This document shows, in pieces, positions 1 through 64,000 of a DNA stretch of 64,000 nucleotides. The notes beneath the pieces were generated by a model. That model was not told where the DNA came from. It searched no databases and worked only from the letters and a program-made list of their open reading frames with translations. This DNA comes from Hellea sp. (lineage in GTDB: Bacteria > Pseudomonadota > Alphaproteobacteria > Caulobacterales > Maricaulaceae). The position numbers and the translations under genes were made by a program. Position 1 is the stretch's first letter. Every line of letters begins with the position of its first letter. Location: contig JABDKG010000042.1 of NCBI GenBank assembly GCA_013002305.1, positions 1 through 64,000 on the forward strand. The letters are read 5' to 3'.

Positions 1-110
1 TCCTTCATCCAAGCATATTCATCAACCCGCGAACGGCTCAATTGCGTAAAAGTTTCCGGTTTTTTGGGCGCGATTGGAGGATTTGCGTCGGAGAAGGATT
101 TATGAGGCAT
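1..110 (-). CDS. Oligopeptidase B-like S9 peptidase, N-terminal fragment cut by the window edge
   Basis: Reading leftward from an ATG at 110-108 gives 36 open codons to the edge. The start is MPHKSFSDANPPIAPKK and the end is SRVDEYAWMK. A short PP-A-K leader followed by a (R/T)-x-D-x-Y-x-W-(L/M)-(R/K) motif is how cytosolic prolyl-oligopeptidase family (S9A, PtrB) proteins begin, so I infer an oligopeptidase B that cleaves after basic residues in short peptides. The catalytic part lies outside the window. A GGA element about 8 bases before the ATG supports the start. It is divergent from the DUF2336 gene. The family call rests on a short segment only. Confidence 0.6.
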   Translation of the reverse strand, partial: MPHKSFSDANPPIAPKKPETFTQLSRSRVDEYAWMK

Positions 111-218
111 GAAATATTCCGGAAGACTAACTGTGAGAAGCCTAGATAAGGCGCGTGGCCGAATAGGCAAGAGGCTTGATAAATATGTCTATTTTGGGGT
201 GAATTTGGTCACCCTTGG

Positions 219-233
219 TTAACCCTCTTTAAC
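219..233. promoter_or_regulatory. Near-match to a CtrA box before the DUF2336 gene
   Basis: TTAA (219-222) and TTAAC (229-233) are separated by 6 bases, where the CtrA consensus TTAA-N7-TTAAC has 7. The pair lies about 34 bases upstream of the preferred start at 267. The short spacer makes this weak; it may only be an AT-rich promoter stretch. Confidence 0.25.
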
Positions 234-266
234 TATGGTTTTCCCAGGAATTGGCAAAGGATGTCC

Positions 267-1505
267 ATGCAACCCCAAGCGGCACTCGAATTAACCGAGA
301 CGACCGAAGCAAAACCCGTTGATCCGGCCGTTGTCCGGAGCCAGCTGGCGAGGCGTTTGGCGGACGTGATTTGTATTCCCGAAAGTCAACTTGCGCCGCA
401 GGAACGGCATATGGCTGGCGATGTTCTGGTCGAGCTTCTGCGCGATGCCGATATCAGCCTGCGCGAAGCGGTCGCCAAGCGATTGGTAATGCTGAACGAG
501 GCGCCTCGGACAATCTTGATGATTTTGGCCAAGGACGAATTGACAGTTGCCCGTCATATTCTTGAGAAAAGCAAAAGCTTGACAGATTCAGATCTGATCC
601 AGATTTCCCGCAAAGTCCCGAAGACCCACCGTATGGTGATCGCACAGCGCCGCCACATATCGGACGCGGTTGTCGATGTTCTGGTTGAGTTTCTCGAAGA
701 AGAGGTCGTCGAAAAGGTCTTGCAGAATAAAGGCGCTAATTTTTCCGAAACAGCACTTCAGCGCATTTTAAGGATGAGCCGCAATCATCACCGATATGTC
801 GAGCTTCTCGTGTTGCGCGATGAAGTCCGGCCGTCTCATGGTCTGACGATGTTTTGGTGGTCCAACCACGAAACCCGCCGTAAAATTCTCAAACGGTTCT
901 CGATTGCCCGAACAGTCCTGCAGGATTCCTGCGCCGATTTATACCCCAAAGCCGCGGACACAGGATGGTCTGATCCAGCCGTGCGTAAAGCCCTGCAATT
1001 TATCGAACGCCGGCAGCGCAATCGCGCCGCCATGGAGCGTAGTGATTTTGAAGGTCTGGAAGCCGCTTTGGAAACAGCCGAGCACGAAGGTCTAACCCGG
1101 GAAATTACCCAGGAAATTTCATATATGGCGGGTGTGAAGCCGGCGACCGGCGCTCAGATATTGACCGACCCGTCCGGCGAATCCATTGCTATTCTGTGCA
1201 AGGCGCCAGGTTTGAAACGCGAATATTTGTTGAAGATATGGAAAGCCTTGAAAAAACCGCTTCGGGATGAGGATGGCAATCGACATCCGGATTTGGAACG
1301 CGCGATCTCGACTTATGACGAGATTTCTACGGATAAAGCTCAGACCGTTTTGCGCTACTGGAATTGGTCGCTGACGTCCTCGTTAAATGCGGACGTACTG
1401 CGCCATATCAAAGACGGCGTGATTCCTCGCGAAGAGGATTATGGGGCTGCAGCGATTACGGCGGCGCTGGTCTTCGGATACAAACCTGATCCAAGCGTCA
1501 ACTAG
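267..1505 (+). CDS. DUF2336 domain-containing protein
   Basis: A soluble protein of about 412 residues without a signal peptide or membrane segment. It is almost all alpha-helical, with HEAT-like helical pairs such as LLRDADISLREAVAKRL, which is typical of the alphaproteobacterial DUF2336 family. The biochemical role is not established; members are often cell-cycle or flagellum associated. I place the start at the second ATG (267) because the AAAGG at 256-260 abuts the first ATG (261) but is about 6 bases from the second. The gene stands alone, divergent from the peptidase gene and 111 bases before the antiporter operon. The family call is fairly secure; the function is unknown. Confidence 0.75.
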   Translation: MQPQAALELTETTEAKPVDPAVVRSQLARRLADVICIPESQLAPQERHMAGDVLVELLRDADISLREAVAKRLVMLNEAPRTILMILAKDELTVARHILEKSKSLTDSDLIQISRKVPKTHRMVIAQRRHISDAVVDVLVEFLEEEVVEKVLQNKGANFSETALQRILRMSRNHHRYVELLVLRDEVRPSHGLTMFWWSNHETRRKILKRFSIARTVLQDSCADLYPKAADTGWSDPAVRKALQFIERRQRNRAAMERSDFEGLEAALETAEHEGLTREITQEISYMAGVKPATGAQILTDPSGESIAILCKAPGLKREYLLKIWKALKKPLRDEDGNRHPDLERAISTYDEISTDKAQTVLRYWNWSLTSSLNADVLRHIKDGVIPREEDYGAAAITAALVFGYKPDPSVN

Positions 1506-1583
1506 GCCATTTTTTTCTATTTTTCCCCTGTTTTCGAGCCAAATAACCTTGGCCATTTGAGCGACTATCGTTAAACCAATGCA

Positions 1584-1599
1584 AAAGTAATATTACTTT
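1584..1599. promoter_or_regulatory. Perfect 16-bp palindrome before the antiporter operon
   Basis: AAAGTAATATTACTTT is fully self-complementary and ends 17 bases before the mnhE start codon, just upstream of its GGAGGG ribosome binding site. It is AT-rich with a TAATATTA core. The position suits an operator or a small mRNA hairpin. The MucR-like protein at the end of this operon is one candidate ligand, since MucR/Ros proteins favour AT-rich DNA with T-A steps; that link is inference. Confidence 0.5.
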
Positions 1600-1616
1600 G
1601 GTTAATTGGAGGGAAC

Positions 1617-2126
1617 ATGCTGCGCTTTGGCTTGGTACTGGCAATCGTCATGGTGATTTACTGGTTCTCGCTGTCCGGCTATTTCGACCATCCTCTACTC
1701 CTTGTTCTCGGTGCGATCTCTGTTTTATTAGTGCTTGGCCTGTGCCAGCGTATGAAGATATTGGATGAGGAAACAGCGCCCTATCTAAATCTCCCCAAAA
1801 CGCTGACTTATTTTGTTTGGCTTTTCAAAGAAATCGTCAAAGCCAATGTCCATGTGATGCGCGCCGTATTAAGTCCGGGTCTGGAAGTGTCGCCAAAAAT
1901 GGTCAAAATTAAATCTTCGCCGGCAACGGAAATTGGCAAAACAATGTTCGCCAATTCGATAACTCTGACGCCCGGCACTGTCAGCGTCGAAATGTCGGAA
2001 AAGGAAATTTTAGTGCATGCCTTACTGACGGAGATGAGTGATCCTGAGGGTTTTGAGGAAATGGCGGATCGTTCCGCTTGGGCGATAGGCGAGCTTGCGG
2101 AAAATCGTCAAGCGAAGGGGTCATAG
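1617..2126 (+). CDS. mnhE: Mrp/Mnh cation:proton antiporter subunit E
   Basis: A membrane protein of 169 residues with two N-terminal hydrophobic segments (about 3-20 and 25-43) and a cytoplasmic domain. The F-x-x-E-I-V-x-A-N segment and the block TMFANSITLTPGTVSVE are hallmarks of MnhE/MrpE. In Mrp complexes this subunit helps assemble the multi-subunit Na+(K+)/H+ antiporter in the inner membrane. A strong GGAGGG lies 6 bases before the ATG, so this is the well-translated first gene of the operon. The stop codon directly precedes the ATG of mnhF. Length is normal for the family. Confidence 0.92.
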   Translation: MLRFGLVLAIVMVIYWFSLSGYFDHPLLLVLGAISVLLVLGLCQRMKILDEETAPYLNLPKTLTYFVWLFKEIVKANVHVMRAVLSPGLEVSPKMVKIKSSPATEIGKTMFANSITLTPGTVSVEMSEKEILVHALLTEMSDPEGFEEMADRSAWAIGELAENRQAKGS

Positions 2127-2450
2127 ATGGAACATATGATGGCATATGTGAATTTGGGTGCTGCCTTCCTGATTTTGATCAGTATGGCGATGATGCTTGG
2201 CCGATTATTGATTGGGCCGACCCTTTACGATCGCTTGTTAGCGGTAAACTCTTTCGGCACAAAAACCGTATTGTTTTTATGTGTCTTTTGCCTCGTGATT
2301 GGGCGGCCAGACGGAGTCGATATTGCGCTACTCTACGCGCTGATGAATTTTATCGCGACCATCGCCGTGTTGAAATATTTCAGATATCGGGCGCTCGATG
2401 TGTCGCTACTGAAAAGTCACATCACCAAAGGTGAGGGCGCGGGCAAATGA
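2127..2450 (+). CDS. mnhF: Mrp/Mnh cation:proton antiporter subunit F
   Basis: 107 residues, almost entirely three transmembrane helices. The motif GPTLYDRLLAVNSFGTK between helices 1 and 2 and the I-A-L-L-Y-A-L-x-N-F segment are diagnostic of MnhF/MrpF (PhaF). It begins right after the mnhE stop and overlaps mnhG by 4 bases (ATGA), pointing to translational coupling. It acts as a small core subunit of the antiporter, near the MnhG and MnhE subunits. Length and topology match the family. Confidence 0.92.
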   Translation: MEHMMAYVNLGAAFLILISMAMMLGRLLIGPTLYDRLLAVNSFGTKTVLFLCVFCLVIGRPDGVDIALLYALMNFIATIAVLKYFRYRALDVSLLKSHITKGEGAGK

Positions 2451-2857
2451 TAGTTTCCCTAATCCTTGCCGGAGCTGACACTGTCGCATCCGGGGCAATG
2501 TCGATAGACATTTGGGAAGTCATAAGAAATGGTTTGGCCATCTTAAGCCTTCTTGCCGGACTATTTTTTGTTTTAGGCGGAACTCTGGGTGTCTTGCGTC
2601 TACCGGATTTTTTCACGCGTCTGCACGCAGCTGGCATGACAGATACGCTCGGCGCTGAGTTGATCCTGCTGGGCCTGATCATTCAAGAAGGCTTTACACA
2701 GCTGAGTCTGAAGTTCTTTTTGGTTGCATTCTTTCTCATTGTGACAAGCCCGACCGCCACTCATGCGGTCGCCAATGCGGCTTATCAGGCCGGGCTCAAG
2801 CCCCTTTTGGGCAAATATAAAGCGCCGGATCCTGAAGATATCGGGAAGGAGGGCTAA
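2447..2857 (+). CDS. mnhG: Mrp/Mnh cation:proton antiporter subunit G
   Basis: Three predicted membrane helices and the family motif GVLRLPDFFTRLHAAG-x-TDT-G identify MnhG/MrpG. The ATG at 2447 overlaps the mnhF stop. An internal ATG at 2498 would give a 119-residue protein closer to the usual family length, but the 4-base overlap favours 2447. The charged C-terminal tail (after about residue 120) is typical. It is part of the antiporter's small-subunit block. The start is the only uncertain point. Confidence 0.9.
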   Translation: MIVSLILAGADTVASGAMSIDIWEVIRNGLAILSLLAGLFFVLGGTLGVLRLPDFFTRLHAAGMTDTLGAELILLGLIIQEGFTQLSLKFFLVAFFLIVTSPTATHAVANAAYQAGLKPLLGKYKAPDPEDIGKEG

Positions 2858-3565
2858 ATGGTACCGACTATCCTATTAGACGTTGGGCTTATGGCAATGC
2901 TAGTCGTTGTCGCTTTTGCAATTGTTCGCTTAAAATCCCTGTTTGCGATTGTGATGCTTCAAGGCGTCTATAGTCTCGTATCGGCTGCCTGGTTTGTATC
3001 GCTCGATGCCGTCGATGTCGCTTTCACAGAAGCGGCCGTTGGCGCCGGTGTCTCGACCGTCCTGATGTTGGCTGCGATGCTTTTGGCGGACCGCGAGTCC
3101 CGTCCCGTGCCCATAAGTCGCCAAATCGGGCCGCTTATCATTGTCATGGTCGCCGGATTTGCCATGTTTGCCGCGATCGGGGACATGCCAGCATTTGGTG
3201 ACCCTCATTCACCGGCCAATCAATATGTCGGAATGAATTATATTGATCAGACGGCGGAAGAAATCCACATTCCTAATGTCGTGACCGCCGTGTTAGCGAG
3301 CTATCGGGGTTACGATACTTTCGGCGAAGCGGTTGTAATTTTTGCCGCTGGTCTTGGGGTTCTCTTATTGCTCGGCCTAAACGGCAATGCCGGTAAATGG
3401 CGGGCACAACCAAATGGCATCCGTATTTCCAGCGCGTCAGCACCAGCGGCGCGCAAGCGCCCAATGCCCGAAGATGCGCCAAAGCCACCGTCAAAACCGA
3501 AGTCTACACCCAAGCGAAAATCAAGCCCCAAAACCACACGAAAATCGACGGGAGGGAAGTCATGA
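2858..3565 (+). CDS. Antiporter subunit with MbhD/MbhE-like membrane domains (DUF4040 type) and a basic Lys/Pro tail
   Basis: 235 residues. Residues about 5-85 form three helices with the segment EAAVGAGVSTVLMLAAML, which matches the DUF4040/MbhD module found at the C-terminus of long MnhA proteins. Residues about 88-175 add two more helices with the F-G-E-A-V-V-I-F-A-A-G segment, as in the MbhE or MnhB-related module. Residues about 195-235 are a Pro/Lys/Ser-rich basic tail that I do not know from the family. Here the MnhA C-terminal half is a separate gene, as in Mbh-type and ancestral Mrp arrangements. The stop overlaps the mnhB start (ATGA). Confidence 0.8.
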   Translation: MVPTILLDVGLMAMLVVVAFAIVRLKSLFAIVMLQGVYSLVSAAWFVSLDAVDVAFTEAAVGAGVSTVLMLAAMLLADRESRPVPISRQIGPLIIVMVAGFAMFAAIGDMPAFGDPHSPANQYVGMNYIDQTAEEIHIPNVVTAVLASYRGYDTFGEAVVIFAAGLGVLLLLGLNGNAGKWRAQPNGIRISSASAPAARKRPMPEDAPKPPSKPKSTPKRKSSPKTTRKSTGGKS

Positions 3566-4002
3566 CGCCTCATGTCATATTGCGGGTCGTTTCCAAGCTC
3601 CTGATCCCGCTCATCGCCATGTTTGCTTTTTATGTGCAATTCCATGGTGATTACGGGCCTGGCGGTGGTTTTCAGGCCGGCGTCATTTTGGCCGCCGCCG
3701 TCATTTTATACGCGCTGATTTTTGGTTTGGACGAAGCTAAAAAAGCGATCCCGCCGTCTTGGGTCCGGATCGGAATGACCCTTGGCGTATTGCTCTATGG
3801 CGGCACGGGCGTCGTGACCTGGCTGCTCGGCAGTGAGTTTTTAAGCTACGGTGTTCTGACGCCGGATCACCCGTCTCATGGGCAGCATTACGGCATTCTC
3901 GCGGTCGAACTGGGCGTGTTGCTGGCCGTTGCCAGCGTCATGCTCGCAATATTTTACGCATTCGGCTCACGGCAGCCCGAACTTTCGGATGAGGACTGGT
4001 AA
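3562..4002 (+). CDS. mnhB: Mrp/Mnh cation:proton antiporter subunit B
   Basis: 146 residues with four hydrophobic helices. The motif GDYGPGGGFQAGVI after helix 1 is the signature of the MnhB/MrpB domain. I use the ATG at 3562 because it has GGAGGG 5-6 bases upstream and overlaps the previous stop by 4 bases. The same frame is open back to 3397, but that part is an out-of-frame shadow of the preceding gene. It overlaps mnhC by one base (TAATG). It is an inner-membrane core subunit of the antiporter. Confidence 0.9.
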   Translation: MTPHVILRVVSKLLIPLIAMFAFYVQFHGDYGPGGGFQAGVILAAAVILYALIFGLDEAKKAIPPSWVRIGMTLGVLLYGGTGVVTWLLGSEFLSYGVLTPDHPSHGQHYGILAVELGVLLAVASVMLAIFYAFGSRQPELSDEDW

Positions 4003-4472
4003 TGTTTTCAGCCATTTTTGAAAATTTTCACTACACGATCGTTATCATATTGATGATGACGGGGCTTTATGTCGTGTTCTCGTCCGGCAATTTGATCAAA
4101 AAACTTGTCGGTTTGTCCGTGTTCCAGACATCGGTTTTCCTGCTGTATATTTCAATCGGTAAAGTTCGCGGCGGACAACCGCCCATTTTGGTCGATGACC
4201 ATAGCAGCGGAGGCGAACATGCAAGTGCCGCGACAAATCTTTTGGCCGGCGCCGCTGAGGTGCCCGCAGGCGGCGCACATCATGCCAGCGACGTCTTATA
4301 CTCCAACCCGCTGCCGCATGTTCTCATCCTGACAGCGATTGTGGTCGGCGTTGCAACGCTGGCGATCGGATTGGCGCTGACCGTGCGTATTCGCGAAGTT
4401 TACGGATCGATCGAAGAAGATGTGATCAATGAAATCGACTATCGATATAATCTTGAAGGCACGGACAGCTAA
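4002..4472 (+). CDS. mnhC: Mrp/Mnh cation:proton antiporter subunit C with a His-rich loop insertion
   Basis: A NuoK-like subunit with three helices (about 10-27, 32-52, 106-128); GNLIKKLVGLSVFQTSVFLLYI is split across helix 2 as in MnhC/MrpC. The family is usually near 113 residues, but this protein has 156. The difference is mainly a hydrophilic, Gly/Ala/His-rich loop at about residues 65-100 (DDHSSGGEH, GGAHHASD) between helices 2 and 3. The loop may be a harmless linker or a metal or pH sensing element. The gene overlaps both neighbours by single bases. Confidence 0.9.
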   Translation: MFSAIFENFHYTIVIILMMTGLYVVFSSGNLIKKLVGLSVFQTSVFLLYISIGKVRGGQPPILVDDHSSGGEHASAATNLLAGAAEVPAGGAHHASDVLYSNPLPHVLILTAIVVGVATLAIGLALTVRIREVYGSIEEDVINEIDYRYNLEGTDS

Positions 4473-5995
4473 TGGGAATGCTTGAATTCTTTCCAGAGTG
4501 GTTACAATACCACGGTGCAGCCTTGGCCGTCGTCTTACCCTTATTAATGGGCGCCATTTGCGCCATCTTGCCCAGCGAGCGACTGGCGTGGATTACCACA
4601 TTAATTGTCGTTTCCATATGCACAGTTACGGCCTTCGGTCTGCTGCTCGTCACTTTTGGCGGAGAATCCGTTATTTACAAAATGGGCGGGTGGGATCCTC
4701 CGAAAGGCATTTCCTACGTCATTGACGGTCTTAATACGCCGGTGATTTTCTTGATCTCAGCGATGGCGCTTTTGACAACGCTTTACGGTTTGCCAAGCGT
4801 GGTTGCAGAGGTTGAGCCAAAGAAACGCGCGCCATTTTACGGAGCGTTTTTGATTGGTGTTGCCGGACTGTTGGGAATGGTTGTCACGGGCGACGCGTTT
4901 AACGTGTTTGTATTCCTCGAAGTCTCATCGATTTCGACCTATGTGCTTGTTGCGATGGGCGCTAGCCGGGATCGGCGCGCTTTAGCCGCGGCATACCGAT
5001 ATCTGATATTGGGATCAATCGGCGCAACTTTCTTCGTGATCGGGCTTGGCTTTCTTTATATGGAAACCGGCACGCTCAACATGGCCGATATAGGCCGGAA
5101 GCTTCAGGAGCTTGAAGGCGGAAGCCGGGTCGCCATGGTGGCCTTTGGGTTCATCACTGTCGGACTGGGCCTTAAGCTGGCTATGTTCCCACTGCATATG
5201 TGGCTCCCGGGAGCCTATGCGCATGCGCCGAGTTTTGTGACTGTCTTTTTGGCGTCAACCGCGACCAAAGCTGCGCTTTACCTGATGCTACGTTTTAGCT
5301 TTACGGTCTTTGACGTCTCTTTTGACTACGTCCTGACAGTCGTGACCTATTTATTTACCGGACTTGGATGCGCCGCCATGGTGCTCGGTTCACTGCAGGC
5401 GATATTCCAAACAGATGCTCGGCGAACGCTGGCTTATTCGTCAGTTGCGCAGGTCGGCTATATGTTGCTCGGTGTTGGCATGGCGACCTCTCTGGGACTG
5501 ACCGCCGGATATGTTCACCTCCTTAATCACGCCGTCATAAAAGGGGCGTTGTTCTTCGCGCTCGGCGCGTTCTGGTATCGCTACGGCATCACCCGAACTG
5601 AGGATTTTGCAGGGCTCGGGAAAATGATGCCATGGACAATGGGCGCCTTTACGCTGGGCGGCCTGTCTTTGATAGGTGTGCCTTTAACGGCCGGATTTAT
5701 TTCCAAGCTTCAGCTGGCCGAAGCCGCGTTACAGCGCGGTTGGGGCTGGGCCGTATTTGTCATAATGGCAACCTCTATCCTTGCCATCATCTATATTGGT
5801 CGATTGATTTTAACGGCCTATTTCCAGGCGCCGCCCGAAATTGACGGCGAAGTCGTCAAGCGCAACGAAGCGCCGCTGATGATGTTAATCCCAATGTGGA
5901 TTTTGGTGGCGCTGTCTATCACTATTGGCGTTAATTCTGATTTTGTCGTACAAGCTGGCCAGATGGCGGCTGAAGTCTTGGGGGGGATCTCCTAA
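4472..5995 (+). CDS. mnhD: Mrp/Mnh antiporter subunit D (NuoN/M-type proton channel subunit)
   Basis: 507 residues, about 14 transmembrane helices, Proton_antipo_M domain. The conserved channel residues are present: Glu in FVFLEVSSISTYVLVAMG and Lys in LKLAMFPLHMWLPGAYAHAP. These place it in the MnhD/MrpD group related to complex I subunits NuoM/NuoN. It is expected to carry one of the proton or cation translocation half-channels. It overlaps mnhC and the next antiporter subunit by one base each, so it is mid-operon and probably translationally coupled. Confidence 0.92.
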   Translation: MGMLEFFPEWLQYHGAALAVVLPLLMGAICAILPSERLAWITTLIVVSICTVTAFGLLLVTFGGESVIYKMGGWDPPKGISYVIDGLNTPVIFLISAMALLTTLYGLPSVVAEVEPKKRAPFYGAFLIGVAGLLGMVVTGDAFNVFVFLEVSSISTYVLVAMGASRDRRALAAAYRYLILGSIGATFFVIGLGFLYMETGTLNMADIGRKLQELEGGSRVAMVAFGFITVGLGLKLAMFPLHMWLPGAYAHAPSFVTVFLASTATKAALYLMLRFSFTVFDVSFDYVLTVVTYLFTGLGCAAMVLGSLQAIFQTDARRTLAYSSVAQVGYMLLGVGMATSLGLTAGYVHLLNHAVIKGALFFALGAFWYRYGITRTEDFAGLGKMMPWTMGAFTLGGLSLIGVPLTAGFISKLQLAEAALQRGWGWAVFVIMATSILAIIYIGRLILTAYFQAPPEIDGEVVKRNEAPLMMLIPMWILVALSITIGVNSDFVVQAGQMAAEVLGGIS

Positions 5996-7482
5996 TGTCT
6001 TACACACCTGAACTCGCACTGGCCCTGCTATTGATCATTCCATTGGTCGCATCGGTACTTATTCCTTTATGTCGGCGCCATGCCAATATCCGCGAAGCCG
6101 TAACCCTAATCTCGGCAGCCTTGCTGCTCGCCAATGTTATCTATCTTGTTAAAATTGTCGCTGGCGGCGCGCGACCGGAACTCCATCTCGGGACCTTTGC
6201 CGGGAAATTTGAAATTAAATTTGTGCTCGAGCCGCTGGGCGCGGTTTTTGCTGCAATCGCCAGTTCGCTTTGGATTATCAATACGCTGTTTTCCATTGGA
6301 TATATGCGCGGCAATGAAGAAAAGAACCAGACCCGGTTCTACGCTTTTGTCGCCATCGCCATCGCTGCCTCGATGGGCATCGCGGCCTCAGGCAATCTCA
6401 TTACATTGTTTGTCTTTTACGAAGTTCTGACCCTATCAACATTCCCTCTGGTCACCCATAAAGGCGATGCCAAAGCAAAGCGCGGCGGTACAATCTATGC
6501 GCTTATCCTGATGGGAACGTCCCTGGGCCTCTTACTGCCTGCGGTCATCGGCGTTCAGGTGATCGCGGGAACGACCGACTTTATGGTTGGCGGCGTGCTC
6601 GAAGGTAAAGCCAGCATGCTCGCAGTTTCGATCCTACTATTCTTATTTGCTTTTGGTATTGGTAAGGCGGCTTTGATGCCGGTTCACCCATGGCTGCCCA
6701 ATGCCATGGTCGCGCCGACACCTGTCTCTGCGCTTTTACATGCCGTGGCGGTTGTGAAGGCCGGTGTGTTTACAATGTTAAAAGTGGTGACCTACACATT
6801 CGGGCCGGCAATCGCGACGGGGTCATCCATGAGTACGATTCTGTCCTGGGTCGCAGCCTTCTCCATTGTTATCGCGTCGATCATCGCGATGCGGCAAGAC
6901 AATCTCAAGAAAAGACTGGCCTATTCGACCGTGTCGCAGCTGTCCTATGTAACCCTCGGCGCAATGCTCGCGACAGGCTACGCCATCATTGGCGGCGCAC
7001 TTCAAATAATTATGCATGCCTGGGGCAAGATCACGCTCTTTATGTGCGCGGGCGCGATTTATACGGTCGCCCATCGCGGCGAAATATCCAAACTCAATGG
7101 CCTTGGCCGGACTATGCCGTGGGTATTTGGCGCATTCCTCGTGGGATCTTTGTCTATTATCGGCGCGCCGCCAATGGGCGGCTCTTGGCCTAAATTTTTC
7201 CTTATGGCCGGCGCTATCGATAGTGAGAAGGCCATCCTGCTAGCGGCCCTGATCGTCTCGTCAATATTAAACGTGATTTATCTAATTCCTATCGCTGTGC
7301 GCGGCTTTATGCGTCCGCCTGATGATCCGGCGAAAGATGCCGTGATCGCAATAGAGCGCAAGAAACATCGATGGGTAATCATTCCGCCCGTCCTGACGGC
7401 GCTCGGAGCTTTTATCCTGTTCTTCTTTGCAGGGGATATGACTGACTTCCTGATGCCCATACTTCCGGGCGGAGAATTCTAA
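5995..7482 (+). CDS. Second NuoL/MnhA-N-like antiporter subunit
   Basis: 495 residues, about 14 helices, with a proton-antiporter membrane domain. The segment VAPTPVSALLHAVAVVKAG and the Lys in GIGKAALMPVHPWLP resemble NuoL and the N-terminal half of MnhA more than MnhD. The key Glu is in FVFYEVLTLSTFPLV. It therefore probably replaces the MnhA N-terminal module, which is not fused to the MbhD/MbhE part here. Automatic annotation would likely call it 'subunit D'. It overlaps both neighbours by one base. Confidence 0.85.
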   Translation: MSYTPELALALLLIIPLVASVLIPLCRRHANIREAVTLISAALLLANVIYLVKIVAGGARPELHLGTFAGKFEIKFVLEPLGAVFAAIASSLWIINTLFSIGYMRGNEEKNQTRFYAFVAIAIAASMGIAASGNLITLFVFYEVLTLSTFPLVTHKGDAKAKRGGTIYALILMGTSLGLLLPAVIGVQVIAGTTDFMVGGVLEGKASMLAVSILLFLFAFGIGKAALMPVHPWLPNAMVAPTPVSALLHAVAVVKAGVFTMLKVVTYTFGPAIATGSSMSTILSWVAAFSIVIASIIAMRQDNLKKRLAYSTVSQLSYVTLGAMLATGYAIIGGALQIIMHAWGKITLFMCAGAIYTVAHRGEISKLNGLGRTMPWVFGAFLVGSLSIIGAPPMGGSWPKFFLMAGAIDSEKAILLAALIVSSILNVIYLIPIAVRGFMRPPDDPAKDAVIAIERKKHRWVIIPPVLTALGAFILFFFAGDMTDFLMPILPGGEF

Positions 7483-7859
7483 TGGCCAAGAAACCGCAAT
7501 CTAAAAAACAAGATGATCACATTCATCCTTTTGCCCGTAAATTTTTGTGGCTCGGCGATGAGAAGATAATAAGAGGCTTTATCTGGGTGCCAATTATCGG
7601 CCTGATTATTACAGTTATGGCGGGGTTCATTTTTCCTCATGACCCCAAACATGCTGCGCCTTGGGATATTTGGCGGGTCGGCTTTACTTGGGATTCGTTC
7701 CCGTCTTGGGCGTTGATCGGTTTTTGCGCCTATAGTTTTGTCGTTCTCTCGGCTGAACCTTTATTTCGCCTCCTCTCGCGTAAGGAAAATTATTACGGCG
7801 AGGAAGAAGTGCCTGAAGTCATCATAGAACCAACGGCGGAGGTCCATCATCATGATTGA
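7482..7859 (+). CDS. Unknown small membrane protein inside the antiporter operon
   Basis: 125 residues with a lysine-rich N-terminus, two hydrophobic helices (about 32-50 and 71-88) and an acidic, His-ending tail (EEEVPEVIIEPTAEVHHHD). I recognise no domain. Its start overlaps the previous gene by one base and its end overlaps the next by 8 bases, so it is translated with the antiporter subunits. A role as an accessory or assembly subunit is the simplest inference. It could also bridge the second and third large subunits. Confidence 0.75.
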   Translation: MAKKPQSKKQDDHIHPFARKFLWLGDEKIIRGFIWVPIIGLIITVMAGFIFPHDPKHAAPWDIWRVGFTWDSFPSWALIGFCAYSFVVLSAEPLFRLLSRKENYYGEEEVPEVIIEPTAEVHHHD

Positions 7860-9633
7860 TCTCATCTTTAAAAATCCTGAAGTTCTGGCGGATATGTTCT
7901 TCTCTAACCCGGGTTTCATTATCATATTTGCCGGATTTTTGTGTGCGTTCTTGCCGCGCAACGAAGCGCGTAAGTTTTTGGTAGGCGCAGCGCCGATAGC
8001 GGCAGCCTTTCTAGTATGGCGCGCTGCAGGCGACATGGACGGCGCGCGGCGCGCGATAGAAGCGGGCGGAAACGAATTTGTTCTGATGCGGATCGACAGG
8101 CTGTCGATGATTTGGGGTTATGTCTTCTGTCTGGCCGGGGTCCTAAATGCAATCTACGCTCTGCATGAAAAGTGCCGGATTACGGACAGTTCTGCCCTGA
8201 TATATATGGGCGCCGCGGTTGCCGGAGTATTTGCCGGCGACTTCCTGACCTTATTTATTTTCTGGGAACTGGCAGCGCTTTCATCAGTATTTCTGGTGTG
8301 GAAGGGCGGCGAGAACGCGTTCCCGGCAGGTGTTCGATATTTAGCGATACATATCTTATCCGGCGTACTTTTACTCGCCGGCGCCGTAATTTATGCGCGC
8401 TCTAAAGAATGGGATTTTACGTTTGGCGAAGCCGGAGAATATGGCTTCTTAAGCCTGCAGGATCCGGGCGCGGTTCTTTTGATGATTGCCATGGGGATTA
8501 AATGCGGATTTCCGTTTCTGCATAACTGGATCCAAGATGCCTATCCTAAGGCTTCTGTCACCGGCACCGTCATATTATCCGCTTTCACGACCAAACTTGC
8601 GCTTTACGCGCTGGCCCGGACTTTTGCGGGCGAAGACATCCTTATTTATATCGGCGCGATCATGACCTGTTTTCCGGTTTTCTTTGCCGTGATTGAAAAC
8701 GATCTTCGCCGCGTCCTGTCTTATTCACTGAATAACCAGCTGGGTTTTATGGTCTGCGGAATAGGCCTGGGTACAGAGCTTGCGATGAACGGCGTCGCGG
8801 CTCACTTGGCTGCTGATGTGATCTTTAAAGGCCTCCTATTTATGTCCATGGGCGCAGTGCTGATGCGCGTCGGAACCGCTAAAGCCTCAGAGCTCGGCGG
8901 CCTTTTCCGCTCCATGCCCTATACAACCATATTCTGCCTGATTGGGGCAGGATCGATCGCAGCCTTCCCGCTGCTATCCGCATTTGTCACCAAATCCATG
9001 ATCATAGCGTCCGCCATGAACCAGCATGAATATATTGTGATGGGCATGCTGTTATTTGCGTCCGCAGGTGTGATGGAGCATTCTGGAATTAAAGTTCCAT
9101 ATTTCGCGTTCTTCTCTCATGATAGCGGAAAGCGCGTCAAAGAAGCGCCGTGGAATATGCTCGTCGCGATGGGCCTTGCGTCGCTCTTATGCGTGTTCTT
9201 TGCCTTTCCTTGGGGCGGCTATCAATTCCTATATAGCCTCTTACCATTCCCGGAAAATTATTACGCGCCATACACGGGTAACCATGTTGTGACCCAGCTT
9301 CAGCTCTTATTTGCGGCAATGCTGGCCTTTGCGTTCCTCAAACGGATGAAAGTCTACCCAGATGAGAGACGCGCTGAAATTCTTGACTTTGACTGGACTT
9401 ATCGACGGTTAGGCAAGGGGATTGCGGTTTGGATCGATGCTATGTGGACCCGACTGTCCGCCAATTTGGCAATTATTCGAAAAGACTTTTTTGCAAAGGC
9501 AGGGCAGCGACTTTATCATATGTTCAGTCCGGCCGGCACGTTTAGTGTCGGCGCGCCGAGTGGCCTACCGACGCTCTTAACGGGCGGAATGCTGGTACTG
9601 GTCTTAATCGTGGTTTATTTGGCGAGGTTATGA
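7852..9633 (+). CDS. Third NuoL/M-type antiporter subunit with a C-terminal extension
   Basis: 593 residues. The core (about 1-480) is a 14-helix proton-antiporter domain with Glu in FIFWELAALSSVFLVW and Lys in GIKCGFPFLHNWIQDAYP. After it comes a soluble segment starting ILDFDWTYRRLGKG and a final transmembrane helix (about 572-590), reminiscent of the lateral-helix extension of NuoL. Such a subunit is not part of the classical seven-gene Mrp set. It overlaps the mucR start by 4 bases. It likely adds an extra translocation channel to the complex. Confidence 0.85.
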   Translation: MIDLIFKNPEVLADMFFSNPGFIIIFAGFLCAFLPRNEARKFLVGAAPIAAAFLVWRAAGDMDGARRAIEAGGNEFVLMRIDRLSMIWGYVFCLAGVLNAIYALHEKCRITDSSALIYMGAAVAGVFAGDFLTLFIFWELAALSSVFLVWKGGENAFPAGVRYLAIHILSGVLLLAGAVIYARSKEWDFTFGEAGEYGFLSLQDPGAVLLMIAMGIKCGFPFLHNWIQDAYPKASVTGTVILSAFTTKLALYALARTFAGEDILIYIGAIMTCFPVFFAVIENDLRRVLSYSLNNQLGFMVCGIGLGTELAMNGVAAHLAADVIFKGLLFMSMGAVLMRVGTAKASELGGLFRSMPYTTIFCLIGAGSIAAFPLLSAFVTKSMIIASAMNQHEYIVMGMLLFASAGVMEHSGIKVPYFAFFSHDSGKRVKEAPWNMLVAMGLASLLCVFFAFPWGGYQFLYSLLPFPENYYAPYTGNHVVTQLQLLFAAMLAFAFLKRMKVYPDERRAEILDFDWTYRRLGKGIAVWIDAMWTRLSANLAIIRKDFFAKAGQRLYHMFSPAGTFSVGAPSGLPTLLTGGMLVLVLIVVYLARL

Positions 9634-10025
9634 CCGAGCTGGACCGGACAGATATACTATATATCGCGGCAGACATTGTGACGGCCTATGTCGGACGCAA
9701 CGATATTCCCGCCAAAGACATTCCGCAGCTCCTGAATAGCGTCTTTGATTCCGTTCAGGCGCTAGCCAACCCCGATATAGAAACCGGCGAGGACCGGGTG
9801 CCGGCGGTCGCGGTTGAGGACTCCGTGACAGATGAGGTCATCTATTCTCTTGAAGATGGTCAGCCCTATAAGTCTCTAAAACGGCATTTGCGCTCCAAAT
9901 ATAATATGACGCCCGAAGATTATAGGGCGCGTTGGGGTTTGTCGCCGGACTATCCAATGGTGTCGCCTGCCTATGCCAGAGAGCGCTCGCGGCTCGCCAA
10001 AAAATCCGGTCTGGGTAAAAGCTAG
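9630..10025 (+). CDS. MucR/Ros-family transcriptional regulator with degenerate zinc site
   Basis: 131 residues with the MucR core YKSLKRHL, MTPEDYRARWGL and DYPMVSPAYARERS. MucR proteins bind AT-rich promoter DNA and often oligomerise through the N-terminus. In zinc-binding members the ligands are C-x2-(C/D)-x9-H-x3-H. Here the first Cys is Ser73, the second position is Asp76, His86 is kept and the last His is Lys90, so zinc binding looks unlikely. The rest of the fold is intact, and some rhizobial Ros/MucR homologues are known to work without zinc. It is the last gene of the antiporter operon, with a 4-base overlap. Confidence 0.85.
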   Translation: MTELDRTDILYIAADIVTAYVGRNDIPAKDIPQLLNSVFDSVQALANPDIETGEDRVPAVAVEDSVTDEVIYSLEDGQPYKSLKRHLRSKYNMTPEDYRARWGLSPDYPMVSPAYARERSRLAKKSGLGKS

Positions 10026-10080
10026 GCCGATATAGACCCCTCCCGCCTTAATTGAATCGGAACCGTGACAAAAAACAGGG

Positions 10081-10096
10081 TTAATAAGCCGTTAAC
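10081..10096. promoter_or_regulatory. Consensus CtrA box before the PAS_5 gene
   Basis: TTAA-TAAGCCG-TTAAC matches TTAA-N7-TTAAC exactly and lies 88 bases before the PAS_5 start codon. Two further TTAA elements follow at about 10104 and 10114. The cluster suggests control by the cell-cycle regulator CtrA, which fits the alphaproteobacterial setting. Confidence 0.5.
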
Positions 10097-10183
10097 CCTT
10101 GATTTAACCTTTCTTAATGCTTGAAGCCGCCGCGCAAATCATCCCATCCAAACTATATCGAGGGGATATAAGAGGGTTAAAAA

Positions 10184-10702
10184 ATGCTGGTGGGGAATGC
10201 ACTCAGACATCAAATGATACTGCCTGAGCAACAGGCACTATATGATTATTGGCGCGGCAAATGTCAGGCCGGAAAATTGCCGACACGACAGGATATTGAT
10301 CCTTCTGACATTTGCGCCCATCTGCCGATGGTCTCGCTGATAGAGGTTAAAAAAACCACCCATAAAACGCGCTTTCAGTGCCGTTTGGCCGGGACCGGAT
10401 TTTGGGATCTTTATGAAGAAGAAATACAAGGCCGTTATATTGACGAGCTGCCGCTTGTCTCCGATCGCCGAACCTATTGGCACCGCGTGCTTTCACAAGT
10501 TGCCAATAATCGCCGGCCTACGGCAGGCGTCACGAAACCCGGAACTAAGTTAGGTTCACATCTTGCTCAGTTCTGGATCAGATTGCCGCTATCGACCAAT
10601 GGACGCGATGTTGATCTAATTCTGGGTTATGACCATCTCGCAAAAATGCCGAACACAGAAGCCGCTAAAAAGCAGCTCGTGCCAATGCGCGTTACGGCTT
10701 AA
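10184..10702 (+). CDS. PAS_5-type single-domain PAS protein
   Basis: 172 residues, soluble, beginning after a good AGAGGG ribosome binding site (7-base spacing). The pattern L-x-x-Y-W-x-x-K ... G-x-L-P-x-R-x-D-I-D-P ... F-x-C-R-L-A-G-T-G is that of the alphaproteobacterial PAS_5 domain (PF07310-like), which stands alone without an output domain. The role is unknown; such proteins may sense a ligand or bind a signalling partner. The gene has a CtrA box upstream and ends convergently with sufE, sharing 4 bases that hold both stop codons (TTAA). Confidence 0.75.
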   Translation: MLVGNALRHQMILPEQQALYDYWRGKCQAGKLPTRQDIDPSDICAHLPMVSLIEVKKTTHKTRFQCRLAGTGFWDLYEEEIQGRYIDELPLVSDRRTYWHRVLSQVANNRRPTAGVTKPGTKLGSHLAQFWIRLPLSTNGRDVDLILGYDHLAKMPNTEAAKKQLVPMRVTA

Positions 10703-11118
10703 ACCCGGCTTAAGGCCTCGGCTTTAATTCGGCTGATCATGGCTTTGAGCCCGTTGGATCGTTGTGGTGATAGATGCTCCGAAAGACCCAGCTGTTTTAA
10801 AACTGGCGCCGCGTCCATATCCACTATGGTCTGCGGGGATCGACCGGAATAAATCTCGAATACGATTGCAACCAGTCCTTTGACAATATGGGCGTCGCTA
10901 TCGCCTTTGAACGTCAGAATATCGCAGTTCGGATCATAATGGGTTTGCAGCCAGACCTGACTAACGCAGCCTTTGACTTTGTTGGCATCGACTTTGAAGG
11001 CGTCGGGTAGGGGTTCCATTTGCTTGCCCATATCAATCACATGCATATAGCGATCTTCCCAATCGGTCAGAAATTCAAAATCCTCTATCAAGGTCTGAAC
11101 ATTTTCAGGCAGCTGCAT
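10699..11118 (-). CDS. sufE: SufE-family sulfur acceptor protein
   Basis: 139 residues with the SufE fold. The loop VKGCVSQVWL carries the cysteine that accepts persulfide sulfur from a SufS-type cysteine desulfurase and hands it to Fe-S cluster scaffolds. Length and the segments WEDRYMHVIDMGKQM and AHIVKGLVAIV match the family. It is alone here; no suf operon gene is in the window. Its 3' end overlaps the PAS_5 gene by 4 bases on the opposite strand. Confidence 0.9.
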   Translation of the reverse strand: MQLPENVQTLIEDFEFLTDWEDRYMHVIDMGKQMEPLPDAFKVDANKVKGCVSQVWLQTHYDPNCDILTFKGDSDAHIVKGLVAIVFEIYSGRSPQTIVDMDAAPVLKQLGLSEHLSPQRSNGLKAMISRIKAEALSRV

Positions 11119-11268
11119 TTATAATCCTTTTGCCTGCTCCACATAGAGAGTGGGAAGGGAGGCTTCAAGAGCTGTATTTAATTTCTCCTCAGGCGGGAAT
11201 TGACTGGAACTCAATCGCAAAAAACAGTCAGATACGGGTGTGAGTCTATTTGACTGAAGGATTTGGCG

Positions 11269-12906
11269 ATGTTGGCCCTGAATAATCATAGAGGTATCTG
11301 GATCACCAGTATCATCTGGTTGATTTGTATTGCGGCGGCATTGCTGGCAGCCGTGCTGAAAAGTACAGATATTACGGAGCTTTGGCCGATTGCGGGGATT
11401 GCGACCATCCCCGCGCTAATGAGCCTGTTAATGACCCCGTTTTTAAAACGCGAATGGGCGCAGATATTGGTAATTTTTGCCTGGATTGCGCTGGCGATCC
11501 TGGCGAGCCTCGCAATCAGTTTTGTCCCGATGGCAGTGCTTTTCATGTGCGCGCCGGCCATCGCCGCTTTATTTGAGAAGGAAAAGGTCATTGAAACCAT
11601 GGTCTTGGCCGCGCTGGCGGCGTCGGGACTATTTTACTACGGAAAATTTGGCGGCGGGCCAGACCTATCACTCGCCAGTGAGGTGCAAATTAATTGGGGC
11701 GTGACAACAGCAATTGCCGCCACGATAGGTCTATTAATCGCCGCTCTTTACGGGGTAGCGGCCTCTAAATCCGAACTTATTTTGGGCGAAGACTTCGAAG
11801 CTGAACCGCAAACCAAAGTTGAATTTGCCCATGATGATGACGTTTTAGACGCGGTTCCGGGGGGACTTTTAAGGGTCGATTCAGAAGATAATATTATTAT
11901 GCAGACGCAGGCGGTAGCGGCGCAGCTTAACCTGTCAACCAGCGAAGTCGCCCCTACCATATCTGATCTCTTTAGCGATGCGGATCAGGAAAGTGACCTT
12001 AGAAATCTGCTCGAAAGAGCGCGGGCGATTGGCCGGGAGGTAACGCGCAAATTTCACCTGACTTACGGCGAAGGGGATAGCCGCACAGCTGAGATTACGG
12101 CCGCGCCGATCGAGGGCGGTGATGTTCTTCTACATGTTTACGACTCGACGGCCCATGAAGCGCGTTTGAAATCGATCCATTCTGCCTATGCTTCGGCGCA
12201 GAAAGATGCCGATAGCAAATCCTTGTTCTTTGCCGGGGTGAGCCATGAGCTTCGGACTCCGCTTAATGCCATTATAGGATTTTCCGATATGATGCGCTCG
12301 CGCCTATTTGGACCGTTGCCGGGAAAATATGCCGAATATGCCGAGCTGATCCATGATAGCGGCCAGCACATGCTGGATCTGATCGGCGACGTTCTTGACA
12401 TGTCCAAAGTCGAGGCGGGTAAATATGAGCTGGCCTATAATAGTTTTGACGCCTCTGATGTTATTCGCAGCTCGGTCAAAATGTTGCGCCCGGCCGCCGA
12501 TAGCGCAGAAGTGCAAATGGATGTTGAAATTCACGGCGAGGAAGGCGAGCTATTGGTAGATGCCGATCGCAAAGCGCTTCGCCAAATCATTCTCAACCTT
12601 TTGTCCAATGCGATCAAATTTACGCCCAAAGGCGGACGGGTGGTCATCAAAGGCGAAGTTGATGATCGCGATCTCAGTTTGACGGTCGAGGATAACGGCG
12701 CTGGAATGACGCCGGAAGAACTCGAATCTATTGGCAAACCCTATATGCAAACAGAGACCGGTATGACGAGCGAAGTGCGCGGCAGTGGTCTGGGCTTGAC
12801 GCTCGTCAAGTCGCTAGCGGCACTCCATGGCGGACGGATGGATCTCACAAGTGAAAAATGGATCGGGACGACCGCAACTATCACTATTCCGCGTCAACGC
12901 AGCTAG
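11269..12906 (+). CDS. DivJ-like membrane sensor histidine kinase
   Basis: 545 residues from the ATG at 11269. The GAAGG 8 bases upstream favours this over a TTG 6 bases earlier. Residues about 8-165 hold five or six hydrophobic helices. A PAS-like linker follows, then HisKA with SHELRTPLNAIIGFSDMM (phospho-acceptor His326) and HATPase_c with DNGAGM and GSGLGLTLVKSL. The stretch LFGPLPGKYAEYAELIHDSG and DVLDMSKVEAG is very like DivJ/PleC-type kinases, which set DivK/PleD phosphorylation and polarity in the Caulobacter cell cycle. No response regulator is adjacent. DivJ is the best guess; related PdhS kinases are the alternative. Confidence 0.85.
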   Translation: MLALNNHRGIWITSIIWLICIAAALLAAVLKSTDITELWPIAGIATIPALMSLLMTPFLKREWAQILVIFAWIALAILASLAISFVPMAVLFMCAPAIAALFEKEKVIETMVLAALAASGLFYYGKFGGGPDLSLASEVQINWGVTTAIAATIGLLIAALYGVAASKSELILGEDFEAEPQTKVEFAHDDDVLDAVPGGLLRVDSEDNIIMQTQAVAAQLNLSTSEVAPTISDLFSDADQESDLRNLLERARAIGREVTRKFHLTYGEGDSRTAEITAAPIEGGDVLLHVYDSTAHEARLKSIHSAYASAQKDADSKSLFFAGVSHELRTPLNAIIGFSDMMRSRLFGPLPGKYAEYAELIHDSGQHMLDLIGDVLDMSKVEAGKYELAYNSFDASDVIRSSVKMLRPAADSAEVQMDVEIHGEEGELLVDADRKALRQIILNLLSNAIKFTPKGGRVVIKGEVDDRDLSLTVEDNGAGMTPEELESIGKPYMQTETGMTSEVRGSGLGLTLVKSLAALHGGRMDLTSEKWIGTTATITIPRQRS

Positions 12907-12921
12907 GCTTGAAGCAGCCTA
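12904..12921. terminator. Short hairpin between convergent genes
   Basis: TAGGCT-TGAAGC-AGCCTA forms a 6-bp stem with a 6-base loop and contains the stop codons of both the kinase gene and the BcsB-like gene. There is no clear T-tract on either strand, so termination is only plausible. Confidence 0.3.
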
Positions 12922-15525
12922 ATCTCTTCTGAGTTTTGGCCGGGCTAGTCCGATTAAGATCAATAGCAACACCATCACCAATGCGATAATCACAAAATTG
13001 GCTCTGCGGTTTGGATTGTCCTGGGCAAAGGGCCCGCCAACATATTGATCCATAACATTGCTAAGCCAATTGGTTGACCCTGTATAAGCAGAAGACACTG
13101 CGCCAATAAGGCTGCGCTTCTGCGCCGTTTGAATAGTCGAAGGGCCTTGGCTGCCGCGTAGGCCATAACTGCGTAGCGTTGCGCCCGGTTCATATTGCTT
13201 GGCCCTATAACCGTCAAAGCCGTTATCCAGCTTCGGCGCGGGTTTTAAGCGCGAAAGGGTGGCTTGAGAAGCTGCTGCAACTTTTGTCGGCTGACCTGCA
13301 TTGATAGGCTCGATATCAACTATCTGTGCAGCGCCCTGCATATCGTTTGTTGCCTCTTTTTTAAACAAAGAGCGCGCCTTGCCTGTCGTTTGTTTCCAGA
13401 CGTTTTCGTAAACATTGGCCGTGCGTTTGCCGGAGATTTTTAGACGATCGCCAACGGGCGCGAGGTCAACGCTTGGTGAGCCGAGATTTGGTAATGTAAG
13501 TCCGGGCTTGTCTGTTTCTTCGGCTATCTGATCCGCATCATCAACGCGATTGTCGGTATTATAATTAAACGCCGTTTTTGACATAGCAACGCCGTTTTTA
13601 TCCCACCTTGCCAGACTACCCTCTAGCTGATTCCAGTTCTTACGTTTCACGAGCGTGTCGACAGCCCGTGTAAAGCTTCGACCACGTGCGCTGGTGATAT
13701 AACCGGTCATCATAGTTTCATTGCCCTGTGGCGGGTAGAGAGCTGCAATCCCGCCGCGAACCGGCTCTCCTGCGCGCACAGACATCAAAAATGTGCCATA
13801 ACCGTCTAGGCTGGCAACTTGAACTGTTTTAGGCGGGGCAATCCGGCCTTCAATCGCTGCAGTCAGATCCTTTGGAGCGCTTTTGCCGGTCTGAGGCCCG
13901 ATAAATAAAATTTGTTTATTCGGCGTTGCCGGTAGATCGCTTGCGAAGACAAATTCGGCATTGATCCATCCCGAACCATATGCTTCGCCGAGCTTGGCGA
14001 ACGCGCGCAGGGCCGCGGCCCGGTCCTTTAGATTATCTGTCGCAAACACAATGATTGTGCCCTGTCCGTCGTCGTTTGCGAAAGGAAATCCGGACGCAGC
14101 AAAGCGGGTCAGATCGCCTTGAAATCCGCTTCTATCGTCTTTGATGTTTAGGTAAGATTTAGCTTCGATTGCAAATCCCGGAAGATCAGTTCGAGCTGAG
14201 CAATTTGACCCTCTGTCATTGGGCGATAGAACCGGCATCACAGTGAGCAAATTGTCAGTGCCCTTTAGCATACCGCGCGGAAGATCAAATTTGGCCAAAT
14301 TACGTTTGCGCTTGAGCTCTACTGTGCCCAGATCATTGCCATTAAGGGCGACACTGACGGTTGAGTCTTTGGAAACATAGGGCCCTTTTTGAAAATGAAA
14401 TTTCGCCGTACCTTCTGCAGCTAATGGATTGTCGACATCAAAGCTGATTGTTTGTGCATTATTTCCCCAGCCGCGATCAAAGCGCATATTTCCAAGCTTG
14501 TAGATTGGCGTTTTTCCGTGGACCGGTTGATTATTGACATAGAAGGATGGCTGCCAGGAAAATTCACCGCTATGGGCAAAGCTTCGCCTTGAAGGCGGCA
14601 TTTCACTTGTGGCGAACGCTGTGACGATCTTTTCAAGTTGGTCGTGATTATCGGCGGTTAGCACCATTCGAATGGGCGCATTTTGCGTAATGCCAATAAC
14701 CGGGCCGTCGGAACGAGAAATTGCCGTGCCCTTTAAGATAGAGGCCAGCTCTGCGCGCGTGCCAACATGAATTTCCATGTCACGCGGGCCAGATCCGAGA
14801 TTAAACCGCGGAAGAGACGGGATATTCAGCGCAATCCCCTGGGCTGTCAGTGCTTCATATCGTAACTTTTTTGGACCATGGGTCTTCAACGTCACGGTTT
14901 TGGGCGCCGTTAAGGGCGATGCCAATATTTGCTTAAGATCGCGAAGGTAATAGGGCCGCGACGGTGTCGACGCTTCCAAAACGATCAGACTTTCAGATAA
15001 GTCGAGTGAGAAGGCTCCATCCGATGGCATAACGCACCGATGTAGGTCGCCATAACTGACGGAAATTACATTACGGTGAGATTTGACGTAGGATGTATCT
15101 AGTGACAGGCGGGCTTCAAAACTACTGCCTCTCGGAAAAACCGCGACCGGATCCGCCTGATTAAATCGAATATAGATCGGCTCATCTCGGTTGGTTGGTC
15201 CTTCTGCGTGGACCTTCAAAAAGACCTCAATCTCCTCAACCCAGTCACTGGTCGGGATTTCAAAGGGAATGTCAAAAGCCGGATTCCGCCAGTCAAGTGT
15301 GGGTTCATCAATGTGCGATAGAGCATCAAGCTCGACCTTATAGGTTTCATCTTTTCGAAGTTTATGGCGCGAAAATTGGGAATCCGCGGCGATTGCCGGC
15401 GATGAAAATAAGACTAACCACATCGCGACAGACAAAATTGCAAAGAGACATGGCCTTGATTTTAGCACCCGGCACACTAAATTTGCATTGTTTTGGGACA
15501 TCCCAATGTCAGATAGGCTTAACAT
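12919..15525 (-). CDS. BcsB-like periplasmic polysaccharide-synthesis protein, without a synthase partner
   Basis: 868 residues. An N-terminal signal sequence ends near SSPAIA (about residue 46) and a single C-terminal helix (about 842-862) is followed by the basic end RPKLRRD. This is the topology of BcsB, which anchors in the inner membrane beside the BcsA synthase and guides cellulose in the periplasm. The repeated carbohydrate-binding and flavodoxin-like segments (for example IRMVLTADNHDQLEKIVTAF) fit that family. No bcsA, bcsC or PilZ protein is nearby. A start at Met9 (15501) is also possible, since the AAAGGG lies too close to 15525. It may serve cellulose or a holdfast-like polymer. 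Confidence 0.7.
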   Translation of the reverse strand: MLSLSDIGMSQNNANLVCRVLKSRPCLFAILSVAMWLVLFSSPAIAADSQFSRHKLRKDETYKVELDALSHIDEPTLDWRNPAFDIPFEIPTSDWVEEIEVFLKVHAEGPTNRDEPIYIRFNQADPVAVFPRGSSFEARLSLDTSYVKSHRNVISVSYGDLHRCVMPSDGAFSLDLSESLIVLEASTPSRPYYLRDLKQILASPLTAPKTVTLKTHGPKKLRYEALTAQGIALNIPSLPRFNLGSGPRDMEIHVGTRAELASILKGTAISRSDGPVIGITQNAPIRMVLTADNHDQLEKIVTAFATSEMPPSRRSFAHSGEFSWQPSFYVNNQPVHGKTPIYKLGNMRFDRGWGNNAQTISFDVDNPLAAEGTAKFHFQKGPYVSKDSTVSVALNGNDLGTVELKRKRNLAKFDLPRGMLKGTDNLLTVMPVLSPNDRGSNCSARTDLPGFAIEAKSYLNIKDDRSGFQGDLTRFAASGFPFANDDGQGTIIVFATDNLKDRAAALRAFAKLGEAYGSGWINAEFVFASDLPATPNKQILFIGPQTGKSAPKDLTAAIEGRIAPPKTVQVASLDGYGTFLMSVRAGEPVRGGIAALYPPQGNETMMTGYITSARGRSFTRAVDTLVKRKNWNQLEGSLARWDKNGVAMSKTAFNYNTDNRVDDADQIAEETDKPGLTLPNLGSPSVDLAPVGDRLKISGKRTANVYENVWKQTTGKARSLFKKEATNDMQGAAQIVDIEPINAGQPTKVAAASQATLSRLKPAPKLDNGFDGYRAKQYEPGATLRSYGLRGSQGPSTIQTAQKRSLIGAVSSAYTGSTNWLSNVMDQYVGGPFAQDNPNRRANFVIIALVMVLLLILIGLARPKLRRD

Positions 15526-15608
15526 GCCCTTTAAAGAGCAATTTAAGTGCCATGTAGACCTTATAAGGGGAATTTCACCCCAAAGGCGAAAAGGAGCGGC
15601 TAACTCGC

Positions 15609-15938
15609 GTGTTTAGCTCATTAAAGACATCATTTTGGGCGCCGGCGCTGATCCGGCGGGCCGAAACGGGCGGCGCTTATGCGTCCGTGACCCACCGAGG
15701 CGATCCGGACGCCGGGGCCGCGCTGATAAAAGTCCGAACGCTCGACGAAAAAGCTGTTCTATATCGATCCATGCGCAATATGGCCGGACGACGGGTATGG
15801 CATCCCAAAGGGCCGCTCGAGGAGTCCGAGATCGATCAGGATATTCGAAAATCTTTGTCCAATGACCCTGACCTTTGGATTATTGAAATTGAAGACCGGC
15901 AAGGGCGCCATTTCCTGACTGAGGACGTCGATGAATAG
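15609..15938 (+). CDS. DUF1491 family protein
   Basis: 109 residues from a GTG start, preceded by AAGGAG at a rather long spacing of about 12 bases. The pattern W-A-x-A-L-I-R-R-A-E-x-G-G-A-Y and the acidic C-terminus with R-H-F-L are typical of the small alphaproteobacterial DUF1491 family, whose function is unknown. It is soluble, with no signal peptide. It is divergent from the BcsB-like gene and lies 60 bases before prfC, and may share a transcript with it. Confidence 0.75.
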   Translation: MFSSLKTSFWAPALIRRAETGGAYASVTHRGDPDAGAALIKVRTLDEKAVLYRSMRNMAGRRVWHPKGPLEESEIDQDIRKSLSNDPDLWIIEIEDRQGRHFLTEDVDE

Positions 15939-15998
15939 GTCTTGCGGGACCCGCCCATCCTTTCTATGAGAACAGCCGCAATTTAACGAAAGTCCTTC

Positions 15999-17597
15999 AT
16001 GTCAAAAGCCGCCATAGAAGCGCCGCGCCGCCGCGTGTTTGCCATTATTTCTCACCCGGACGCCGGTAAGACGACGCTGACCGAGAATATGCTCTATTCC
16101 GCTGGGGCTATCCATTTGGCGGGCCAGGTCGCCGCGCGCGGACAGGCAAGGCGGACACAGTCTGACTGGATGAAAATTGAGCAGGAGCGCGGGATTTCAG
16201 TGTCCTCATCCGTCATGACTTTCGAACATAGTGATTTGATTTTCAATCTGCTGGACACGCCGGGTCACGAAGACTTCTCCGAAGACACTTACCGGACTTT
16301 AACGGCGGCCGATTGCGCTGTAATGGTGCTCGACGTCGCCAAAGGCATTGAGCCGCAAACGCTCAAACTTTTTGAAGTCTGCCGTCTACGGGATATTCCG
16401 ATCATCACCTTTGTCAACAAGCTCGATCGGGAAGGGCAAGAGACTTTTGATCTATTATCCGAAATCGAAGACAAGCTTGCGCTTGATGTCCGGCCGATGC
16501 AGTGGCCCGCTGCGTCTGGACGCCGTTTTCGCGGTGTCGCCGATCTTCGGACCAACGAATTTCTAAAATATATTCGTCCGGACGAAGGCGGAGATGCTGG
16601 GATGGGCGCGGAGCGTATCCCTATGGAAGGCGAGGCTATTACCGCGCACTTCAATGATGATGATTTACTCCTAGAGTTCCAAGAAGAAGTCGAGCTCGCC
16701 AAAGAATACGGTGGATTTAACGTCCAATCTTTCCGCGAAGGCCATATGACGCCGGTCTATTTTGGTTCGGCTTTACGAAGGTTTGGGGTACGCGAACTGA
16801 TCGACGCGCTGGCCGAATTTGCGCCCGGCCCCCAGACCGAAAAGGCCGAGAAATTGGGCAAGGAAATAGAGCTTAATCCAACCGATAAAGAGGTCGCCGG
16901 ATTTGTTTTTAAAGTGCAAGCTAATATGGATTTAAACCACCGGGACAGGGTGGCGTTTTTGCGCCTGAATTCCGGGGAATTTAAGCGCGGCATGAAGCTG
17001 AAGACATTTGAGGGCAAGACTATGACGGTGCACAATCCGATCTTGTTTTTTGCGCAGGATCGTGAGCTGGCCGATAATGCATTTGCGGGCGATGTCATCG
17101 GGATTCCAAATCATGGCGCGCTACGGGTTGGAGATAGTTTATCTGAAAGCGGGAAGGTCAAATTTGCCGGAATTCCGAACTTCGCGCCTGAGATTTTACG
17201 AAAAGCCAGAACCAAAGATCCGCTAAAGGCCAAGCACCTGAAAAAGGCGCTGGAGAGCTTGGCGGAAGAGGGCGTAACACAATTATTCAAGCCGCAAATG
17301 GGTAGCGATATTATTGTTGGCGCGGTCGGATCGCTTCAAATTGATGTCATGGCCGAGCGAATTAAAACCGAATATGGGCTTGAGGTTATTTTCGAAGCGC
17401 CGCCTTACCAAACGGCCCGTTGGCTTGCCTGTGACGATGAAGCCAAGATCGAAGCTTTCGCCGCCAAGAACCGCAATACCATGGCCGAAGACATTGATGG
17501 CGATCCGGTCTATCTTGCGAAGTCAGCCTGGGATGTCGGGTACGCGCAGGAAAAGAACCCAGACATCCGGTTTCTGAAGGCTAAGGAGCGGCGATAA
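15999..17597 (+). CDS. prfC: Peptide chain release factor 3
   Basis: 532 residues, full length for RF3. The GTPase motifs are all present: G1 SHPDAGKTT, G3 DTPGHEDFSEDTYRTL and G4 NKLDRE, followed by EF-G-like domain 2 and the RF3 C-terminal domain. RF3 uses GTP to recycle RF1/RF2 from the ribosome after termination and helps post-peptidyl-transfer quality control in the cytoplasm. The start follows an AACGAAAG stretch with a weak ribosome site. The GST gene follows after 40 bases. Confidence 0.96.
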   Translation: MSKAAIEAPRRRVFAIISHPDAGKTTLTENMLYSAGAIHLAGQVAARGQARRTQSDWMKIEQERGISVSSSVMTFEHSDLIFNLLDTPGHEDFSEDTYRTLTAADCAVMVLDVAKGIEPQTLKLFEVCRLRDIPIITFVNKLDREGQETFDLLSEIEDKLALDVRPMQWPAASGRRFRGVADLRTNEFLKYIRPDEGGDAGMGAERIPMEGEAITAHFNDDDLLLEFQEEVELAKEYGGFNVQSFREGHMTPVYFGSALRRFGVRELIDALAEFAPGPQTEKAEKLGKEIELNPTDKEVAGFVFKVQANMDLNHRDRVAFLRLNSGEFKRGMKLKTFEGKTMTVHNPILFFAQDRELADNAFAGDVIGIPNHGALRVGDSLSESGKVKFAGIPNFAPEILRKARTKDPLKAKHLKKALESLAEEGVTQLFKPQMGSDIIVGAVGSLQIDVMAERIKTEYGLEVIFEAPPYQTARWLACDDEAKIEAFAAKNRNTMAEDIDGDPVYLAKSAWDVGYAQEKNPDIRFLKAKERR

Positions 17598-17637
17598 TTT
17601 GGCTGACAAGGCGAGACTTCAAGCTTAGAATGGCAGC

Positions 17638-18291
17638 ATGAAATCACCGCTGACCCTTTACATCGGAAACTATAATTACTCGTCTTGGTCCTTGCGGCCA
17701 TGGTTGGTTCTGACCAAGGCTGAGCTTCCATTTGACATTAAAGTGATAGATCTAGATGTGCCCGGATATAAGAACAAGTTGTTAGCCTTGTCGGATGCCG
17801 GAACCGTTCCCGTGCTGCAGGTCGGGGAGGACAAAATCCCCGATAGTTTGGCGATCAGCGAATTTGCCGCCAAGGCCGTGCCCAATCTTTGGCCAAAAGA
17901 TCCAGAAGACAAAAAACGCGCCCGTGAAATTGTTGAAATCATGCATAGCGGGTTTGAAGCTATCAGGCGCGAAGCGCCGATGAATTTACGCCGGCGCACC
18001 TCAACACCGATGCCGCAGGATTGCCTTGATGACGCCGCTGCTATTGACGCGCTTTGGTGTGATCTTCTGTCCCGGCATGACGGCCCGTTTCTTTTTAATG
18101 ATTGGTCCATCGCAGACGCGTTTTACGCCCCCGTTGTTACTCGCTTCGCCTCTTATGATTTGCCGCGCTCGATCCGAGCTGATACATATATTTCAGAACA
18201 GATGAGCGATCCGGACTTTCAGGACTGGGAGATGATGGCATTTGCGGAAGACCATATTCTGCCTGAAACCGACGCCGTAAACAGGGGATAG
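17638..18291 (+). CDS. Glutathione S-transferase family protein
   Basis: 217 residues. The N-terminal thioredoxin-like domain starts LTLYIGNYNYSSWSLRPWL, with Ser residues at the expected glutathione-activating position and the cis-Pro motif GTVPVL. The all-helical C-terminal domain has the capping motif FNDWSIADAFYAPV. It is a cytosolic GST-like protein of the bacterial type with an S-S-W-S-x-R-P-W motif; its substrate is unknown. It ends one base before the apt start region, so the two are probably co-transcribed. Confidence 0.88.
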   Translation: MKSPLTLYIGNYNYSSWSLRPWLVLTKAELPFDIKVIDLDVPGYKNKLLALSDAGTVPVLQVGEDKIPDSLAISEFAAKAVPNLWPKDPEDKKRAREIVEIMHSGFEAIRREAPMNLRRRTSTPMPQDCLDDAAAIDALWCDLLSRHDGPFLFNDWSIADAFYAPVVTRFASYDLPRSIRADTYISEQMSDPDFQDWEMMAFAEDHILPETDAVNRG

Positions 18292-18292
18292 G

Positions 18293-18820
18293 ATGAACCT
18301 GAAGGACACAATTCGTACGATTCCCGATTTTCCCAAAAAGGGCATTATGTTTCGGGATGTCACTACTTTGATGACCAGCCGCCGCGGATTTGCTGAATCC
18401 ATTATTCAGCTGTCAGCCCCGTTTCAGGATATAATGCTGGATAATATTGTCGGCATAGAAGCCCGTGGTTTTGTTTTTGGAGCCGCTGTCGCCTATGAGC
18501 TTGGCGCGGGATTTGTCCCTATCCGAAAGAAGGGTAAACTGCCTTTCGATACTTATGAAGAAGCCTATGATCTGGAATATGGCCACGACGTATTGGAAAT
18601 GCATGCGGATGCTGTTCGGCGCGGCGAAAAGATTCTAGTGGTCGATGATTTGCTCGCAACGGGCGGAACTGCAGTGGCTGCTATAAAAATATTGCAAAAG
18701 GCCGGCGCGAAAGTCGTTGCAGCGGCTTTCGTCGTCGAACTCCCTGAACTGGGCGGACGCAAACGGCTTGAAGGCATGGGTATTGAAGTACAGAGCCTAG
18801 TCGAGTTTGACGGCCAATAA
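18293..18820 (+). CDS. apt: Adenine phosphoribosyltransferase
   Basis: 175 residues. The PRPP-binding loop ILVVDDLLATGGTAVAA and the GIEARGFVFGAAVA and RKKGKLPFDT segments are classic Apt. It converts adenine plus PRPP to AMP in purine salvage in the cytoplasm. The AUG lies 1 base after the GST stop, with GGGGATAGG as a plausible ribosome site inside the GST end. A strong bidirectional hairpin follows the stop directly. Confidence 0.96.
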   Translation: MNLKDTIRTIPDFPKKGIMFRDVTTLMTSRRGFAESIIQLSAPFQDIMLDNIVGIEARGFVFGAAVAYELGAGFVPIRKKGKLPFDTYEEAYDLEYGHDVLEMHADAVRRGEKILVVDDLLATGGTAVAAIKILQKAGAKVVAAAFVVELPELGGRKRLEGMGIEVQSLVEFDGQ

Positions 18821-18823
18821 AAA

Positions 18824-18846
18824 ACCCCGCTTGAATTAAGCGGGGT
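18824..18846 (-). terminator. Bidirectional rho-independent terminator
   Basis: ACCCCGCTT-GAATT-AAGCGGGGT is a perfect 9-bp stem with a 5-base loop. On the minus strand it is followed by TTTTTT, so it terminates the lipoprotein gene well. On the plus strand the tail is less T-rich, but the hairpin sits 3 bases after the apt stop and probably serves both. Confidence 0.8.
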
Positions 18847-18870
18847 CTTAAATTCATATGGTGTGCAGAT

Positions 18871-19206
18871 CTACTGCATACCTTCCATGATGCTAGGGTC
18901 GCATTTCATAACGGCCATACCCAATTTCATCATTTTTTCCATCGCTTCTGGATCGGACATGTCGCCCATCAGCTCTTCCATGACAGCGTCGGTATCATTG
19001 CCGTCTTTGGCAGCTTGAACCAGCTTGCCAAAAGTTTTCTTGTCAAGATTGTCTTCCATGGCGCCAACCATGCAGACGCATGTTTCTTTATCGGCTTCAC
19101 CATCTTCAACACATTTGTCGACCAGTAAGGCTGAATCGCCTCCGCCCTTTGAGCCGCATGCGGCCAAGAAAGTCACAGTCACAGCTGCTAGTAAAATCTT
19201 CTTCAT
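18871..19206 (-). CDS. Small cysteine-containing lipoprotein of unknown function
   Basis: 111 residues with a lipoprotein signal ending LAAC (Cys17 lipidated). The mature part is acidic, Met-rich and helical, with four further cysteines (in KCVED, TCVCMVG and KCDPS) that could form disulfides in the periplasm or bind a metal. GGGAGGG before the ATG makes the start convincing. It lies between the apt terminator and the ychF terminator, so it is a single-gene unit. No family is recognised. Confidence 0.75.
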   Translation of the reverse strand: MKKILLAAVTVTFLAACGSKGGGDSALLVDKCVEDGEADKETCVCMVGAMEDNLDKKTFGKLVQAAKDGNDTDAVMEELMGDMSDPEAMEKMMKLGMAVMKCDPSIMEGMQ

Positions 19207-19301
19207 TTGGAACCCTCCCTTTATCGAATGATTTGAGCGACAGTTACATATTCAAATTTTAATTGCCAGCGGAAATCGAGTGAAAGAGAGTAAATATAAA
19301 T

Positions 19302-19324
19302 CCTTCTCGCGAGACGCGAAAAGG
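19302..19324 (-). terminator. Rho-independent terminator after ychF
   Basis: On the minus strand CCTTTTCGCG-TCT-CGCGAGAAGG forms a 10-bp stem with one G-T pair, followed by ATTTATATTTA. It lies 11 bases beyond the ychF stop and would end the rplY-pth-ychF transcript. Confidence 0.6.
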
Positions 19325-19334
19325 CCGGATGAGG

Positions 19335-20432
19335 CTAAACGTTGAACTTGAAAAGCATGATATCGCCGTCTTTGGCAATATATTCTTTGCCCTCTTGGCG
19401 GACCTTTCCGGCTTCCTTCGCGCCCTGTTCACCGCCGAGCGAGACATAGTCCTCATAGGCCGTCGTTTCCGCGCGGATAAAGCCTTTTTCGAAGTCTGTG
19501 TGGATGACGCCGGCGCATTTTGGCGCGGTCCAGCCATCTTTGAACGTCCAGGCTCTGGCCTCTTTCGGCCCGGCCGTAAAATAGGTTTTAAGACCAAGAA
19601 GCGCGTATCCGGCTCGAATAAGGCGGTTAAGACCCGGTTCGGTCAAGCCAAGTGTCTCAAGATATTCATCACGTTCATCGCCGTCGAGCAGCGCCAACTC
19701 GGATTCGATTTGGGCGGAAATAACAACAGATTCGGCGCCTTCTGATTTGGTATGTTCGATGACTTTAGCGGAAAACTCATTGCCGTTTCCGGCGCTATCC
19801 TCGTCGACATTACAAACATACATGACCGGCTTGGACGTCAGAAGTTGCAACATTTTCCAGGCTTTCTCGTCATCTTCGTCAATATCGGCATAGCGCGCCG
19901 GTTGCCCTTCCGAGAGCACAGCAATCGCTTTTTCGATTAAAGCCATTGTCTGTTTGGCGTCCTTGTCATTTTGCTTAAGCTTTTTCTCAAGCCCGACTTT
20001 GCGCTTCTCGAGGCTTTCAAGATCTGCCAGCATGAGTTCGGTCTGAACGGTTTCCAAATCGGCAATAGGATCAATTTTACCGTCAACATGGGTGATGTCT
20101 TCATCTTCAAAGCAGCGCAGTACATATAAAATAGCGTCAGTTTCGCGGATATTGGCGAGGAACTGATTGCCGAGACCTTCCCCTTTGGAAGCTCCGCGAA
20201 CCAAGCCTGCAATATCGACAAAATTCATCCGTGCAGGAATTTTTTGCGCGGATCCGGCGATCGCGGCTATTTTATCCAGCCGCGATTCGGGGACGGCAAC
20301 GTCGCCGACATTTGGCTCGATGGTACAGAACGGATAGTTCGCAGCCTGCGCATTTGCAGTCTGCGTAAGGGCATTGAATAGGGTAGATTTTCCGACGTTC
20401 GGAAGACCAACAATTCCGCATTTAAATCCCAT
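19335..20432 (-). CDS. ychF: Redox-regulated ATPase YchF (Obg family)
   Basis: 365 residues. P-loop [16 protein letters not shown], switch region [20 protein letters not shown] and the NVDE nucleotide motif, which replaces the usual NKxD and favours ATP over GTP as known for YchF/OLA1. The C-terminal TGS domain begins near [14 protein letters not shown]. The protein binds ribosomes and takes part in stress responses. It follows pth by 17 bases in the widely conserved rplY-pth-ychF order. Confidence 0.96.
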
Positions 20433-20449
20433 CGGACGCTCCGGCTCTA

Positions 20450-21055
20450 TTAATTTCGACGTGCACTGGAACCGGGTGCCGGTGCCAGCAAGTCTATTTT
20501 GGTTTGATATTTATCATGGTCGCCCTCGGCCAGATGCTCGGTGCCGCGCGCAAGCGCGTCGAGGAAATCGCCCACCCAGTTTTGCTCGGATTTGGCAAAA
20601 TCAGACAAAACATAGCTATGTACCTTACCTTTGTCCCCCGGATGACCGATCCCCAAACGGGCGCGATGAAAATTTTCACCGATATGTTGGCGGATAGATC
20701 GCAGCCCATTGTGGCCTGCAATGCCGCCGCCAGTTTTCATCCGAAATTTACCAGGCGCAAGGTCGAGTTCATCATGGAAAACCGTCACTTTATCGAGCGC
20801 GATCTTGTAAAATTGCATGGCTTGTTGAACGGACCGTCCGGACTCGTTCATGAATGTCATGGGTTTTAGAAGAAGAACTTTAACCGGACGTCCACTAGCC
20901 GTAATGGTGCCTTCGCTGACAAAGCCCTTAAACTTGGACTTTTCATCTGAAAAATTGTGAAAGTCGCCAATAGCGTCAATCGCCATAAAGCCAATATTAT
21001 GACGGTTCCCGGCATATTTTTCGCCGGGATTCCCAAGTCCTACCCAAAGTAACAT
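20450..21055 (-). CDS. pth: Peptidyl-tRNA hydrolase
   Basis: 201 residues. The active-site elements GLGNPGEKYAGNRHNIGF (Asn9, His19), FMNESG and the Asp in HDELDLAPG are all seen. It cleaves peptidyl-tRNA released by drop-off so that tRNA is recycled, in the cytoplasm. It lies between rplY and ychF on the same strand; a small CGTCTC...GAGACG hairpin (21068-21085) sits in the gap to rplY. Length is normal. Confidence 0.96.
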   Translation of the reverse strand: MLLWVGLGNPGEKYAGNRHNIGFMAIDAIGDFHNFSDEKSKFKGFVSEGTITASGRPVKVLLLKPMTFMNESGRSVQQAMQFYKIALDKVTVFHDELDLAPGKFRMKTGGGIAGHNGLRSIRQHIGENFHRARLGIGHPGDKGKVHSYVLSDFAKSEQNWVGDFLDALARGTEHLAEGDHDKYQTKIDLLAPAPGSSARRN

Positions 21056-21102
21056 GTCTTTCGCCTTCGTCTCACCAAAGAGACGTCGAAAAAACGAGAA
21101 AA

Positions 21103-21768
21103 TTACTCGTCTCCGCCTTCAGGAGCTTCGGCGTCTTCGCCCTCTTCGCCTTCAGCGCCTTCGAGACCCTCTTCGCCTTCACCTTCTTCCTCTTCTTCGA
21201 TGGCTGCACGAGAGGCAACGATCGTAGCGATGGTAAAGTCGCGGTCAGTAATGGTTGGCGTGACGCCTTCCGGCAATGTGATTTCACTGATGTGAATGCT
21301 GTCACCAACATCCATTTCGGAAATATCAACTGTGATCGTGTCTGGAATGCTGACAGCCGGGCAGGAAACCTCAATAGTATAACGCACGACGTTCAATGTG
21401 CCGCCGGTCTTGATGCCAGGGGAGACTTCGTCGCCAATGAATGTCACGCCGACTTCAACATCAATGATTGATTTTTCATCAACGCGATAGAGGTCGATGT
21501 GAACCGGGGCATCGGTTACGGGGTGAAACTGAACGTCTTTCGTGATGACTTTCTGTTTGTTGCCCTCGTGCGAAATTTCGATCATGCTAGCAATAAGCTG
21601 GCCGGCATTTAGCGCTTTCAATACTTCATTATGACGTAAGGAAACAGCCACTGAATCTTTGCCACCGCCATAAATCACAGCGGGTACGTTTCCGTTACGT
21701 CGGGCTTCACGGGCTGAGCCGGTTCCGGTATTTTCTCTGACAACAACGTCCAAACAGATGCCACTCAT
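21103..21768 (-). CDS. rplY: Ribosomal protein bL25, Ctc (long) form
   Basis: 221 residues. The N-terminal 5S-rRNA-binding domain carries R-E-x-T-G-T-G-S-A-R-x-x-R-R-x-G-x-V-P-A-V-I-Y-G-G, followed by the TL5/Ctc beta-barrel domain (VDVEVGVTFIGDE). The last 35 residues are a strongly acidic Glu/Gly tail, common in alphaproteobacterial Ctc proteins. It is part of the large ribosomal subunit. It is the first gene of the rplY-pth-ychF set, with its promoter in the 317-base gap upstream. Confidence 0.95.
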   Translation of the reverse strand: MSGICLDVVVRENTGTGSAREARRNGNVPAVIYGGGKDSVAVSLRHNEVLKALNAGQLIASMIEISHEGNKQKVITKDVQFHPVTDAPVHIDLYRVDEKSIIDVEVGVTFIGDEVSPGIKTGGTLNVVRYTIEVSCPAVSIPDTITVDISEMDVGDSIHISEITLPEGVTPTITDRDFTIATIVASRAAIEEEEEGEGEEGLEGAEGEEGEDAEAPEGGDE

Positions 21769-22085
21769 GGTCTTGTCCTTTAAAATCTTGCCCTCGTGAT
21801 GAGGAGTAGGGCTTCTTCCTTAAAAAATGACCGCCTGTGAGACCTCGAAAAGGCCGAATTAGGCGGTATCTTTGAGATTCCCTCAAATTCAGCGCGCTCC
21901 TTACATATTCCCGCCTTAAAAGGCAAGAGCTATTGTAACAGGAATTCGTCGGTTTCAGCGAAATTAAGCGCCAAGAAAACGTCGAAAAAGAAAATTCTTA
22001 ACAATTCGTTATAATTTTGCCAAACTGGCCCGAGGCTTGCGTATTATTGGCCTGTAAGCCTTGAGGGAACCGGAGCACAATCAAA
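21769..22085. other. 317-base intergenic region between divergent genes
   Basis: It must hold the promoters of rplY (leftward) and of the small membrane protein (rightward). On the rplY side ACCGCCT (21830-21836) and AGGCGGT (21861-21867) could pair as a leader hairpin. On the other side TATAAT occurs at 22010-22015, but I find no good -35 at the right distance. No convincing gene, RNA or repeat is visible otherwise. Confidence 0.4.
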
Positions 22086-22409
22086 ATGGAACAATATCTG
22101 CCAACTTTAATCATGTTAGCTATCACTGTTGCGTTCACAGCCCTGATTCTATTTCCAACCCGCTTTAAATTTGGAACCGACTTAGTGCGATTTTACTGGA
22201 TCGGCTTCTGGGTGTTTCTAGCGATGATTTCTTTTGTCGCCGGTGGATCACAAGTCTTGTCTCTTGCCGGATTTCAGATTGACGATATCGCAGTCGCAGC
22301 TCTGACGGGCATTTTAACGTCATTTGTGCTATTTGTCGTCTTTGCATGGGTCAGGCTTGCCGGTGCCGCCATGTTTGAAGGCTTTCGTCGAATCCGCAAA
22401 ACTGCCTGA
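22086..22409 (+). CDS. Small three-helix membrane protein, unknown
   Basis: 107 residues with three hydrophobic segments (about 5-23, 37-57 and 70-95) and a basic end RRIRKTA that should be cytoplasmic. GGAG about 10 bases upstream supports the ATG. I recognise no family. It is convergent with the PAN-domain gene, 6 bases away. Confidence 0.65.
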   Translation: MEQYLPTLIMLAITVAFTALILFPTRFKFGTDLVRFYWIGFWVFLAMISFVAGGSQVLSLAGFQIDDIAVAALTGILTSFVLFVVFAWVRLAGAAMFEGFRRIRKTA

Positions 22410-22415
22410 TTTATC

Positions 22416-23414
22416 TTATAAGTTTCCCTGATCGATGTGTCCAACTGGAACTGACCTCACAGTTGGTATGGGCGCGTCAGGATCGTCCGGAATATCGGCT
22501 GGTGTCAGGGCTCTGGGAATTTTCACGTCATCATGGAGTGAACCATATAAGGATTGGCGCGCCAGAATAGGGGCGCCTGCAAGACCAGACTCGGCAATCG
22601 GCCGACGCATTGGCGTGGCTGGAATTTGCGATATCGGCGTTAAACCCGATTGCGATTTTTCAGGAGAAGACACGGCGTTGTTTTGGGCTTGCGCCGGGGG
22701 TTCAGGGCGGCGCATGTCGGAGGCCGGATTGGCGACCGGTCTAGGCATTTCATCAAGCTGCGGTTCAATCCGCTGGTTCGCCGGATAGTTCAGGGCCGCA
22801 GCCGGCTCCGGAACCGCCGCATAAGGGATTTGCGGGGAAGGCATTTCATTGACGGCATTGGCTGAATAAACATTAGCGGTGCGCATGTGGTGAGGCGCTG
22901 CATTGGTTTTTGGCAACGGAGCCGACATCTGGACTGGTGCGGGCGCTGGTGCCGGGTTTGATTGTTGGATTTTGCGGATAAGCGGCGCAGGCACGGCTCT
23001 TCTTTGCGCGGTTGCATTATACTGAGCCGGAACCTGTCCAACCCGAATTGTATTTTGCTGTCTGGCTTGTGGCTGGGTCATTGTTTGTCCGACCCGGGTC
23101 GTGCGGTAGCCGGCCGGAACAATCCTTGAGGAGTCCCAGGAGGCCGGATTTAAGCCGCTAATGCTCATCGCATAAGGAACGGGGGTCACAAGGCGGGCAT
23201 TGAACTCGCAAATCGCGCCGGAAGGGGTGTTGACCCTGACAAAATTCCAACTTTTGCAAAGCGCGTCGCCCGCACATTGGCTGGCGCAAATATCAGGATG
23301 ATGGGCCGGCGCCCGCAAATAGCTATGGCCGGGCCTATATTGCCCTTGTTCAGACGCGATTGCTGGCGCACTTAAAAATAAGCTGACGATAATGAGAAAT
23401 AACCAGCTGCGCAT
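22416..23414 (-). CDS. Secreted PAN/Apple-domain protein with a Pro/Ala/Gln-rich tail
   Basis: 332 residues. A signal peptide ends SAPAIAS (about residue 20). Residues about 25-85 form a PAN-type domain with five cysteines (ICASQCAGDALC, and the AIC pair partner) and the typical C-x-x-W-N-F core. The remaining 240 residues are low-complexity, rich in Pro, Ala and Gln, probably disordered and wall- or envelope-associated. PAN domains bind proteins or sugars; the ligand is unknown. A CtrA-like box lies about 43 bases upstream of the start. Confidence 0.75.
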   Translation of the reverse strand: MRSWLFLIIVSLFLSAPAIASEQGQYRPGHSYLRAPAHHPDICASQCAGDALCKSWNFVRVNTPSGAICEFNARLVTPVPYAMSISGLNPASWDSSRIVPAGYRTTRVGQTMTQPQARQQNTIRVGQVPAQYNATAQRRAVPAPLIRKIQQSNPAPAPAPVQMSAPLPKTNAAPHHMRTANVYSANAVNEMPSPQIPYAAVPEPAAALNYPANQRIEPQLDEMPRPVANPASDMRRPEPPAQAQNNAVSSPEKSQSGLTPISQIPATPMRRPIAESGLAGAPILARQSLYGSLHDDVKIPRALTPADIPDDPDAPIPTVRSVPVGHIDQGNL

Positions 23415-23456
23415 AAAAACCTCTTACGAATCGAGGTGCAGTGTGAATGTCAGGAG

Positions 23457-23472
23457 TTAGCGTTTGGTTAAC
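23457..23472. promoter_or_regulatory. Near-consensus CtrA box before the PAN-domain gene
   Basis: TTAG-CGTTTGG-TTAAC has the right 7-base spacing and one mismatch (TTAG for TTAA). It lies 43 bases before the leftward PAN-domain gene, a usual position for CtrA control. Confidence 0.35.
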
Positions 23473-23490
23473 TATAAATAGCGGGGGAGT

Positions 23491-23751
23491 TTAGATCGAA
23501 ACAGTCTGGTTGATCGAATAATCTTTATAAAGCGCCCATGCTGATTTGCAGGCAATGTCGCTCGTTTTAAGCTGGCGTAAGCCTGAACTTAATGCATCAG
23601 AATCATGAATTTCGGGCTTGAAATCACCCAATGAAATCATGACTTCCTCTATACTCAATTGAGTATCCGTTTCTGACTTAGCAATCTCGGGAAATGCCGT
23701 CCTGATATTTAGGAGAACTTGCCGTAATAGGTATAAATATTGTGGTTTCAT
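23491..23751 (-). CDS. Hypothetical small soluble protein
   Basis: 86 residues, helical, no signal peptide or membrane segment, lower GC than its neighbours. A TAGG 5 bases before the ATG is a weak ribosome site. I recognise no family. It fits the otherwise empty gap between the two PAN-type genes on the same strand. The reading frame could be real or chance; composition (even use of charged and hydrophobic residues) speaks slightly for a gene. Confidence 0.45.
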   Translation of the reverse strand: MKPQYLYLLRQVLLNIRTAFPEIAKSETDTQLSIEEVMISLGDFKPEIHDSDALSSGLRQLKTSDIACKSAWALYKDYSINQTVSI

Positions 23752-23827
23752 AATTGCCTACGCCCCATGCAGACTTTTAATTTAAGCTAAATATCATCTT
23801 TGATTGCATCTATATTTAGATGCAACG

Positions 23828-24505
23828 TTAGTATTCTGTGAATGTGCCGGGAAAAGGAGAAGCGACGACCATCGCCCAATAATATCGATATTGTGTGGTC
23901 CGTTCATACACCAGAGCAACCCCAAACTCAGTGACATCCGGAAGGAGCAAATTCTCATTGTGACCTGGACTGTCTTGCCAGGCTTTGAAAACTCCGTTCC
24001 AGCTTTCTTGGCCCGACGCAACATTCTCGGCGGCGATCGAAAAATCATAGCCATGTTCCTGAACCCGGTCACTATGACTGGATCCGTCTGTGCCTGTATG
24101 CGAGATCATTCCGTTGCGCGCCATATCTTCGGCATGGCGTAAGGAGGCATTGTTCAGTTTTTTATTAAGCGTTACAGGGCTTAGCCCATATTCTGCGCGG
24201 TATTTATTAAGATCATTGACGGCGACTTCAATATCCAGAGGTTCTGGCGGCAAAATTTCAAAAGGGGACCCTGCTGAAAGACCATCATTGAGGTAGCACT
24301 GATAAACTTCCTGAGTGATGTCGGGCTGTAACAATACACTGCCGCGGCAAACCTGCTCCTCGGCATGACAAAGTTCGGAGCAAACACTGGCCTCTGTCAG
24401 GGTCACGGTTTTATAAGTGCCAATGGGCGGTCCATCGAGAATAGTACCGGCCGCGCCCAGATGGGGGATGATAAAAAAGGCCATAATACTAGCTAAATAC
24501 CGCAT
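23828..24505 (-). CDS. Secreted CAP/SCP-domain protein with an N-terminal PAN-like cysteine segment
   Basis: 225 residues. After a signal peptide (to about residue 18), residues 35-75 carry SVCSELCHAEEQVC and a further Cys, like half of a PAN domain. Residues about 92-215 are a CAP (SCP/PR-1) domain with its usual surface residues: His in LRHAEDMA, Glu in AENVASG and His/Glu in SPGHNENLL. Bacterial CAP proteins are extracytoplasmic and mostly of unknown activity. The gene shares cysteine-module type and strand with the PAN protein two genes downstream. No good ribosome site is seen before the ATG. Confidence 0.8.
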   Translation of the reverse strand: MRYLASIMAFFIIPHLGAAGTILDGPPIGTYKTVTLTEASVCSELCHAEEQVCRGSVLLQPDITQEVYQCYLNDGLSAGSPFEILPPEPLDIEVAVNDLNKYRAEYGLSPVTLNKKLNNASLRHAEDMARNGMISHTGTDGSSHSDRVQEHGYDFSIAAENVASGQESWNGVFKAWQDSPGHNENLLLPDVTEFGVALVYERTTQYRYYWAMVVASPFPGTFTEY

Positions 24506-24567
24506 ATATCGCGGTTACTGCACCACAGTCGTTAGGCCAAGTTACAAAGTGATTAGGTTATAGTCCG

Positions 24568-25431
24568 TTATTTGGCGTCGAGACCGATATCGAAATTGGT
24601 CGCTGAGTGGGTCAGGGCGCCAATTGAGATTATATCAATACCGCTTTCGGCTATGTCTTTGACGGTGCCGAGATTGACGCCGCCGGACGCCTCGAGAACC
24701 GGACGAGGGCCATCAAAACCATCGACAATGGCGACAGCTTTCTTGAGTATATCCGGCCCCATATTATCCAAAAGGACAACATCAGGCGCAAATGGTAGCG
24801 CTTTTTGGAGCTGGCCGAGCGTGTCCACTTCGACGCTGACCCGGACCATATGATCCGCTTTTTCCATAATCTGGGTGAGCGCCTTTTCGATCCCGCCGGC
24901 CAGCGCTATGTGATTATCTTTGATCATGATTGCGTCAGATAGTGACTGACGATGGGTCGCGCCGCCGCCAGCCAGCACAGCGCGTTTTTCAAGCGCCCGA
25001 AGACCCGGCGTGGTTTTGCGGGTTGCGGCCACTTTGGCTTTGGTATGAGCCACCAAATCAGCATATTGAGACGTTAATGTCGCGACGCCCGACAAGCGTC
25101 CAAGGAAATTAAGCGCCGTTCGTTCCGCCATAAGGAGGGACCGGACAGGCCCTCTGACTTCGGCGATTATGTCACCTTTCTTGACCCGACTTCCATCGTT
25201 TTTTCGGGCCTTGAAAATCATTGTTGGATCTACAAGGGCGTAGGTCATTTCCGCGGCTTGCATTCCGGCAAGAACACCGGTCGCCCGGGACTTAAAATAA
25301 AGATGGCCATTTGCTTTGGCCGGAACAAGAGCGTTGGCCGTAACATCCCCGGCTGTCCCGAAATCTTCTTGCAAGGCCAAACGAATAATAGGCTCGATTA
25401 TAGTTGCGGGTAGGAGAGCTAATTCGGTCAT
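24568..25431 (-). CDS. nadC: Nicotinate-nucleotide pyrophosphorylase (carboxylating)
   Basis: 287 residues. The segments ERTALNFLGRLSGVAT, ATRKTTPGLRALEK-AVLAGGG and MIKDNHIALAGG are the quinolinate and PRPP binding signatures. It converts quinolinate plus PRPP to nicotinate mononucleotide, the third step of de novo NAD synthesis. It is last in the minus-strand set purA-nadB-nadC, 5 bases after nadB. nadA is not in the window. Confidence 0.96.
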   Translation of the reverse strand: MTELALLPATIIEPIIRLALQEDFGTAGDVTANALVPAKANGHLYFKSRATGVLAGMQAAEMTYALVDPTMIFKARKNDGSRVKKGDIIAEVRGPVRSLLMAERTALNFLGRLSGVATLTSQYADLVAHTKAKVAATRKTTPGLRALEKRAVLAGGGATHRQSLSDAIMIKDNHIALAGGIEKALTQIMEKADHMVRVSVEVDTLGQLQKALPFAPDVVLLDNMGPDILKKAVAIVDGFDGPRPVLEASGGVNLGTVKDIAESGIDIISIGALTHSATNFDIGLDAK

Positions 25432-25436
25432 AATTT

Positions 25437-26963
25437 CTAATCCAACATGTCATAGCTGATATAGGACGAAATAGCGGGCGTTACCATACCGGGGTGGTCT
25501 TCGCGAAAATGTCCGCCGCGGCTCTCTTCGCGCGCAAGCGCCGAGGCAGCGATTATTCGCGCTGCGATCAGCGGGTTGGCACGCCCAACATCCTCGATCA
25601 ATCCGTCAATTATGCTAATGAGTTTATTTAGCCCCAGGGCGGTTCGTCTGACGCCGCAATATTTTGTCATCCCATCGCGCATTGTCTTGGACACTTCCGG
25701 CGTCATAGATAGCCAAGGCTGTGATCTGATTTTATCGGCTGTTTTTAGCGAAATATCGGTTGCCAGCATCATTTCCGCCGCTCGCCCACCAAAGACGATT
25801 GCCTCGAGCAAAGAATTACTGGCCAGTCGGTTGGCGCCGTGAAGGCCGGTGGCGGAACATTCACCAACGGCGAGGAGGCCGTTCAAAGATGTCCTGCCAT
25901 AACTGTCTGTTGCCACGCCGCCCATATGATAATGGACCGCTGGCGCGACAGGGATAGTCTCTATACGCGGGTCAATATTGGCGCTCATACAGGCATCAAA
26001 CACAGTCGGAAAATGTTCCGGGAAATGATCTCCGACCGCTTTTCGGCAATCGAGCATGGGTTTTCGCCCTGCCTGAATTTCGGCAAATATAGCACGGGCA
26101 ACATCATCGCGCGGGGCAAGTTCGCCGTCCGGATGGTAATTCTGCATGAAGCGTTGGCCGGTTTTATTGATCAAAATAGCGCCGTCGCCGCGAAGGGCTT
26201 CAGTTGCCAGCGGCGCCGGGTCACGGCCAATATCAATCGCCGTAGGGTGGAATTGAACAAATTCCATATCGCGCATCTGGGCGCCCATTACGGCCGCCAT
26301 GCCAAGCGAGTCGCCGCGAGCTGTTTTGGGGTTCGTTGTAACAGCGAATAATCCCCCAACGCCGCCGGTTGCGAGGACCGTCATGTCGGCTTCAACACCT
26401 AGTAATGCACCATCGTCTCGGCGGGCGAGTGCGCCGGCGATCCCGCCATGGCCATTCGACAAAAGGCTTTCGGCGCGCCAGCCAATCAGCGGCGTGATGT
26501 GCTCCGCAGCTTTGGCATGTCTAACCATAACCTTTATAATTTCACGCCCTGCCGTATCGCCTTTCACCCTTGCAACCCGGGGCATAGAATGGGCGGCCTC
26601 CAGCGACAAATAAAGGCTGCCATCTTGTTTGCGGTCAAAAGGAACGCCGAGCGCCGCCAGATCTCTGACGCGATCAGGGCCTTCAGCTGCGAGAATATTA
26701 GCAATCTCTGGATTCACCAATCCATCGCCAGCCGCGATCGTATCGGCGGCGTGGGAGGCGGCGCTATCATCCGGGTGAAGCGCGGCGGCGATACCGCCTT
26801 GGGCCCAAGCCGAAGCCGCGCCTTTTTCCGAGCGCCGCGAGGTCAAAATATAGACCGGGCGCGGGGCGAGTTTAAGGGCCGTATATAGACCGGCCAATCC
26901 TGCGCCGACGATGAGCACGGCCCCGTCTGGCAGTTTTTCTGTATCGAGGGCCCAATTACTCAT
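25437..26963 (-). CDS. nadB: L-aspartate oxidase
   Basis: 508 residues. N-terminal FAD-binding VLIVGAGLAGLYTAL, then SEKGAASAWAQGGIAAAL and the active-site region VQFHPTAIDI, with R-x-x-H-x-H-x-G-G type residues in APAVHYHMGGVATD and the C-terminal succinate-dehydrogenase-like helical domain. It oxidises aspartate to iminoaspartate for quinolinate synthesis. It lies 9 bases after purA and before nadC, an operon joining two aspartate-using enzymes. Confidence 0.96.
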   Translation of the reverse strand: MSNWALDTEKLPDGAVLIVGAGLAGLYTALKLAPRPVYILTSRRSEKGAASAWAQGGIAAALHPDDSAASHAADTIAAGDGLVNPEIANILAAEGPDRVRDLAALGVPFDRKQDGSLYLSLEAAHSMPRVARVKGDTAGREIIKVMVRHAKAAEHITPLIGWRAESLLSNGHGGIAGALARRDDGALLGVEADMTVLATGGVGGLFAVTTNPKTARGDSLGMAAVMGAQMRDMEFVQFHPTAIDIGRDPAPLATEALRGDGAILINKTGQRFMQNYHPDGELAPRDDVARAIFAEIQAGRKPMLDCRKAVGDHFPEHFPTVFDACMSANIDPRIETIPVAPAVHYHMGGVATDSYGRTSLNGLLAVGECSATGLHGANRLASNSLLEAIVFGGRAAEMMLATDISLKTADKIRSQPWLSMTPEVSKTMRDGMTKYCGVRRTALGLNKLISIIDGLIEDVGRANPLIAARIIAASALAREESRGGHFREDHPGMVTPAISSYISYDMLD

Positions 26964-26972
26964 ATAGTCAAT

Positions 26973-28265
26973 TTAAGCCTTAAATGGATCGCGCATCAAG
27001 ATAACATCTTCGCGTTCCGGGCTGGTTGAGACCATCGAAACCGGACATCCGATAAGTTCTTCAACATGGCGAACATATTTGACGGCTTCGGCAGGAAGAT
27101 CTGCCCAGCTGCGCGCGCCGCGCGTCGAACCGGACCATCCGGGCATGCTTTCATAAATGGGTTCAACATTGGCCTGATTGGCAATGCCCGCCGGAAGGTG
27201 CCGGACTATTTTGCCGTCGAGCCGATAGCCAGTACAAATTTTGATCTCTTGAAGCCCGTCAAGCACATCAAGCTTGGTCAACGCGATCCCGGTGATGCCG
27301 CCCGTAATGATGGCTTGGCTTACCATGCAGGCGTCAAACCAGCCGCAGCGGCGCTGCCGGCCTGTGACCGTACCGAACTCATGGCCACGTTCACCCAATC
27401 GCTGCCCTATTTCGTCTGTCAATTCTGTCGGAAAGGGGCCTTCGCCGACACGGGTCGTGTAGGCTTTGGTAATGCCAAGCACGTAATTAAGCGCCCTTGG
27501 GCCCATTCCCGTACCGGCCGCAGCCTGTCCGGCGATGGTATTGGAGCTGGTGACAAATGGATAAGTCCCATGGTCGATGTCGAGCATGGCGCCTTGAGCA
27601 CCTTCAAATAAAATTCGTTTCTCTGCCCGCACGGCATCATCCAGAGTTTTCCAAACCGGTGCCGCAAACGGTAAAATCTGAGGCGCAACTTCGGTCAAAG
27701 CCTTATGCAGTTCGTCGGCATCATAAGGGTCGTGGCCGAGACCTGCGCGTAATGCATTGTGATGGTGAAGCAGGTTTTTAACGCGGGCCATTAAATTATC
27801 AGGATCGGCCAGATCGCAAACCCGAATTGCGCGGCGTGCAACTTTATCTTCATAGGCCGGGCCTATACCGCGCTTAGTCGTTCCGATTTTGATGCCGTCA
27901 GCGCGATTTTCACGGATGCCATCTAGTTCCGAGTGAATTGGCATGATCAGGGCCGTCGACTCAGACATTTGCAGATTTTCCGCATTGATTTTAATGCCTT
28001 GAGCTTTTATCCGCTCGACCTCGTCTAAAAAAGCCCACGGATTTAGAACCACACCATTGCCAATGACGGATAATTTACCGCCGCGAACAATGCCCGATGG
28101 CAAGAGGCTTAATTTGTAGACTTTGCCATCGACGACGAGCGTATGTCCGGCATTGTGACCGCCTTGAAATCTGACGACTACATCGGCTCGGTTGGACAGC
28201 CAATCAACGATTTTCCCTTTGCCCTCATCTCCCCATTGAGAACCGACTACGACTACATTTGCCAT
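26973..28265 (-). CDS. purA: Adenylosuccinate synthetase
   Basis: 430 residues. [16 protein letters not shown] at the N-terminus binds GTP and IMP; the [17 protein letters not shown] and [17 protein letters not shown] segments complete the active site. It forms adenylosuccinate from IMP, aspartate and GTP in AMP synthesis. An AGG lies 6 bases before the ATG. A perfect hairpin stands 18 bases upstream in the leader. It heads the purA-nadB-nadC unit. Confidence 0.97.
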
Positions 28266-28283
28266 TTTAAACCTGTCACATCA

Positions 28284-28306
28284 AAGGCGCGGGAAAGCCG
28301 CGCCTT
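28284..28306 (-). promoter_or_regulatory. Strong hairpin in the purA leader
   Basis: AAGGCGCGG-(5-base loop)-CCGCGCCTT is a perfect, GC-rich 9-bp stem ending 18 bases before the purA ATG. No gene upstream could use it as a terminator, and no T-tract follows on either strand. It may modulate purA mRNA stability or initiation. Confidence 0.5.
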
Positions 28307-28425
28307 GGTATTAAGAATCTACGATTTTTTTCCCTTAGACAATTCTAGCAATGAAGGCGAATCTATTTCGCAAAAATGCCGTGTGGGATAAGATCAGATA
28401 GTTAGGGGCCGATCCAAAAAAGTAA

Positions 28426-28439
28426 TTTGAATATTCAAA
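28426..28439. promoter_or_regulatory. Perfect 14-bp AT-rich palindrome
   Basis: TTTGAATATTCAAA is fully self-complementary and lies between the divergent purA and 28538 genes. It is a candidate operator for an unknown regulator. Confidence 0.35.
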
Positions 28440-28464
28440 ACAAGCTGATAATGGTATCCACTTG

Positions 28465-28478
28465 TGGTCAGGTGACCA
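28465..28478. promoter_or_regulatory. Inverted repeat TGGTCA-N2-TGACCA
   Basis: A 6+6 inverted repeat with a 2-base spacer, directly upstream of the CtrA box at 28482-28497. It could bind a second regulator that works with CtrA. Confidence 0.35.
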
Positions 28479-28481
28479 GCC

Positions 28482-28497
28482 TTAAGGGCTGATTAAC
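28482..28497. promoter_or_regulatory. Consensus CtrA box before the 28538 gene
   Basis: TTAA-GGGCTGA-TTAAC is an exact TTAA-N7-TTAAC match, 40 bases before the preferred GTG start at 28538. This is the usual distance when CtrA activates from over the -35 region. Confidence 0.6.
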
Positions 28498-28537
28498 CAT
28501 GTTGTGTGATTTTAACGCAGAATTGAAGGGGTACGGC

Positions 28538-28963
28538 GTGGCCGGACGCAAAAAATTGGATTTAAAGCGAGAGCATCGTAAATCAACACGCCAGCTGGCT
28601 GTGCTGAACCGTGACCTGGCCGCGAAGATGATCTTACTGGCCTCTCAAACAGGTGACACCTCGCCATTGATCCAAGCTGTCGACGCCCTGCAGAAAGCAG
28701 ATGAGCTGTTCTCGACAGAAAGCACACCGCGCGAACTGGTTGAGATACGTCAGGCCTTGGCCGAAACCCTTCACATGCTGGGTAAAACCCAAGATGATGT
28801 TGAAGCGCTCGAAAAGTCGATTGAAAGCTATCGGAGCGCCATCACATTGGCGTCTTTGCTTGGCGACGATAAAATGCGCAATGATCTGAAGAAAAACTAC
28901 GCCAAGGCTCGGGATTTATTAGCTAAAAAATCACCAAACGTCTCTGTCCTTGGCGCTGCGTAA
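28538..28963 (+). CDS. Small helical protein (TPR-like) behind a CtrA box
   Basis: 141 residues from GTG at 28538, with GAAGGGG 6 bases upstream. The in-frame ATG at 28499 has no ribosome site and overlaps the CtrA box, so I reject it. The N-terminus is very basic (GRKKLDLKREHRKSTRQL). The rest is three or four amphipathic helical pairs like TPR units, such as EALEKSIESYRSAITLASLLGDDKMRNDL cut across two helices. No family is recognised. A cell-cycle-timed adaptor protein is a reasonable guess from the box. Confidence 0.65.
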   Translation: MAGRKKLDLKREHRKSTRQLAVLNRDLAAKMILLASQTGDTSPLIQAVDALQKADELFSTESTPRELVEIRQALAETLHMLGKTQDDVEALEKSIESYRSAITLASLLGDDKMRNDLKKNYAKARDLLAKKSPNVSVLGAA

Positions 28964-29071
28964 CCTTTTATTACTGTAATTTTGTAACAAATTTGTTTCC
29001 AACAATTGGTTTTTGCCATATTGTTGCCCCTATAAATGGGCTATGTTTAGCTTAATGATGGGGAGATTCTT

Positions 29072-30493
29072 ATGAAACGCGCGCTATTTACAGCATCAAT
29101 TATAGTTCTTTTAGGCTGTTCGGCCCCGAGTCAGGCTTCCGATCCTCTCGAGACACAGACAGACGCGTCCGATGAATTGGCGCTTACGATTTATGGTGAT
29201 GGACGGGCTCTCATCGAGGACAATCGCCGAATACGCTTTTCCGGCGGAGAGGAAGTCGTCGCCCTCCCGGGTGTCTCCTCAGCTATTCTGCCGCAAAGCG
29301 TGACGGTTAAAGCGGACGGCATGACAATTATCGAGCAAAATTTTGATTTTGATCTTTTAACGCCGCAAAAATTGATGGAAAAAGCGGTCGGTCAATATGT
29401 AGAAATTGTCAAAACCAATCCGGCAACCGGAGAAGAGTACCGCGAAACCGCTAAAGTCTTATCGGTCAATAACGGGGTTGTTATTCAGGTTGGCGACCAG
29501 ATTGAAGTCCTTAGGGACGATAATATTCCAACCCGGGTGATATTTCCCAAAGTCCCAGACAATTTACGCGCTAGTCCAACATTGTCGCTTCGAGTCGATG
29601 CAAGATCGGGAAGCCGCGACGCCAATATGACTTATATTAGCAGCGGGATAAGCTGGCGCGCCGACTATGTTGCCGTTTTTAACGAAGACGATAAACGCAT
29701 GAACCTGCAAGGCTGGGCGACCATCGATAATACAACCAATACCACATTCCATGATGCGGAACTGTCTGTCGTGGCCGGGCAAGTTGGCAATGCGCAGCCG
29801 CGCAATCAGTATAATAATTATAATCGTAATGTGAACCAAGGCCAGCGTAGCGGCGGAATGGAAGCCGGTAGTGCAGAGCGGATCGGCGATAATTATCTAT
29901 ATCCCCTCCCGGGCACAACATCCCTGGCCAGTAAGCAGAAGAAACAGATCAGCTTCGTCGATGCCAGCAATGTCAAAGCTGAAAAAGTCTATGAATATTA
30001 TAACTGGAATTTCCAGACGATCGAACAACCTGCCAATGTCGATAGCCGGATCGCATTCTCTAATTCCAAAGCCGGCGGTATGGGCGAAGCGCTCCCAGCC
30101 GGGACAGTCCGGGTTTACGCTGAAGATAAAAAAGGCAAAGCTCAGTTTATTGGCGAAGACTTAATCGGACATATCACGGCGGGGTCGGATATCTCAATGA
30201 AAATCGGCGAAGCATTTGATATAACGGTACAGCCAACTTTGGTAAAAAGCACCGATATTAGCCGCCGCGTTCGCGACTATGAAATGAAATATGAAGTCCG
30301 GAATGCTAGCGGCAAAGAAGTCAGCGTGAATATTTATCAGTCTGTTTATGGACGCTATTATGATTTCCAAATGCTCAAAGAAAGCGACGATCATGTGCGT
30401 AAAAATGACGATACGCTGAAATGGACTATTGATGTTCCGGCGGAAGGTGAGGCTGTCTTGACCTTTAAGATCCGCCAGACGTCCAAATGGTAA
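29072..30493 (+). CDS. DUF4139 lipoprotein, first of a tandem pair
   Basis: 473 residues with a lipoprotein signal ending LLGC (Cys16). The mature part is all-beta, with the DUF4139 core ITYxSxGISWRADYVAVF-like segment (YISSGISWRADYVAVF) and N-terminal beta domain starting LALTIYGDGRALIEDNRR. An Asn/Gln/Gly/Tyr-rich linker (about residues 248-275) splits the core. GGGGAGA 6 bases upstream supports the start. DUF4139 proteins are secreted and of unknown activity. It is 12 bases before its paralogue, so the two are probably co-transcribed. Confidence 0.8.
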   Translation: MKRALFTASIIVLLGCSAPSQASDPLETQTDASDELALTIYGDGRALIEDNRRIRFSGGEEVVALPGVSSAILPQSVTVKADGMTIIEQNFDFDLLTPQKLMEKAVGQYVEIVKTNPATGEEYRETAKVLSVNNGVVIQVGDQIEVLRDDNIPTRVIFPKVPDNLRASPTLSLRVDARSGSRDANMTYISSGISWRADYVAVFNEDDKRMNLQGWATIDNTTNTTFHDAELSVVAGQVGNAQPRNQYNNYNRNVNQGQRSGGMEAGSAERIGDNYLYPLPGTTSLASKQKKQISFVDASNVKAEKVYEYYNWNFQTIEQPANVDSRIAFSNSKAGGMGEALPAGTVRVYAEDKKGKAQFIGEDLIGHITAGSDISMKIGEAFDITVQPTLVKSTDISRRVRDYEMKYEVRNASGKEVSVNIYQSVYGRYYDFQMLKESDDHVRKNDDTLKWTIDVPAEGEAVLTFKIRQTSKW

Positions 30494-30505
30494 CGGGTTG
30501 ATCCC

Positions 30506-32512
30506 ATGCGGGCTGCCCTCGCATTATTAATCGCGATTTTCACGCCCATTTGGGCGGCTGCTCAAAGTGTTGTGGATTCGCCTGAAGCTGATTTTACGGA
30601 ATTGACGATCTATCCCGATAATTTGGCGATGGTGACCGAGAAGCGAAAACTGACCTTGCCGGCCGGTAAAACGACAATTCGCTTTCTCGGTGTCAGCGAT
30701 CAAATTATTCCGCAAACTGCAATACTCCAATCGTTTGAAGGGATCAGTCTTGAAAGTAATTTTGATTCCAGCCTGATGACAAAAGGCGCCTTGCTCGAAA
30801 AAGCGGTCGGACAGGAGATCGGAATTGCCCGCGTCAACACGGCAACCGGCGCGCGGTCGATCGAAAAAGTCAAACTGGTTTCAGCTTCCAATTTAGACGA
30901 TGTTATTCAAGGCGCTGTGGTCGAAACCGCCGCCGGAATAGAAGCCTTGGAATGTGCCGGGCTTTGGGAAAGCGTGGTTTTTTCCAAGCTTCCTGACGGG
31001 CTTAGCGCGGTTCCGATTCTATCGGTTGACGTGATGTCTGATGTGGCCGGCGATGCCGAGATAACGATTTCCTATCTGAGTCAGGGTATTGGCTGGCAGG
31101 CGGATTATCGTCTGGATTTTCAAGGCAATGCGGGAGAGGGCGCTTTGTCCGGATGGCTCACAATTACAAATTCGACGGCTAAGTCTTTCAAGGATGCCCC
31201 GACCGCCATTGTCGCGGGTGAACTGAACCGCGATTATAATACCCGGCCGGAACGAACGCGACAAAAATACTATTATCCGACATGCTGGACCAAAGGCACC
31301 AGTAAAGCCGGGACATCGAGTGACGTCGTTTTATATTCCTATGTCGATATGGCAATATATGACAATTATCTTGGCCAAGACGAAGTCGTTGTAACAGGAT
31401 CACGTGCACAAAAAATGGGATATGCGTCGATGGCGGCAGCGCCTATGATGGAAATGGATGCGGTCGAGGCTAAGCTGGAAGAGTTTGGGGATTATAAACT
31501 CTACCGCGCGCCCTTTCCGGTAACGGTCGCGGCGCAGCAAACAAAGCAGATCGCATTTTTGAATGTCCCGGATGTGGAGTTCGAAAAGATCTATAAATTT
31601 GACTATTACCCATGGCATTATCGCGGCATCGCCAACCCGCAACCCTTTCCAATGCAAGTGGAATATGAGCTTGATAATTCGCGCGAAGGTAATCTGGCCA
31701 AGCCATTGCCCAAGGGAATGGTTCGGGTTATGACCCGCCGCGAAAATGGTCAGGTCGCCTATCTGGGCGAGGATTTTGTCGAAAATCTCGCCATCGATTT
31801 GCCGGTCGAAATAAAAGTCAGCCAAAGCAGCGCCGTATTGGCCATGCCGTCGATAGAAACAATAGAAGAGGACGGTAAGATCAGCATTAGGATGAGCGCT
31901 GAAGTCTCAAATGCAACGCTGGATAACATCAAAGCTGAAATTAAGATCAATGTCGATGACGTCCGCTATTCCGACATTGAAGACGAAAGCCATGGCCGCA
32001 AACCTAATAAAATTGTCCCAACCTATGTGATGGATGTTAAAAGCGAAAGTTTGGAAAATTTTTCAGTTACCTTACCGCTAACCCAGCATGCCGTCTTTAT
32101 TCATCACTATTGGCGCTACGGTGAGGACGACGGATCAAAGTCATACAAAGTCCCGATAGCGGGTAAGAGCTTTGCACTGGCGGATAATTTCAGTTCGCCT
32201 TGGTGGATCAGGCAGCTTGTTAATTCCAGGACGCTTGAAGAAATATCCATGACGGCACAAATTGAAAGCTTCGAGACTGTCCCAACTGACGACGGTGAAG
32301 AATTATCAATGCTGCGGGAGAAATTTACATTCAAAAATGACGGTCGCTACCCCATGGTTGTGCAGTTTGATTTCCCTGACAATATTGATTTGGAATGGGT
32401 GAACTCATCGATCTCGCCGATCAATAAAGAAGAGCTCGAGTGGGTGCTTAATATTCCGGCGGGCGAGTCTTTGGAATTATTCGTGACGACCAAAGGCGCG
32501 CACGGCCTATAG
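30506..32512 (+). CDS. DUF4139 secreted protein, second of the pair, with a TonB-box-like motif
   Basis: 668 residues with a Sec signal cut near AAAQ (about residue 20), not a lipobox. The N-terminal half parallels the upstream gene: LTIYPDNLAMVTEKRKL, AILQSFEGISLESNFD, then SYLSQGIGWQADYRLDF of DUF4139. A linker at about 285-315 contains DEVVVTGSR (residues 292-300), which resembles the TonB box and plug start of TonB-dependent receptors. The C-terminal 200 residues are an extra beta-rich domain absent from the first paralogue. Function is unknown. It ends 1 base before the convergent amidase gene. Confidence 0.78.
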   Translation: MRAALALLIAIFTPIWAAAQSVVDSPEADFTELTIYPDNLAMVTEKRKLTLPAGKTTIRFLGVSDQIIPQTAILQSFEGISLESNFDSSLMTKGALLEKAVGQEIGIARVNTATGARSIEKVKLVSASNLDDVIQGAVVETAAGIEALECAGLWESVVFSKLPDGLSAVPILSVDVMSDVAGDAEITISYLSQGIGWQADYRLDFQGNAGEGALSGWLTITNSTAKSFKDAPTAIVAGELNRDYNTRPERTRQKYYYPTCWTKGTSKAGTSSDVVLYSYVDMAIYDNYLGQDEVVVTGSRAQKMGYASMAAAPMMEMDAVEAKLEEFGDYKLYRAPFPVTVAAQQTKQIAFLNVPDVEFEKIYKFDYYPWHYRGIANPQPFPMQVEYELDNSREGNLAKPLPKGMVRVMTRRENGQVAYLGEDFVENLAIDLPVEIKVSQSSAVLAMPSIETIEEDGKISIRMSAEVSNATLDNIKAEIKINVDDVRYSDIEDESHGRKPNKIVPTYVMDVKSESLENFSVTLPLTQHAVFIHHYWRYGEDDGSKSYKVPIAGKSFALADNFSSPWWIRQLVNSRTLEEISMTAQIESFETVPTDDGEELSMLREKFTFKNDGRYPMVVQFDFPDNIDLEWVNSSISPINKEELEWVLNIPAGESLELFVTTKGAHGL

Positions 32513-32513
32513 A

Positions 32514-34151
32514 CTATTTTCGCGTCATCGCGTCTTTTAGATAATCAACGGACTCGGCGCTTTTACGATATTCCGGCCTTTTGTAATGCTGCGTCGCCTG
32601 TTCATAGGAATAACCATAAGACAGGATCTCAGCGTCCATATTTTTCCCGCCTATAAATGACAGCCCGATGGGCATGCCGTCGATCTGGCCCATGGGTACG
32701 GTAAGGTGCGGATATCCGGCAATTGCGGCCCAGCGTCCGGCCCCGGCCCAAGCCGGCCAGACATCGCCGTTAATCGGATCAATACGGCCCGCAACCGGCC
32801 CGGACGGCGAGATCAAAACATCAACTTCATAATCTTCGAGAATTCGGTCCAGCCCGCCCTTTTGATAGCCATGGAGGAGATCTTTTCTGGCCGTGATATA
32901 GGCCTCATCCGTTAAAGGACCCTTCTCATCAGACGCTTCCAAAATATCTTGCCCGAACAATGCCAGCTCGACGTCGGCATGGGCCTCATTATAGGCAATT
33001 AGTTCGCTGAGGCTTCGGACTTTGACAATATCAGGCGTGCTGGCGAGATAATCATTTAAAGTCGCTTTGAATTCATATTTTAGAAGATCAAAAGACTTTG
33101 AGCCTAGATTTTCACCGTCAGGGGCATCGTCCGCAATCTCGACTATTTCCGCGCCGATTTGTTCAAGATCATCAATCGCTTGATCGAAGCGCTGGATTAT
33201 GTCCGGATTCGAACCTTGAGCAAATCGCAAAACGCCGATGCGGGTCCCGTCAAGGCTTTCTGCGTCAAGCGCGCTGACATAATCGACATCGCGATTGTCC
33301 ATGGCTGCCAGCATCATCGCGGCGCCGGTGACGCTGCGGGTCATCGGCCCGGCCGTGTCCTGCGTGGACGATATCGGGACGATATATTGCTGCGATACGA
33401 GGCCGACCGTGGGTTTGAAGCCGACTATGCCATTGACATTAGACGGGCAGATAATCGAGCCATTTGTTTCGGTTCCGACTGCGCCCGCCGCCATTTCAGC
33501 GGCCATCGCTGCGGCCGAACCCGAACTAGAGCCGCACGGATTTCGGTCCAGATAATGGGGATTGCGGGTTTGTCCACCAAGTGCGCTCCACCCGCTCATG
33601 GAATTATTCGATCTGAAATTGGCCCATTGCGACAGGTTGGTTTTGCCCAAAATTATCGCCCCTTCCTCGCGCAGACCCGCTGCCAAAGGCGAGTCCCGGC
33701 CGGTGAAATTGTCTTTGAGCGCGAGTGCGCCGGCTGTTGTGGGCATATTATCTTTGGTTTCGATATTATCTTTCAGAACGACCGGAACACCGTGCAGAGG
33801 CCCCATGATCTTGCCGTTCTCGCGGAGTTGATCCAGCAATTTTGCCTCTTCCAGCGCATCCGGATTAATCGTCAGTATGCTTTGAATTTTATAACCTGCA
33901 TGGTCTTGCGTTTCGATCCGTCGTAGATATGACTCGACCAATTGTTCTGAATTGATCTGTTCGCTCGACAGGGCATCTGCCAATTCGGGGAGGGACTGCT
34001 CTAAGATAGGATCGGATGAAGGCGAAAGGTTTTTTTCCGGCAGATTGGTCGATTTTTCAGCGCAACTGACGATCAAAGTTAGCGCGAAAGCTGCGCTGGT
34101 TAGGTAATGTTTTCTATTGAATTTGATCAAGCTGATAGCCCTTGTCTTCAA
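32514..34151 (-). CDS. Amidase-signature family lipoprotein
   Basis: 545 residues. The signal has a lipobox IVSC (Cys30), so the enzyme is likely membrane-anchored in the periplasm. Amidase signature residues are present: Lys127 in VVLKDNI, the Ser cluster in CGSSSGSAAA and nucleophile Ser232 in ETNGSIICPS. It hydrolyses an unknown amide, perhaps from peptides or envelope material; it is not GatA. Its 5' end overlaps the GumN-type gene by 38 bases, which suggests translational coupling or a later start, but no internal ATG occurs before the domain. Confidence 0.88.
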   Translation of the reverse strand: MKTRAISLIKFNRKHYLTSAAFALTLIVSCAEKSTNLPEKNLSPSSDPILEQSLPELADALSSEQINSEQLVESYLRRIETQDHAGYKIQSILTINPDALEEAKLLDQLRENGKIMGPLHGVPVVLKDNIETKDNMPTTAGALALKDNFTGRDSPLAAGLREEGAIILGKTNLSQWANFRSNNSMSGWSALGGQTRNPHYLDRNPCGSSSGSAAAMAAEMAAGAVGTETNGSIICPSNVNGIVGFKPTVGLVSQQYIVPISSTQDTAGPMTRSVTGAAMMLAAMDNRDVDYVSALDAESLDGTRIGVLRFAQGSNPDIIQRFDQAIDDLEQIGAEIVEIADDAPDGENLGSKSFDLLKYEFKATLNDYLASTPDIVKVRSLSELIAYNEAHADVELALFGQDILEASDEKGPLTDEAYITARKDLLHGYQKGGLDRILEDYEVDVLISPSGPVAGRIDPINGDVWPAWAGAGRWAAIAGYPHLTVPMGQIDGMPIGLSFIGGKNMDAEILSYGYSYEQATQHYKRPEYRKSAESVDYLKDAMTRK

Positions 34152-35070
34152 GCATTAAAATGACACTGTCGGGTCCGGCGAGGTGGGCAGCGCCCACAGC
34201 AATGAAGTGGGAACCCGGATCGTCAAGAATAGCTTCAATCCGCGGTACCCAGGTTCTATTACGTGACACCAAAATACGATCATAGGAACCTTCAGATGTA
34301 TCCAGATCTTTGGATGTCAAAACGCTAAGCCCGTTAACATCGCCGTCGCGCCATTCTTCGATAATGAAGCTTAAAGCCTCATCAATTTCGTCCGCAGATT
34401 CAGCCCAGTTTATGAGCTCTTCCAACTGCTCGTCGAAATCGCCTCCGGAAATGGCGACAAATTGCTCTTCGACCGTTTCCATATGACCGAAATTTTTGCC
34501 CTGATCCATGCCTTCAGCCCATAAGACCATTTCGACGCCTTTAAGCGGATTGTAGCCTTCAACCATTATGTGATAATCCGAGATATTCATCGACGCGTTC
34601 CATGGCATCATGTCCGCAATTGCCTCGGGATCATAATTAATCTCTGCCAAGGCTTTTTTGACTTTCTTTGCTTCTTTCCGGTTCATTTTATCGAATAGAT
34701 TTTCGCCAACAGGTAAATAGCCGGTCTCTTTGACGAGGCGCGAAAACGTATCGCTGGTTTCATCGGACTCCACGTCAATTTCGAAATAGACCGTGTCAGA
34801 CTCTGAAAATGCGTCTTCTATGACCTCATTCTGCCATTCAAGTCCGACAGGCAATACGTGGACGGTACCAAACAGGTAAATCGTTGTATCGCTATCGCCC
34901 ATTTTCCAAAGGGCGGGATTGCCGCTGCCATTTGAGGATTCTGCAGCCTTGACGGCGGCGTCCCATTTAAGTTCCATCTCGTCTTTGCTCTGGCAAGCCG
35001 TAATAAACAGTGAAGCAATAGTAGCGATTGCCAACAATATTATAAAGGTTATACGGTTGGAGGAACTCAA
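34114..35070 (-). CDS. TraB/GumN (Tiki-like) family lipoprotein, copy 1
   Basis: 318 residues. Lipobox ITAC at about Cys26, then the family motifs ALWKMGDSDTTIYLFGTVHVLP and VGAAHLAGPDSVILML, which contain the two G-x-x-H elements of this putative metalloprotease superfamily. The activity of bacterial GumN proteins is not established. It lies 1 base after a close paralogue (35072-36022), a clear tandem duplication. The first part (about 30-50) is helical and differs between the copies. Confidence 0.85.
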   Translation of the reverse strand: MSSSNRITFIILLAIATIASLFITACQSKDEMELKWDAAVKAAESSNGSGNPALWKMGDSDTTIYLFGTVHVLPVGLEWQNEVIEDAFSESDTVYFEIDVESDETSDTFSRLVKETGYLPVGENLFDKMNRKEAKKVKKALAEINYDPEAIADMMPWNASMNISDYHIMVEGYNPLKGVEMVLWAEGMDQGKNFGHMETVEEQFVAISGGDFDEQLEELINWAESADEIDEALSFIIEEWRDGDVNGLSVLTSKDLDTSEGSYDRILVSRNRTWVPRIEAILDDPGSHFIAVGAAHLAGPDSVILMLEDKGYQLDQIQ

Positions 35071-35071
35071 T

Positions 35072-36022
35072 CTATTGCACCCGCGTGACGGTATATCCTT
35101 CGTTTTCCAGCATCAGAATGACGCTGTCAGGTCCGGCCAAATGGGCTGCGCCAACGGCGATGAAGATTTGACCCGGTTCATCCAGAATGGCTTCAATTTG
35201 GGGAATCCAATCGCGGTTTCTTTGGGTCAAAAAGCGATCATATGCTTCCTCAGAGCCGAACATTTCGGGCGCAGAAATAATCGCACTTAATCCGGTCACA
35301 TCACCGTCCGACCATTCATCAACGAGGATATCGAGATATTTTGTCCCCAGATCAATTGTCTCCGCCGTGAACACCAGACCCTCGAGTTGTTCCTGGGCAT
35401 CGCCGGCGGCCAAAATTCTCATTTGATCTTCAAGCGTTTCGAAATATCCAAACTCCTTGCCTTGGTCTTCAGCGCGCTTAATCAAAACCATTTCGACGCC
35501 GCTGAGCGGGTTGTATCCGGCTTTGAGCATCACGAATTGCTGAACCGTCAATCCCGCATACCATGGTTGAAAGGTCTTGATCATATCCGGGTTGAGGTCG
35601 ATTTTCTCAAGCGCCGCTTTAAGCGTGCGAGAATCTTCTTTACCCATCATATCGTAGAGAGATTTGCCTTCGGGCAAGGTTCCAAGTTCGGAGATCAAAG
35701 CCATCATAGATTGGGCGGCCTCCGGAGAGTTAATATCGGCTTCCATATAAAATTTGTTAGCCTCTTTAAAGGCCGTTGAAATAGCGCTAGTTTCCCACTG
35801 AAGTTCTGTCGGCAGAAGGTGGACGGTACCGAAAATATAGATGTCAGTATCTTCATCTGACAATTTCCACAAAGCCGGGTCACCCGAGCCCTTAGAAGCT
35901 TCTGCAGCTGCTAAAGCAGCTTCGAAATCTGCGCTAACATCATGGGTAGAACTTTTCTTGCAGGCGCCCAAGGCAAATAGCGCGGCAATGCAGCCTGTGA
36001 CGAACAAGGACCGTAATGTCAT
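35072..36022 (-). CDS. TraB/GumN (Tiki-like) family lipoprotein, copy 2
   Basis: 316 residues with a lipobox LGAC (about Cys20). It shares with copy 1 the order ALWKLSDEDTDIYIFGTVHLLP ... GYNPLSGVEMVL ... FIAVGAAHLAGPDSVILMLE, so the His motifs are kept in both. It is first in the run to GumN copy 1 and the amidase, all lipoproteins on one strand, hinting at a shared envelope task. The gene starts after a 71-base gap from the pyrC-like gene and may have its own promoter there. Confidence 0.85.
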   Translation of the reverse strand: MTLRSLFVTGCIAALFALGACKKSSTHDVSADFEAALAAAEASKGSGDPALWKLSDEDTDIYIFGTVHLLPTELQWETSAISTAFKEANKFYMEADINSPEAAQSMMALISELGTLPEGKSLYDMMGKEDSRTLKAALEKIDLNPDMIKTFQPWYAGLTVQQFVMLKAGYNPLSGVEMVLIKRAEDQGKEFGYFETLEDQMRILAAGDAQEQLEGLVFTAETIDLGTKYLDILVDEWSDGDVTGLSAIISAPEMFGSEEAYDRFLTQRNRDWIPQIEAILDEPGQIFIAVGAAHLAGPDSVILMLENEGYTVTRVQ

Positions 36023-36093
36023 GATTTTTCTCCCATTGTCACAATGTCATGGCACAAGAATTTTGAAGCGTCAAAACCAAAAATTTAATGGTG

Positions 36094-37371
36094 CTAGGAA
36101 CTCGAGAGCCTTTCAAATACCAATCGGCCACCGCAAAGTGTCATGACAACCCGGCCCGTCATCCGGCGTTCGTCAAATGGCGTGTTCTTGGATTTGGAAA
36201 GTAATTTGTCGCTATCACAAACCCAGGGCATGTTCATGTCGAACAAAACAATATCGGCCGGCGCGCCTTCGGCGAGACGTCCGGTTGGCAGATCCAGCAG
36301 GCTTGCCGGGTTCGATGTCAGGCAGGCCAGAAATTTCATCAGGTCAAGTTCACCATTGGCAACCTGCGTAAGCCCAGCGGAGAGCAATAATTCCAGCCCG
36401 ACGGCACCGCTTGCAGCCTCCGTATAGGGAAGGCGTTTTTGTCCGGCTGGTCTGGGGTTGTGAGCCGATACAACCACATCAATCGTGCCGTCATTTACGC
36501 CTGAAATCAGGGCTTGGCGGTCCGTTTCTTCGCGAAGCGGCGGATCGAGTTTGGCAAAAGTTCTATAATCCCCAATATCGATCTCGTTAAGGGCGAGGTG
36601 GTTCATACTGACTGAGCAGGCAATTTCAATATCGCGGGATTTAGCCCGGCGTACAGCGCTCAGGCCTTCTTCAGAAGAAATCATATCTATGAGCAAGCGA
36701 CCGCCGGTAAGTTCGGCTAAAGCCGCGTCGCGATCAATCACGATACGCTCGGCCGCGGGCGGATGTCCGGGGAGGCCGAGCCGAGAGGAAAAATCGCTTT
36801 CATGGGCGCAGCTATTTGCCGCCAATGCGCTATCTATCGGTCGATTGGCAATAAGCGCGTTGAACCGGGCACTATAAGACAAAAGCCGGCGCATGATCAG
36901 GCTGTCAGAGACGGGCTCGGCGCCATTTGAAAACATGACGGCCCCGGCTTCGCTCATAAGACCGATCTCCGTCATAGTCTTGCCGTCAAGCGACTGTGTT
37001 AGAGCGCCGGCGACATGAACATTAATCAGGGTCTGCTCGGCTTTATTTGTAATGTAATTGATTAGAGATACATCATCGATGACCGGTTTAGTATCAGGCA
37101 TGACGACCATAGTCGTTACGCCGCCGGCTGCCGCGGCAAGGGCAGCCGATTCAATCGATTCCCGGCTTTCGGCTCCGGGTTCCCCGGTTGTGACGCGCAT
37201 ATCAATCAGGCCAGGTGCCGCGACCAAGCCTCTTCCGTCTATGGTTTCGCCTTTAGCGGCGACGTCGCCTAAGGCTTTGATCTGCCCGTTCGCGATGACA
37301 ATATTGCCAATATCATCAAACCCGGATTGCGGGTCGAGTATGCGGACATCTTCAATCGTTAAATTGGTCAT
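36094..37371 (-). CDS. Dihydroorotase-like protein lacking metal ligands (PyrC', probably non-catalytic)
   Basis: 425 residues with the amidohydrolase fold of type I dihydroorotases. The metal motif D-x-H-x-H appears as DMRVTT (Arg59, Thr61). The second-site pattern P-H-H is MNH, and the catalytic T-D-H-A-P-H is SAHNPR. It therefore should not catalyse the reaction. Such PyrC' (PyrX) proteins pair with aspartate carbamoyltransferase in pseudomonads and are needed for its assembly; the overlap with pyrB (4 bases) suggests the same here. A catalytic dihydroorotase should exist elsewhere in the genome. Confidence 0.85.
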
Positions 37372-38324
37372 GCGACACCGTCCCGCGCATCAGAGAGCGC
37401 GTGCAAAATTCCCATTCGCATCGCAACACCGCTTTCGACCTGACTCGTAATCAGACTGACTTTGGGATCGTCGGCGACATCGGAGCTGATCTCAACGCCG
37501 CGGTTCATCGGGCCGGGATGCATGACCATGGCGCCTTGTTTCGCGAATCCCAGCTTCGAGCGATCAAGGCCGTAAAAGTGGAAATATTCCCGTTTGGACG
37601 GAACAAACGCCCCGGACATACGCTCCATTTGAAGCCTGAGCATCATCACGACGTCGCAGCCTTCAAGGCCGGTTTCCATATCGTGAAAAACGTCCACGCC
37701 CCATTTATCTGCGTCTGCCGGAATTAATGTGGGCGGACCTATCAGCCGGATATCGCAGCCCAGCACGTTTAAGAGCTGAATATCGGATCGCGCAACGCGG
37801 GAATGTTTGATATCTCCGCAAATGGCAATCCTTAACCCGCCAAGATCTTCGCCAAAATGACGACGCAAGGTAAGGGCATCAAGTAGGGCTTGTGTCGGGT
37901 GTTCATGAACCCCGTCACCTGCATTGATCACAGAGCCGGACACTTTTTGCGCGAGTAGCGCCGGCGCGCCGGAGGCGCCGTGTCGCACGACCAATATATC
38001 AGGGTTCATGGCGTTTAAGGTCGCGGCAGTATCCAGCAACGTCTCGCCCTTCTTAACAGATGAACCGACGACGCTCATATTGATGACGTCTGCGCCCAAT
38101 CGCCGTCCGGCAATCTCAAAACTTTTCTCGGTTCGTGTGGAGTTTTCAAAGAACAGATTAACCAGCGTCTTACCGGCCAGCATGGAACGTTCTTTGCTCT
38201 TTTGCACATCAAGATCAAGATAGTGGTTGCCCAGCGTCAGAAGGGTTTCAATATCTGGTCTGGAAAATTGGGAAATCGACAGACAATGCTGTTGTTCGAA
38301 AGGGTATCCGTAACTGGATGCCAT
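37368..38324 (-). CDS. pyrB: Aspartate carbamoyltransferase catalytic subunit
   Basis: 318 residues. Carbamoyl-phosphate loop [20 protein letters not shown], the [17 protein letters not shown] motif and [11 protein letters not shown] are the usual active-site elements. It makes carbamoyl-aspartate in pyrimidine synthesis. No pyrI regulatory gene is present; instead the non-catalytic dihydroorotase-like gene overlaps its 3' end, as in class A-type ATCase. The start has a weak GAGG ribosome site. Confidence 0.96.
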
Positions 38325-38383
38325 AATTCCTCTTACGCGATTTGGGACGCTTTATAGGCGGCAATCTCCAGAGTCAAAGAGAA

Positions 38384-38845
38384 TTAAGCGCGCAGTCGAT
38401 CCAGCACGCCCTGTAAAATATAGGCGGCGGCGAGTTTATCGACCTTCTCTGCTCTTCTTTTACGGCTCAGATCGCCTTCCAGCATTGTCCGGGTCACGGC
38501 CATCGTCGAGAGCCTCTCATCCCAGAGAAAAATCGGTATATCGCGCAATTTTAAGAGGTTTGCGCAGAAATCCCGAACCGATTGGGCACGCGGCCCGTGC
38601 GATCCGTCCATATTGATCGGCAAGCCCACAATCACGGCGCTGATCTCATTGCCATCAATCATTTTGAGAATTTTCTGCCCATCAATACTGAATTTTTCCC
38701 GGCGAATAGTTTCCCGCCCCGTTGCGATCATCCGCAGCCGATCACTGACGGCGAGGCCAAATGTCTTGGTGCCCGGATCAATGCCCAATAAAGGGCCTTC
38801 GGTTTGGGCAAGTTCGTCAAAGGTGATAACGGGCATTCGGCTCAT
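38384..38845 (-). CDS. ruvX: RuvX/YqgF-family Holliday junction resolvase-like nuclease
   Basis: 153 residues with the RNase H-like fold: GIDPGTKTFGLAVSD at the first catalytic Asp, VGLPINMDGS and WDERLSTMAVTR. The family is thought to process pre-16S rRNA and may resolve branched DNA. It lies between pyrB and the acyltransferase gene on the same strand. Length is normal. Confidence 0.93.
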   Translation of the reverse strand: MSRMPVITFDELAQTEGPLLGIDPGTKTFGLAVSDRLRMIATGRETIRREKFSIDGQKILKMIDGNEISAVIVGLPINMDGSHGPRAQSVRDFCANLLKLRDIPIFLWDERLSTMAVTRTMLEGDLSRKRRAEKVDKLAAAYILQGVLDRLRA

Positions 38846-38888
38846 CTAGGCGTAGATGGGAAAGGCTTCAAGCTCACACGCTGAATTA

Positions 38889-39485
38889 TTACATATTTTT
38901 GGGGCGAATACCGACAAAGGTAGCGTCGACATAGGCTTTGATAGCGGCATTATCTTTGTCGAGGTCACCGGTTACATCCAAAACTTTGTCCAATATGACT
39001 TCCTTTGTTGGTCCGTTAATGCCTGCCAAAAAGATCGGGACATTAGCGGCATAAGCCATTCGCAAATAGCCGCGCTTATACGATTTGACTTTGGAGCGTG
39101 TACCTTCAGGGGTAATGCCGAGCCAAACATTGTCATTTTCATTAAACCAATCGGCGATTTGATCGGTGATATTGCTTTTCTTGGATCGGTTTATCGGGAT
39201 GCCGCCCATGGATTTCCAAAGCGGCCCCAGCGGCCAGAAAAAAGCTTCCTTTTTCATCACCCAGTTAAATTTTAGCCCGACGTGAAGCATAGACGACATC
39301 GCAATGATCAAATCCCAATTTGACGTATGCGGCATGCCGACAATGATAGCTTTTTTTTCATTCGGCAATTGTCCAACCACTTTCCAGCCGATCATTTTTA
39401 AAATGGCAGAACCTAACCAGCGCGTAAAAGCATTGCCCATTCGCGGTGTATTCTCAGATACATGCTCATTGTCGAATTTTGCCAT
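38889..39485 (-). CDS. 1-acyl-sn-glycerol-3-phosphate acyltransferase family protein
   Basis: 198 residues with the PlsC-type motifs: HTSNWD (H-x4-D form) at about residue 53, GGIPINRS and PEGTRSK. It probably acylates a lysophospholipid at the inner membrane, though the length is short for PlsC and the exact substrate is unknown. The N-terminal segment has one hydrophobic stretch. It is the first gene of a minus-strand run ruvX-pyrB-pyrC'. Confidence 0.85.
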   Translation of the reverse strand: MAKFDNEHVSENTPRMGNAFTRWLGSAILKMIGWKVVGQLPNEKKAIIVGMPHTSNWDLIIAMSSMLHVGLKFNWVMKKEAFFWPLGPLWKSMGGIPINRSKKSNITDQIADWFNENDNVWLGITPEGTRSKVKSYKRGYLRMAYAANVPIFLAGINGPTKEVILDKVLDVTGDLDKDNAAIKAYVDATFVGIRPKNM

Positions 39486-39688
39486 GTAATTTCAGATAAC
39501 TGAGAGCGCGGAGCGGCGCAATGACGAATTGGCGGAATTACCTGTCATAATGCGCGGCGCAACCAAGGCAATAAGGCCTATTATTGTGCAGGCCATTGTA
39601 GGGCTTCGAATAACACTATATTCACTTGCTCAAAAGGCGTGTCCTTGCTAATGGCGCGGCCTGTATTTTCCGTGAATTGGAGACACTC

Positions 39689-39991
39689 GTGAGTGCACCT
39701 GAACATGGCGTTGACGCCGAGACTGTAAGAAAAATTGCTCGCCTGTCGCGCCTTCATGTCGACGAAGACCGTCTCGAACCGCTCGCCCAAGAATTAAACG
39801 GTATTCTGGGCTGGATCGAGCAGCTCAACGAAGTGGATGTTGAGGGAGTCGAACCGATGACATCAGCTGTTGATGTGTCTGCTCCGCTTCGCGCTGACGA
39901 AATAACCGATGGCGGCATACGCGACGCGGTGCTAGCCAACGCGCCCAAAAAGGATAGCGGTTTCTATGTTGTCCCGCGGTCGGTGGAGTAG
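39689..39991 (+). CDS. gatC: Asp/Glu-tRNA amidotransferase subunit C
   Basis: 100 residues from GTG at 39689, with GGAG 6 bases upstream. The frame is open further back to 39626, but GatC is normally about 95 residues and has V-x-x-I-A-x-L-A/S-R-L near its start, as here (VRKIARLSRLHVDE). The helical N-terminus and VEPMTSAVDV tail are typical. It is a small stabilising subunit of the GatCAB complex, which makes Gln-tRNA and Asn-tRNA from mischarged precursors. gatA follows after 3 bases. Confidence 0.93.
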   Translation: MSAPEHGVDAETVRKIARLSRLHVDEDRLEPLAQELNGILGWIEQLNEVDVEGVEPMTSAVDVSAPLRADEITDGGIRDAVLANAPKKDSGFYVVPRSVE

Positions 39992-39994
39992 TCC

Positions 39995-41461
39995 ATGTCT
40001 GACTTAACCCAGCTCACACTTGAAAGCGCCCTTGGCGGCATGGCGGCCGGCGATTTCACCTCTGAAGAAATCACCATCGCGCATATTGACGCCTGTATGG
40101 AGGCGGCGGATCTCAACGCCTTTATCACCAACACATTTGAATTGGCGATCGACCAAGCCAAGGCCTCTGATGCGCGCCGGGCCAAAGGCGCTGTCGGCAA
40201 GCTTGAAGGCGCGCCTCTCGGCGTCAAAGACCTGTTCTGTACAGAAGGTGTTAAAACAACAGCCGCGTCTCAAATACTCGGCGATTTTAAACCGCCCTAT
40301 GAGAGCTCGGTTACGACCAATATGAAAGCTGACGGCATGGTCATGCTTGGTAAGCTCAATCTGGACGAGTTTGCTATGGGGTCGTCCAATGAGACCTCGA
40401 GCTACGGCAATGTGGTCAATCCGTGGAAGAAAAACGAAGAGCTCGTGCCCGGCGGATCATCCGGGGGGTCGGCGGCAGCGGTTGCGGCCGATATTTGCCT
40501 CGGCGCGACCGCGACGGATACGGGCGGCTCTATTCGCCAGCCGGCATCCTTTACGGGAACGGTCGGGATCAAGCCAACCTATGGCCGCTGCTCTCGTTTC
40601 GGCATTGTCGCTTTTGCGAGCTCGCTCGATCAGGCAGGGCCGATCGCCAAAACGGTCAAAGATAGCGCGATCCTTCTCGATAGTATGGCGGGATATGATC
40701 CGAAGGACTCGACCTCGCTGAATGTTGATAATGGCGACTGGATCGCGTCGTGCGAAAAATCGATTAAAGGCATGCGTATCGGTATCCCGAAAGAATATAC
40801 GGTTGACGGTATGCCGGCTGAAATCCAGTCTCTTTGGGATCAGGGCGTCGAATGGATGAAAGATGCCGGCGCTGAGATCGTGCCGGTTTCGCTGCCGCAC
40901 ACAAAATATGCTTTGCCGGCTTATTACATTGTCGCGCCGGCCGAAGCCTCGTCCAATCTCGCGCGCTATGACGGCATGCGCTACGGCGCCCGCGTGGACG
41001 GCGAAAACCTCAACGACACTTATGAACGCACCCGCGCAGCCGGATTTGGCCCGGAAGTGCAGCGCCGGATCATGATCGGGACCTACGTTCTGTCTGCCGG
41101 TTATTATGACGCCTATTATCTGCGCGCGCAAAAAGTTCGGACCCGTATTGCCGAGGATTTTAAAAATGCCTGGGAGAGTTGCGATGCGCTCCTGACACCG
41201 ACATGCCCGAGCGCGCCTTTTGCGATTGGCCGAAAGGTCAATGATCCGATCACAATGTATCTCAACGATATATTCACGGTGACAGCAAACCTCGCGGGTT
41301 TGCCCGGGATTTCGGTTCCGGCAGCGCTGGATAAAAATGGTCTGCCGCTCGGCCTGCAAATAATCGGCAAGGCGCTCGATGAAGATACGGTTTTTGCGGC
41401 TGCCGGCGCGCTTGAAAAAGCTGCAAACTTTACGGCTAAACCGGAGAAATGGTGGACCTAA
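39995..41461 (+). CDS. gatA: Asp/Glu-tRNA amidotransferase subunit A
   Basis: 488 residues. The amidase catalytic triad is clear: Lys78 (GVKDLF), cis-Ser in [11 protein letters not shown] and nucleophile Ser179 ([10 protein letters not shown]). It releases ammonia from glutamine for transamidation of Glu-tRNA and Asp-tRNA. GGAG lies 7 bases before the ATG. The stop overlaps the next small ORF by one base (TAATG), so it is probably coupled. Confidence 0.97.
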
Positions 41462-41589
41462 TGCGCGCTTTGATAAAATGGTTTTTGGCACTTTTGATGC
41501 TAGCGATCAGCGCGGTTTTGCTTGGTTTCTATTCAGGCAATTGCAACACAGCTTCAGATTATAATAAAGCACTGATTGAGACGGAATAA
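41461..41589 (+). CDS. Small single-helix membrane protein between gatA and gatB
   Basis: 42 codons, starting in the gatA stop (TAATG) and ending 2 bases before the gatB ATG. It has a basic N-terminus (MRALIKWF), one hydrophobic helix (about 8-24) and a short soluble end with a single cysteine ([10 protein letters not shown]). It could be a membrane anchor or a lipoprotein-like peptide. The tight fit between the two stops is strong evidence for translation. No homologue is recalled. Confidence 0.7.
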
Positions 41590-41591
41590 AT

Positions 41592-43070
41592 ATGTTTACT
41601 GCAGAGCGCGTTGCCGACAAAAAAGACTGGATGAGCGGGGAAACCGGGGATTGGGAATTGATCATCGGGCTTGAAGTTCATGCTCAGGTTGCTTCGAATT
41701 CAAAACTGTTTTCCGGTGCGGCCACGGAATATGGCGCGGACCCAAATACGCAGGTTTCGCTAGTCGATGCCGGCATGCCGGGCATGCTGCCTGTGATCAA
41801 CGAGTTTTGCGTCGAGCAAGCCGTGCGGACAGGGCTGGGCCTTAATGCCAAGATCAATTTGTTCTCACGATTTGATCGCAAAAACTACTTTTATGTCGAC
41901 CTGCCGCAAGGCTATCAAATCTCTCAATTTGAGCACCCTATCGTCGGTGAGGGCGAGATCGAAATTCAGCCCGAAGATAGCGACGCTGTTACAGTCGGGA
42001 TTGAACGCCTGCACCTCGAGCAGGACGCCGGAAAATCTGTCCATGATTTGTCGCCGACCGAGACCTATGTTGATCTGAACCGCTCGGGCGTCGCGCTGAT
42101 GGAAATCGTTTCCAAGCCGGATATGCGTTCTCCTGAAGAAGCCTCTGCTTATGTCGATAAGCTGCGCGGCATTGTACGCGCGCTCGGTACTTGTGACGGC
42201 GATATGGAAAAAGGTAATCTGCGCGCCGACGTCAATGTCTCCGTCCGCAAGCCGGGCGGCGAACTTGGCACGCGCTGCGAAATTAAGAACGTCAATTCTC
42301 TGCGTTTTATCCGCGAAGCCATCCGCTACGAGGCGCGCCGGCAGATAGAGATTATCGAGACCGGCGGCACGATTGATCAGGAGACCCGTCTGTTTGACAG
42401 TGTCAAAGGCGAGACCCGCTCTATGCGCTCCAAAGAAGACGCGCATGATTATCGTTATTTCCCGGATCCGGACTTGCTGCCGCTTAATCTTGAGCAAAGC
42501 TTCGTCGACGGGATCAAGGCCAATTTGCCTGAGCTCCCCGATGCGCGCAAAGCCCGCTTCATCGCGGAGTTTGGCATTCCGGCCTATGATGCCGGCGTCC
42601 TGACCGCTGATAAGGTGACGGGTGACTATTACGAAACGGCGGCGAAAGGCCGGGATGGAAAAATTGCCGCGAACTGGGTCATGGGCGAGCTGTTCGGCGC
42701 GCTCAACAAAGAGGGCAAAGACCTTGAGGACAGCCCGGTCTCTGCTGAAAATCTCGGCGGATTATTAGACCGCATCGCCGATAAAACTATTTCAGGTAAG
42801 ATCGCCAAAACAGTGTTTGAAAAAATGTTCGAAGGCGGCGGGACAGCCGACGACATCATCGAATCCGAGGGTCTCAAACAGGTCACCGATATGGGCGCGA
42901 TTGAAGCCATGGTGCAAGAGGCGCTCGATGCCAATCCGGCGCAGGTCGAAAAAGCCAAGCTAAATCCGAAACTGCTCGGCTTCTTTGTTGGCCAGGTGAT
43001 GAAGGCCAGCGGCGGCAAAGCCAACCCGCAAGCCGTCAACCAAATCCTGCGCGAGAAATTAGGGCTCTAA
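41592..43070 (+). CDS. gatB: Asp/Glu-tRNA amidotransferase subunit B
   Basis: 492 residues. The cradle domain starts [21 protein letters not shown] and includes the metal-binding motifs [15 protein letters not shown] and [12 protein letters not shown], then the helical YqeY-like tail. GatB binds the tRNA and performs the ATP-dependent phosphorylation step. It starts 2 bases after the small ORF. A hairpin terminator follows its stop. Confidence 0.97.
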
Positions 43071-43080
43071 AAGCCCTTTT
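43061..43080 (+). terminator. Terminator at the gatB stop
   Basis: AGGGCT-CTAAA-AGCCCT forms a 6-bp stem with a 5-base loop and ends in TTTT. The stem includes the gatB stop codon. It would end the gatCAB transcript; the minus-strand PQQ dehydrogenase gene ends 2 bases further on. Confidence 0.55.
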
Positions 43081-43081
43081 C

Positions 43082-45211
43082 CTACTCGTCGATGGTTTTG
43101 TAAAACTCTTGATCACGGCCGCTATGGGCTTCGCCAATGACATAGGCGCGAATGGCCTCAGCTGTTTCGGCGTCATAAACTTTTCCAAAATTGGGCATAC
43201 CGTTTTCGGCCAGCAGGCCCTCACGAACCACCATTTGCCAGGTTTCCGCATCCGCCGTGACGCCTGAATAACGCAGGTTTGGCGTCAGGCCCGAAGCAAA
43301 AGCATGATCGCCGTGACAGACGGCGCAGCTATTGGCATAGGCGGTCACACCCTTGGCTAGCAATTCGTCGCTAATCTCGACGGGCTCCGGCAGGTCAAAT
43401 TCCGGCATGGCCGCGTCAAGCGGTGCCGGAAGCGATCCGTCTGCGCCGAGTTTGAACACCAGCACGCGGCCGGAATTAAAATCGCTACCTGATGGCAAGA
43501 CTGCGCCAAAGCCAAGCACAAATGATCCGCCATAGCCTGAAGCCACCGCAACATATTGAACGCCATCAAGCTCATAGGTAATCGGCGCCGCGCCTATGCC
43601 GGACTGGGTGAAATATTTCCAAAGCTGGTCGCCGGTCTTGGCGTTATAGGCCGCGAAGTGCGCGTCTGCCGTGCCTTGGAAAACCAGATTTCCGCCGGTC
43701 GACAAAATACCGCCATTCCACGGGCCGTTATGCTCAAAGGTCCAGGCTTCTTCTTGCTTAACCGGATCCCAAGCCAGCAGCCGGCCTTTGACCATGGATT
43801 TGAGCGCTTTGAACGTCGCGCGGTCAGTCGGGAGTAGGGCGTAGGAGAAATCCGTACCCGTGTTCCAAGTGCCCGGCGTATGTTTGTAATTGGCGCGGTC
43901 GCCATAAACCCAAGGGGCTTCCTGTGCCGGAATGTAAACAAGTCCGGTGTCCTGCGAATATGACATGGGGTGCCAGTTATGGGCACCGAGCGGGCCGGGC
44001 AGCTGAAGATAAGGCTCTTTGCCATAATAACGCGCGGCCTCTATCTCGACGGGACGACCTGTTTCTTCATCTATATGGGTCGCCCAGTTCACTGGAACGA
44101 AATTATTGGCCGAAATAAATTCGCCGCTTTCCCGGTCGATCACATAGAAGAAGCCGTTTTTGGGGGCCTGCATGATGACCTTGCGGGTTTTGCCGTCGAT
44201 CTCAAGATCGGCCAGCATCAAATGCTGCGTGGCTGTATAATCCCACGTCTCTCCGGGCGTGGTCTGGTAATGCCAAACATATTCGCCCGTATCGGGCCGA
44301 ACCGCGACCATGGAGGAAAGGAACAGGTTGTCTCCACCATCGGGACTTCGGATCGATTGGTTCCAAGGGGAACCATTGCCGACGCCAAAATAAAGAAGAT
44401 CCAGGTCAGGGTCATAGGCCATGGCGTCCCAAGCGGTGCCGCCGCCGCCGGCTGTCCACCATTCGCCGGTCCAGGTCTCGGCGGCCATAGCCATCGTGTC
44501 GTTTTCAAACCCGTCTTCCGGGTTGCCCGGCACGGTGTAGAAGCGCCAATCCATATCGCCGGTTTCGGCGTCATAAGCGCTGATATATCCGCGCACGCCC
44601 AGTTCCGCCCCGCCATTACCGATAATCACTTTTCCCTTAACGACCCGCGGCGCGCCGGTGATAGTATAGGGCTTGGATTTATCGATTGTCAGCTTGTCCC
44701 AAATGACATCGCCGGTTTTGGCGTTAAGCGCGACCAGACGGCCATCAATTGTGGCGGTGAATATTGTGTCGCCCCAAAGCGCGACCCCGCGATTGACGAT
44801 GTCGCAGCAGGCATTACTGGCCTGTACCATGTCGATTTCGGGCTCCCATGTCCAAACAGGCGCGCCGGTTCGCGCATTCATGGCGTGGACGACATTATAG
44901 GTAGAGGTCACATACATCATGCCGTCATGGACAATCGGGGTGGCTTCGATACCGCGGCTTGAATCTAGATCATAAGACCAAGCTAATCCCAAATTGGCGA
45001 CATTGTCGGCGTTCACAGTGGCCAGCGGCGAAAAGCGCTGTTCATCATAGGTCCGGCCATAAGATAGCCAGCTACTATTATCGGCATTGATAATTTGCGC
45101 GGAGCTTACGCCGCTATTTGTTTCACCGGATGTTGCCGGTTCTTTTTCTTTGGAATTACAGGCGGCTAGAGCCAGCATCGAAATGGCCGCGGTTAAAACT
45201 AATTTTTGCAT
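43082..45211 (-). CDS. PQQ-dependent quinohemoprotein alcohol dehydrogenase, lipoprotein
   Basis: 709 residues. Lipobox LAAC (Cys18) anchors it to a membrane. The beta-propeller has adjacent Cys135-Cys136 (NACCDIVNRG) forming the vicinal disulfide near PQQ, and ETWDYTATQ with the catalytic Asp. The C-terminus carries a cytochrome c domain (CAVCH at 629-633, Met672 in NGMPNF). It oxidises an alcohol or related substrate in the periplasm and passes electrons to c-type cytochromes. The substrate is unknown and no PQQ synthesis gene is nearby. It may belong with the HupE, PpiC and DUF3604 genes upstream. Confidence 0.92.
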   Translation of the reverse strand: MQKLVLTAAISMLALAACNSKEKEPATSGETNSGVSSAQIINADNSSWLSYGRTYDEQRFSPLATVNADNVANLGLAWSYDLDSSRGIEATPIVHDGMMYVTSTYNVVHAMNARTGAPVWTWEPEIDMVQASNACCDIVNRGVALWGDTIFTATIDGRLVALNAKTGDVIWDKLTIDKSKPYTITGAPRVVKGKVIIGNGGAELGVRGYISAYDAETGDMDWRFYTVPGNPEDGFENDTMAMAAETWTGEWWTAGGGGTAWDAMAYDPDLDLLYFGVGNGSPWNQSIRSPDGGDNLFLSSMVAVRPDTGEYVWHYQTTPGETWDYTATQHLMLADLEIDGKTRKVIMQAPKNGFFYVIDRESGEFISANNFVPVNWATHIDEETGRPVEIEAARYYGKEPYLQLPGPLGAHNWHPMSYSQDTGLVYIPAQEAPWVYGDRANYKHTPGTWNTGTDFSYALLPTDRATFKALKSMVKGRLLAWDPVKQEEAWTFEHNGPWNGGILSTGGNLVFQGTADAHFAAYNAKTGDQLWKYFTQSGIGAAPITYELDGVQYVAVASGYGGSFVLGFGAVLPSGSDFNSGRVLVFKLGADGSLPAPLDAAMPEFDLPEPVEISDELLAKGVTAYANSCAVCHGDHAFASGLTPNLRYSGVTADAETWQMVVREGLLAENGMPNFGKVYDAETAEAIRAYVIGEAHSGRDQEFYKTIDE

Positions 45212-45232
45212 AAAACCCTCCCCAGAGTTTTC

Positions 45233-46204
45233 TTAAACTATATAATCTTTGAGCCGGTCTATCACCCAGAACATCGCAATCCCCCCGATCGCATAGGTCA
45301 TGACGGCTTCTGTTATTCGCGTACGATTGAAATGCATTTTCCCAATTATCGCAAGGAAAATGACCAATAGCGCAACGATTAGGAATTGCCCAAGTTCGAC
45401 GCCGATATTGAACAGTAAAAGCGCAAGCAGCTCCGTGCCTTGCGGCAGGCCAATATCCGAAAGTGCAGAGGCAAAGCCGCAGCCATGGATCAAGCCGATA
45501 ATAAAACCAATCAAATATGGACGGCTGGCGGCAAGGCCAATTTCGCCGCGCCGTTTTCGCATGATCTCGACCGCGAGCAGGACAATGCTGACGGCAATCA
45601 GGATTTCGACCGGACGTGTTGGTATATTGATCAGGCCAAATGCCGCCAGAGCCAGCGTCAAACTATGGGCTATGGTAAAAGAGGTCGCGACGCCGATGAT
45701 CTGACGTCTATTCACAAGCAAGACGAGGCCGATCACAAATAACAGGTGGTCCCATCCCAATAAAATATGCTCAACGCCGATCCACAAATAGGCCGAGGTT
45801 TTCGCGCCTTCCGCCGTGGAAAGATTAATCGACGGGGATGAGGGTTTTAGAAGTTGGCGTTTAATCTCGCCGTCCAGATAGGCAATCTCGACAAACACAT
45901 CGGTGAGCGTATTTTCCAGTCCAGCGATTTCGATAATGCCGGAGTGGAGATCACATGTGACCTCAAAATTATCGACCAATGTCCCGGAGCCAAAACTGCG
46001 TTTAGGCTCTGTCGTTTCGCAGCCTACTGGAAAAACCGGTTCGAGGCGCAGGCGTTTGCCGGCATTAACCGGCTGTTTCCAGCTAACGTAATATTCAGCG
46101 TCCGCCGTCTCGGTAATTTTTAGAAATGCGGGGCGCACTTCATGGGCGCTGGCCCACTGGGCGCAAAAGAATATACAAATAGCCGCGATATAAAACCGAG
46201 TCAT
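45233..46204 (-). CDS. HupE/UreJ-type membrane protein with an N-terminal periplasmic domain
   Basis: 323 residues. A signal sequence (to about residue 20) leads a beta-rich domain to about residue 145, then six transmembrane helices containing GVEHILLGWDHLLF, TSFTIAHSLTLALAAFG and GLIHGCGFASALSDIGLP. These helices match the HupE/UreJ_2 type (PF13795-like). The classic HupE/UreJ proteins transport nickel; this longer variant is not characterised. It overlaps the PpiC gene by one base, so it is coupled to it. Confidence 0.85.
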   Translation of the reverse strand: MTRFYIAAICIFFCAQWASAHEVRPAFLKITETADAEYYVSWKQPVNAGKRLRLEPVFPVGCETTEPKRSFGSGTLVDNFEVTCDLHSGIIEIAGLENTLTDVFVEIAYLDGEIKRQLLKPSSPSINLSTAEGAKTSAYLWIGVEHILLGWDHLLFVIGLVLLVNRRQIIGVATSFTIAHSLTLALAAFGLINIPTRPVEILIAVSIVLLAVEIMRKRRGEIGLAASRPYLIGFIIGLIHGCGFASALSDIGLPQGTELLALLLFNIGVELGQFLIVALLVIFLAIIGKMHFNRTRITEAVMTYAIGGIAMFWVIDRLKDYIV

Positions 46205-47028
46205 TATTCGCCTTCTGGAACAACGACTTCATATTCATTGAGAAGGTCGGTCAGGCGCTTTTGATTATTTTCGCGCAGAGTCTCTTCTTGCCAGACTTCC
46301 GCTATTTCTTCGCGGGCTTGTTCAAAGCTGGGAACGGAGCGATTGGTCCGGCCTTCGATTTTGACAAGGTGGAGTCCGAATGAGCTTTCGATCGGGCCTT
46401 GCCAAACCGGCTTGGGCGGAAGTTCGAACAGGCTATTGGCGAAATTATATCCCATTTTTCGCGCCAATGATGTCTGGTCAATTAAAGGAAATTCGACCTG
46501 CTCAATAAACGGGTCGCCAATCTCGCGCCAGTTTTCATCATTTACAATGGCCAAGGCTTCGCGCGCAGCGGCCTCGACATCATCATGTTCGCCGGGGCTA
46601 AAGTAAATATGGACAAACCGGCGCTGGGCCGGCCAGACGAATTTTTCGCGATTATTCTCAAACCATTCGCGCAGCTCTTTTTCAGGCGGCAAGGCGGGCG
46701 GGGTGTCTTCATTGAGCATAAAACGCATTTTTTGCGCCAGCCGTCTGCGGATGATTGTGTCATCGTCTTCTAGGCCAAGACGCCGGGCCTCACGCATCAA
46801 TATCTTCTCTTCAGCATGGGCAAATAAAAGACCGTCAATATCGGCATTGGTCGGTTGGCGCTTATTTTCAGCGGCAAAAATTGCGGCTTGCCGCTGAATT
46901 TCAGCTTTCGGAATGACGATGGTATATTCTGTCTTGGTTACCCAGCGTTCCCACAGGCCATGGCCCATGAACAGCGCTATGCCGAGCAATACAAAATGGA
47001 CGAGTGGCTCTCGCATTAATTTCGTCAT
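46204..47028 (-). CDS. Membrane-anchored PpiC-type peptidyl-prolyl isomerase
   Basis: 274 residues. A single N-terminal helix (about 8-25) is followed by a SurA-like helical part and a parvulin domain (about 110-235), with QRRFVHIYFSP, LAIVNDENWREIGD and GPIESSFGLHLVKIEGRT. It would fold extracytoplasmic proteins from the inner membrane. It lies between the DUF3604 gene (17-base gap) and the HupE gene (one-base overlap), which suggests a dedicated client. The family call is firm; the client is inference. Confidence 0.88.
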   Translation of the reverse strand: MTKLMREPLVHFVLLGIALFMGHGLWERWVTKTEYTIVIPKAEIQRQAAIFAAENKRQPTNADIDGLLFAHAEEKILMREARRLGLEDDDTIIRRRLAQKMRFMLNEDTPPALPPEKELREWFENNREKFVWPAQRRFVHIYFSPGEHDDVEAAAREALAIVNDENWREIGDPFIEQVEFPLIDQTSLARKMGYNFANSLFELPPKPVWQGPIESSFGLHLVKIEGRTNRSVPSFEQAREEIAEVWQEETLRENNQKRLTDLLNEYEVVVPEGE

Positions 47029-47045
47029 AGGTTCAAACTTTTGCT

Positions 47046-48968
47046 TTATTTCGCGTCATACCAAATCGGAGAAGTATAAGCGCGTTCTTGCAGAGTTGTC
47101 GGATGGTTTGGATTTGGCGGTGTGCCGGCTCGAAGTGCGTCCCATGTCGACCAGCGACAGGTCGGGTTTTCCAAAACACGAACATAGTATGCTGCCGATA
47201 TTGAGCTATCAAAATCGGGGTCCTGCCAGAAAGTTTTAATTTCCGGATCACCGGCATCGGTCGAAATAGAGCAATTGCTTAGATCAACACTGGCGCCATT
47301 GTCAGGGCATCGATGTGTTACCGGGTCAGGCGAGAGCCCATCGGAACAGCCAATGTCATAAAGCATTTCTTGCGCTTTGCCGTCAGCATGCCAGACTTTG
47401 ACAAGCTGGATACGCTGCAATGGCGCACTGCGCGCGTCGCGGGCCGCCCAAACAACAAAGCCGGGGGCTTCATCATTTTTCTCAAGCGTGCCGCCCATCG
47501 GGACGCCGCCGGCATAGGCTTTGTTGACAAGATCGCTATCGCCAAGCAGTTCTGCGTCATAATCATATCCGCCAAACATGCGCACCTTAATGCGCGGGCC
47601 GGTTGTGGCGTAGGTTTCTTTGCGCGCCATGCCGTCAAATATAGCTTCGCGAGTATTTTCCGGTGCCCAAACAGCGGCCAGTCCTGAGGCACCCCAATAG
47701 GGAAACCAATATTCGGAATGGGTCGGTAGCTCAACGCCCTCCCAAGTCTTCTTACCGCCTGGCGGAACTGAGCCGCGGGTTTCGGGCGTCGCGTCCAAAA
47801 TGCCAACCTTCGACCAGTAATTTTTTTCGTCAAATGCGCCGCCGGCCACATGGCTGTCAGATGCGCCGATCAGGCCAAATTTATAAGGGTTCACGCCAAT
47901 ATCTTGCTCGATTTCGATGCCGCGCGCCAATGACTCGCGTATGTAGCTTCCGTTGATTCTTGATTTTACAGTTGAACTTAAGAGATATTCGTAAATTTCA
48001 AAATCGGCCCATTCATCATTGGGTGACAATGCGGGATGCGTTTCTGATGTGCCCTTTACCTGAGTCATTTCTACGATCGGTTCGTTGCGCATGCGCTGGG
48101 CTGCGTATTCAGCTGTCAGGGGATCGCCGTCAAACGTCATGAGGTCAAACATTTCGCCGTCTGAAACATTGGAATTGTGGGGAATGGCCAACACTTCATT
48201 ACCGGTCGCGCGCTGACTATCCATCCAGTCCCATAAATCTTCCGGATTGACCGAGTCGAGCGTCGCAAATAGACGATCCGGCGCGCTGTCTTTAAATACC
48301 ACATTTCTGTGTAAATTGCCGCCGATAAAATCGTTGCCGCCATGACGACCCTGGGTCACCGCCGTATATTCGTAGGCCGCGAAGGTCGTTAATTTGCCGG
48401 GCTCATAATGCTTATTGGCAACATCAATAGCATTTTGCCAGGTCGCGTCGATCAAATCGCGGTCATAGACTTCAGGGTAGGGAACGCCGCTGCGAACCGA
48501 TCCGCCCATTTTTCCAAACGCGCCTGTGACTTTATCAGGATCGGTCCCGAACATGTCTTTGGCCCATTCAACCTCTGAAAGCGGACTTTCAGGGTCATTC
48601 ATAGCCGGCAAAATGCCCATATAGGCACCATGATCTGTCGCTGCTACAAAATCCAGCGGATCGCCCCACAGGCTGATCTCGTAGCCGGCAGGGTGCCGGA
48701 TCGTTTCGCCTTTGGCAAATCGATACACATCATCCGGCGTATTGCGGACATTAAAAATATAAGCGTCGAAAGAGTTTTTGGTGTGAATATGCGTGTCCCC
48801 GAAATAGACATTGGTCGCGAAGCCATCCGCGCCCGAGTCGGCGCTATCATTTGATATTGTGGCTGCGGGAACCGGCTGGGTTTTCGAGGTCGCGTCGTCT
48901 CCACCTCCTTCTTGCCCGCATGCTGTCAAGGCAATTACGGCGCAGCTAAGGCCCAATAAATTTTTCAT
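47046..48968 (-). CDS. DUF3604 lipoprotein with a PHP-like metal motif
   Basis: 640 residues from the ATG at 48968, with GGAGGGG 4 bases upstream; an ATG 23 codons earlier lacks this and would spoil the signal. Lipobox LTAC gives Cys17. The DUF3604 domain begins YFGDTHIHTKNSFDAY, with the H-x-H (His60, His62) of PHP-type metal-dependent phosphoesterases, then DHGAYMGILPAMN and a conserved ASDSHVAGG. It may hydrolyse a phosphate ester or related bond outside the cytoplasm. It is followed by PpiC and HupE-type genes. Confidence 0.85.
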   Translation of the reverse strand: MKNLLGLSCAVIALTACGQEGGGDDATSKTQPVPAATISNDSADSGADGFATNVYFGDTHIHTKNSFDAYIFNVRNTPDDVYRFAKGETIRHPAGYEISLWGDPLDFVAATDHGAYMGILPAMNDPESPLSEVEWAKDMFGTDPDKVTGAFGKMGGSVRSGVPYPEVYDRDLIDATWQNAIDVANKHYEPGKLTTFAAYEYTAVTQGRHGGNDFIGGNLHRNVVFKDSAPDRLFATLDSVNPEDLWDWMDSQRATGNEVLAIPHNSNVSDGEMFDLMTFDGDPLTAEYAAQRMRNEPIVEMTQVKGTSETHPALSPNDEWADFEIYEYLLSSTVKSRINGSYIRESLARGIEIEQDIGVNPYKFGLIGASDSHVAGGAFDEKNYWSKVGILDATPETRGSVPPGGKKTWEGVELPTHSEYWFPYWGASGLAAVWAPENTREAIFDGMARKETYATTGPRIKVRMFGGYDYDAELLGDSDLVNKAYAGGVPMGGTLEKNDEAPGFVVWAARDARSAPLQRIQLVKVWHADGKAQEMLYDIGCSDGLSPDPVTHRCPDNGASVDLSNCSISTDAGDPEIKTFWQDPDFDSSISAAYYVRVLENPTCRWSTWDALRAGTPPNPNHPTTLQERAYTSPIWYDAK

Positions 48969-49124
48969 ATTCCCCTCCATTTCACCCTTGTAGGGTTTGT
49001 TAGCATTATCGCTAAAAGGCCATGGAATAGGTTGCAAGAAAAAACTCGAACTTGGCCTGAATATTCAGTATTGGCTAATCATTCAAATCTAGAATCGAGC
49101 CCGTAATAGAGGATGATTTTCGCT

Positions 49125-49322
49125 ATGAGTGACAGAGAGAACCAGATCGCATTCCTGCGGAAAATGCAGATAATCGGACCCGCGGCAATGATTTTGATCG
49201 CCGCGCTCATCTATTTGTTGTGGGATAATGAACAAAAGTCGCTTGTTGTGGGCATCGTTGCGTTTTTATCTATTCCAGATTTTTTGACATTTAAATTTCT
49301 GGCCGACCGTCTGGAGTCCTGA
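49125..49322 (+). CDS. Small two-helix membrane protein
   Basis: 65 residues (MSDRENQIAFLRKMQ start). Two hydrophobic segments (about 17-34 and 39-57) are separated by a charged DNEQKS turn, and the N-terminus is charged. AGAGG lies 12 bases upstream and touches an ATG 4 codons earlier (49113), so the start is not certain. No family is recognised. It is followed 2 bases later by another small membrane ORF, probably an operon. Confidence 0.6.
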   Translation: MSDRENQIAFLRKMQIIGPAAMILIAALIYLLWDNEQKSLVVGIVAFLSIPDFLTFKFLADRLES

Positions 49323-49324
49323 GC

Positions 49325-49495
49325 GTGAAATTACAAGAAGGCCCGGCTTTTGGTGCCCTGTTAATCGGATCCGGCGTCGGCTTTCTGGTTTGGAAGAAAA
49401 CTGGAAATCCCTTGTCGGGATTCGGAATTGGCATTGCCTTGCTTGTTATTGATTATCTCTTTGTTGTGCAGCTTAAAAAGCTTTTCAAAAAATAG
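49325..49495 (+). CDS. Small membrane protein, GTG start
   Basis: 56 residues from GTG at 49325, with GGAG 8 bases upstream. Two hydrophobic stretches (about 8-23 and 33-50) with Gly-rich faces and a lysine-rich end KKLFKK suggest a cytoplasmic C-terminus. It starts 2 bases after the stop of the preceding small gene. It ends 62 bases before the nitroreductase gene. I do not recognise it. Confidence 0.6.
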   Translation: MKLQEGPAFGALLIGSGVGFLVWKKTGNPLSGFGIGIALLVIDYLFVVQLKKLFKK

Positions 49496-49557
49496 TGGAT
49501 TGCCAGCCCGGCTTCCCTATAAAGCCCCTCAATCACTCTTTAGCATAAGATAAAACT

Positions 49558-50247
49558 ATGCCCCTTAATACTGACAAATCCGTCTCGGTAACCGACGCGA
49601 TAATGACCCGTATCACTTGCCGCGGGTTTCTGGATAAGCCTGTTCCCAAGGTCGAGCTCGAGCAAATATTTGAGACGGCTCGCAGAACGCCATCAGGCGG
49701 CAATCTACAGCCCTGGCGTGTTCATATTATGACCGGAAAGACGCTGGCCAATTTTACAGAGGCCTGTATGGACAATGTTAAATCGGCGGTGATGGAAGGC
49801 GAGACTTTTCCGGCTTATCCGAGCCCGCTCTGGGAACCGCAGCGTAGCTGGCGCTATAAGCTCGGTGAGGACATGTATAGCCTTTTAGATATTTCGCGCG
49901 ATAACAAACTTGGCCGGCTCATGTGGCTGGCCAATAATGCGCGATTTTTTGGAGCGCCGGTTGGCATTATCGTCACGGGCAACATCAAACTTGGCATGGC
50001 GCAGCATATGGATATTGGCATTTATTTGCAGACCATCATGATGCTCGCCCGCGAGGCCGGATTGCATACGGCGCCGCAAGGTTGGTGGCGTCGCCATCCA
50101 CAGTCGATCATCAAATTTCTCAACGTGCCGGATGACGAGCATGTGCTAGTCGGCATGGCGTTAGGGTATGGCGATCCTGATGCGCCTGTGAATAATTTAT
50201 GGGCGGATAGAGCTGAACTCGAAGAACTGGTTCACTTTTACGACTGA
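49558..50247 (+). CDS. Nitroreductase family protein
   Basis: 229 residues with the nitroreductase fold: R-x-T-C-R-G-F at the FMN phosphate site, RRTPSGGNLQPWRVHIMTG and the C-terminal VGMALGYGDPDAPVN. These FMN enzymes use NAD(P)H to reduce nitro compounds, quinones or related substrates in the cytoplasm; the real substrate is unknown. The gene has no clear ribosome site and is followed by a terminator hairpin 5 bases after the stop. Confidence 0.9.
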   Translation: MPLNTDKSVSVTDAIMTRITCRGFLDKPVPKVELEQIFETARRTPSGGNLQPWRVHIMTGKTLANFTEACMDNVKSAVMEGETFPAYPSPLWEPQRSWRYKLGEDMYSLLDISRDNKLGRLMWLANNARFFGAPVGIIVTGNIKLGMAQHMDIGIYLQTIMMLAREAGLHTAPQGWWRRHPQSIIKFLNVPDDEHVLVGMALGYGDPDAPVNNLWADRAELEELVHFYD

Positions 50248-50251
50248 GAAG

Positions 50252-50282
50252 CGTGAACTGTTGCAAAAGTTTCACGTTTTTT
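50252..50282 (+). terminator. Rho-independent terminator of the nitroreductase gene
   Basis: CGTGAA (50252-50257) and TTCACG (50271-50276) pair into a 6-bp stem and are followed by TTTTTT. This separates the nitroreductase transcript from the 21-residue ORF downstream. Confidence 0.55.
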
Positions 50283-50332
50283 AACTTCAATTTACCGTTT
50301 TTACGGTGTAATCTTGTCTCGAGAGGCACAAC

Positions 50333-50398
50333 ATGGATATCAAGCAATTCATCATATCAGTCGTTCTGGTTATCGTCGCCATATTATTAGGCGGCTAG
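50333..50398 (+). CDS. Putative 21-residue hydrophobic peptide
   Basis: MDIKQFIISVVLVIVAILLGG: a short charged start, then one transmembrane-length hydrophobic helix. GAGAGG lies 6 bases before the ATG. An ACCG-containing hairpin (ACCGT-TTTT-ACGGT, 50294-50307) stands in its leader, and a terminator precedes it, so it would have its own promoter. Tiny proteins of this form occur in stress-response and toxin families. Real translation is plausible but unproven. Confidence 0.45.
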   Translation: MDIKQFIISVVLVIVAILLGG

Positions 50399-50534
50399 GC
50401 TAAGTCCCACCCTTTTTTTACGGGCGCGATCAGTCTTAGCTATGGGCTATTGCATAAGAAACGCTGCAAAAACTCAATCCCGATCATAGAGATGCAGAAC
50501 TTGCGTATGATTGCGCAAATGCCTAAGTAAAATC

Positions 50535-51551
50535 ATGAAGTCGACCATTACAGATGTTGCGCGCCGTGCTGGCGTTTCCATGAAGACAGTATCCCGGGTC
50601 ATGAACAATGAGCCGTCTGTCTCAAAAGCCACGCGTGAAAAAGTAAAGTCGGCAGCACGCGAACTGGATTATACTCCAAATCTTGCCGCGCGCCGATTGG
50701 CCAGCTCCAAATCCTATCTCATTGCCATGCTCTATGACATTCCCAGTCCGGGCTACGTCATCAATATTCAAAAAGGCGCGACCACAGCTTGCCGCGAATT
50801 TGGCTATCATCTGGTCGTTGAGCCGCTCGAGACCATGGAAAGCAATGTCATGGCGGATATTGAGACCCTGCTGGGGCATCTTCGGGTTGATGGTGTCATT
50901 TTAGCGCCGCCTCTTTGCGACAATGGTGAAGTGGTCAGCCTGCTGGCCCGGCGCAATATTCCCTATATTCCAATCGCGCCATCGACCCAGCACGGCGATG
51001 TTCAGATCGTCAAAATGGATGATGTCCGGGCCGCCCGGGAAATGACCGAATATTTAATCAGGCTTGGCCACACAGATATCGGATTTGTCAAAGGCCATCC
51101 GCGCCACAGCGCCAGCGCCCTCAGATTTCAAGGATTTCGCGAGGCCATGCGAAAGGCCAATCTTCGGATTAATCCTGACTGGATAGAAGAGGGGCTATTT
51201 ACCTATAAATGCGGTGTTGAGGCTGCCGGCAAAATCTTGAGCCAATCCAAGAAGCCAAGCGCCATATTTGCCTGTAATGATGATATGGCTGCAGGGATTA
51301 TCGCCAGCGCTATGGGGCTAGGCTTGAAAGTCCCGGAAGATTTATCAGTTTGCGGATTTGACGATTCGCCGCTGGCGGACAGTGTGTGGCCGCGCTTGAC
51401 GACGATTCGCCAGCCGGTCCGCGAAATGGGTTATATGGCAGCCAGTCTGTTGCTCGGAAGACAAGCTCCGCAAAAAAATAAGGCTGAACAATTAGTGTTT
51501 AGCTTGGACCATGCGCTGATTGAGCGAGAATCTACCCGATCAAAGTCATAA
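50535..51551 (+). CDS. LacI-family transcriptional regulator
   Basis: 338 residues from ATG at 50535 (a TTG 8 codons earlier is less likely). The HTH is TITDVARRAGVSMKTVSRVM with the usual hinge N-x-x-A-R-x-L-A-S. The periplasmic-binding-like effector domain covers about residues 62-330 (GYVINIQKGA, FDDSPLADSVWPRLTTIRQP). The adjacent zwf-pgl-edd operon and the palindrome at 51571-51584 make control of the Entner-Doudoroff pathway likely. The effector is probably a sugar or sugar phosphate, which is inference. Confidence 0.88.
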   Translation: MKSTITDVARRAGVSMKTVSRVMNNEPSVSKATREKVKSAARELDYTPNLAARRLASSKSYLIAMLYDIPSPGYVINIQKGATTACREFGYHLVVEPLETMESNVMADIETLLGHLRVDGVILAPPLCDNGEVVSLLARRNIPYIPIAPSTQHGDVQIVKMDDVRAAREMTEYLIRLGHTDIGFVKGHPRHSASALRFQGFREAMRKANLRINPDWIEEGLFTYKCGVEAAGKILSQSKKPSAIFACNDDMAAGIIASAMGLGLKVPEDLSVCGFDDSPLADSVWPRLTTIRQPVREMGYMAASLLLGRQAPQKNKAEQLVFSLDHALIERESTRSKS

Positions 51552-51569
51552 CGCAGCTTCACTATAAAA

Positions 51570-51598
51570 TTGACAGCGCTGTCATTGCCGTATTAAAG
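51570..51598 (+). promoter_or_regulatory. zwf promoter with a LacI-type operator
   Basis: TGACAGCGCTGTCA (51571-51584) is a perfect 14-bp palindrome with the central CG typical of LacI-family operators. TTGACA (51570-51575), a perfect -35 element, overlaps its left half. TATTAA at 51591-51596 or TTAAAG at 51593 could be the -10. A repressor bound here would block RNA polymerase. The GTG of zwf is about 47 bases downstream. Confidence 0.75.
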
Positions 51599-51644
51599 TG
51601 TTTGGTGATAAGCGATTATTGCGTGTCCCATAGGGGAGAGAAGC

Positions 51645-53156
51645 GTGGCTAAAAAAAGTAAATCCACAGATAAGGCGCAATTAACGCCGGAATCCCATTC
51701 TGCATTTTTGCCCGTTGATAGTTTTGATCTGGTCGTATTTGGCGGAACAGGCGATCTTGCCCGCCGGAAACTGATCCCGGCGCTCTATCACCGCTTTTGT
51801 GACGGACAGATTCCAAAAAACAGCCGGATTATCGGAACGTCTCGTTCTGACCGTTCTGACAAGGCCTATAAGGATGAGGTACATAAAGCCTATCATCAAT
51901 TTTCCAGCGGGGAAGATTATGATGATAAATGCTGGGACGATTTTGCCAGTCTTTTAAATTACGTTGCTCTGGACGTGTCGGATGAGAAGGCCGATTGGGA
52001 CGGTCTTGCCAAAGCGCTCTCCCAAGGCGGTGACCGGGTCCGCGTCTTCTATCTGGCCGTCCCGCCAAAACTCTTTGTTGATATTTGCAAAGGCCTGAAA
52101 ACAGCTGGTTTGGTTACGCCGAATGCCCGCGTCGTGCTCGAAAAACCACTCGGCACTGATTACGCCTCGGCGAAGGCTATTAACGAAGGTGTTCGGTTTG
52201 TCTTTGATGAGAATAAGATATACCGGATCGATCATTATCTTGGAAAAGAAACTGTCCAAAACCTGTTGGTTTTGCGGTTCGGTAATATTCTCCTCGAGCC
52301 GCTTTGGTCGAACCGCGCAATCGACCATATTGAAATTACAGTCGCCGAGTCGATCGGGGTCGGGGGTCGCGGATCTTATTATGACGGGGCTGGGGCGCTA
52401 CGTGATATGGTGCAAAACCACTTATTGCAGCTTTTATGTTTGACCGCCATGGAAGCACCGGCATCTCTGGATGCAGATGACGTACGCACAGAAAAGTTAA
52501 AGGTCCTACGGGCGCTGCGGCCTATCACCAAAGATAATGCACCGGATGATACAGTGCGCGGGCAATATGCCCGCGGCAAGGTCGATGATGAGGTTGTGGC
52601 GGACTATCTCACGGATGTCGGTGTCGATGATTCAAATACCGAGACTTTTGTGGCGATTAAAGCCCATATTGATAATTGGCGCTGGGCCGGCGTTCCGATT
52701 TATATCCGGACGGGTAAGCGTATGGCTGAGCGTCGCTCAGATATTGTCATACAGTTTAAAGACGTTCCCCATTCCGTGTTTGGAAACGCTAAGCTTAATG
52801 CCAATCGCATGGTAATCCGTCTTCAGCCGGATGAGGCGGTTCGGCTCTGGATGGAGATCAAAGAACCGGGCGCCGGCGGGATGAGATTAAAGTCACTGCC
52901 GCTAAATTTGACCTATGCCGATAATTTTACCGTTCGCTATCCGGATGCTTATGAGCGGCTACTCATGGATGTAGTACGCGGAAATTTAAGCCTGTTCATG
53001 CGCGGCGATGAGGTTGAAGCGGCCTGGAAATGGGTCGATCAAATACTCGGCGCGTGGCAGGATACAGAGCAACGACTCGAGCTTTATCAAGCCGGGCAGG
53101 ATGGCCCCGACAAAGCGCACGATATGTTGGCGCGGGACGATAATCAATGGGTTTAG
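51645..53156 (+). CDS. zwf: Glucose-6-phosphate 1-dehydrogenase
   Basis: 503 residues from GTG with GGGGAGAG upstream. The NADP-binding VVFGGTGDLARRKLIPALYHR is split across the first strand, and RIDHYLGKETVQN is the substrate-binding signature. It oxidises glucose-6-phosphate to 6-phosphogluconolactone, feeding the Entner-Doudoroff and pentose phosphate routes. It overlaps pgl by 10 bases. The N-terminal 22 residues are a charged extension of no known role. Confidence 0.97.
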   Translation: MAKKSKSTDKAQLTPESHSAFLPVDSFDLVVFGGTGDLARRKLIPALYHRFCDGQIPKNSRIIGTSRSDRSDKAYKDEVHKAYHQFSSGEDYDDKCWDDFASLLNYVALDVSDEKADWDGLAKALSQGGDRVRVFYLAVPPKLFVDICKGLKTAGLVTPNARVVLEKPLGTDYASAKAINEGVRFVFDENKIYRIDHYLGKETVQNLLVLRFGNILLEPLWSNRAIDHIEITVAESIGVGGRGSYYDGAGALRDMVQNHLLQLLCLTAMEAPASLDADDVRTEKLKVLRALRPITKDNAPDDTVRGQYARGKVDDEVVADYLTDVGVDDSNTETFVAIKAHIDNWRWAGVPIYIRTGKRMAERRSDIVIQFKDVPHSVFGNAKLNANRMVIRLQPDEAVRLWMEIKEPGAGGMRLKSLPLNLTYADNFTVRYPDAYERLLMDVVRGNLSLFMRGDEVEAAWKWVDQILGAWQDTEQRLELYQAGQDGPDKAHDMLARDDNQWV

Positions 53157-53830
53157 CTGCCGTGACGCCAACAGAGTACAACATCAGCGTTTTCGAAACT
53201 CACGAGGATTTGGTCTCCGCCAGTACGGACTGGATTGCCGGTCGGATCAAAGCTGCCATTTCCAAACGCGGCATGGCTAATTTGGCTCTGTCCGGCGGCT
53301 CCACACCAAAGCCGGTTTATGCGGCATTGTCGCGCTGTGATCTATTGTGGGAAAGCGTCTGGGCAACCTTGGTCGATGACCGACTAACGGATGATCCCAG
53401 CGGATCCAACGCTGTCATGGTCAACGAATTGCTCAAACAAAATAAAGCCCGTAAGATGATTTTTCGGGCGCTCAAACCCGAAGCAGGCGCACAGCCTCAG
53501 TTTGATGTTGCTATAGTCGGTATGGGAACAGATGGACATACGGCCAGCTGGTTTCCGGGCTCTCGCGATATACAGCGTGTCTTGGACCCGAAGAGCAATG
53601 ATGCGGTACAAGTGATCGACGCGGCTGGCTGTCCGGGCGCAGGGAATTACCCGAAGCGTATTACGCTATCTTTACCGGCACTGATGAATAGCCGGGATGT
53701 ATTGCTCTTGATTACGGGCGCGGAAAAACTGAAAGTCTTTGAACAATCGGCCCAAATGTCAGTCTACGATGCGCCCGTCAAAGCGCTGCGCGCCGCCGGG
53801 CCGCGATTAACTGTCATGTGGGCCCCTTAG
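53147..53830 (+). CDS. pgl: 6-phosphogluconolactonase
   Basis: 227 residues. Sugar-phosphate loop ALSGGSTPKPVYAAL, VDDRLTDDPSGSN and GMGTDGHTASWFPGS are the DevB/Pgl signatures. It hydrolyses 6-phosphogluconolactone. I use the ATG at 53147, overlapping zwf by 10 bases; a GTG at 53162 is the alternative. No clear ribosome site is visible, which fits translational coupling. edd follows after 9 bases. Confidence 0.93.
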   Translation: MGLAAVTPTEYNISVFETHEDLVSASTDWIAGRIKAAISKRGMANLALSGGSTPKPVYAALSRCDLLWESVWATLVDDRLTDDPSGSNAVMVNELLKQNKARKMIFRALKPEAGAQPQFDVAIVGMGTDGHTASWFPGSRDIQRVLDPKSNDAVQVIDAAGCPGAGNYPKRITLSLPALMNSRDVLLLITGAEKLKVFEQSAQMSVYDAPVKALRAAGPRLTVMWAP

Positions 53831-53839
53831 GAAGTAATT

Positions 53840-55675
53840 ATGAAAGCTGCGATTTCTAATGTTACAAACCGGATCATTAAGCGATCGGCTAGAAGCCGGG
53901 CCGCCTATATGGCCCATATTGCGGCTAGCTTCCGAGAAGGCCCGCGGCGAAAATTTCTGTCAGAGGGCAATCTTGCCCACGCTGCTGCTGCCTGTCCTTT
54001 GCATGATAAGACGGAAATATTTGGCGCGAGTTGGGCTAATCTCGGGATCGTAACCGCCTATAATGACATGCTTTCGGCCCATCAGCCGTTTAAAGAATTT
54101 CCGCATTTGATAAAACATGCCGCCCGGCGTAACGGCGCGACCGCGCAAGTCGCCGGCGGTACGCCCGCCATGTGCGACGGGGTTACACAGGGCAAAGACG
54201 GAATGGAGCTATCCTTGCTCTCCCGCGATACCATAGCCATGAGTACGGCGGTCGCTCTGTCTCATGATATGTTTGACGCCTCCATACTGCTCGGCGTCTG
54301 TGATAAAATCGTGCCCGGGCTTTTAATCGGGGCTTTGCGCTATGGTCATATACCCGCAATTTTTGCGCCGGCTGGCCCGATGCCTTCCGGAATTCCCAAT
54401 CCAGAAAAGGCTAAAGTTCGCCAACAATTTGCGCTTGGTGAAATTGGCCGCGATGAGTTGCTAAAAGCGGAAGCCGCCTCCTATCACGCGCCAGGAACTT
54501 GCACATTTTACGGCACCGCCAATTCCAATCAAATGTTGATGGAACTTATGGGGCTGCAGCTCCCGGGCGCGTCATTCATCCATCCTAATACGCCGCTTCG
54601 CGATGCTATGACCGCGCAGACAACACGCCGGGCTATCCAAATTACCCATCTCGGCGATCAATACACACCTGCCGGGAAAGTGATTGACGAAAAAGCAATC
54701 GTCAACGGACTGGTCGGGCTCATGGCGACCGGTGGATCTACCAATCTTGCGATCCATATGATTGCAATCGCCCGCGCCGCTGGGATCATTATTGACTGGG
54801 ATGATTTTTCTAATTTGTCAGAAGCTGTGCCTCTAATTTGCCGCGTATACCCCAACGGGCCAGCTGATGTGAATCATTTCCACGCGGCCGGCGGCATGCC
54901 TTATCTTGTTAGCCAGCTAATAGATGCCGGTCTTGTCCATACAGACGTGACGACGGTCGCTGGCGGAGAGGGCCTCGTCGAATATACGCGCGAACCGATC
55001 CGAAATGGTCACGCCGAAGCCGACTATGTTCTGTTTCGCAAAGGCCCAACCGAGAGCCTTGATAAAGACGTTCTAACCGATTTTGACGCGCCATTCCGAC
55101 CTGATGGCGGAATGCGCCTTCTGACCGGTAATATTGGCCGAAGCGTCATGAAAGTTTCTGCCGTTAAACGGGAAAATTGGCTGGTCGAAGCCCCGGCAGT
55201 GGTTGTCGATCACCAAGATGACCTGGTTGCACTTCACAAGGTCGGAGCGCTCGAAAGGGACTTCGTCGCCGTCGTAAGGTTTCAGGGACCCAGAGCCAAT
55301 GGCATGCCCGAGCTTCATAAACTTACGCCGATTTTAGGGGCTTTGCAGGATAAAGGATTTAAGGTCGCACTGGTCACCGATGGCCGCATGTCCGGCGCGT
55401 CGGGTAAAGTTCCAGCGGCCATCCATCTTGTTCCTGAGGCGGCAGACGGCGGAAATATCGCCAAGATCAAGGACGGGCAGATCATAAGATGTGATCCGCA
55501 ATCTGGCACCATCACGGTTCTGGATACAGACATGGAATCGCTTAAGGCCGCGCCTCAGCCCAAACGCGAACTCTCTGCGATTACAGGTATGGACATGTTT
55601 GCGCCAATGCGCGCCGGTTCGCGCAGCGCTGAACAGGGTGCATCATTTTTGGGCGAGCCTGACTGGATGACCTAA
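53840..55675 (+). CDS. edd: 6-phosphogluconate dehydratase
   Basis: 611 residues of the IlvD/Edd family. The conserved cluster cysteines appear in GGTPAMCDGVTQG, LLGVCDKIVPG and further in the C-terminal half, with GGSTNLAIHM and VTDGRMSGASGKVP. It dehydrates 6-phosphogluconate to KDPG with a [4Fe-4S] cluster. GGAAG 6 bases upstream supports the start. The aldolase gene eda is not adjacent and must lie elsewhere. Confidence 0.96.
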   Translation: MKAAISNVTNRIIKRSARSRAAYMAHIAASFREGPRRKFLSEGNLAHAAAACPLHDKTEIFGASWANLGIVTAYNDMLSAHQPFKEFPHLIKHAARRNGATAQVAGGTPAMCDGVTQGKDGMELSLLSRDTIAMSTAVALSHDMFDASILLGVCDKIVPGLLIGALRYGHIPAIFAPAGPMPSGIPNPEKAKVRQQFALGEIGRDELLKAEAASYHAPGTCTFYGTANSNQMLMELMGLQLPGASFIHPNTPLRDAMTAQTTRRAIQITHLGDQYTPAGKVIDEKAIVNGLVGLMATGGSTNLAIHMIAIARAAGIIIDWDDFSNLSEAVPLICRVYPNGPADVNHFHAAGGMPYLVSQLIDAGLVHTDVTTVAGGEGLVEYTREPIRNGHAEADYVLFRKGPTESLDKDVLTDFDAPFRPDGGMRLLTGNIGRSVMKVSAVKRENWLVEAPAVVVDHQDDLVALHKVGALERDFVAVVRFQGPRANGMPELHKLTPILGALQDKGFKVALVTDGRMSGASGKVPAAIHLVPEAADGGNIAKIKDGQIIRCDPQSGTITVLDTDMESLKAAPQPKRELSAITGMDMFAPMRAGSRSAEQGASFLGEPDWMT

Positions 55676-55704
55676 CGCCGGCGTTACTTTATTGGGGCCG
55701 GCGT
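55674..55704. terminator. Inverted repeats after edd
   Basis: ACGCCGGC (55675-55682) pairs with GCCGGCGT (55697-55704) across a 14-base loop, and AACGCCGGCGTT is itself a palindrome. No T-tract follows on the plus strand, so factor-independent termination is doubtful; it may stabilise the mRNA end. Confidence 0.3.
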
Positions 55705-55732
55705 CTAAATGATGTCATTATTGACTAATCAG

Positions 55733-57610
55733 CTAAGACCCATTGAACTGTAATTTCGCGAGCCTTGCATATAATCCGCCTTTTCGCATCAAAGCGGCGT
55801 GCGTTCCCTGTCCGACAATTTTTCCCTGATCCATAACAACGATCCGGTTGGCTTTTTTGACGGTGGCGAGTCGGTGCGCGATCACTAGGGTGGTCCGGTT
55901 TCTAGATAGTTCTTCAAATGCCTTTTGCACGGCAAGCTCACTTTCAGCGTCAAGCGCGCTGGTGGCCTCATCGAGCAAAAGGATAGGGGCGTCGCGCAGG
56001 ATGGCCCGCGCAATGGCAATACGCTGACGCTGACCGCCGGATAGGGTGGTCGCGCGCTCGCCGAGGTCGGTTTGATAGCCCATCGGTAGATTTTCAATAA
56101 ACTCATGGGCGAAAGCGGCTTTGGCGGCAGCAATCACTTCTGCATCGCTTGCGCCCTCGCGGCCATAGCGAATATTGTCCATCGCCGAGCCTGAAAAGAG
56201 CGGAGTATTTTGCTGAACAATTGCAAACTGGCTGCGTAAGACTTCTGGATCCATTGCCTTGATCGAAACGCCGCCCAGACGAATGTCGCCGGATTGGATA
56301 TCATAAAACCGCAGCATGAGCTGATAAAGCGTCGATTTCCCAGCGCCGGAGGGGCCGACAAACGCAACGGTTTCGCCAGGTTTAACCTCAAATGTCAAAC
56401 TATCCAGAACCTTATCTTCCGGGCGGGACGGGTAAATAAAACTCACCTTTTCAAAGGCGATATCCATAGGTTCAGTTGGATGAACAGGGCTTTCAGGCGC
56501 GGAGATCACGGGCTCGGCCTGTAATATTTCAACAAGGCGTTCGGATGCCCCGGCGGCGCGGAGCAGGTTGGTCCAGGTTTCAGTCAGAAAAGAGAAATTC
56601 GATAATGCGAAAAATGCGTAGAGTGCAAACTCAAGAATATCGCCGCCAGTCATTCGGTCCGCAATGACTTCATTGGCCCCGTACCATAATATGCTGATAA
56701 TCCCGCCCAGCGCGAACGCAAAGATAAGCGCCGTCAAAATAGTTCGAATGAGAATTCGTTTTTTCTGAACATCATAAGTTGCATTGACCACGCGCGTGAA
56801 TGCGGCGTCTTCAAAACTTTCTCTCGTAAAGGCCTGCACCGTCTGGATTGCCGAAAGACTTTCCCCGGCGCGGGCTGATGCGTCGGCGAGGCGGTCCTGA
56901 CCGTCGCGTGACAGGTTTTGGATCATCTTGCCCATGATGATAACCGGCACGAGAATAAGCGGGCCGAGCGCGACGACCATTAGCGCCATTTTCCAATTGC
57001 TGAAAAACATCATGAAAATAGCCCCGATTGCGACGGCCAGGGCGCGAATTCCAAATGAAATAGAGCCGGTGACTACAGTTTCAATCAGTGTTGTATCGGT
57101 TGTGAGCCGGGACAAAACTTCGCCGGTTTTCACTTTTTCAAAATAGGCCGGGCTGAGGGTCAACAAATGGGAGTACACCGCATTGCGGATATCGGCGATG
57201 ACGCGCTGCCCCAGCGTATTGATCAAGTAGGCACGAATAGGCCCGACGATGGCATAGATCAGGACAAATAGAAAAGCGAACTTGAAATAGGGCGATAGAT
57301 CGGCTGCTCCGCTGACATTTATGCGCTGGCACATTTTGATATTCTGCGCGTCGGCACCGCCAAATCCGCAGTCCACTATGATCCGTCCCAGGGTCGGAAT
57401 GGTCAGAGTGGCAATCGCCGAGAGCGCTAGGAAAATTAAAAACAGGGTCAGCCACAATGGGTAACGGCTGATAAAGGGCCAGATATAACGTAGGGGCTTG
57501 ACCGAACGCGATTTTGAGCGGTGCCCCGCGTCCTGGTCGATCATGGCAGCATGGGCTGCGCCGCTGCTACGATGGGCGGGTCGCTGGCCTGTTTTGGTCG
57601 GTTCTGACAT
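55733..57610 (-). CDS. ABC exporter, fused membrane and ATPase domains (MsbA-like)
   Basis: 625 residues: a soluble N-terminus (about 1-45), six transmembrane helices (about 50-350) and an ATPase with Walker A GPSGAGKSTLYQL, signature LSGGQRQRIAIARA and Walker B ILLLDEATSALD. It is a homodimer-type lipid or drug exporter in the inner membrane, closest in form to MsbA/BmrA proteins. The substrate is unknown. The gene is alone with the VTT-domain gene upstream on the same strand (18-base gap). Confidence 0.92.
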   Translation of the reverse strand: MSEPTKTGQRPAHRSSGAAHAAMIDQDAGHRSKSRSVKPLRYIWPFISRYPLWLTLFLIFLALSAIATLTIPTLGRIIVDCGFGGADAQNIKMCQRINVSGAADLSPYFKFAFLFVLIYAIVGPIRAYLINTLGQRVIADIRNAVYSHLLTLSPAYFEKVKTGEVLSRLTTDTTLIETVVTGSISFGIRALAVAIGAIFMMFFSNWKMALMVVALGPLILVPVIIMGKMIQNLSRDGQDRLADASARAGESLSAIQTVQAFTRESFEDAAFTRVVNATYDVQKKRILIRTILTALIFAFALGGIISILWYGANEVIADRMTGGDILEFALYAFFALSNFSFLTETWTNLLRAAGASERLVEILQAEPVISAPESPVHPTEPMDIAFEKVSFIYPSRPEDKVLDSLTFEVKPGETVAFVGPSGAGKSTLYQLMLRFYDIQSGDIRLGGVSIKAMDPEVLRSQFAIVQQNTPLFSGSAMDNIRYGREGASDAEVIAAAKAAFAHEFIENLPMGYQTDLGERATTLSGGQRQRIAIARAILRDAPILLLDEATSALDAESELAVQKAFEELSRNRTTLVIAHRLATVKKANRIVVMDQGKIVGQGTHAALMRKGGLYARLAKLQFNGS

Positions 57611-57628
57611 GGGGCTCTGATTAGGTTT

Positions 57629-58210
57629 TTATCGCAGAAAGTAAAGTGCCAAAAACCCGGCCAGAGTGACCGTAATGATAAGCGTCGTCATAAGACCGGT
57701 TCTTTCGCGTAAGAGCGCATTTATTTTGGGTCCTGCAAAGTAAATAAGGACGGCAAACATGAAGAACCGGAGGGTTCGGCAAACAGCCGAGATCAGGAAA
57801 AACCAAGCAAAGCTATATTTGACGACCCCGGCAGCAATCGCGATAATTTTGTACGGAATGGGCGTCAATGCGCCCATCGCAATCACCCAATCCCCATTTT
57901 TCGAGACGTCAGATTTGAAAGTCTCGAACTGCATTTCCAGCCCGTACGAGTTGATAATCCAAGCGCCCACCGAGTCCGCTAAAACGGCGCCGATGAAATA
58001 ACCCAGACAGCCACCGGCGACCGAGGCCGCACTGGCGACAATCGCGGCTTGCCAGAGCCGCTTGCGACTTGCGAGCATAACGGGGACCGAAAATGCATCA
58101 ACGGGAACAGGTAAAAAGGCGCTTTCAAGAAACGAAACGATTCCCAAAACCCAAAGGGCGTAGATGCTACCGGCTGCGTTTATGACCTTTTCGAGCTGTT
58201 TTTTGAACAT
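57629..58210 (-). CDS. VTT-domain (DedA/YqaA-type) membrane protein
   Basis: 193 residues with five or six hydrophobic segments. The motif G-x-x-x-x-F-L-E-S-A-F-L-P-V-P near the start (SFLESAFLPVPVDAF), GYFIGAVLADSVG and ALTPIPYKIIAIAAG are typical of the YqaA branch of the VTT/SNARE-associated Golgi family. VTT proteins are linked to lipid scrambling and envelope stability. It is co-oriented with the ABC exporter, and both may handle lipids; that is inference. It is divergent from the TonB receptor gene. Confidence 0.85.
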   Translation of the reverse strand: MFKKQLEKVINAAGSIYALWVLGIVSFLESAFLPVPVDAFSVPVMLASRKRLWQAAIVASAASVAGGCLGYFIGAVLADSVGAWIINSYGLEMQFETFKSDVSKNGDWVIAMGALTPIPYKIIAIAAGVVKYSFAWFFLISAVCRTLRFFMFAVLIYFAGPKINALLRERTGLMTTLIITVTLAGFLALYFLR

Positions 58211-58418
58211 GGCGCCTTGTGACTCTGGCGCAGTTAGCCGTCAATCACTAATCAAAATAGGTTGAAAACTCGTCATTTCGTGGCCTTTTGGACACACGGC
58301 ATGCATTAAATTGCATAATGATCCAAATAGCTATGGCGTAGCCTGTGAATTTTTATTAGCTTTACGACAATAATACTAAAAAATAATTTTCGGGGAATAC
58401 CAAACAAAAGGGGAAACT

Positions 58419-60905
58419 ATGTCCAAATTCCGCAACTACCTACTGGCAACCACGATTTTCGCGCTTGGCGCGTCTGAAATGGCATTGGCGCAAGAAGACG
58501 AGATTATCATTACAGCGACCAAGCGTGCCGAGAGCATTCAGGATGTTCCAATCGCGGTTACGGCGATTCAGCCTGAGCAGCTCGCAGAGCAAGGCGTTGT
58601 TAACATACAAAACCTTAGCAGTGTGGCGCCAAGTTTCGCCGCCTCAAACGCGCAAATCGCGTCGGGCTCTGTTGTTTTAAGAATTCGGGGCGTTGGGACG
58701 ACCTCAAACAATATTGGTTTTGAATCCGCGGTTGGTATTTTTGTCGACGGTGCTTATCAATCTAGGCCCGGCGTCGCTTTAAGTGAATTTGTGGATGTCG
58801 AACGGGTTGAAGTTCTGCGCGGCCCTCAAGGCACTCTGTTTGGACGCAATACATCAGCCGGCGCTCTGAATATTACAAACGTAAGACCGGACCTTGATGA
58901 ATCCGGCGGCTTCGTCAACGCGACCTACGGCAATTACGAACATATGAGCCTGCAAGGCGCGGTGAATATTCCGCTGGTCGAAGGCAAAGTTGCGGCGCGC
59001 TTAACCGGCGCAATCCGTGACCGCGAAGGCTATGTCAAAATTTATGACCGAAACGGCCAGAAGCTTGGAACATCTAATGGTGTTGAGCAGCACTTATTGC
59101 GGGGCCAAATCGGTTTTGAAACCAATGGCGGTGTGACGGGGCGAGTCATTGCCGATTACGCTAAGAGCAATTCGGTTTGTTGTTCCGCTGTTGAGCTGTT
59201 GCAAGCGACAATCGAAACCGACCTGTCCTTTAGAAATGTCGGGCTTGGCCATCGCGGCGGCATGGCAGGACCGGATGTTGCAATTTCTCCAACGGATACG
59301 GCTGCGATGCAGCGGGCGATGGACAACAAAATAGCAACGTCTAACCAAGTTCCTGACCCCAGCAACAAACAGTTCGGAATTACGGCTGAAATCGAAGTGC
59401 CGGTCTCGGATAATGCCGATTTAGTTTATATCGGATCCTACCGGGATTACGAGGCTGCCGAGATATATGACTCCGCTTTTTCTGGCTTAGATGTGTTTAA
59501 TGTTGCCCGAAACCCGCAACCTGGCGGCGGTACCTTCATTGATACTATGACACACGAATTGCGTCTGCAGGGTGATGCCATGGATGGTGCCCTTAGCTGG
59601 TTAGTCGGTGCATATTACTCGGATGAAGATATCAACCAAACGGTTTATTTTGAGCTCGGCGAAGATTATGGCGAGTTGGTCGGCGCGCTGTTTTTTAACG
59701 CGACAGGCGGGACATTAGGCCCTAATCCGCTATCCGTATTTGCCGGTGGATTGGATCCGGCCGGAACCAATGCGACCAACGCATATACGCAAGACAGTAA
59801 AAGCTTTTCGGTTTTCACCCATAATGTATTTGATGTCACAGATGACTTTAGTCTGACCTTAGGCTTGCGTTATTCGGATGAAAGCAAGGATGGTTCGTTC
59901 TCTCAACCATCTGTGAACAACCCTCTTTGTAATGCGATCATTGGCGCAATTACTGGCGGCGGTGTTCCCGGGCCATTTATCAACAATGTATTCGGAACCG
60001 GGTGTTTTGCCTTTACGGCTCCTGCGGATCATCCAGCAGCGGGAGCTTTACCTCTACCCCGCACATTTGCTGATACATTTGAGGATGATGAACTGATTTA
60101 CACTGGTAAAGCCTCATACGAGTTTAGTCCGGATGCGACAGCTTACGTCAGCTATACTCACGGCTATAAATCGGGCGGGTTTAACCTGGACTCGACGGCT
60201 GCAATTGGCGGATCGGATCCGAGGTTCTTATCTGAAGAAGTCGATGCGATGGAAGCCGGCCTCAAGGCCAAGCTCGCTGATGGCCGTATGAGCCTGAATA
60301 TAGCGGTGTTTAAGGAAGATTTCGAAAACTTCCAGGTTTTGGAGTTTACCGGAGCGCAATTTGTGACCTTTAACGTGCCCAAAGCCGAAACAAAAGGTAT
60401 TGAGGTCGAGCTGCAAGGAAAAGTGACGGATAACCTTTCGATTAATGGGGGTCTGACTCTACTGGATGCCAACTATCCGGATGATTGCGCCGGCAACCAA
60501 ACTGCCATCAACGTCACGGCGCTTTGCGGCAATACCCTGACCAATGCCCCTAAAACAGTGGGGATATTCGGAGCAAAATATGAGGGTTATATAAATAATG
60601 ATTTGACCTTCTTCCTGAGCGGCCAGGCCCGCCATGAAAGTGATCGCCGGACGTCTACTCAGGCTGTGATCCTGGCATCAGGCGCTCCCAATCCATTTGA
60701 TATCCAGGAAAGCAATACGAAAGTTAATTTACGGGCCGGTATCGGTAATGAAGATCAGGACTGGTCGCTCGAAGCCTGGGCAACCAATTTGTTTGATGAG
60801 CAAACGCGCGGCGTGACCATTAACACGGTTCTGCGCGGGACATCCCGCTCGGCATTTTTGCAAGATCCGAGGATGTACGGCATTACCGCTCGTAAAAACT
60901 TCTAA
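58419..60905 (+). CDS. TonB-dependent outer membrane receptor
   Basis: 828 residues with a signal peptide cut near LAQ (about residue 25). The TonB box EIIITATKR and a plug domain (about 35-150, SAVGIFVDGAY, RVEVLRGPQGTLFGRNTSAGALNI) lead to a 22-strand barrel ending at an aromatic C-terminus (YGITARKNF). It imports a ligand across the outer membrane with TonB energy. Ligand is unknown: no sugar, siderophore or vitamin genes are beside it. AAAGGGG upstream supports the start. A terminator follows. Confidence 0.93.
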   Translation: MSKFRNYLLATTIFALGASEMALAQEDEIIITATKRAESIQDVPIAVTAIQPEQLAEQGVVNIQNLSSVAPSFAASNAQIASGSVVLRIRGVGTTSNNIGFESAVGIFVDGAYQSRPGVALSEFVDVERVEVLRGPQGTLFGRNTSAGALNITNVRPDLDESGGFVNATYGNYEHMSLQGAVNIPLVEGKVAARLTGAIRDREGYVKIYDRNGQKLGTSNGVEQHLLRGQIGFETNGGVTGRVIADYAKSNSVCCSAVELLQATIETDLSFRNVGLGHRGGMAGPDVAISPTDTAAMQRAMDNKIATSNQVPDPSNKQFGITAEIEVPVSDNADLVYIGSYRDYEAAEIYDSAFSGLDVFNVARNPQPGGGTFIDTMTHELRLQGDAMDGALSWLVGAYYSDEDINQTVYFELGEDYGELVGALFFNATGGTLGPNPLSVFAGGLDPAGTNATNAYTQDSKSFSVFTHNVFDVTDDFSLTLGLRYSDESKDGSFSQPSVNNPLCNAIIGAITGGGVPGPFINNVFGTGCFAFTAPADHPAAGALPLPRTFADTFEDDELIYTGKASYEFSPDATAYVSYTHGYKSGGFNLDSTAAIGGSDPRFLSEEVDAMEAGLKAKLADGRMSLNIAVFKEDFENFQVLEFTGAQFVTFNVPKAETKGIEVELQGKVTDNLSINGGLTLLDANYPDDCAGNQTAINVTALCGNTLTNAPKTVGIFGAKYEGYINNDLTFFLSGQARHESDRRTSTQAVILASGAPNPFDIQESNTKVNLRAGIGNEDQDWSLEAWATNLFDEQTRGVTINTVLRGTSRSAFLQDPRMYGITARKNF

Positions 60906-60927
60906 ATCATCGACATCAATTTAAGTC

Positions 60928-60954
60928 AATCCCCGCCTTGTGCGGGGATTTTTT
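60928..60954 (+). terminator. Rho-independent terminator of the TonB receptor gene
   Basis: AATCCCCGC-CTTGT-GCGGGGATT is a perfect 9-bp stem followed by TTTT (60951-60954). It lies 23 bases after the receptor stop. Confidence 0.8.
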
Positions 60955-61405
60955 ATGCCGGTTTTTTGTGCATTAGCGCGGCGCGCTCGCAAATGGCCAC
61001 AAGGTCACCATTTTGATTAAAACCGCGGTGGATAAAAGTGACAATGCCTTGCGATGGTCGAGACTTACTTTCCCGGACGGCTTTCACTTCTGTTTCAACA
61101 CGGAGAGTATCGCCATGAAATAATGGATGCGGAAATTTGGTTTCGCTCATACCCAAATTCCCAACCGTTGTTCCGATGGTTGTATCATTGACGGAAATCC
61201 CAATCATCAAACCCAGTGTGAACAGGCTATTGACCAAGGGCTTGCCCCACTCGGTTTTAGAGGCGAAGTCAAAGTCAATATGCAGCGGCTGCGGGTTTAG
61301 CGTCATGTTGGAAAAGAGCATATTATCGCTCTCGGTAATCGTCCGTCTGAGCTCATGTTTGAAAACATGCCCGACTTCAAATTCGTCAAAATATAGTCCT
61401 GCCAC
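60953..61405 (-). CDS. MaoC-like (hot-dog) hydratase
   Basis: 150 residues from a GTG start (complement of 61403-61405) with GGAGAG about 5 bases upstream. The single hot-dog domain has the Asp/His region ITESDNMLFSNMTLNPQPLHID typical of MaoC and (R)-specific enoyl-CoA hydratases, and SLFTLGLMIGISV. It hydrates a CoA ester, perhaps in fatty-acid or mesaconyl-type metabolism. Its partner genes are not in the window. Its stop lies within the T-tract of the receptor terminator. Confidence 0.85.
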   Translation of the reverse strand: MAGLYFDEFEVGHVFKHELRRTITESDNMLFSNMTLNPQPLHIDFDFASKTEWGKPLVNSLFTLGLMIGISVNDTTIGTTVGNLGMSETKFPHPLFHGDTLRVETEVKAVRESKSRPSQGIVTFIHRGFNQNGDLVAICERAALMHKKPA

Positions 61406-61438
61406 AACGTCTCTCCTTAATTGGGAGATATGCCAGAA

Positions 61439-61927
61439 TTAAATTTTTACGCAAGCCGTTCCGGATTGAATGTCCTTGGCCTGATCGTGCCGAACAAATT
61501 CAAATGTCGGATTTTCATCGCTATCATAGCGAATACTGACAAGAACAGATTCTTCTATTGGTCCGCCTGCCGTTTCGAAAGTCGAACGCTCACTTTGATA
61601 GATTATGTTCCGAGCGCCTTGCTGCGTATGTGAACAGGCAAGCGCAGGGCCTGGAAGGCGGGCGTTTTGCCCAAAATTAACATCGCCAATCCGGCCTGCC
61701 GCGAAAATAGAGGTTTGGGCTTCGCCGTCATAATCCTGGCTTGTGATGGTGAAAGGCACATTACTATTGACGAAAAACCGCTGAACGCCCGGAGGAGATT
61801 CAATTGTTGCCGTAATCACATTGCCCTTGGGCTTATATTCCATTTCACTGATTATTTTGGCGGCCGCAGGGAGGCTGGCGAGTTCAAACAGTGCAATGCC
61901 GAGAATAATATAGCGCTTCTTAACCAT
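61439..61927 (-). CDS. Secreted protein of unknown family
   Basis: 162 residues with a signal peptide (cut near PAAAK, about residue 23). The mature part is beta-rich with two distant cysteines (ALACSHTQ and GTACVKI) that could form a disulfide. I recognise no domain. It is 33 bases upstream of the MaoC gene on the same strand. Start ATG lacks a strong ribosome site. Confidence 0.7.
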   Translation of the reverse strand: MVKKRYIILGIALFELASLPAAAKIISEMEYKPKGNVITATIESPPGVQRFFVNSNVPFTITSQDYDGEAQTSIFAAGRIGDVNFGQNARLPGPALACSHTQQGARNIIYQSERSTFETAGGPIEESVLVSIRYDSDENPTFEFVRHDQAKDIQSGTACVKI

Positions 61928-62015
61928 GTGCTGTGCCCTTTTTGTACAGTTGGACAGAGCGTTTCAAGAATAGTGCCACTGGCATTTTGCAAAATTTACT
62001 TATATAGGGCGCGCT

Positions 62016-62729
62016 ATGAATATTGGTGGCAAAGCGCTTTTACTATTTTCCGGCGGTCAGGACTCAGCAACCTGCCTGGCTTGGGCTTTGTCACGCTATA
62101 AAATGGTCGAAACTGTCGGGTTTGACTATGATCAGCGGCACGCAATAGAGCTGCAATGCCGCGATCAGGTTCGCGATCAAATCGCGGCCCTTAATCCAGA
62201 ATGGGAAAAGCGGCTCGGCCAAGATCATATTGTCGATCTATCTGTTCTGGGCGAAATCAGTGAAACCTCATTAACCCGTGATGTCGAAATAGAAATGCAC
62301 GAAACCGGTCTTCCCAGCACCTTTGTACCGGGGCGTAATTTGATATTCCTGAATTTTGCCGCCGCAATTGGATATCGCCGCGGGATTACGACCCTGATTG
62401 GCGGCATGTGCGAGGCTGATTTCTCCGGATATCCCGATTGCCGCCAGGATACGCTTGATCAGACTATGAGATCCATTTCCATGGGTATGGACAAGACCTT
62501 CAGGCTTGAAACGCCGCTCATGCACATCTCCAAAGCCGGGGCCTGGAATTTAGCAAATGAGCTGGGTGGTCAGGCGCTGATTGAAGTGATTTTGGAACAG
62601 ACCCACACATGTTATCTCGGCGAGCGCGGCGAGCGGCAGGCTTGGGGCTATGGCTGCGGACATTGCCCGGCCTGTGATCTGCGGGCTAAAGGATGGGAAA
62701 AATTCTCGGCGGATCAATCTAATCGATGA
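62016..62729 (+). CDS. queC: 7-cyano-7-deazaguanine synthase
   Basis: 237 residues. The ATP-pyrophosphatase loop [17 protein letters not shown] and the C-terminal zinc motif [11 protein letters not shown], with Cys in HTCYLG, are diagnostic of QueC. It converts CDG to preQ0 in queuosine synthesis. It overlaps queE by 4 bases (ATGA), so the two steps are translated together. Confidence 0.96.
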
Positions 62730-63358
62730 CCTATTCTGTCAAAGAAATATATCTAACCGTCCAGGGTGAGGGCGGGCAAACCGGCTTGCCAGCGGTCTTT
62801 TTACGCTTTGCCGGGTGCAATCTTTGGAGCGGACTTGAGCGCGATCGGGCGAACGCGGTGTGCAAATTTTGTGATACGCAATTTGTTGGCACAGACGGGC
62901 CGGGCGGCGGAAAGTTTAAGACGGCGCTAGAACTCGTTGCTGCCTGCGAGAAATATTGGCCAGGTGCTGAAGGTCAACGCTGGGTCGTTCTGACCGGCGG
63001 AGAACCGCTTTTGCAGCTTGATGATCAGCTGATAGAGGCATTTCATGAAGCGGATTTTAAAATCGCCGTCGAATCCAACGGGACACTCGCCGCGCCTAAC
63101 GGCATTGATTGGCTCTGTATTAGCCCCAAGGCCGACGCGCCTTTGGTCCAGATCCGCGGCCATGAACTTAAGCTCGTTTTTCCGCAGGCTGAGAACAGCC
63201 CGGAAGATTTTACGCATTTGGATTTTGAGCGGTTTTCGCTTCAGCCACTGGATGATGAAAATCTGAGAGACAATATGCAGGCGGCGCTCAACTATTGCCT
63301 AAAGCATCCGCAATGGCGCCTCAGCGTTCAAACCCATAAATGGCTAGGCGTTCCCTAA
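62726..63358 (+). CDS. queE: 7-carboxy-7-deazaguanine synthase, C-x14-C-x2-C type
   Basis: 210 residues, radical SAM family. The cluster cysteines are Cys31, Cys46 and Cys49 (FAGCNLW ... VCKFCDT), a C-x14-C-x2-C spacing instead of the standard C-x3-C-x2-C. This variant is known from some QueE proteins, such as that of Burkholderia multivorans. [10 protein letters not shown] and LTGGEPLLQ are the substrate and SAM motifs. It makes CDG from carboxy-tetrahydropterin. It ends 6 bases before the convergent secreted protein gene. Confidence 0.95.
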
Positions 63359-63364
63359 AGCCGG

Positions 63365-63970
63365 CTAATTAATCGATTTGGCCGCTTTTTTGGCAAACCG
63401 GTCGATCGCGCGCTTTGCGTCGGACCAGGTTGTTCCATATTGCGCTTGGTGAATGTCATTCTCATACCAAGCATAAGAAAGCTGTCCTTGTGTTTCGCCG
63501 GATGGTGACAGGATCTCGCCTTCAAATGCTGCACCGCCGAGCGCGAAGCTCTGCATCGATAGGCCACTGCTTTTCGACATTTGCTTCATGGTTGGACGTG
63601 TTGGGCGCGCATCGGTCAATGTAATGCGAAGCGTTTGGCTCGCATTGTCCGAAATGGCGACACCTTCTTTTTCAAGACGTTTCGCCATCTGTCTTTCCAT
63701 TCGTTCGGCTAAAATATTCAAATCGCGTTCGCCGTAAAACCCGTTGCCACCAAATCCGTCATTCAGACCTCGCGTATGGCCACGGTCCCGAATATTTTCG
63801 GGAAGATTATCGGCGCGCCAGGCCAAATCTTCACCGATCACAACTTCGACCTTCACCGTGCTGATAGGCGCCGCGACGTCGGATTTAAACTTCTGAGAAC
63901 TTTTGGCCAAAGCCGGGCTCGCGAAAGCCAATCCGGCAGTGATTATAAGGGTGGTTGTTAGGCGGCGCAT
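63365..63970 (-). CDS. Secreted protein of unknown function
   Basis: 201 residues from ATG at 63970, with GGAGGAAACC just upstream; an ATG 4 codons earlier (63982) is part of that ribosome site and is rejected. Signal peptide ends near SPALAK. The mature part contains a charged helical ERMERQMAKRLEKEG region and conserved-looking beta segments. It has some likeness to DUF3313-type periplasmic proteins, but I cannot confirm that. Confidence 0.65.
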   Translation of the reverse strand: MRRLTTTLIITAGLAFASPALAKSSQKFKSDVAAPISTVKVEVVIGEDLAWRADNLPENIRDRGHTRGLNDGFGGNGFYGERDLNILAERMERQMAKRLEKEGVAISDNASQTLRITLTDARPTRPTMKQMSKSSGLSMQSFALGGAAFEGEILSPSGETQGQLSYAWYENDIHQAQYGTTWSDAKRAIDRFAKKAAKSIN

Positions 63971-64000
63971 GGTTTCCTCCAAATATTACATGACATAATA

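Follow-up and report, generated by a model that had tools for sequence, protein, structure and literature searches.

In the available part of PMC10550928, the way in which exported metalloenzymes obtain the right metal is described as "not always clear", and an answer is given there for Bacillus, where Sec-exported enzymes receive their metal from TerC proteins, which co-precipitate with the chaperone PrsA. Another closely related system is represented by the anglerases, in which Ang-1 or Ang-2 domains are placed on HupE/UreJ-2 permeases (PMC12537917, Nat Commun 2025; PDB 9gce); the authors proposed metal capture followed by uptake into the cell and termed the HupE/UreJ-2 domains known nickel permeases. 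On the enzyme side, export has been predicted for the carbamate ester hydrolases CehA/McbA, which were periplasmic in one strain and have four histidines important for activity, according to the accessible portion of the review PMC8292978.

In the window, i.e. the whole stretch of 64,000 nucleotides that was analyzed, four genes follow each other in the same direction:

47046-48968, minus strand: exported lipoprotein of the DUF3604 family (PF12228), 640 aa from ATG
46204-47028, minus strand: PpiC/parvulin-type foldase, membrane-anchored, PF13145 domain at residues 114-240
45233-46204, minus strand: HupE/UreJ-2 permease, PF13795
43082-45211, minus strand: type II quinohemoprotein (PQQ + heme c) alcohol dehydrogenase, lipoprotein, TIGR03075

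The DUF3604 and PpiC genes are separated by 17 bases, PpiC and HupE overlap by 1 base, and the dehydrogenase gene begins 21 bases after HupE. Coordinates and profile matches thus bear out the four families and the spacing reported in the first-pass annotation. A TTG start at 49037 is likewise open for the DUF3604 gene, and the lipobox-like N-termini of the DUF3604 protein and the dehydrogenase were assigned by eye. No clear operon boundary emerged from a consensus scan for promoter-like sites (11 versus 6.1, sd 2.4, in shuffled sequence) and terminator-like sites (9 versus 9.3). The conserved linkage, the PHP-fold model, the invariant ligand-type residues, the anglerase architecture and the occurrence of one pair beside many enzymes lead us to give an even chance to the reading that PpiC and the HupE protein with its N-terminal histidine (His1-HupE) are a folding and metalation helper pair for exported PHP-fold metallohydrolases of the DUF3604 family.

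The DUF3604 protein covers positions 3-590 of the 591 in PF12228 (E 2e-210, 700.6 bits, cut-off 20.4) and consists of a PHP metallohydrolase domain (approximately residues 53-458) and a C-terminal Ig-like domain (approximately residues 459-640). The best structural matches of its AlphaFold2 model (pLDDT 89.8) are the PHP proteins 3e38 (Z 15.4) and 2anu (Z 14.8), with unrelated rows at Z <8, and the predicted structure is that of the PHP metallohydrolase superfamily. The ligand-type residues H60, H62, D112, H113, E200, H220, H264, D371 and H373 are each present in 146-148 of 148 aligned DUF3604 sequences. In this alignment the PHP ligand pattern (HxH, DH, E, H, DxH) is found, and on the basis of this motif, not of a metal-bound structure, we take the conserved residues to be metal ligands. 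The protein is probably an exported, metal-dependent hydrolase. Fold and ligand pattern are shared with PHP phosphoesterases (3e38, 2anu, EndoQ, PolIII PHP), whereas the identity to these is 13-18% over the aligned part and DUF3604 is exported and has the extra Ig-like domain. A search by sequence for solved relatives gave none at E up to 1. Similarity to the CehA/McbA profile NF038032 was observed at a low level in 29 of 41 DUF3604 proteins (E up to 1, best E 3e-5), but two scores, 16.5 bits for the protein of the window and 28.7 for a divergent relative, are far under the curated cut-off of 80 bits, and the available text of PMC8292978 mentions neither a HupE nor a PpiC partner for CehA/McbA. 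Among open-licence PubMed Central papers, DUF3604 came up in one incidental mention, a table row in the accessible part of a Chlamydia transposon paper, and PF12228 in none. The family is large and has hardly been studied, and its members are probably exported hydrolases that depend on metal.

The PpiC protein matches PF13145 Rotamase_2 (E 6e-15, 56.6 bits, cut-off 27), and its N-terminal hydrophobic segment was judged by eye to be a membrane anchor. The HupE protein matches PF13795 HupE_UreJ_2 (E 2e-42, 145.3 bits, cut-off 24.5); profile and model (pLDDT 89.0) describe a permease with a periplasmic N-terminal beta-sandwich domain. The top structural row for this domain is ZrgA (8f1b, Z 9.9, rmsd 2.8 over 103 residues), which is also the nearest fold of Ang-1 (PMC12537917), followed by PA4063 (Z 9.0-9.5), while the Cu-bound Ang-1 structure 9gce scores only Z 7.5 (rmsd 2.6 over 98 residues). 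A search with the HupE profile against the sequences of solved structures returned one match, E 1.2, taken as chance. By inspection, cleavage of the signal peptide would fall between A-S-A and H-E, which would make His the likely mature N-terminus; among 81 aligned HupE sequences this position is His in 75, Asp in 5 and a gap in 1, the five with Asp counting against a maturation role. The PF13795 permease domain is common to the anglerases and the window HupE, which probably also resembles them in having a signal peptide and a beta-sandwich domain headed by His; metal binding by the window protein is putative. The first-pass annotation had left open a "metal or substrate channel"; for this protein, a permease of the anglerase type that captures metal is the more convincing reading. 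A channel for a substrate or product of DUF3604, e.g. phosphate, sulfate or alcohol, is suggested by the co-encoding only and is most improbable in view of the metal-type permease residues H146, D152 and H153, invariant in 81/81 sequences, and of the solved structures resembling the N-domain, which were determined with Zn or Cu.

A gene-neighbourhood survey, recommended in the first-pass annotation as a check on whether the trio is conserved in other genomes, found it conserved, an outcome that does not refute the proposal. Of the 43 sampled genomes of the order that have DUF3604, 42 carry HupE no more than 5 kb away from it; many of the genomes are closely related, so that these are not 42 independent events. 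G144, with DUF3604 but without a PF13795 match, counts against the proposed maturation. Some PF13795 gene occurs in 34 of 107 genomes of the order without DUF3604. The sequence DUF3604-PpiC-HupE is kept in 44 of 48 trios in the order, which indicates that the gene arrangement is more than chance. Among 80 named loci from Alpha- and Gammaproteobacteria, Acidobacteria and others, 34 contain both partners, 31 of these no more than 500 bases from a DUF3604 gene, and PpiC adjoins HupE in 32 of the 34. The trio persists where DUF3604 aligns in pieces only, at 21-38% identity, and PpiC and HupE also follow nine divergent DUF3604 genes (L145, L175-L182), including one cut by a contig end and one broken in frame. 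The bit scores of the three proteins covary over 48 loci (rho 0.84-0.91), a correlation confounded by species relatedness. The expectation that an exported, probably metal-dependent hydrolase has its own helper for folding and a membrane protein that handles metal is supported. Linkage alone shows no dependence, and the genes might be inherited as an old operon whose three products share regulation or a stress role without needing each other, as PpiC-HupE pairs without an adjoining DUF3604 would allow. This explanation appears unlikely, because the linkage has been kept across deep DUF3604 divergence and across phyla, and DUF3604 is rarely found in genomes without the partners (1 of 43 in the order).

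Pair and enzyme numbers are not coupled. Across 47 genomes with 1 to 22 DUF3604 matches each (first-look candidates up to 48), a linked PpiC-HupE pair was found in 43 and exactly one pair in 32, and the number of DUF3604 genes is unrelated to that of pairs (rho 0.08). Four of the 47 have no linked pair, two of them lacking both genes, and one draft genome with 12 DUF3604 matches and zero pairs (G487) argues against a maturation role. When 20 further PpiC-HupE pairs were chosen and read, 11 had no DUF3604 nearby, as expected of a shared maturation factor, although such stand-alone pairs would equally fit a pair that works independently of DUF3604. Inspection of 16 out of 62 non-adjacent HupE loci revealed pairs in two genomes without DUF3604 (G015, G110), which again counts against maturation; one of these pairs adjoins a TPR-sulfotransferase without visible signal peptide. 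The pair of one DUF3604-less genome that is in line with an exported-looking arginase-family enzyme fits a maturation role. Alternatively, the locus could serve metal acquisition, HupE importing a transition metal into the cytoplasm, DUF3604 freeing a metal or metal-binding ester outside and PpiC just folding DUF3604. The capture and uptake model proposed for the anglerase nickel permeases and TonB receptors among the DUF3604 neighbours (4 of 120 scanned, and one, seen by eye, in L184) fit this alternative, which we nevertheless consider improbable, since up to 22 DUF3604 matches face mostly one pair and no metallophore family appears among the 25 neighbour families shown.

In the proposed maturation by PpiC and HupE, DUF3604 would be exported unfolded and metal-free, and the membrane-anchored parvulin PpiC would aid its folding as it emerges in the periplasm. 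The N-terminal His domain of HupE, situated above the membrane metal permease, would capture or release a transition metal ion that fills the PHP site, and a single pair could serve every DUF3604 copy of a genome, wherever it is located. The mature enzyme would then hydrolyze an ester-type bond in the periplasm or at the outer membrane; in the genus of the window and some relatives, the released alcohol might be oxidized by the co-encoded PQQ dehydrogenase. The dependence on metalation and folding, the metal, the direction of its movement and the substrate are what we infer here. We read PpiC and HupE as a possible Gram-negative counterpart of TerC and PrsA, the latter also a parvulin. In B. 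subtilis, the TerC proteins MeeF/MeeY and PrsA likewise combine a membrane metal transporter with a post-translocation chaperone, as described in the available part of PMC10550928. In contrast, that system is Gram-positive, not tied to one enzyme family and uses another transporter family (PF03741, whereas the window permease belongs to PF13795), and PpiC-HupE is known here from gene linkage only; the likeness to TerC would be one of function. The anglerase paper proposes uptake for the cell, which by itself would not feed a periplasmic enzyme and differs from the supply of an exported enzyme suggested here, and neither DUF3604 nor any isomerase is named in its main text (PMC12537917). Searches of open-licence PubMed Central for HupE with PpiC, or with peptidyl-prolyl, periplasmic and metalloenzyme together, gave nothing relevant, and the phrase "HupE UreJ" did not occur. 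Somewhat doubtful is the wider version, in which PpiC and His1-HupE are a general, outward-acting Gram-negative station for metalation and folding, one pair per genome bringing a transition metal to many exported DUF3604 enzymes and variants serving, for example, an arginase-type enzyme.

The fourth gene encodes a type II quinohemoprotein with both PQQ propeller and c-type cytochrome domain, as judged from its matches to TIGR03075 (662.8 bits, cut-off 480) and PF01011 PQQ (E 4e-78), a cytochrome domain at the C-terminus, a CxxCH motif at residues 629-633 and vicinal cysteines at 135-136. It matches 1kv9 (phmmer E 1e-228), 1yiq and 1kb0 over nearly the full length including the cytochrome domain, but differs from them by its lipobox-like N-terminus and the position of its gene in line with the trio. 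Lanthanide-type PQQ dehydrogenases carry a second Asp two residues past the catalytic Asp, and this motif, versus W-D-Y-T, serves as an indicator of the metal in PQQ enzymes. The window dehydrogenase has W-D-Y-T at residues 323-326, the same as 1yiq and 1kb0, and lacks the second Asp; since this motif is of the calcium type, a role of HupE in supplying lanthanide to the PQQ enzyme was rejected.

The dehydrogenase recurs next to the trio but is optional there and lies outside its core. It was found within 4 kb of 9 of the 48 trios in the order and directly adjoining in 6, too few for the four genes to be one fixed unit, and hence the earlier idea of the dehydrogenase as a system member holds for the recurrence and not for the core. 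Five members of the window's genus, counting the window, have the gene in line with the trio; it is divergent in G010, G035 and G074 and separated by two genes in G159; L141, with a weak PQQ-type relative 2.6 kb away, was left out. Outside the order, a dehydrogenase approximately 4 kb from DUF3604 in G182 and G411 was discarded, because a zinc-transporter-like and other genes lie between and the stretch holds no PpiC-HupE. The first-pass annotation suggested that the hydrolase supplies an alcohol to the dehydrogenase, and the trio could form one catabolic route with the dehydrogenase, DUF3604 releasing an alcohol for the adjoining enzyme from alkyl or aryl esters of sulfate, phosphate or carbamate type. 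This idea received some support from another family of the order, in which alkyl sulfatase, PQQ dehydrogenase and aldehyde dehydrogenase cluster by the trio; aldehyde dehydrogenase occurs near the trio in G010, G074, G099 and two congeners (L127, L130), alkyl sulfatase within 5 kb in G010, G035, G074 and G099, and CehA/McbA, with their weak profile similarity to DUF3604, hydrolyze carbamate esters. Such a pathway is possible but doubtful, because 39 of 48 trios are without the dehydrogenase, three congeners with the trio (L185, L186, L188) do not have it beside it, and, of 8 genomes of the order with the close dehydrogenase type (identity of 64% or more), 4 carry it at a distance from the trio, in two of these next to a ThDP-type and a PaaZ-like gene (by eye). 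The alkyl sulfatase of the window's genome is on another contig, accompanied by a GMC oxidoreductase and an aldehyde dehydrogenase. The pathway is compatible with maturation by PpiC and HupE but gives DUF3604 a single role.

Alkyl-sulfate degradation as general role of the trio was rejected, since the sulfatase is within 5 kb in only 4 of 48 loci though matches exist in 91 of 150 genomes of the order (88 over the cut-off); in G001, G006, G031, G075, G120 and G125, which all belong to a single genus, the two are approximately 37-54 kb apart, and this was not counted as linkage. Open-licence PubMed Central gave no paper that combines three or more of alkyl sulfatase, alcohol dehydrogenase, SDS degradation and PQQ. 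Nor did the neighbours point to a fixed substrate: 120 neighbour ORFs of the 80 named loci (128 by script minus two near-copies of a neighbouring locus and six long or overlapping ORFs) yielded matches to 124 Pfam families. Amidohydrolases, enoyl-CoA hydratases, TonB receptors, sulfatases and acyl-CoA dehydrogenases were the most frequent, at 3-4 of 120 each, and no single pathway stands out.

If the PpiC-HupE pair metalates DUF3604, it would be a dedicated, gene-encoded answer in Gram-negatives to the question how exported enzymes obtain their metal, and would give the newly described anglerases a role. It would also open a practical way to study this family of hydrolases, which can reach tens of copies per genome in bacteria from marine and soil habitats. 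Should the pair act as the general station considered above, DUF3604 would represent a large class of secreted metallohydrolases, expanded beyond 20 copies in certain draft genomes of Pseudomonadales, Acidobacteria and others, and would be inactive in hosts without the pair, which may explain why the family has stayed uncharacterised.

The window carries a run of four genes on one strand, each with a strong family assignment, and a divergent gene upstream of them:

43082-45211, minus strand, PQQ dehydrogenase
45233-46204, minus strand, HupE/UreJ-2 permease (PF13795; HupE)
46204-47028, minus strand, membrane-anchored PpiC parvulin
47046-48968, minus strand, DUF3604 (PF12228) lipoprotein
49558-50247, plus strand, nitroreductase-family gene

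These coordinates and family assignments bear out the four-gene arrangement and its spacing as noticed in the first-pass annotation. No description of the DUF3604-PpiC-HupE trio was found in the open-licence PubMed Central literature. Two more DUF3604 genes occur in the same genome on another contig (C41; 5936-8020 and 16351-18354 of locus L162), with an identity to the window copy of about 51% for one and about 28% for the other, and the stretch read around them holds no PpiC-HupE pair.

Among 150 sampled genomes of the order Caulobacterales, window genome included, DUF3604 was matched in 43 and PF13795 in 76. Of the 43 genomes with DUF3604, 42 have a PF13795 gene no more than 5 kb from it, and only G144 does not; some PF13795 gene is also present in 34 of the 107 genomes without DUF3604. 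Sixty-two HupE loci lie away from DUF3604; of the 16 inspected, 14 show no PpiC and two (genomes G015 and G110) have the pair. The stretches fetched from the order contain all three genes at 48 loci, which include close relatives and are not independent events; the order DUF3604-PpiC-HupE on one strand is found at 44, and mixed strands at four. Moreover, the trio occurs at three depths of DUF3604 divergence: with the window type (about 48-68% identity to the window protein), with a second type (37-39%), and with nine genes (L145, L175-L182) that align only piecewise, their best pieces being 21-38% identical; among these nine, L182 is truncated at the end of its contig and L181 has a broken reading frame. 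At 80 named loci, all picked for DUF3604 and drawn from Alphaproteobacteria, Gammaproteobacteria, Acidobacteria and other groups, both partners are found at 34, in 31 of these within 500 bases, while PpiC stands without HupE at two.

The structure model of the DUF3604 protein (pLDDT 89.8) has PHP proteins as its top structural matches (3e38, Z 15.4, rmsd 3.5 over 230 residues; 2anu, Z 14.8, rmsd 3.6 over 211 residues), and the PHP-type ligand residues are kept in 146-148 of 148 DUF3604 sequences, divergent members included. Residues 459-640 match Ig-like folds with Z under 8, which may reflect only a common arrangement. The CehA/McbA carbamate hydrolase profile matches 29 of 41 members weakly. 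At two loci (L205 4923-8408, L206 4891-8398) a DUF3604 gene is convergent with, and abuts, genes that by eye resemble those for zinc-uptake ZnuB and ZnuC.

In the HupE model (pLDDT 89.0), the N-terminal domain is similar to the zinc-containing structures of ZrgA and PA4063 (Z 9.0-9.9) and to the copper-bound Ang-1 domain 9gce (Z 7.5). The anglerase report (PMC12537917) describes Ang-1 as binding Cu (constant 74 nM, through His1) and Ni (220 nM), and names 8F1B as its nearest fold. Judged from its sequence, the mature window HupE likely also begins with His, and the alignment at this position has His in 75 of 81 sequences, Asp in five and a gap in one. The authors of that report propose metal uptake as the function, whereas for HupE we infer delivery of metal outward or laterally. 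The nearest precedent is TerC of Bacillus, whose members are reported to supply metal to Sec-exported enzymes and to be co-precipitated with PrsA (PMC10550928).

The first-pass annotation had seen the four genes as a possible periplasmic metalloenzyme system. The core of that idea holds in outline; the dehydrogenase fails as a fixed member and is an optional neighbour, lying within 4 kb of only 9 of the 48 trios of the order. Almost the entire window enzyme aligns with type II quinohemoprotein alcohol dehydrogenases (1kv9, E 1e-228), and it has the heme motif CAVCH and the active-site stretch W-D-Y-T, the calcium-type pattern. It is in line with the trio in the window and four congeners; three other congeners (L185, L186, L188) have no dehydrogenase adjoining the trio. 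Elsewhere it is divergent and adjoins DUF3604 (G035), is divergent with regulator-like and aldehyde dehydrogenase genes intervening (G010, G074), or is separated from the trio by TonB-receptor-like and AraC-like genes, named by eye (G159). The close type of dehydrogenase (64% or more) occurs in eight genomes of the order including that of the window, in four of them by the trio.

In four genomes that all belong to one family (G010, G035, G074 and G099), the trio has an alkyl sulfatase no more than 5 kb away; three of the four, and also two of the window's congeners, have an aldehyde dehydrogenase near the trio. These neighbours suggest that an alcohol may be the product of some DUF3604 proteins. 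At L126 (2833-15651) and L137 (8620-19899), alkyl sulfatase, PQQ alcohol dehydrogenase, Crp-type regulator, aldehyde dehydrogenase and DUF3604-PpiC-HupE are clustered, in L126 together with an Amidohydro_3 lipoprotein, and are a candidate for a periplasmic pathway that converts alkyl sulfates into fatty acids. In the window genome the alkyl sulfatase lies away from the trio (contig C97, L174 5689-14339) beside a GMC oxidoreductase, an aldehyde dehydrogenase and an Amidohydro_3 protein.

Genome-wide counts of DUF3604, HupE and PpiC were made in the 47 genomes behind the named loci, many of them drafts. DUF3604 matches range from one to at least 22 per genome (first-look candidates up to 48), the high counts being lower bounds and some matches pieces of one gene. 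Counts above 20, from 33-48 first-look candidates, were obtained in G454, G458, G462, G464 and G492 (the genomes of L044, L050, L055, L057 and L103), drafts that include Pseudomonadales and Acidobacteria. A linked pair is present in 43 of the 47, as one copy in 32, two in nine, three in one and four in one, and its number does not follow that of DUF3604 (rank correlation 0.08, p 0.57). The four without a linked pair are G495, with PpiC and HupE on separate contigs; G463, where PpiC adjoins DUF3604 (L056) and HupE is only a divergent one; G494, with no strong PpiC match genome-wide and HupE cut by a contig end; and G487, with neither a strong PpiC match nor a HupE in the genome-wide count. Among 20 pairs chosen as second pairs or from DUF3604-rich genomes (19 in these genomes and the other in G012; 8-16 kb read around each), 11 have no DUF3604 nearby, and two of these 11 lie in genomes where DUF3604 gave just one or two matches. 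To have one pair, often standing alone, in a genome with many enzymes is what would be expected of a shared maturation factor rather than of a subunit, but it would also fit a pair and an enzyme that are independent of each other.

Other exported clients are hinted at in G015, which has no DUF3604 match: the pair runs in line into a gene for an enzyme of the arginase family whose start resembles a signal peptide (L189 5594-9012; motifs GGDHS, DAHYD and SFDVD), possibly another client judging by sequence. The third gene by the G110 pair, a TPR-sulfotransferase without such a start, counts against this. Collectively, gene linkage, modelled fold, conserved residues and the count of one pair to many enzymes are the observed steps behind our proposal that PpiC and HupE together fold exported DUF3604 and load it with metal, in which case the enzyme would depend on the pair for its folding and for receiving its putative metal.
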